From: Hepatocystis sp. ex Piliocolobus tephrosceles | Lineage: Eukaryota > Apicomplexa > Aconoidasida > Haemosporida > Plasmodiidae | Assembly (NCBI GenBank): GCA_902459845.2 | Contig: CABPSV020000087.1 | Location: forward strand, 1-27,500 | Reading direction: 5' to 3' | Length of the DNA: 27,500 nucleotides | In this document: positions 1 to 27,500 of the stretch, one piece after another | Layout of the letters: each line of letters opens with the position of its first letter | Position numbering within the stretch: the stretch's first letter is position 1 | Position numbers and translations under genes: made by a program | Notes under the pieces: generated by a model | The model's database searches: none | What the model was told of the DNA's origin: nothing | What the model saw: the letters and a program-made list of their open reading frames with translations, nothing else

Positions 1-242
1 TTTGAGCATATAATAAAAAGTGTACACAAGTGCGAAAATAAAAAAATAATGTTTCTTAGTTATAAACAAAAAGAAAACTTTATTATTAATTTTTTTCTTT
101 TTTTTGTATTTTTTACAATGTTAATATATACAGTAAATATGTGTCACTTATAACATTTAGACTTATAATATTTAAACTTATAACATTTAGACTTATAATA
201 TTTAGACTTATAATATTTAAACTTAAAATATTTAGAATTTAA

Positions 243-278
<36 letters not shown>

Positions 279-373
279 TTTTTTTTTTATTAAAAAAAAA
301 GACAATAGATACAATTAGAACATATATTTATGCACCACTACGTTTGTTGTAGAATCATATGCTTTTTTACAAA

Positions 374-407
<34 letters not shown>

Positions 408-926
408 TATTTGTGTACACATGCTTATATATATATATGTGTTAGCTATAATGCAAAAAACAACCTAACTAATAAACACACATAGCTGTGTTTAAATAAC
501 CTTGCTTAAATAAACCTGGTATTATTTTTTTTTAGCTTAATCTTTATATTGGATTTTATGATTTGGTACCACTTACAAAATTGATCTTTTTTTTTTAATT
601 TTTAAGCAATTAAAAAATATCTTGTAAAAAAAAAAACCAATCAGTAGTATTACATATATAAAGTTCATTATCCTAGCCCCATCATTGAATGTTTAATTTT
701 ATTTCTAACATAAAATAAACTTTTAACTACACTATTATTTCTTTAAAAGTTAGCACAAATATATATACTAATTTTGATATAAATACATAATAATGCGTAA
801 AAAAGGTTGTTAAGTTTATACTTAAATGTATATATATATATATATATATACATTTTCAGTAAGTTTTATAATGTTGTTAAAAAACTTAAATTTTTGCTAA
901 TATTTTTATAAAAAAATAAAAAAAAA
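1..926. other. Intergenic region upstream of the first gene
   Basis: No coding region is visible. The stretch holds a six-copy 15-bp array (146-235), poly(T) around 249-276, poly(A)/(AT)n near 370-410 and a (TA)n run at about 830-851. It ends in an A-rich leader running directly into the ATG at 927. It is probably the 5' flank and promoter region of the 927-1964 gene. No specific promoter motif can be named. Confidence 0.6.
146..235. repeat. 15-bp tandem repeat, 6 copies
   Basis: Six consecutive 15-nt units of the form ACTTATAAYATTTAR start at 146, 161, 176, 191, 206 and 221. The variants (C/T at position 9, G/A at position 15) partly alternate, which suggests that some duplications copied two units together. 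Confidence 0.85.
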
Positions 927-1964
927 ATGACAGATGTTAGTAACAGCACCCAAGTCCATTTTAATATTTTGGTAAAATGTTTTAAAAAGAAAAAATCACA
1001 AGTAAGTGATAATGAAGTTGATAGAACGCACACTGCAAAAAATGATAAAAATAGTTTTTGTGAAATATTTAATGAGCCAAAAAATGTGTGGCTTACAAAT
1101 ATAGAAAAAATGCGAAATAAAGAAATAAAACCCTTGAAAAAAAAAAAAAAATATATATATAATGATGTAATGAGTGATAATAGTTATAATAAGAAGTATG
1201 AAAGAAATAGTAGTAAATCACCTAGAAAATCGAAAACATTTTTTAGAGCTAAACTAAAAAAAAAAAAAAAAAAAAAAAACTCAAATAATATAGAATATAA
1301 TGATGATAAAACAACCATGTCTAATTATACTGAGGATCTGGAAAGCAATCAAACTATTATCACTGACACATATCAAACTTTTTCTAAAACATTAAGTACG
1401 GAAAGAGAAGAAGAAGAAGAAGAAGAAGAAGAAAAAGAGGAAGAGGATATAGAAGAAGCAGAAAATGAAGGAGTAGAAAATGAAGAAGCAGAAAATGAAG
1501 GAGTAGAAAATGAAGAAGCAGAAAATGAAGGAGTAGAAAATGAAGGAGTAGAAAATGGAGTAGAAAATGAAGGAGTAGAAAATAAAGAAGTAGAAAAAGA
1601 CAGCTTATTAAATGATAAAAAACCCGCAATGATTAAAAATAAATTACTTAAAAATAAAGTACCATTGTTAAATAAAAAAAACCATAAATTTTTTAATTTA
1701 CCCAATTACAATAAAGCTGATTTTGAATCAAAATGTAAACATTCTTGTAGCAACATAAAAAAAAAAAAAAAAAAATTTGTTACTGGTATGCATAAATATG
1801 AATTACCTACAGTAGCTTATTTAGGAAAAGCAAAAAAATTAAATTATTTAAATATGGAATTACATGAAGATGAATTAAATAAAAAACTTAATGCTCTTTT
1901 GAATAATATTATAAAAATAAATTCTGAATCTTGTTCTTTATGTAGTGAACAAAGTAAAAACTGA
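927..1964 (+). CDS. Conserved-type hypothetical protein with acidic Glu/Asn repeat and poly-Lys tracts
   Basis: I do not recognise this 345-residue protein. It has no signal peptide or membrane segment. The N-terminal 150 residues are Lys/Asn/Ser-rich, with Lys runs encoded by pure poly(A) (about 1141-1151 and 1257-1279). Residues about 159-225 are very acidic: a Glu run, then repeats alternating GVENE and EEAENE, with one shortened GVENG unit. The C-terminal 120 residues are less repetitive and look like the folded or conserved part, with Cys near residues 270-275 and a closing CSLC motif. The ATG follows an A-rich leader and is the first in frame. The next gene (RAP protein) is convergent, 726 bp away. 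Coding potential is good; function is unknown. A nuclear or chromatin-associated role would fit the charge pattern but is only a guess. Confidence 0.8.
   Translation: MTDVSNSTQVHFNILVKCFKKKKSQVSDNEVDRTHTAKNDKNSFCEIFNEPKNVWLTNIEKMRNKEIKPLKKKKKYIYNDVMSDNSYNKKYERNSSKSPRKSKTFFRAKLKKKKKKKNSNNIEYNDDKTTMSNYTEDLESNQTIITDTYQTFSKTLSTEREEEEEEEEEKEEEDIEEAENEGVENEEAENEGVENEEAENEGVENEGVENGVENEGVENKEVEKDSLLNDKKPAMIKNKLLKNKVPLLNKKNHKFFNLPNYNKADFESKCKHSCSNIKKKKKKFVTGMHKYELPTVAYLGKAKKLNYLNMELHEDELNKKLNALLNNIIKINSESCSLCSEQSKN
1402..1602 (+). repeat. In-frame acidic repeat region (GAA run, then 15/30-nt units)
   Basis: A GAA-rich run is followed by tandem units coding GVENE and EEAENE. Units are 15 nt, paired as 30 nt, with one unit shortened but in frame. 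The pattern points to replication-slippage expansion within the gene at 927-1964. Open antisense frames across it are by-products of the repeat. Confidence 0.85.
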
Positions 1965-2291
1965 AAATAGAAAAGTGGAAATGTAAAGGTGTAAAAAGTA
2001 AAATGTTGTAGTTTTACCTAGTAGAAAAAAAAAAAAAAAAAAAAAAAAAAAATTCCTACTCACTCAGTATATAAATATTATTAATGCATTTTACACATCG
2101 TAGCTTAAGCATGTTTTACCATTTTACTTATATTTTTATTTATATATTAACTTTTTAATAATTAAAGTTATTTGTAGTTTTTTTTTTTTACATTTTTATA
2201 TTATTTAACTTGTAAAACAACACATTTATTGATGTAGTATTGTGGTAGTGTAGTTGGTTCATACATAGTGGAAACAATTATAGTCTAATAT

Positions 2292-2334
<43 letters not shown>

Positions 2335-2539
2335 ATATATGTAGGTATGCATATGTTTTGTTTTATGTTGTCACTGTAAGCGAACATAGCAACTATATGG
2401 TGTCACATTGTCTGTGTATATATATGCTATTCTTGTTTTTATATATATAAACATTATTTTTTTTAAATTCGTTTTTCTTTTATTTTTTGTAGTTTTTATA
2501 ACCTATATATGTTAAAATATAGTTACATAATAGTATGTA

Positions 2540-2589
<50 letters not shown>

Positions 2590-2690
2590 TTTGAGATAAG
2601 ATAGGGTTATATGTATACTTACCAAGTCAAACACTAACAGTATAACATATACAAACGCATGCTCGTACAAAATATTATCTATTCGGATGG
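1965..2690. other. Convergent intergenic region between gene 1 and the RAP gene
   Basis: Contains the 3' ends of two convergent genes. It holds a poly(A) tract at about 2024-2051, an (AT)n run at about 2295-2330 and an uninterrupted A47 tract at 2541-2587. No coding segment or structured RNA was seen. Confidence 0.6.
2541..2587 (+). repeat. Poly(A) tract, 47 nt
   Basis: Uninterrupted A47 in the convergent spacer between gene 1 and the RAP gene. Confidence 0.95.
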
Positions 2691-5239
2691 TTAATATTTT
2701 TTCAAAAATTTTTTAATACTCTCTATATCAGTATCGTCTTCAAGACTATTTAAACCGTTTCCACTTTTATTAACCGAAAGACCTTTTTTTATAAACTCGG
2801 TTAATTCATTTTCTTCATCCGAAAAATCTTTTTCAGTTTCATATTCATCAAATTGTAAGTTTAAGTTTTCGGTTGTAGCATTATCTATCTCTATTTTTTT
2901 TTCTGCTCCAGTTTTTGCTCCTACTTTTAGTTCTACTTCTGGTCCTATATTTATATGTTCTTTTTTTTTATCATTTATTAATTTATCTTCACTTATGTAT
3001 TTCTTTTTCGAATTTAAAAAAAGACAGTTTGCAGCATTTCTGCCAAAAGAATATAAAAATTTTATTTTTTCTTCGTAGTCATCTAATTTATTCCAGTCAT
3101 TGTAACTTAATGTAACAATATTATATTTTTTACTTTCAAGAATTATTTTTTTTAAATTTGTTATAGATGTACATTCTAACGAATTAACATAATAACTATA
3201 TGGACCTAAACATAAAATTATAACATTAGATTCGGTTAGCATAATATCTATATGTATATTATTTATATAAAAATTATTTATATGGTTGACATTTATTTTA
3301 TTTAACATGTTAGATACTTCACTAATCCATCTTGAACAATATTTATATTTTTTTTTTTTTTTAATTTCATAATTATCTATATAATAATAAAATTGTTTTA
3401 TATTAGTAGGAAATTTAGAAAAAGTTGAAGGAAAAACATTTTGTAAATAGTCACTAACATATTTTAATTTATCTATTTTATGTGTCCCTAAATACTTTTT
3501 AAATGGTATAATTAAATAAGTAAGTTTTAGTATAATTTGTTCGGTACAAGAAATTAAACATGTACATGAAAATAATAATAGTACTAGTGATTGTAAGTCG
3601 AAACCGGTTTTCTTATTTTTTGTTTCGGTAGGTGAATTCAATTTAGCATCGTCAATGTTGTTACATAAGTTGATGTGTTCGCTCCTTTCGCTTTTTTCGC
3701 TCCTTTCGCTTTTTTCGCTCCTTTCACTATTTTCACTATTCTCAATCCTTCCACTCCTTTCGCTTTGTCCTATTATGCCACTTTTCATATCACCACGAGC
3801 CACGATCCGTTTTAAATTATACTGACGTATTGACAATTGTTCATCTAAATACTGGTGTACAAACTGATACAAATAATTATAAAATTTGGGATGATGAAAC
3901 TTTAATTTTGCAAAAGAATGAATAATTAATGCTAAATTGTTGGGTGAAAAAAATTTTGCCATTTTTTTTGTTGATTTACATAAAGATAGTAATATATTAC
4001 CTTCTCTTATATCTAATCGAGCGAAAGCAGAAATTAGAAGACATAAATGTAATGGGTTTGAAAAATAATAATTATTTTGTATTTTAAATAAACACTTTTT
4101 CCAAAAAGTTTTATGATAAATATAAAAAAATGCTAAGGAATTAGCAGTTAAGGCTATATCCTGAGATGTCCAATTGGATGTGTGAGCACAAAACTGATTA
4201 GTTAATAATTCAATAGTATCGTATTTTTTTATTTCTAATTTTTTAAAACTATTTAATAATAAGGATAAAGCACAAGGTGTTAATTTATTTATATTTTTTA
4301 AAAGAATGTTACATAATAAATCAACTAATCTATTATCCCTATAACCTATTTTACTAAAACACCAAAATAATATTACTATATCACTCGTATCTAAAAATAC
4401 AGAAATAGTAAAAATATTTTGAACATATTTTTGCCATAAATTCTCATCTCTCACATGATTAATTGAAGCCTTATATACTTTTTTAATAATTTTATTTTTA
4501 TTTTCAAAATTTAAGTCAAAAACATCAGTTGTTTGTTGTTCTGACATACATTTTTCAGATTCTATTTTTGTTATATCCGTTTCAACTTTTGTTTTATACA
4601 TATCTGTTCTTACATCTTCAAGAAGTTTTATAGATAGTTTTTCTGACAAGCTAAACTCATTTTCTTTGGCCATTACATGTATATTATATTTTTTACAAAT
4701 ATAGTTGTTACAGTTTTTATAGTTTTTTAAAAAAATATGCTTTTTATACGATTTGTTTTTAACATTTTTAACATTTTTAACATTTTTAACTCTTTTGTTT
4801 AATGCCCATTTTTCTGAATCATTTATTTTGTAAAAGATTTTTTTTTTATGCTTCTTTTTTAGTTCTTCTCCATGTTTATTTACCTCACTGTTATGTAATG
4901 TATCATATTCCACATCTTCCTTAATTTTCTTTTTAAAAAAATTTGTTTGTTTGTTACTATTGTGCTCATTACTTTCACTAATGTTATCAATCTCGTTATT
5001 ATCATTATATTGAGTAGTAATTTTTTTTTTTTTATATTTTTTAGGAAGTGAGCATTTTAAATCTTCAACCTTTACCAATTCGAAAATGTTTTTTTCTTTT
5101 TTTTTTTTAGTATCTATATTAGAAATATTTTCAAGTCTTTTTTTCAAAATGTTTTGGGAAAATATAACATCATTAAATTTGCCTGTTCTTATATATCTAC
5201 ATAACTTTATGCATAAAAAACTTTTATTTAACAGGTTCA

Positions 5240-5240
<1 letters not shown>
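2691..5240 (-). CDS. RAP-domain protein with HPR/OPR-type helical repeats, probably mitochondrial RNA-binding
   Basis: 849 residues, intact. The N-terminus (MNLLNKSFLCIKLCRYIRTG) is basic, amphipathic and almost free of acidic residues, like a mitochondrial presequence. Residues about 45-270 are Lys/Asn-rich filler. Residues about 285-460 carry degenerate ~37-residue helical repeats with recurring cores such as FWCFSKIGY, LLNSFKKLEI, LISAFARLDI and IIHSFAKLKF, typical of octo-/heptatricopeptide repeat proteins. A Ser-Glu-Arg/Lys repeat (about 494-521) interrupts before more helices. The RAP domain lies at about 665-733 (ILCLGPYSYY; ILESKKYNIVTLSYNDW; KIKFLYSF). Family knowledge: apicomplexan RAP proteins are mostly mitochondrial, and some bind the fragmented mitochondrial rRNAs. 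Localisation and RNA target here are inferred. In the mRNA sense a run of about 26 A directly precedes the ATG. The acidic C-terminal tail (about 755-849) is unassigned. Confidence 0.9.
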
Positions 5241-5270
<30 letters not shown>

Positions 5271-5534
5271 AAATAGGTTGTTTTATGTTACTTTACATTT
5301 TTTTAAAAATAAAAATTTATATGCTGTTTTTTACTACATAATGTAACACCTAGTTGTATGTTCTTTGATATAAACCAACGTTTTTATGGTATCCATGACA
5401 AAAAAAAAAAAAAATTGACAAAAAAAAGCATAAGCATGAGCATAAATGGACGACTAGCCTAGTGTATACCCGAATAACCAATCCAATCAACACACGAACA
5501 AATGAATATTTTTAATTTCAAATAGGTGATGTAT

Positions 5535-5589
5535 ATATTTTATACTGTACATTTTATACTGTACATTTTATACTACATATTTTATACTG

Positions 5590-5591
<2 letters not shown>
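5535..5591. repeat. 14-bp tandem repeat, about 4 copies
   Basis: Units of the form CATTTTATACTGTA are repeated about four times with minor changes (one unit ends ACA), followed by an (AT)n run. Confidence 0.75.
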
Positions 5592-5621
<30 letters not shown>

Positions 5622-5879
5622 TTTTTTTTTTTTTTTTTTCATATAAAGAAAATATAGTAAAGCATGTACCATCATATATTCTGACTATTTTGTCAGGATT
5701 AATTTTTCTTAATATGTTGACATTTTACATAATTAAGTATGTACATATATATATAAATACTATAATAAACCTATATCCATAAAACAAAATTAAAGAGAGT
5801 ATGTCGACTTTTATATATACTTAAAAAAGGGTACGCATTATAGCGTTTTGGGAACGCATACAAAATGATTTAAGCAGAA

Positions 5880-5880
<1 letters not shown>

Positions 5881-5928
<48 letters not shown>
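5881..5928 (+). repeat. Poly(A) tract, 48 nt
   Basis: Uninterrupted A48 in the divergent promoter region between the RAP and selenoprotein genes. It is one of six tracts of 47-49 nt in this window. Confidence 0.95.
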
Positions 5929-5933
<5 letters not shown>

Positions 5934-6242
5934 TATATACATAAATAGGTACATACAAACGTAGATGCAAATGTACATATATATATATGGATAAGCCACA
6001 AATTACAAATTATACAACACAAATTAATAAAAACTTGTAATAAATATACTCCAATTTATGTACATATATATAAACCGATTGCATATATAAGAAAAAAAGA
6101 TCCAAATAATTTTATCTGTTGTAACGTTGACGTGAAAGGCATATTTTGTGATTTTTTTGAAAAAAAAAAAAAATAAAAAAAAAAAATAAAAACTGCTATC
6201 AACAATTAATTAAAAATATGTTTTTTTATATATAATTAATAA

Positions 6243-6284
6243 TTAATGGTTAATAGTTAATAGTTAATAGTTAATAGTTAATAT
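6243..6284. repeat. 7-bp tandem repeat, 6 copies
   Basis: TTAATAG-type units: TTAATGG at 6243, four TTAATAG units from 6250, and TTAATAT at 6278. They lie in the 5' flank of the 6623 gene. Confidence 0.8.
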
Positions 6285-6310
6285 ATATATGTCCTCCTCA
6301 ACTGAACCAT

Positions 6311-6353
<43 letters not shown>

Positions 6354-6622
6354 AAAGAAAGAAAGTAAGAAGGAAGGGAAAATATGTTTATGGAACATAA
6401 CAAAATTCGTTAAGAACTATTTTTGTTATATCACTGAAAATAAATACATACAGACTATTTTTAATTATATACATGTATGTACAAATATACATATATATAT
6501 ATATGTAAATTTGTTAAGTATAGTGCAGTTATATATTAAAGCAATTAAAAAGGGGATATACATCACTCAGTATCTATCTATCTATATATATATATATATT
6601 ATATAACCATAAGGAAGAGAAG

Positions 6623-7687
6623 ATGATTATAAATAAAAGCATAGTGTTTATTCTAATTTTGTTTTTAATATGTTTACAATGTGTAAAAGCCGGGTGATCT
6701 AAACAGTTGCATATAAAGTTACCAAATGAAGATGATGATTATTTAGCAAAAATAGTTAATATACTAAATAATATTTGTACATACACAATAAATAATAAAG
6801 CGAAAGTAGCAAAAGGAATAACCACATCTGTAGTTTCAGTATATACAATCAATTCTTTATATAAATCAGGTATAACTTTAAAAAAAAATCCACATTATTC
6901 TTTTTTTATTCCTTCAGATACATATATTCAAAATATAATTAAAAAATTAAATGAACAACATGACGACACTCAAATAAACAAATTAATCGAAAATGCAAAT
7001 AAAAATATAATAATATTCAAAAAAGAGTTAACTAACAAATGTTCAGATACTAATAAACAATATATAGAACTATGTATTAACAATTATTTGATGAATTTTG
7101 TTGATTTTTTACCTAAAAGAATAAAAAATATATCATCATTTGAATTTTTAAAATATACAGAAGTGGGTAACAATATGGACAAACAAAAAAACATAGACAA
7201 TATATTTAATTATGTTAAAGTGGTAAGAAAGAAACAAAATATGTTACTTTTTCATGGGAAATTAAAAAAAAAAGGAATATGGATACATTTACTATTCAAA
7301 ATATTTATTGAAAAAAACGAAGAAAATAATAATTTTTACACAATAACACTAGTACCATTATACAAACATTATTCTAATTATATAATAGAATTTAAAATAG
7401 AAAAAACGGATAGTAAATTAACGTTTTTAACTAACATAAAAATGAAAGAAAATGAAAGAAACAATAATAGTTTGCATATAAATATAATCGAAAATATTGC
7501 AATGTATGTAACATATAGAATATTCGAAGGAATAAATAATAATATGAATTTATTTTATAAAAGAAATGTCATTCTAAACCGAATGAATTTTATCAGATCA
7601 GAAAAATTGTTTCAAAACAAACGCAAAAATATGAATACAAAATATTATTGGCCATTTTTTAAAGCACAAAATTTTAAGTTAAAATAG
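6623..7687 (+). CDS. Putative selenoprotein: signal peptide, in-frame UGA (Sec25), then a 329-residue body
   Basis: The ATG at 6623 opens a textbook signal sequence: MIINKS, a hydrophobic core of about 14 residues, then C-VKA-G with an ideal -3/-1 V-x-A cleavage site. Codon 25 is TGA (6695-6697), after which the same frame stays open to TAG at 7685-7687, giving 354 residues with UGA read as Sec. A caller that stops at TGA would begin at a non-ATG TTG at 6707 and lose the signal peptide. A SECIS-type element lies about 400 nt past the stop (8083-8149), which makes Sec insertion the best reading. The body is Asn/Lys-rich with Cys at about 52, 140 and 151. A moderately hydrophobic stretch at about 62-80 could be a second membrane segment. 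A beta-rich part lies at about 195-260. I recognise no enzyme domain. If cleavage occurs after Ala23, Sec would be residue 2 of the mature secretory-pathway protein. Alternatives are a fresh nonsense mutation or plain readthrough. Divergent from the RAP gene, convergent with FeSOD. Confidence 0.82.
6695..6697 (+). other. In-frame UGA, proposed selenocysteine codon
   Basis: TGA sits between GGG (Gly24) and TCT (Ser26), directly after the signal peptide and in the same frame as both flanking coding segments. The only GT...AG pair that would remove it (6683-6706) would make a 24-nt intron, far below the usual Plasmodium minimum. The SECIS-like element in the same transcript's 3' region supports Sec decoding. 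Confidence 0.78.
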
Positions 7688-7688
7688 A

Positions 7689-7724
<36 letters not shown>

Positions 7725-8752
7725 AAGCGAGTTGTAAATGCATATAACATATCGTATAAAGTATCACATTGTAATAAAAATTATCTCATACAATTTATCT
7801 CAGTAGTGATTATTCTAATACTAATTAAGGTTATTTTATACTTTACCATGTAAAATGTACCTAAAATGAGCAATTTTGTTTTGTTTTGTTTTGTTTTGTC
7901 AATCAATTTGTCGTTTCGTTGTTACTACTAAATTTTTTTTTTTTTTTTTTTTTGACACTATTATATGTACACACATAGTACACGCTTAAAAATGTCTTTG
8001 TAAATATATATATATATATATGTGTGTCATGTGTGTCTATGTACTATATATAATCCATCATCTTCATAATTTAAAAAAAAAAATGAACTAATGATGATTT
8101 ATTCCCAAACCCTGAAAATAAAAGGAAGGAATAAGTCGGACATGTTCATAATTAATAACACACCTAAAAACTTTTCTCTATTTATCATAATTATAATTAT
8201 TATTATTATTATTATTATTATTTTTTTAATATATTAACATATTTAATTAATTTTTAAAAATGTTTGTATATGCTACAATGGTTTATATACTGAATATACG
8301 ATAAGTAAAAAAAAAAATTCCATACATGTATATATATATATATATTGCAAAAAAAAAAAAAAAAAAAAAAGGAAAAATAAAAGTTCAAGTGATATATAAG
8401 TAATATAGCTATATAATAGAAACTACTACGTTTATAGGATACTAATTACATAAATATATGCATATTATACCTAACTTGATTTATATAGACAAGTGTTCAT
8501 ACACTTATACAATAGAAATATAAATATATGTATGTATATATATATATATATATATATACTTGTGTAATACTTATTTAATGCTATACAAAAATAATTCATA
8601 AAAAAATAACAAAAAATGGATTAATTTGTTAGAAATTTTTACTTATTTACTATTGGGAGTAAAAAATAAAAAAAAAATGCGTTAATTTGTTAACATTCCT
8701 TCTAATTTATCATTAGAAAAAAAAAAAAAAAAAAGTAAGAAAACAAAATATA
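7688..8752. other. Convergent 3' region between the selenoprotein gene and FeSOD, containing the SECIS
   Basis: Begins with A29 (7692-7720) after the stop, then ordinary AT-rich sequence, a short TTTTG repeat (about 7876-7899), T-runs and (AT)n runs. The unusual segment is 8083-8149, described separately. The rest shows nothing coding. Confidence 0.65.
8083..8149 (+). promoter_or_regulatory. Eukaryotic SECIS element (selenocysteine insertion sequence) in the 3'UTR
   Basis: Every landmark is visible. Helix I is a perfect 6-bp pairing, ATGAAC (8083-8088) with GTTCAT (8144-8149). A small internal loop follows. The core is ATGA (8091-8094) opposite GAC (8139-8141), giving tandem G-A/A-G pairs plus U-C. 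Helix II is 11 bp with no bulge, 8095-8105 with 8128-8138, with two G-U wobbles. The conserved apical adenines are AAA at 8107-8109, 12 nt after the ATGA. A possible 3-bp mini-helix, CCT (8111-8113) with AGG (8123-8125), would make it a form II SECIS. The strand matches the only upstream gene that has an in-frame UGA. Recognised by pattern only; no covariance score was run. Confidence 0.85.
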
Positions 8753-9346
8753 TTAATTATTTAAAGCGTTTTTTAAATTTTCATTAGCAAAGTTCCAATT
8801 AATTAAATTCCACCATGCCTTAACATAAGACGCTCTGTCATTTCTGTAATCAATGTAATAAGCATGTTCCCATATGTCACATGTTAGTATGGGTATACCT
8901 GAATTTTCTTTTATTGGATTATTTGCATCGTGTGTTTGTAAAATTACTAATTTTTTATTATTATTTAAAGCTAGCCATCCCCAACCTGAACCAAAATGTC
9001 CACATAAAATATTTGAAAAATCATCTTTAAATTTACTAAACGAACCAAAATCTTCTTGAATTTTTTCTTTTATTTCACCAAATGGTTCACCCCCACAATT
9101 AGGACCCATAGAATCCCAATAGAAAGTGTGATTCCATATTTGAGCGGCATTATTAAAAATTGCTCCTGATGATTCTTTCATTATATCTATTAACGCCTTA
9201 TTTTCGAATGGCGTACCTTTTATTAAACCATTTAATTTATTTACATATCCAGCATGATGTTTATTATAATGAAAATTTAAAGTTTCTTCACTAATATGGG
9301 GCATTAAAGCATTTAAAGAGTATTTTAATTTCGGTAACGATAACAT
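8753..9346 (-). CDS. FeSOD: Iron superoxide dismutase, cytosolic type
   Basis: Converts superoxide to hydrogen peroxide and oxygen. 197 residues, the usual length for the short Plasmodium/bacterial Fe-SOD, and in one exon. The metal ligands are all present: His26 (HYNKHHAGY), His73 (AQIWNHTFYW), Asp157 and His161 (CDIWEHAYYID). Gln69 just before the second ligand and the gateway residues His30/Tyr34 fit the iron rather than the manganese type. There is no presequence ahead of LPKLKY, so it should be the cytosolic isoform rather than the organelle-targeted second Plasmodium Fe-SOD. The sequence resembles the P. falciparum enzyme closely but with many substitutions. The ATG is the first in frame and its mRNA leader is A-rich. 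It runs convergent to the selenoprotein gene; both could serve redox defence, but nothing visible couples them. Confidence 0.98.
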   Translation of the reverse strand: MLSLPKLKYSLNALMPHISEETLNFHYNKHHAGYVNKLNGLIKGTPFENKALIDIMKESSGAIFNNAAQIWNHTFYWDSMGPNCGGEPFGEIKEKIQEDFGSFSKFKDDFSNILCGHFGSGWGWLALNNNKKLVILQTHDANNPIKENSGIPILTCDIWEHAYYIDYRNDRASYVKAWWNLINWNFANENLKNALNN

Positions 9347-9602
9347 TGTTGTGTATTGTGTTATTTAGATTTTTTTTTTTATTTTTTTTTTATTTTTTTT
9401 TGTTTTTTTTGTTTTTTTTGTTTTTTTTGTTGTTTCGGTGAGGGATTGATTTTTTTTTTTTTTGTTCGGATTTCCGATAAAACTTTTTATTATTCTTTTC
9501 AATATAAATTGTTTTTATTTATTATTTTTTATTATCTAGTGTAAATTATATTTAAAAAAAAAATTTTGGGAGGCTATTATATGTAAAAATAAATGTAGTA
9601 TA

Positions 9603-9638
<36 letters not shown>

Positions 9639-9820
9639 TAGAAAGTATTATATAATTTTACAGAGGTCAATCTATTTTAATAATTTTAAAATATTAAATG
9701 TATATAAAAAAAAAAAAAAAACGTGTTTATAAAAAATTAATTATAATAAAAGTAAAATAAAAATTTTATAAAAAAGAAAGAAAAAAAAAACTATTTTTTA
9801 CTTTAATTTTAAATGAATTG

Positions 9821-9863
<43 letters not shown>

Positions 9864-10347
9864 ACATCATTAGTACGTTATAATATATGTCAAAAATGAA
9901 CACGTCAAAATACATATGTTAAAAATTAATTATATATTTTTCAGTTTTATAAGATTATTTTATTTTATTATTATTTTTTTTTTTTTTTTTTTATCGTCTG
10001 TGAAAAGTCTGAATGTTAGCTTTGTTCATTTTTATGAAGTCGCCTTTAACAAATTTCAATTCTTTATATGCACATATGTAAGATATACGTGCATATATAA
10101 TAAGAATTAATATAAATCGATAAATTTAAAAAAAAAAGAGGTTAAATTATAATCTTTATATTTATAAGCAATACTTATATATATAAGTACATGTATAAAC
10201 CACATACATTGAATTGAATTCACTCGCATAAAATACATGTAATTAATTATGTGTTTTTATTGTATACATTTCGTATATTTATACACTTATTAATATGGTA
10301 TATGTAAATGCTAATTTTAGTAATCAAACAAAACGTTTTTCACATAT

Positions 10348-10445
10348 CATTTTAATTTAATCATATTAATTTAACCATTTTAATTTAACCATTTTAATTT
10401 AACCATTTTAATTTAACCATTTTAATTTAACCATATTAATTTATA
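10348..10445. repeat. 14-bp tandem repeat, 7 copies
   Basis: Seven units of CATTTTAATTTAAC type start at 10348, 10362, 10376, 10390, 10404, 10418 and 10432. The middle copies are identical; the outer ones carry CATATTAA variants. Confidence 0.88.
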
Positions 10446-11116
10446 TTTTGAAAGAAACCAATAAATCAAAGTCTTATGTTGCATGTAATACATAGAGTCC
10501 ACAAACTTAAACATTTAATTTTTTTTTTTTTGTAGCAAAATATTTTTGCATCTATAATTCTTATGTTAAAAAAAAACGCTCTCACTTATCCTTATTTATC
10601 CTTATTTAAATGTCACTATATATTTTAAAAGATGCTTTTTATTTTATTTTTTTTTTTTTTATAGTGTTCTTATCTATACAAAAACAACAGTCTTATCTAT
10701 ATCACATTTGTACATAGTTTTAATTATTGCATAGTTTTAATTATTGTGATTAATTTTATTTTTTAAGCTTTTTTACTTTTATATTGTTCTCATACAATGC
10801 TTATAATGTTTATAATTCTTTTCATTGCGAATTGACATAAAAAAGGAATTAAATAAAATAAAATAAAAGGACAAATATGTTACTCGTGGTATATAAGTGC
10901 GTTGAACATAGGTATATTATATAAAAAGCGCAAATAAAGGACAAATATAACAAGTATTAAACTACACATATATGTGTCCAATGCAGGAGTATTGAATATG
11001 AAAAAAAAATATGTACATATATATATTAAACGTAACAAGATATAATAAATGTTATAATGCAATAATAATACCGATAAAAAATAAAAATGATGTACACATA
11101 ATACATATATATATAT

Positions 11117-11150
11117 ATACATACATACATACATACATACATACATACAT
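11117..11150. repeat. (ATAC)n tetranucleotide microsatellite
   Basis: About eight uninterrupted copies of ATAC flanked by (AT)n, in the FeSOD/importin spacer. Confidence 0.85.
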
Positions 11151-11328
11151 GTATACATAGTTACAAAAAAATAGTGATATAATTGATTCGTAACAAAGGT
11201 GTATAAGTATATGTACATATTATATATATGTACGAAAAGCAATTTTCTGACGCTGTTAAAAAAAGTAATAAGTCAATGAAATTAAAAAGTTTGAAACTCT
11301 TTAATCCATATGCCTTCCCTCGTTCAAA

Positions 11329-11360
<32 letters not shown>

Positions 11361-11910
11361 TTACCGTCAAAAAATAATTCCGCAAACTACAGTTTATACC
11401 TACGTTTGTTTTATTTTTGCTACATATCTTTATTTACCAAAATGAAAGAGTGAAAAAAAAAAGAACAAAGAACGGATAAAGGACGAACGAATAGTAAATA
11501 AAAAATGAATGGAAAAATAAACAAGGTAAAATATGCTCATTTTGAACTTACATATATATATATTTACACGTATATACATAATAGTTTCCATCATATGATA
11601 TATTATAAAAAATAAAAAGATTAAACAAAAAAAAAAAAAAAATAAATAAATAAAATAAAATAAAATAAAAAATAAAGTAAAAAATAAAGTAAAATAAAAT
11701 AAAAAACATTTGACATATATGTAAATTATACATATATATGTATATAATATGATAATTAAAAAAAATATATATTTAATTAAATGTATAATATTGTATATGT
11801 AATATATATATGCGATATTTAAAAAAAAAAAAAAATTCCAATATGACATAATATCACATATGCTATTTTACATAAAAATTATTCAATTTTATGTTTCTTA
11901 AAAATAAATT

Positions 11911-11949
<39 letters not shown>

Positions 11950-12397
11950 TATATTACATTAAAATTTTCTTAAAATTTACATGTATATAATAAATGCATT
12001 AAAATAATGTATATAAAAATATATATACAGTTTTTTTTAACTTTTTGTCGATTGTAAAGAGATTATTTAAAACGTTATTTTTATTTTATTTTTTATGTAT
12101 GTTATTTGCATATACATATATATGCATAAAACAAATACTATTCTTTTTAATTTTTAGTAATTAATTAATTTAATATTATTCAAGGAAAGTTGCTTTATTA
12201 ACATTTATATTTATAGATATTTTTATATTTTTAAAAAATATATTATAAAGATGTATGAGAAATTATAAAACTGTACATGTAATATATTATATATATTTTT
12301 ATAATGAGCATTTGTTACATATTCTGGAAAAAAGAAAAGTTAAAGCGCGTTTTATAACAATATTGGAATAAATCAAATTAAAAACGAGGCAAAATAG

Positions 12398-12446
12398 GTG
12401 AGTAAAAAAAAAAAAAAATAATAATAATAATAAAATAATACAGTAG

Positions 12447-12487
<41 letters not shown>

Positions 12488-13306
12488 CTATTTATTTACA
12501 TAACAAGAAATTTATCATGTATGGATTAAACATTTGAATAATACATAAACACGTATATATATATATATATTACTTATTTGTTCTTAAATTGTTAACACTT
12601 TTATACAAAATTAAGTTAACGGAAGTTTGCATATAACCTTTAAGAATGGCATTAAGAGTTACATGCACGTACATATATTTGTATATATCATATAACTGGA
12701 AGCTGTAAAAAGTTATTGTTTAAAAGCTTAAAAATTGCATATATATATACATACATATATACGTGTTAGCGCTACATTTTGTCATATGGTTTATTAGTTC
12801 ACACTGTATATGTAATATATATTGCTATGTAACACTCATAACTATATAATACATATATGGCATGTATTTATATTCCACATTTCTTTCTTATTTTTTTATT
12901 TTATTTTATTTTTTTTTTTTTCACACGAAAAATTTTATTGTTGTATCATAAATAGAAAAAGGAAAAAAATAATAAGATTAATGTTTATATAAAAAATGAA
13001 ATAATAAAAAAAAAAAAACTAATAAGAACTGATAAGAAAAGAAAAGAAAAAAAACTTGTTGTAGTGTTTGTGTGTATACATATATATGTGTATATACATA
13101 AGTATATATTTTATGCGTCTATATATAAGCAAGCAATATTTTTAAAAATATTTATTGAAAACATTCATTGTGAGCAATATAAGTACAAACGTGTAAAGAG
13201 AAAACATATAAGCACGCATGTATATATATATATATATATTGCGCATATATTAAATTTGTGCTTTATAATATAATGTTAATTCAACACGCGTTATGTATGT
13301 CACATT

Positions 13307-13345
<39 letters not shown>

Positions 13346-13393
13346 GTATATACATATTTATATATATTTATATATGGGTCATTATTTTTACAG
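12398..13393 (+). other. Possible 5'UTR intron upstream of importin beta
   Basis: AG|GTGAGT at 12396-12403 is a near-consensus donor, and TTATTTTTACAG ending at 13393 is a good acceptor. They bracket 996 nt upstream of the importin beta ATG, and base composition is slightly less extreme on both outer sides. This is inference from splice signals only. Such pairs also arise by chance in AT-rich DNA. Confidence 0.2.
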
Positions 13394-13552
13394 GTTAATG
13401 GTACTAGGTACACTTTATTATTTTTAATAATACGCGCCAATCGTTTTTTGAAGTTTTTTCTGCCTCTCACTCTCTATATATGTATATTTGATTGAGGGTG
13501 TTGTTACATTAGTGTAGTTGCACATTTTCGAGTTTTGTCAGTAATTATATAT

Positions 13553-13584
<32 letters not shown>

Positions 13585-13716
13585 CTAAACCCTGTGCAAT
13601 ATTAAAATAGGGCAACATAAGTGTAGAAGAGAAGGAAAAAAAAAAAAAAAAAAAAAAAAAAAATAGATAACAATATATATACCAACACGTAAAATACATA
13701 AAGAATAGAGATCCTT

Positions 13717-16353
13717 ATGGAAACTAGTAACATTGCACAGATTTTGTACGGTACGGTCGACCCTAATATAAACATTCGAACGGAAGCCGAATCAAAACTA
13801 AAACATGCGAAAGACACAAATTTTGTTCAATATATAAATCAATTATCGAATGAATTTTGTAAAAGTCCTAACGACCCTTATCTAAGACAAATTGCTGGTT
13901 TATTAATAAAAAATGCTTTTACTGCGAAGGATACATATGAAAGTGAGGAAAAGGCAAGAGCTTGGTTAAATTTTCCGGAAGACATAAAAACAGAATTAAA
14001 AGAATCTTTATTATTATTACTAAGTCAACAAGGTGAAAAAATTGTTATAGGTACAGCATGTCAAATAATATCAATAATAACAAAAATTGAACTATCACAT
14101 AATAAGTCATCAGAATTATTACATAAATTGGTTAATAATATTATTGAAAAAAATGCATATACAAAAAAATCATCTACAGTATGTTTAGCATATTTAACAG
14201 AAGATATAGCAGATATATGTAATGAAAGTAAAACAAAATATGTTTTTACACAACCAGATTTAGATTTAATTTTAACAGCTATAATTAATTCATTATGTGA
14301 ACCAGCAGAAGAATCAATTCATTGTGCTAATATGAAAGTTTTATATAATTTAATGTCATTTATAGATCAGAATTTTAAAACACAAGTAGAAAGAGATATA
14401 ATAATGAAAACAGTTATAGATGGTTGTAAAGATAATAGTCGACCTACTGTACAGATAGCAGCATATGAATGTTTAATAAATATTGTAAGTTATTTTTATT
14501 CTTATTTAGATGCATATATGTATGCAATAGGTCCATTAACTTGGTTAGCTATTGAATCAGAAAATGAAAGAATAGCAATTAGTGCAATTGAATTTTGGAA
14601 TACTGTATGTGAAGAAGAAACATTTATAGATCAATATGATGATATTTTAGGTCAAAAAAAGAATCATAATATAGTTAAACAAGCAATGGTTTTTTTATTA
14701 CCTAAGATTTTTAATGCTATGATAACACAAGAAAGTGAAGATATTGATACAGATGCATGGACAATATCTATGGCATCAGCTACTTTTCTTTCTTTAAGTG
14801 CACAATTATTAAAAAATGATATTGTTGAACCTGTTATTTCTTTTATAGAAGAAAATTTTATTCATGAAGATTGGCGTAGAAGAGATGCTGCTGTGTTAGC
14901 ATATGGTTCAATAATGGAAGGACCTGATACAGAAAAATTACGGCCATTAGTAGAAGAGTCCGTTGGTCAATTATCCGAAGTGTTAAGAGACCCATCTGTG
15001 TCTGTACGAGATACAGCAGCATGGACTATTGGAAAAATAACATCTTATCATTCAGAAATTATATATAATGTATTAGGAAGTTATGACAATTCTAATTCAT
15101 TATATGGTATATTATTAGAAAGACTTAATGATTATCCTAGGGTAGCAGCAAATGTATGTTGGATATTTCATGAATTGGCTGTTAATAAAAGAAGTACGTT
15201 TGATAAATTAACAAATACTTTTACAACAGATTTAGACGCATCTTTTTGTGTTCTTTGTAAAAAATTAATTGATGTTACATTAAGAGAAGATGCAGATACT
15301 CGTAATTTAAGAGAAGCAGCATTTAATGCATTAAATGTTGTTATATTAAATGTTTCGGATAATTGTATAAATTTTATAATCGAATTATTATCACATATGA
15401 TGTATTTATTAACAAATACATATTTAAATCCATTAACAGAAGAAGTAAAATCTTTACAAGGATATTATTGTGGAACTATGCAATTTATAATTAATAGACT
15501 TGGTAATCAATGTAAACCATTTCTTAAACCAATTTATTTATGTATTTTTAAATTGTTCGAAATGAGAACAGATATATGTGAAGATGCATTGTTAGTATGT
15601 AGTGCAATTATAAATGTTATGGGTGAAGATTTTAAAGAGCATTTAAAACCATTTTTAAATATTTTATATAAAGGTTTACGAAATGTTAGTGAAACATCTA
15701 CTTGTAAAATATGTATTGAAATGATCTCAGATATATGTATATGTTATACAAATGAATACGAACATGAAATGGAATTAGTTTTAGAATGTTTATGGGAAGC
15801 TTTAAAAACGTATGGAATTAATGACTCGTTAAAAATTAGTATATTAACTGTTTTGGGAGATATAGCTACAGCATTAAATAGAAGTTTTGGTAGGTATTTA
15901 AACTTTTTTGCAAATATATTATTAGAAACATCGAAAATAACTATAAGTTCAGGACCTCCAGATAATGATGATTGGGTTAATTATGTATTTGAATTAAGAG
16001 ATGCAATTTTATTAACATATAGTAATATTATTTATGCATTAATTGATGGAAATGAAATTAATAAATTAAAAGTGTATATACCTAATATATTAGATTTTAT
16101 TGAATTAGTACTTATAAAAGAAATTGATCATTTTAATGCCAATAATTTCCAAAATACAGTATCTTTATTAGGAGATCTAGTACATGCATATGGATATGAT
16201 TTAATTGAAAATACCAAATTAACAGATTTAATTTTATCTGTGTATGGCAAAATTGATATATTATCAAGTCAAGAAGATGAAAATTGCGAATCTTGTGTTT
16301 CCAAAATTAAATGGTTAAAAAAGATATGTAACGCTCGGTTGGGTCAGAAGTAA
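13717..16353 (+). CDS. KPNB1: Importin subunit beta / karyopherin beta-1
   Basis: Nuclear import receptor: carries importin-alpha/cargo through the nuclear pore and releases it on binding Ran-GTP. 878 residues, almost exactly the length of human and yeast importin beta, in one uninterrupted exon. The importin-beta N-terminal domain is at about 20-100 (TEAESKLKHA; YLRQIAGLLIKNAF). The remainder is a HEAT-repeat solenoid. Diagnostic segments include WRRRDAAVLAYGSIMEGP from residue 386, RDTAAWTIGKI near 429 and RVAANVCWIF from 475, all closely matching karyopherin beta-1 rather than other importins. Low-complexity inserts are almost absent, in contrast to every neighbour except FeSOD, which indicates strong constraint. 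The ATG at 13717 gives the expected N-terminus. A28 lies about 53 nt upstream. Family assignment is secure; whether the parasite protein uses an importin-alpha adaptor for all cargo cannot be read here. Confidence 0.96.
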   Translation: METSNIAQILYGTVDPNINIRTEAESKLKHAKDTNFVQYINQLSNEFCKSPNDPYLRQIAGLLIKNAFTAKDTYESEEKARAWLNFPEDIKTELKESLLLLLSQQGEKIVIGTACQIISIITKIELSHNKSSELLHKLVNNIIEKNAYTKKSSTVCLAYLTEDIADICNESKTKYVFTQPDLDLILTAIINSLCEPAEESIHCANMKVLYNLMSFIDQNFKTQVERDIIMKTVIDGCKDNSRPTVQIAAYECLINIVSYFYSYLDAYMYAIGPLTWLAIESENERIAISAIEFWNTVCEEETFIDQYDDILGQKKNHNIVKQAMVFLLPKIFNAMITQESEDIDTDAWTISMASATFLSLSAQLLKNDIVEPVISFIEENFIHEDWRRRDAAVLAYGSIMEGPDTEKLRPLVEESVGQLSEVLRDPSVSVRDTAAWTIGKITSYHSEIIYNVLGSYDNSNSLYGILLERLNDYPRVAANVCWIFHELAVNKRSTFDKLTNTFTTDLDASFCVLCKKLIDVTLREDADTRNLREAAFNALNVVILNVSDNCINFIIELLSHMMYLLTNTYLNPLTEEVKSLQGYYCGTMQFIINRLGNQCKPFLKPIYLCIFKLFEMRTDICEDALLVCSAIINVMGEDFKEHLKPFLNILYKGLRNVSETSTCKICIEMISDICICYTNEYEHEMELVLECLWEALKTYGINDSLKISILTVLGDIATALNRSFGRYLNFFANILLETSKITISSGPPDNDDWVNYVFELRDAILLTYSNIIYALIDGNEINKLKVYIPNILDFIELVLIKEIDHFNANNFQNTVSLLGDLVHAYGYDLIENTKLTDLILSVYGKIDILSSQEDENCESCVSKIKWLKKICNARLGQK

Positions 16354-16649
16354 GTCGTGTAAAATGGTGGTGTTGTTGTGTTATGCAGGATGTGGGAGGA
16401 GTATGATCTGATCGTGTTTTATTACATCATACAAGTTTCTATATGTATATATGCATATATTCGGTTAGTAACATGTTACAATACGCTTATTGTACAGGTA
16501 CATAATATATTTAATTCAACACATACCAACATTCAACAAATTGCCTTATTTTAAATAAATTTGCGCTTTGTTTAAATAATAATATTTTTTTTTTTTTTTT
16601 TTGACATTCTGAAATAGTAGCTCATACAATGGAGTAGAACAAATTGGAG

Positions 16650-16698
<49 letters not shown>
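16650..16698 (+). repeat. Poly(A) tract, 49 nt
   Basis: Uninterrupted A49 facing a T47 tract 35 nt downstream. The pair could fold into a long A:T hairpin in single strands or RNA. Confidence 0.95.
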
Positions 16699-16699
<1 letters not shown>

Positions 16700-16732
16700 G
16701 GGTAAAGTATATATTAGCATATCGACCTGTCG

Positions 16733-16733
<1 letters not shown>

Positions 16734-16780
<47 letters not shown>
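16734..16780 (+). repeat. Poly(T) tract, 47 nt, followed by GCAG
   Basis: Uninterrupted T47. Together with the following GCAG it looks like a strong polypyrimidine tract and splice acceptor, and it is the inverted partner of the A49 tract. Confidence 0.95.
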
Positions 16781-16782
<2 letters not shown>

Positions 16783-16929
16783 AGATTACTGAATTTGATA
16801 ACATTATATTAAAACATGAATATATTGTAACTGCACAAATTATAATTGAACACACCCAACAGATCGTAACCGAAATTAAGTGAAAATTATTTGAAAGGGT
16901 TTTATAAGTGAGGAATATATATATATATA

Positions 16930-16984
16930 TATTTATCTTATATTTATCTTATATTTATCATATATTTATCATATATTTATCACA
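16930..16984. repeat. 11-bp tandem repeat, 5 copies
   Basis: Five units of TATTTATCTTA/TATTTATCATA type; the last ends in ACA. Confidence 0.8.
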
Positions 16985-17542
16985 TATTAGCATTATATAA
17001 TTAATATATATATGTACAGTCTGTCATATTTAAATATATATATATATATGTATTATTGCATGTTAACCTTAAATACCTATTATATATATCATGTGCTATT
17101 TATACATTTGTTTATTCTAAATTATAATTCCAATTATTTTCCATTTTATCTTTCTATGTTTTTATGTTTTTATGTTATTAGATTTTTATGTTTTTATGTT
17201 TTTTTTTTTTTTTTTTTTTCCTTTTTTTTTTTTTTCATCCACACTTAATATACAATTTCTAATATGCTTTTATTCTAAAACTTCTTAATTGCCCTATTTC
17301 CCTTTTTATCTGTTTTTTACGTTGTCCTTTTTTCTTTTCTAATTTTTATTTTATCTTCTTCTACCGCTTAATTTCTTTTCCTTATTATTTCTCTTTTTTT
17401 TATTTTTCTTTTAATCTCATAATCTTTTAGTAGCACTATTTTTCTAGTTATTATCTTTTTTTTTTTATTCCTTTTATTTTTAAGTATAGTATATTTGTTT
17501 ATTATTTCTTATTTATCTATGTAATCTTATTTGCTTATAGTT

Positions 17543-17544
<2 letters not shown>

Positions 17545-17592
<48 letters not shown>
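17545..17592 (+). repeat. Poly(T) tract, 48 nt
   Basis: Uninterrupted T48 inside the pyrimidine-rich belt of the importin/monooxygenase spacer. Confidence 0.95.
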
Positions 17593-17594
<2 letters not shown>

Positions 17595-17651
17595 TGTCTT
17601 ATTAACTTGTTATTTTCTTACCTCCTTATTAACACAACTTGTTACTTTCTC

Positions 17652-17779
17652 AATTTCTCAATTTCTCAATTTCTCAATTTCTCAATTTCTCAATTTCTCA
17701 ATTTCTCAATTTCTCAATTTCTCAATTTCTCAATTTCTCAATTCCTCAATTTCTCAATTCCTCAATTTCTCAATTTCTT
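17652..17779. repeat. 8-bp tandem repeat, 16 copies
   Basis: Sixteen head-to-tail AATTTCTC units, nearly perfect. Two late copies read AATTCCTC and the last ends in TT. Because 8 is not a multiple of 3, all three frames are open, which explains the spurious repeat-peptide reading frames here. Confidence 0.92.
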
Positions 17780-19198
17780 ACTTTCTTATTAACTTATATG
17801 GTTTTTTGTTTATCTTTTTTTTTTTTTTTATCTATTCTTATTAACTTATCTTTTTACTTTCTTATTAACTAATCTTATTATTTCTTATTAACTTATAAAT
17901 GGTTATTTATTTTTTATATCTATTTTTAACTAATCTTACTCTTATTAATTAATCTTGTTACTTTTTATTAACTTGCATGGTTATTTTTTTTTTTTTTTAT
18001 ATCTATTTTTAACTAATCTTATTCTTATTAACTTATCTTGTTACTTCTTATTAACGTGTTTTCTAACTTTCTTGTTAACTTACATGATTGTTTATTTATT
18101 TTTTTTTTTAATCTATTCTTATTAACTTATCTTGTTACTTTCTTTTTAACTGATCTTGTTATTTCTTATTAACTTATCTTGTTTCTTTCTTATTAACTTG
18201 TGGTTTTCCTACTTTCTTTTTAATATAACTTGTTACTTTCTTAATTTCTCACTTATTAATTTGTGAATTTTTTTTTTTTTTTTTTTTTTATAGTGCTCTA
18301 TTCACTTAGCGCTTTATTTTAACATTTCCACTTTCTTAATACCTCAAACTCGTAATAAACTTTTTAATTTCTTAACAACTTAAGCTATTTTCCAATTTGA
18401 TTTATCTTTCTTACTAAATTTATTTCTTATTGTCGAATTTTTTAGCTACAATTTTTTTTTTTAAGTGTGTACATGTAGAAATGGTCTTATTACCATTCTA
18501 CATATATATATATATATATCTACACTTTTCCTTTTTTTTTTTTTATATTTTTATAAAAATCTTGCTTTTTATTATAATAACATATATACTTTATTCACTT
18601 CTTTTGTTCAAAATTGTTTTTTTTTTTTGTAGTGTTTGTTATTTAGATAAATTAAATAAAGAAAATATTTAATATAATTAACTTTTAAAATTTAAAAAAA
18701 TAAAATTATTACATAATTTTGGTAGTTACATATATATTTTGATTTCTTTCACTTTCTTTCACTTTGTGTTTTTCTCACTTTTTCTAGATACATAAACACT
18801 TACATAGTTATAATAATATATTTTTTTTTTTTTTTCACTTTTTATCCTTAATGATCTTATTTTAAGAAGTAGCTTTGTTTAAAAGTGTCTATACAATTAT
18901 AACTAATTTTATCTCTTATATATGTACGTATGTACGTATGTATGTATTTTTACACGTGTACTCTTCATAAGGATATTGCATGAGAGAAAAAAAAAAAAAA
19001 AAAACTGTAAAAAAGAGTAATCATCCAATCATTCATATGTATATATATTTTCCCAACTGTGAAAAAGCGTACACTTTCTTTAATTCTATGTATGTGTGGT
19101 AAAAATTTTATGTGTAAGCCATGTATAAAATATCATTATAACCATTATCAATTTATTCTATTTAGTAAAGGGTATGTTGTTATAAACATTCTTCATAC

Positions 19199-19366
19199 TG
19201 TTACTTTTGCTGTTACTTTTGCTGTTACTTTTGCTGTTACTTTTGCTGTTACTTTTGCTGTTACTTTTGCTGTTACTTATACTATTACTTATACTATTAC
19301 TTATACTATTACTTATACTATTACTTATACTATTACTTATACTATTACTTATACTATTACTTATAC
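19199..19366. repeat. 12-bp tandem repeat, 14 copies in two homogeneous blocks
   Basis: Six TGTTACTTTTGC units (19199-19270) are followed by one TGTTACTTATAC and seven TATTACTTATAC units to 19366. Each block is internally uniform, with a sharp switch through the single hybrid unit at 19271. Confidence 0.92.
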
Positions 19367-19411
19367 TATTACTATTTTTTTTTTTTTTTATTAATAAATT
19401 TGATGCTTAAT

Positions 19412-19491
19412 ATTTTTTTAGCATAACATTTTTTTAGCATAACATTTTTTTAGCATAACATTTTTTTAGCATAACATTTTTTTAGCGTAAT
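19412..19491. repeat. 16-bp tandem repeat, 5 copies
   Basis: Units of ATTTTTTTAGCATAAC start at 19412, 19428, 19444, 19460 and 19476. The last has GCGTAAT. It begins 45 nt after the 12-bp array ends. Confidence 0.9.
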
Positions 19492-19830
19492 AAATTGTAT
19501 GCATGACAAAAAAAAAAAAAAAAAAAAATAAAAAAAAAAAAAAAAAAAATAAAAAAAAATAAAATAAATAAAATAAATATCGAGTTACTTGATGAACGAT
19601 TAATTAATATATTTGTTTAAATCGTTGAATTTCCAATTCCCCTTTTTCCATTCTTGTAAATTTTGATGCTAATTTGTAAAAATGCCATGTGTTAATGACA
19701 CATTGAGTTCAAAAAAGGAACAAATAATCCTCTAACATTTTAATGTTTGCCTTATAATGTACTTCGCTTGTTTTTGTTTGGATTATTCCGTTTCGTTTTG
19801 TTTTGGCGTATTATGTATTTGTTTTAATTT

Positions 19831-19870
19831 GGTTTTGATCGGTTTTGATCGGTTTTGATCGGTTTTGATC
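19831..19870. repeat. 10-bp tandem repeat, 4 perfect copies
   Basis: Four identical GGTTTTGATC units, followed by related but diverged sequence. Confidence 0.9.
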
Positions 19871-20128
19871 AGCTCAGTTCGGCTTTATTTATTTTTTTTT
19901 TTTTTACTCATGTAAACATAAACATACTGTAAAATATTTTTTTTTTTTTAATTTATTAATATGTGAAACGGATATACAAAGAAATAATAAATAAAATAAC
20001 GTAAATAAAAAAAAGATATTAAAAGCGAGTAAAAAAAAAAAAAAAAAAAAAAAAAATGTAAACTTGTTTGAAAAGAAGGAAAGAGTTAAAATTGTGTATC
20101 AAAAGCTGAAAGTGAAAAAAACTGTTTA

Positions 20129-20130
<2 letters not shown>

Positions 20131-20178
<48 letters not shown>
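20131..20178 (+). repeat. Poly(A) tract, 48 nt
   Basis: Uninterrupted A48 about 78 nt upstream of the monooxygenase start, on the mRNA-sense strand. A second A-run lies at about 20032-20055. Confidence 0.95.
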
Positions 20179-20180
<2 letters not shown>

Positions 20181-20255
20181 AAGAAAGGAAGGGAGGAAAT
20201 AAAGTAAGAACACATGAATAAATTAAACACACACAGTAAGACCTAATATACAAAA

Positions 20256-22334
20256 ATGAAAGTAAGAAAAACATTTGCATTAATTGTTGGAGGAGGTCCA
20301 ACTGGCGTAACAACAGGTTTATATCTTCAGAAGTATGGTATACCACATATTTTAATAGAAAAAAATAAATATATAGAAAAAACACCCAGATCTCATTATT
20401 ATAATAATCAAACTATGGAAGCATGGAGAAATATATGCCATTTAGATAAATGTTTTATTAATGAAACAGAAAATTTAAATTTATGGAAAAATTTTAAATA
20501 CTGTTTAAATATAAAAAAAGATAAAGTACTATGTTGTTATAATAATTTTTCTAATAAATACACTTATAAAGATACATATTATGAAGATTTAAGTCCTTCA
20601 AAAGTAACTCATTTATCACAATATAAACTATTAGGTATTTTATATAGTTATTATCTTGAAAAAATAAAATGTGAACCAATTCAAAAAAAACAGTTTTTAA
20701 GTAAAATCAAATTAAAATTATCAACATATAGAATTCTAAAAAATAGTTTGAATTATCAAATTAACAATGATGTATCATTTTTGGATGATCAAAAAAAAAA
20801 AAAAAAAAAAAAAGAGTTTTATATTAACGGGGAAGAAAAAACAAGCCAAACAAGTCAAACATACAATTGTGGTGATAATTCTTTTTTTTTTGATATATCT
20901 GAAATGCTAATTGGATATGAATTTATAAATTTTGTAAATGCTTCTGAATTTGAAACGATTGATAAATTAAATGGGTTCGAAAATGAGACACATAATAAAA
21001 ATAATGACTATGAAATAAATAATTTGTCACCTTATTACATAAACAGACCAAATTATGTAGTAACAAGAATAAAAAATGTAAGTACCAATGAAGAAGAAGT
21101 GGTTATAAGTAATTATGTATTTTCTAGTGAGGGTGGTAAAAGTAGTTTAAAAAAAAATTTAAATATTAACGATGAAAATAAAAAAAAGTTTATGAAATTT
21201 ATAAATGTTCATTTTCATTCTATTTATTTAAGTAATTTAGTAAAATATAATCCAGCTATGATTTATTTTTTATTTAATAGTTATGTAGGTGTTTTAGTTT
21301 GTCATAATTTTCAAACAGGAAATTTTGTTTTACATATACCTTGTATAACAAAAAATGAAATAGAAAATTATAGTAACAAAATAAAATGTTTAAATATAAT
21401 TAATAAATTAATAGGAATTCAATTATATGATATAAATATAAATGACATTAGAAAATGGACGATGTATAGTTCTATAGCTTCAACTTTTGTAGATCAACTT
21501 TCAAATAGAATAATTCTATTGGGTGATTCAGCTCATAAGTTACCTCCTTCTGGTGGTTTTGGTTTAAATTTAGGAATAGGAGATGTATTAAATATAGTTT
21601 GGAAAATTGTTAAAATTTTTAATTTAAAAATGGAAGTTTATAATGGTTGTAAAGATGTGGAAATAACGACAAATTCAAAATCTATTGCTAATATAAAAAC
21701 ACAAAAAAAATTAGGTCTAAGTTTAAAAAAAGAAACCCAAAAAATGAACTCTGATTTTAATTTATTAACTAAGCATGATAAAAAAAAAATAAAAAATTAT
21801 ATAACCTCATACAATATTGAAAGAAAATTAGTAGCTAGTTATACAATTTATAATGCTAATTTAAATTATGAAAAAGGAAGTAACATACCACATATATTAG
21901 GATATCATCAAAACATGGTACTAAATTTTTTTAACACATTTAATATAGGTTTTTGTGAAAAATCGTTGATTTTTAATTTTTTATTTACAAACGTAAAAAA
22001 TATTTTAAATTTTTTTAATAACATTCCATATATATTTGAATACAAAAAAAAACAAGCAGAAAAATTAATTAAATATGAAGAGAATACATTAACTTTGTTA
22101 TATCCTGGATTAGATTGTTGTTATTCTTACACCAACACTATTAGTGGTGATTTCAATGAAAATTGTTCTGAAGATGTTGATGAACATTGTTTTGAGAATG
22201 GTAGTAAAAATTGTTTTGTAAAAGATTCAGTAAAATATTATGAAAATGATACGGTAAAAGATTGTGAAGGCGATGGTGATAACGATAGTAACACAAACCA
22301 GTTTGTGGCGAACGAACCTGTTGAAGATAATAGC

Positions 22335-22380
<46 letters not shown>

Positions 22381-22427
22381 GCAGTAACAACAGCAGTAAC
22401 AAAATCAAAGAAATCAACAATAACAAT

Positions 22428-22503
<76 letters not shown>

Positions 22504-23186
22504 GTAGTGATACTATAAAAAATCAGATTTTTGAAAAAACAAAAGAAACTATTCCTAAATTGAAAGTGTGTAAAAATATATATAAGTTCGAAATGACAAA
22601 TGTAAACGGATCAAAAATACCCCACTTTATTATTTACACATATGGAAAAAATAGAATTTATAAACTTTCGACTGTTGATTTACCTATTTTTAACAATTTG
22701 TTTTTATCTAATTTAATTATTTTATTTGATCATATGTTATTAAATAATTTAATTGATTATTTTTTTAAACATAATATACCAAAAAATAAATTCTTATTTT
22801 GTTTATGGGATTCAAATATTTTAGTTTATAAAAACAAAAAAACACAAACTATTAATATAATAAAAGAAAATAATATTATTCATAATAAATTAGAAACAAA
22901 TTATTCTAATAACAGTGTAGTAATAAATGATTTGGTTTTATTAAAAAATAATTATAAGGAGATTCAAGAAGTTGTTTCGAATGTAAATCATATCCCTATA
23001 AAGAACCAAAATTATAATATTAATTATTTTTTCACTTCAGATGTTATAAAAAATATGTTTTTAAATACACTTAGTTTAAAATCGGATGATTCTTATGTGA
23101 TTGTAAGACCAGACAAACACATCATATCGGCTGGAGAACATGACATATACCACCAAATTAAAAAAATAAATGAAATATATATTTAG
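20256..23186 (+). CDS. FAD-dependent monooxygenase, PHBH / phenol-hydroxylase type
   Basis: Flavoprotein of the p-hydroxybenzoate-hydroxylase fold, which uses NAD(P)H and oxygen to hydroxylate ring substrates. 976 residues in one exon. Residues 12-17 (GGGPTG) form the Rossmann FAD motif. E292-G-G-K-S is the degenerate DG motif. GDSAHKLPPSGGFGLNLGI from 423 is the second FAD motif, almost textbook (GDSAH, PP, GG, N). RPD at 951-953 sits in a C-terminal stretch (YVIVRPDKHI) like the thioredoxin-fold dimerisation domain of phenol hydroxylases. Lineage inserts enlarge it: a Lys run near 180-188 and Asn runs of 15 and 29 residues at about 694-749, between catalytic and C-terminal domains. The substrate cannot be read from sequence; quinone-ring and xenobiotic hydroxylation are both possible. 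There is no obvious targeting peptide, since the FAD motif begins near residue 8. The glycine motif close to the N-terminus supports the chosen ATG. Confidence 0.92.
22335..22502 (+). repeat. (AAC)n coding repeats, two blocks
   Basis: AAC15 (22335-22379), a short Ser/Asn/Lys spacer, then a 29-codon Asn run (22416-22502) starting with mixed AAC/AAT and becoming pure AAC. Both encode Asn in the monooxygenase. Confidence 0.95.
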
Positions 23187-23222
23187 TTTTTCCATTTAAG
23201 GACACATTTAGATAGCCTTAGT

Positions 23223-23310
23223 TTTGTATAACTTTGTGTGTTTTGTATAACTTATGTGTTTTGTATCACTTGTTTGTTTTATATAACTTGTCTGTTTTGT
23301 ATAACTTGTG
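23223..23310. repeat. Degenerate 18-20-bp tandem repeat, about 5 copies
   Basis: Successive units share GTTTTGTATAACTTG with spacing differences and single changes (GTATCACTT, ATATAACTT). They lie within the likely 3'UTR of the monooxygenase. Confidence 0.75.
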
Positions 23311-23867
23311 TTTTTTTTTTTTTTTTGTGATTATACTATTAATAATAAAAGAGTTTTAAAATACGTGTTATATATGTATTCATTTTTTTTACTTATTCTT
23401 TAAAAAAAAACACCAATTTTAATTCCTATCAAATCTTACTTAAGTTAAGCTTTAAAGTGATGCTAAAAAAAAATATAACCCAAAAAATTACTTATTTTGT
23501 ACTGAAAAAGATTTATTTTTATAGCTTTTTTTTTGTTTTTTTTTTGTTTTTTTTTTTGTTTTTTTTTTTTTTTTTTTTTTTACTTTTTTTTTTTTTTTTT
23601 TTTGCTCCTTTTTTTTATTCTTTTTTCAAATTTTTTTTTTTTTTTTTTTTCATTAGTGTTTATATATATATATATATATATATATGTATACACATATGTA
23701 TATATAAATGTGCATATGTTAACAAGATGAATATTATGGGTTCTTTTGTTTTTTATTTTATATAAATTACATATGAGCATAAGGATAAATTGTATTGTTG
23801 CAATTTAAACAATGTGTTTATTTATTTATTTTTTTTTTTTATTTTACCATTAAACTTTTTACCTACC

Positions 23868-24095
23868 ATTTCAATTTTTATTTTTATTTATTTTTATTTT
23901 TATTTATTTTTATTTATTTTTATTTATTTTTATTTATTTTGATTTGTTCTTATTTTGATTTGTTCTTATTTGTTTTTATTTTTATTTGTTTTTATTTTTA
24001 TTTGTTTTTATTTTTATTTGTTTTTATTTTTATTTGTTCTTATTTTTATTTGTTTTTATTTTGATTTGTTTTTATTTTTATTTATTTTTATTTTT
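23868..24095. repeat. T-rich degenerate tandem array
   Basis: About 230 nt of TTTTTATTT(A/G)TT words with occasional GATTTGTTC variants. Unit length is irregular (10-16 nt). Phe/Leu/Ile-rich reading frames across it are artefacts. Confidence 0.7.
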
Positions 24096-24485
24096 GATTT
24101 ATGATTAATATTATCCAGTTAGAGCAAAAAAAAAAAAGATATACATACATACATAGAAACAAATTTACATACTTATATGTTTACATACTTATATGTTTAT
24201 ATATACAACCACTTTACTACAGTTGTATTTTTGATAAAAACGAAATTAAACTTCTTGTTGAATAATCAAATTACCTGATGTTTAAAACTATCTGAAATTT
24301 AAAAGAGTGTATAACATATATCAAAAAATTAACAAATAAACAGAATAAAAAATATATTGATCCCGTTTTGGACATACATACTTATTTACATACCAACACA
24401 TTACTTCTTCTCCCTCGCTAAAAAAAAAATAATCATTCATACATTTTTAATTGTAAAAAAAAAAAAATAAATAAAAAAAAAAAAA

Positions 24486-25184
24486 ATGAATACTCACACA
24501 CAAGGGTTAAATTGTTATGAAAAAGATGTAAATGGAACATTAAAAACTAAACGAACAGTTCATATAAAAAACACTTATATATCTCCTTATGTCTTATACA
24601 ATAAAAAAGGTAATATGAACGATCAACTGATAAACTTAAATAGATTTATAAATAACGATCATATAAATATATTTACAAATAAAAATAATAATTATTTTAA
24701 AAAAGACAATAATACAGAACAACAAAACAATTTAAAATATACAACATTTAATAAACTAAATGTGAAATATAACCAAAAAAGAAATGAAGAATGGGGTTAT
24801 AATACAAATACAAATATTTTGAAAATAAATTCATATTACAATGATGAGAAAGATAATAATGAAATTACAAAAAAAGAAGGTACTTATTTAGTAGATAGAA
24901 ATCGAGCTGGTAATATTATAATAAGTGGAAATACTATAATTGGAAATAATATAAACGAAACGAATATAATTAATAGTAATATAATTAACAATGCAACAGG
25001 TAATACAATAAATAATAATACAATAAATAATACAATAGGTTATAATATTCAAATGGTGAATAATAATATAAATTATAATAATAATAATTATACATATGTT
25101 AATAAAAAAAATTATTCAGATCAATTAATACATGTTGATACTATATATTACAATACAGTTTCGAACGAACCAATAGGCAACAGT

Positions 25185-25221
<37 letters not shown>

Positions 25222-25832
25222 GTAGTAGTAGTAGTTATAATACTAGTAGCAGTAATTATAATGGAGGATTTAATGAATATGCAATACATACAGGTGATAA
25301 TAATAAAGATAAAGAAGATTTATTGAAAGATGTTATATATAAATGTGAAGATTCTATACCGCTAGGTACTATATTAAATATACATAACTTGGATAATAAT
25401 AATAATAAAATTTTTACTACTGTTATGTTAAGAAATATACCAAATAAATATACAAGAAATATGTTAATGGATGTTATGAATGAACATTTTAAAGGATTAT
25501 ATGATTTTTTTTATTTACCAATTGATTTTCGCAACAAATGTAATGTTGGATATGCATTTATAAATTTTATACATCCACATTATGCTGAAGTATTTATTAA
25601 CTTTTTTAATAATTATAAATTAGATGCATTTAAAAGTAATAAAGTTTGTACTGTTACATGGGGAAGAGTACAAGGATTAAAAGCTAATATAGAACACTAT
25701 AGAAATTCAGCTATTATGAATGTAGCTATACCACAATATAAACCAATGCTTTTTCAAAATGGCATTTCTGTTTCATGGCCAGAATCAGATGGCCCATTAC
25801 CGGCAATAAAATTAAGGTCACAAAAACATTAA
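24486..25832 (+). CDS. Mei2-type RNA-binding protein (C-terminal RRM_2 domain)
   Basis: 448 residues. The C-terminal 139 residues carry the Mei2-specific RRM: RNP2-like FTTVMLRNIPNKYT from 310, then the Mei2 signature YDFFYLPIDFRNKCNVGYAFINF, then CTVTWGRVQGLKANIEHYRNS. This is the third RRM of fission-yeast Mei2 and plant AML proteins. The first ~300 residues are Asn-rich and disordered, with no other RRM, a pure AAC12 run (25185-25220) and AGT5. So it is a single-RRM Mei2-like protein. Family knowledge: Mei2 proteins bind meiotic or regulatory RNAs, and a Mei2 homolog acts late in Plasmodium liver stages; whether this gene is that one I cannot tell. The ATG directly follows an A-rich leader. 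The stop runs almost straight into a 17-bp repeat array. RNA binding is confident; the biological stage is unknown. Confidence 0.92.
25185..25235 (+). repeat. Coding trinucleotide repeats (AAC)12(AGT)5
   Basis: A pure AAC12 run (Asn) followed by AGT5 (Ser) in the Mei2-like gene. Elsewhere in the gene Asn is mostly AAT. Confidence 0.93.
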
Positions 25833-26910
25833 AAATAAAAAAAGAAGTTATAAAAAAAAAAAAAAGAAAGTTATAAAAAAAAAAAAAGAAGTTACAAAAA
25901 AAAAGAAGTTACAAAAAAAAAGAAGTTACAAAAAAAAAGAAGTTACAAAAAAAAAGAAGTTACAAAAAAAAAGAAGTTACAAAAAAAAAGAAGTTACAAA
26001 AAAAAAGAAGTTACAAAAAAAAAGAAGTTACAAAAAAAAAGAAGTTACAAAAAAATATATATCAATATGAACAGACAAAGAATTCGTATAAAAACGCATT
26101 AGAAAATTTTGTATAATAGTATAAATTATGTACAGTCATATATTTTTTTTATTTTTTTTTTTTTTTCATTTTTATAGTTGTAGCTACAAATAAAATTTAT
26201 TAACATACCCAATCTTGCTAGAGCATTACATATATATCATTTCATTACGTTTTTGTGTACATTTTAACTCATGTTATTTTTTTTTTCTCTATTCTTACCT
26301 TTCAAAGAATAATTTCTTATAATGGCTTAGAAATAAGACCTTTTCACCCTCCTTCACACTATATATATACGTACATGTTTGTATATACATTTATATGCGT
26401 ACTTTTTACATGCGCACTTTTTACATGAGCACTTCTCTTTACGCCCAACCAACATTTTTCCATTTGTTTAATACGATTATGTGATTATATCTACATATGT
26501 TTTGTATATTTAGTATTATTCTAAACACTTTGATGAATTAAATATATATTCTTACCTATTTTTTTTTTTTTTTTAATTTTTTATTACTAAGTATATATAT
26601 ATATATATATATTTATACATACATAGCCTATTTCTCCATTCATATAAAAAAAAAAAAAAAGGACATTATATTATGTTACTTATGTATACATACAAATGCA
26701 ACGTTTTATGTATTTGCATCTTATGTTTTATAACATATTTAATATAACTATTTTTTGAAAATAACGTTTTTATACATTTTTAAAATCACAGCAATAGGTT
26801 ATTACTAAAAAATATATATTTAATGAAGAAATAACTATGCCAAGTGTGTCACATTTTATGACTTTTTTTTTTTTTTTTGTTAACAATGGTTTTATTATAT
26901 AAATAATGAC

Positions 26911-26942
<32 letters not shown>

Positions 26943-27500
26943 TGTGTTACTATTACATTCATTACAAATTACAAATAAACTAGTTACGGTAACAATACGA
27001 ACTAATTAAAAAAGTGGTGTAATTAAACATATCACTATTATAAAGGAGAACTTGTACTTGTCATAGTTTAATTATTAATCTTTTCTCTTAAAAAAAAAAA
27101 GAAAAAAAAAAAAAAAAATGTATGGTTACTTTTAAAATTAAAAAAAAAAAAAATGGGATGAATAACATGTTTAATTTTTTTATAAGGTACATTGTCTGCT
27201 TTTTCCCAATACATACATACATACACATATATATATGTATACGTTAGAATGTGCGTACATATATGTTTAACTTGGATTTTATACCATTTTTTTTTTTTTT
27301 TTTTTTTTTTCATTATTGAAAAATCATTACATTTAAACAAAAATTCGAAAATTTGTATTACCTTTGTCACACATTTGGTACATCTTTTTGTTTTTTTTTT
27401 TTTTTTTAAATCACTTTATATTTTAAATGTTGAATACAAATATAGATATACACCATGGTCACGTATTTACTTATTATTAAAATATTATTAGTTTTATATT
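25833..27500. other. Region downstream of the Mei2-like gene
   Basis: Opens with the 17-bp array (25844-26056). After that comes AT-rich sequence with T-runs (about 26151-26166, 26912-26937, 27286-27310) and (AT)n. Short open frames near 27068-27491 on both strands run through homopolymers and are not convincing. A gene continuing beyond the right edge cannot be excluded. Confidence 0.5.
25844..26056 (+). repeat. 17-bp tandem repeat (GAAGTTAC-A9), 10 regular copies plus 2-3 diverged
   Basis: GAAGTTAC octamers start at 25888, 25905, 25922, 25939, 25956, 25973, 25990, 26007, 26024 and 26041, exactly 17 nt apart and separated by A9. Two or three upstream GAAGTTAT/GAAAGTTAT units are longer. The array starts only about 11 nt after the stop codon, so it is likely transcribed as 3'UTR. 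Confidence 0.93.

Follow-up and report, generated by a model that had tools for sequence, protein, structure and literature searches.

Does an open reading frame that is broken by one TGA just after a hydrophobic N-terminus encode a selenoprotein, or is its product made in some other way? We addressed this question in the window, a 27,500-nucleotide stretch of AT-rich, Plasmodium-like DNA in which a first-pass annotation had called a probable selenoprotein that gene callers would mis-start. We are highly confident that the locus encodes a haemosporidian orthologue of Sel3, routed into the secretory pathway by a signal peptide, in which UGA codon 25 is decoded as selenocysteine (Sec) in a SECIS-dependent manner. 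The family is already known and poorly understood; new here are this organism's copy of Sel3, the state of the public gene models, and the prediction of a helix-grip fold. The features are collected in Table 1.

Table 1. Positions in the window of the Sel3 gene, its parts, and its SECIS element
Feature	Positions	Strand	Details	Basis
Sel3 coding sequence	6623..7687	+	354 residues, Sec at 25, TAG stop at 7685-7687	Sequence and translation; homology
Putative signal peptide	6623..6691	+	Residues 1-23, MIINKSIVFILILFLICLQCVKA	Hydropathy; resemblance to the models of five relatives; -3/-1 rule
TGA codon 25, probably read as selenocysteine	6695..6697	+		SECIS element and Sel3 homology
Predicted helix-grip (START/Bet v1-like) domain	6998..7561	+	Residues 126-313	AlphaFold models; fold comparisons
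SECIS element, Rfam SECIS_5 (RF01991)	8082..8150	+	AUGA core 8091-8094, apical AAA 8107-8109, GA 8139-8140	

Reading frame and signal sequence

The TGA is the sole interruption in the frame that opens at the ATG, and 329 sense codons follow it before the TAG stop; the start, the place of the TGA as codon 25, and the number of further sense codons reported in the first-pass annotation were all exact on re-translation. The next in-frame ATG 3' of the TGA is codon 157, at position 7091. The annotation had also argued that a start after the UGA would cost the protein its signal peptide, and with the first later ATG so far downstream it would cost far more. Across both strands and all frames the window holds 679 TGA triplets, and 3 of these are preceded by an ATG-initiated open stretch of 18 to 40 codons with a hydrophobic core mean of at least 2.5.

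Signal peptides follow known rules, among them the -3/-1 cleavage rule, and these are the basis for calling residues 1 to 23 a signal peptide with cleavage after V-K-A. The stretch before the TGA has a basic start, a strongly hydrophobic core (the top 17-residue Kyte-Doolittle mean is 2.74), and V-K-A followed by G at its end. This hydropathy and the N-termini of five relatives agree with the signal sequence proposed earlier. The window's Sel3 and the N-terminal part of those five vivax-group models have M-x-x-N-K and a hydrophobic core in common, with MIINK at the start of the window's protein resembling MVLNK in the relatives. Shuffles scored as well for this resemblance 15 (P. cynomolgi), 23 (P. 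coatneyi), 27 (P. knowlesi), 38 (P. inui), and 135 (P. vivax) times per 5,000, although the five species are close kin and weigh little more than one observation.

Elsewhere in the window, on the plus strand, positions 912-1964 hold a 350-codon stop-to-stop frame with repeated units of the EGVENEEAEN type and no Pfam match at an E value of 0.001. A FAD_binding_3 protein, presumably monooxygenase-like, lies at 20247-23186 (+; E value, 1.5e-39) and has long Asn runs inserted. Further, the frame at 24471-25832 (+) contains an RRM_2 domain (PF04059; E value, 1.6e-34), which we take to be the Mei2 type of RNA-binding domain.

SECIS element and Sec-decoding genes

The 3' flank of the gene contains a full-length match to Rfam SECIS_5 on the same strand as the gene, starting 394 nt 3' of the stop codon (score, 65.9 bits; curated cut-off, 50 bits; E value, 2.3e-12). 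The element has the AUGA core, an apical AAA twelve bases further on, and a GA on its 3' side; we take these to be the SECIS core and apical bases from known SECIS anatomy. Of the 20 pairs in the Rfam consensus, 14 are unchanged here. Pairing is kept in 3 that differ on both sides and in 1 that differs on one side, and 2 carry a one-sided change that breaks the pair. The region from 8070 to 8160 folds at -19.5 kcal/mol (z score, -4.38), and none of 200 shuffles was equally stable. Because the next gene downstream, a superoxide dismutase gene at 8753-9364, is on the opposite strand, we assigned the SECIS to the Sel3 gene. A Sec call made from raw sequence alone thus survives an independent test.

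The window's element was the only SECIS_5 match in the source genome (12.39 Mb in 611 contigs, with 63 of 2,270 candidates scored). SECIS_1 to SECIS_4 had no match there, which is uninformative about other selenoprotein genes in this organism because the controls mostly failed to match: no control genome matched SECIS_1 or SECIS_4, and E. coli alone matched SECIS_2 and SECIS_3.

The first-pass annotation had appealed to the Sec machinery of Plasmodium, and three of its genes are present in the source genome. These encode SepSecS (277 bits in the genome and 282 bits on the ORF); a SelD/SPS2-like protein that lies above the family cut-off with its pieces summed (172.6 bits); and the Sec elongation factor, with its C-terminal eEFSec domain above the cut-off and eEFSec as its top solved relative (140 bits, compared with 99 for archaeal SelB and 49 for EF-Tu). 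By eye, the SelD/SPS2-like protein has a Cys-bearing glycine-rich motif, which we take to be its active site. The SelD/SPS2-like portion forms the C-terminal end of a frame longer than 1,000 codons (L008, contig C316), and the frame before that portion has no Pfam match at an E value of 0.001. A search with RF01852, in which 53 of 92 candidates were scored, found no tRNA-Sec in the 12.39 Mb, and PF08433 found no PSTK there. Haemosporidian genomes are roughly 18 to 25 Mb in size, and we therefore regard this assembly as partial. Five sub-threshold RF01852 matches were rejected as tRNA-Sec, since ARAGORN identified them as ordinary tRNAs (four Ser and one Gln). A single match to a tRNA-Sec pattern was unconvincing, as it did not resemble a tRNA when read with its surroundings.

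On this reading, the SECIS on the mRNA would recruit the Sec elongation factor and Sec-tRNA, and UGA codon 25 would thereby be decoded as Sec. The nascent chain would then enter the secretory pathway through its signal peptide, and if that is cut off after V-K-A, the mature protein would carry Sec at its second position.

Sel3 identity, public gene models, and alternative readings

A protein search with the part after the UGA, against 5.8 billion proteins, returned five matches, the best of which was "selenoprotein, putative (Sel3), partial" of P. malariae (48% identity; E value, 4.7e-78). A second, alignment-based search returned eleven matches: ten clear relatives (P. malariae, P. ovale curtisi, P. 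yoelii, P. vinckei, P. inui, P. vivax, P. cynomolgi, P. fragile, P. coatneyi, and P. knowlesi) and a chimera, P0032. Identity to the ten named-species models was 37 to 48%, over 74 to 95% of the query. No Sel3 of P. falciparum, P. berghei, or bird malaria appeared by name in the protein searches, whose clusters may contain unlisted members. P0032 shares SKQLHIKLP and about thirty following residues only; directly before SKQLHIKLP its protein sequence has R where the window has Sec. As a chimera, it was dropped before alignment A3. By eye, it joins a Sel3 start to 2-oxoglutarate dehydrogenase-like sequence, and together with another protein, P0025, it may stem from another haemosporidian lineage.

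A RAP gene neighbors Sel3 in the window. Both assemblies that list the two tags, those of P. inui (C922_00621/00622) and P. fragile (AK88_04760/04759), give RAP and Sel3 consecutive locus tags. In five species (P. inui, P. fragile, P. knowlesi, P. coatneyi, and P. cynomolgi), the RAP protein and Sel3 also agree in the length of the longest contig listed for them. Given this neighborhood and the homology to Sel3-named proteins, we take the gene to be the Sel3 orthologue. On this sequence evidence the locus is an orthologue of Plasmodium Sel3 and hence no new selenoprotein family. The first-pass annotation had proposed a comparison with Sel1 to Sel4 but did not recognize the gene as a member of Sel3, a family already published. 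The window's RAP protein is 43 to 50% identical to relatives aligned over nearly their whole length; a tree built from 18 of the 21 RAP proteins found, together with the window's own, puts this organism on a separate long branch without fixing its place.

Plasmodium Sel3 was reportedly published by Lobanov et al. in 2006, and a 2005 paper by Mourier is said to treat the family. In the available text of the following sources, apicomplexan parasites have four selenoprotein families, Sel1 to Sel4 (PMC3473315), P. falciparum has at least four selenoproteins (PMC12486841), published Sel genes carry their SECIS in the 3' flank (PMC4685265), and SEL3 is one of the hub genes in ring-stage P. falciparum that overexpresses PfAlba3 (PMC11878077). 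A contrary statement, that most Plasmodium species are without selenoproteins, stands in the discussion of PMC7539508, as far as its available text goes; Sel3 homologues in ten species argue against it.

The Sec segment is absent from all ten named-species models: in four the start lies beyond it, five jump over it, and that of P. fragile starts differently. Those of P. malariae and P. ovale carry a partial label and have LPNEDDDY or LPNEDEDY as their first residues, whereas in P. yoelii and P. vinckei the model opens with a Met placed a few residues ahead of DDYLGK. The P. inui, P. vivax, P. cynomolgi, P. coatneyi, and P. knowlesi models have MVLNK and the hydrophobic core and then jump downstream, to four landing places with five different junctions in total. 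The expectation that gene callers would mis-start the gene is thus borne out, with the two partial labels indicating that the loss is partly the annotators' own cutting. Inconsistent junctions at one place suggest software dodging a stop codon in a frame that is genuinely read. No relatives' DNA over the UGA site was present among 187 genome-contig and 93 viral-contig pattern matches, so that conservation of the UGA was judged from relatives' gene models, which skip the place. Proteomic or localization studies that use the ten public models would miss both the signal peptide and the Sec.

Could the TGA instead be removed by a short spliceosomal intron, leaving an ordinary secreted protein? Twelve in-frame GT...AG removals of the TGA, from 24 to 129 nt, are available with a GT from 6626 and an AG up to 6800. 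The shortest, the 24-nt stretch around the TGA already pointed out in the first-pass annotation, is present at 6683-6706; it would link the signal core to LHIKLP, much as the P. cynomolgi model places TTLC directly before LHIKLP, and in nine others (36 to 129 nt) the hydrophobic core is retained wholly or for the most part. However, 24 nt is far from the mean P. falciparum intron of 168 nt given in the available text of PMC2975632; we found no minimum Plasmodium intron length in the literature. Only one other removal keeps LHIKLP, and that one, of 63 nt, deletes the core of the signal peptide. The remaining ten lose LHIKLP, which is also found in 3 of the 11 relatives' models, and eight of those ten lose LPNED as well (found in 6 of the 11). 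Five different junctions among five MVLNK-start models are what would be expected of software avoiding a stop, and an intron would leave the SECIS without explanation. We consider splicing very improbable.

Translation from a start 3' of the TGA, giving a protein without a signal peptide, is what the partial and late-start public models imply, and four of them (P. malariae, P. ovale, P. yoelii, and P. vinckei) do begin past the Sec place. Two of these four are labelled partial, however, and in the window codon 157 lies deep within the conserved protein. The resemblance of the window's signal-peptide start to that of the five vivax-group models and the presence of the SECIS also speak against a late start, which we judge even less probable than an intron. 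Finally, a single stop in one frame of a single assembly might reflect a pseudogene or a sequencing error that put a stop into a normal gene. Yet the 329 codons are otherwise open and 37 to 48% identical to ten relatives, SECIS_5 lies in the 3' flank, and the relatives' models break near the same place, making this the least credible of the three. The probable selenoprotein of the first-pass annotation is upheld by a full SECIS on the right strand of the 3' flank, by Sel3-named homologues, and by the three Sec-machinery genes.

Predicted fold and comparison with known proteins

The predicted AlphaFold model, which is of middling confidence (mean pLDDT, 57.9), has a beta-alpha2-beta6-alpha fold. 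Ten-residue blocks of the domain mostly score 60 to 84, but those over residues 161-190 score 37 to 51; the domain comes with a long C-terminal helix, and the remainder of the mature protein has a low-confidence helical N-terminal part. In Foldseek, target-normalised TM-scores were low (0.34 to 0.55 in the 50 rows shown; best E value, 2.5e-4). No START or Bet v1 match was found by sequence in Pfam profiles or the PDB, and Pfam gave only weak matches to families of unknown function or unrelated families (best E value, 0.0058, to DUF1247, in 4 of 11 rows). On the model and the fold comparisons, residues 126-313 are predicted to form a helix-grip domain without a curated sequence match. In this model the Sec would be on a low-confidence arm near the mature N-terminus. 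Among the Cys columns of the 11-row alignment there was no invariant Cys, and therefore no residue of the protein stands out as a fixed partner for Sec; Cys 52, for instance, is present in the window's protein and the four models from outside the vivax group, whereas five others have Thr there and P. knowlesi has a gap.

A tentative idea is that the domain might bind a lipid or other hydrophobic ligand, with the Sec on the arm carrying out redox chemistry on that ligand, a membrane, or a partner protein. Sel3 could possibly be a secreted START-type selenoprotein that has a reactive selenium near its mature N-terminus and, within the secretory pathway or the parasitophorous vacuole, acts on the lipids of membranes or on products of their oxidation, a proposal we hold loosely. 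It is important to note that this lipid and redox hypothesis is separate from our high confidence in the Sec reading. The helix-grip prediction offers a functional lead for Sel3 that is testable by lipid binding. We know of no selenoprotein with a helix-grip domain. Our literature search found nothing joining selenoprotein, Plasmodium, and START domain, and the word selenoprotein is absent from the main text of a structure-based survey of unknown P. falciparum protein domains (PMC11079077).

Three known systems invite comparison: PFA0210c, Plasmodium Sel3, and the pair SelK and SelS. We presume that PFA0210c of P. falciparum is the PfSTART1 of PMC11189555. In the available text of PMC3814793, PFA0210c is an exported START phospholipid-transfer protein and is not called a selenoprotein. 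It is like Sel3 in its helix-grip fold (predicted for Sel3) and its entry into the secretory pathway (probable for Sel3), and differs in that Sel3 is without a START profile match but with a Sec. Known Plasmodium Sel3 proteins are alike in homology over most of the mature part, the SECIS in the 3' flank, the in-frame UGA, and the nearby RAP gene, whereas the window's copy comes from another haemosporidian and is 37 to 48% identical to the known models. Among eukaryotic selenoproteins of the ER, SelK and SelS carry Sec on a flexible tail near the C-terminus. As in these proteins, Sel3 would have a single Sec outside its folded domain, going by the predicted model, but near the mature N-terminus instead.
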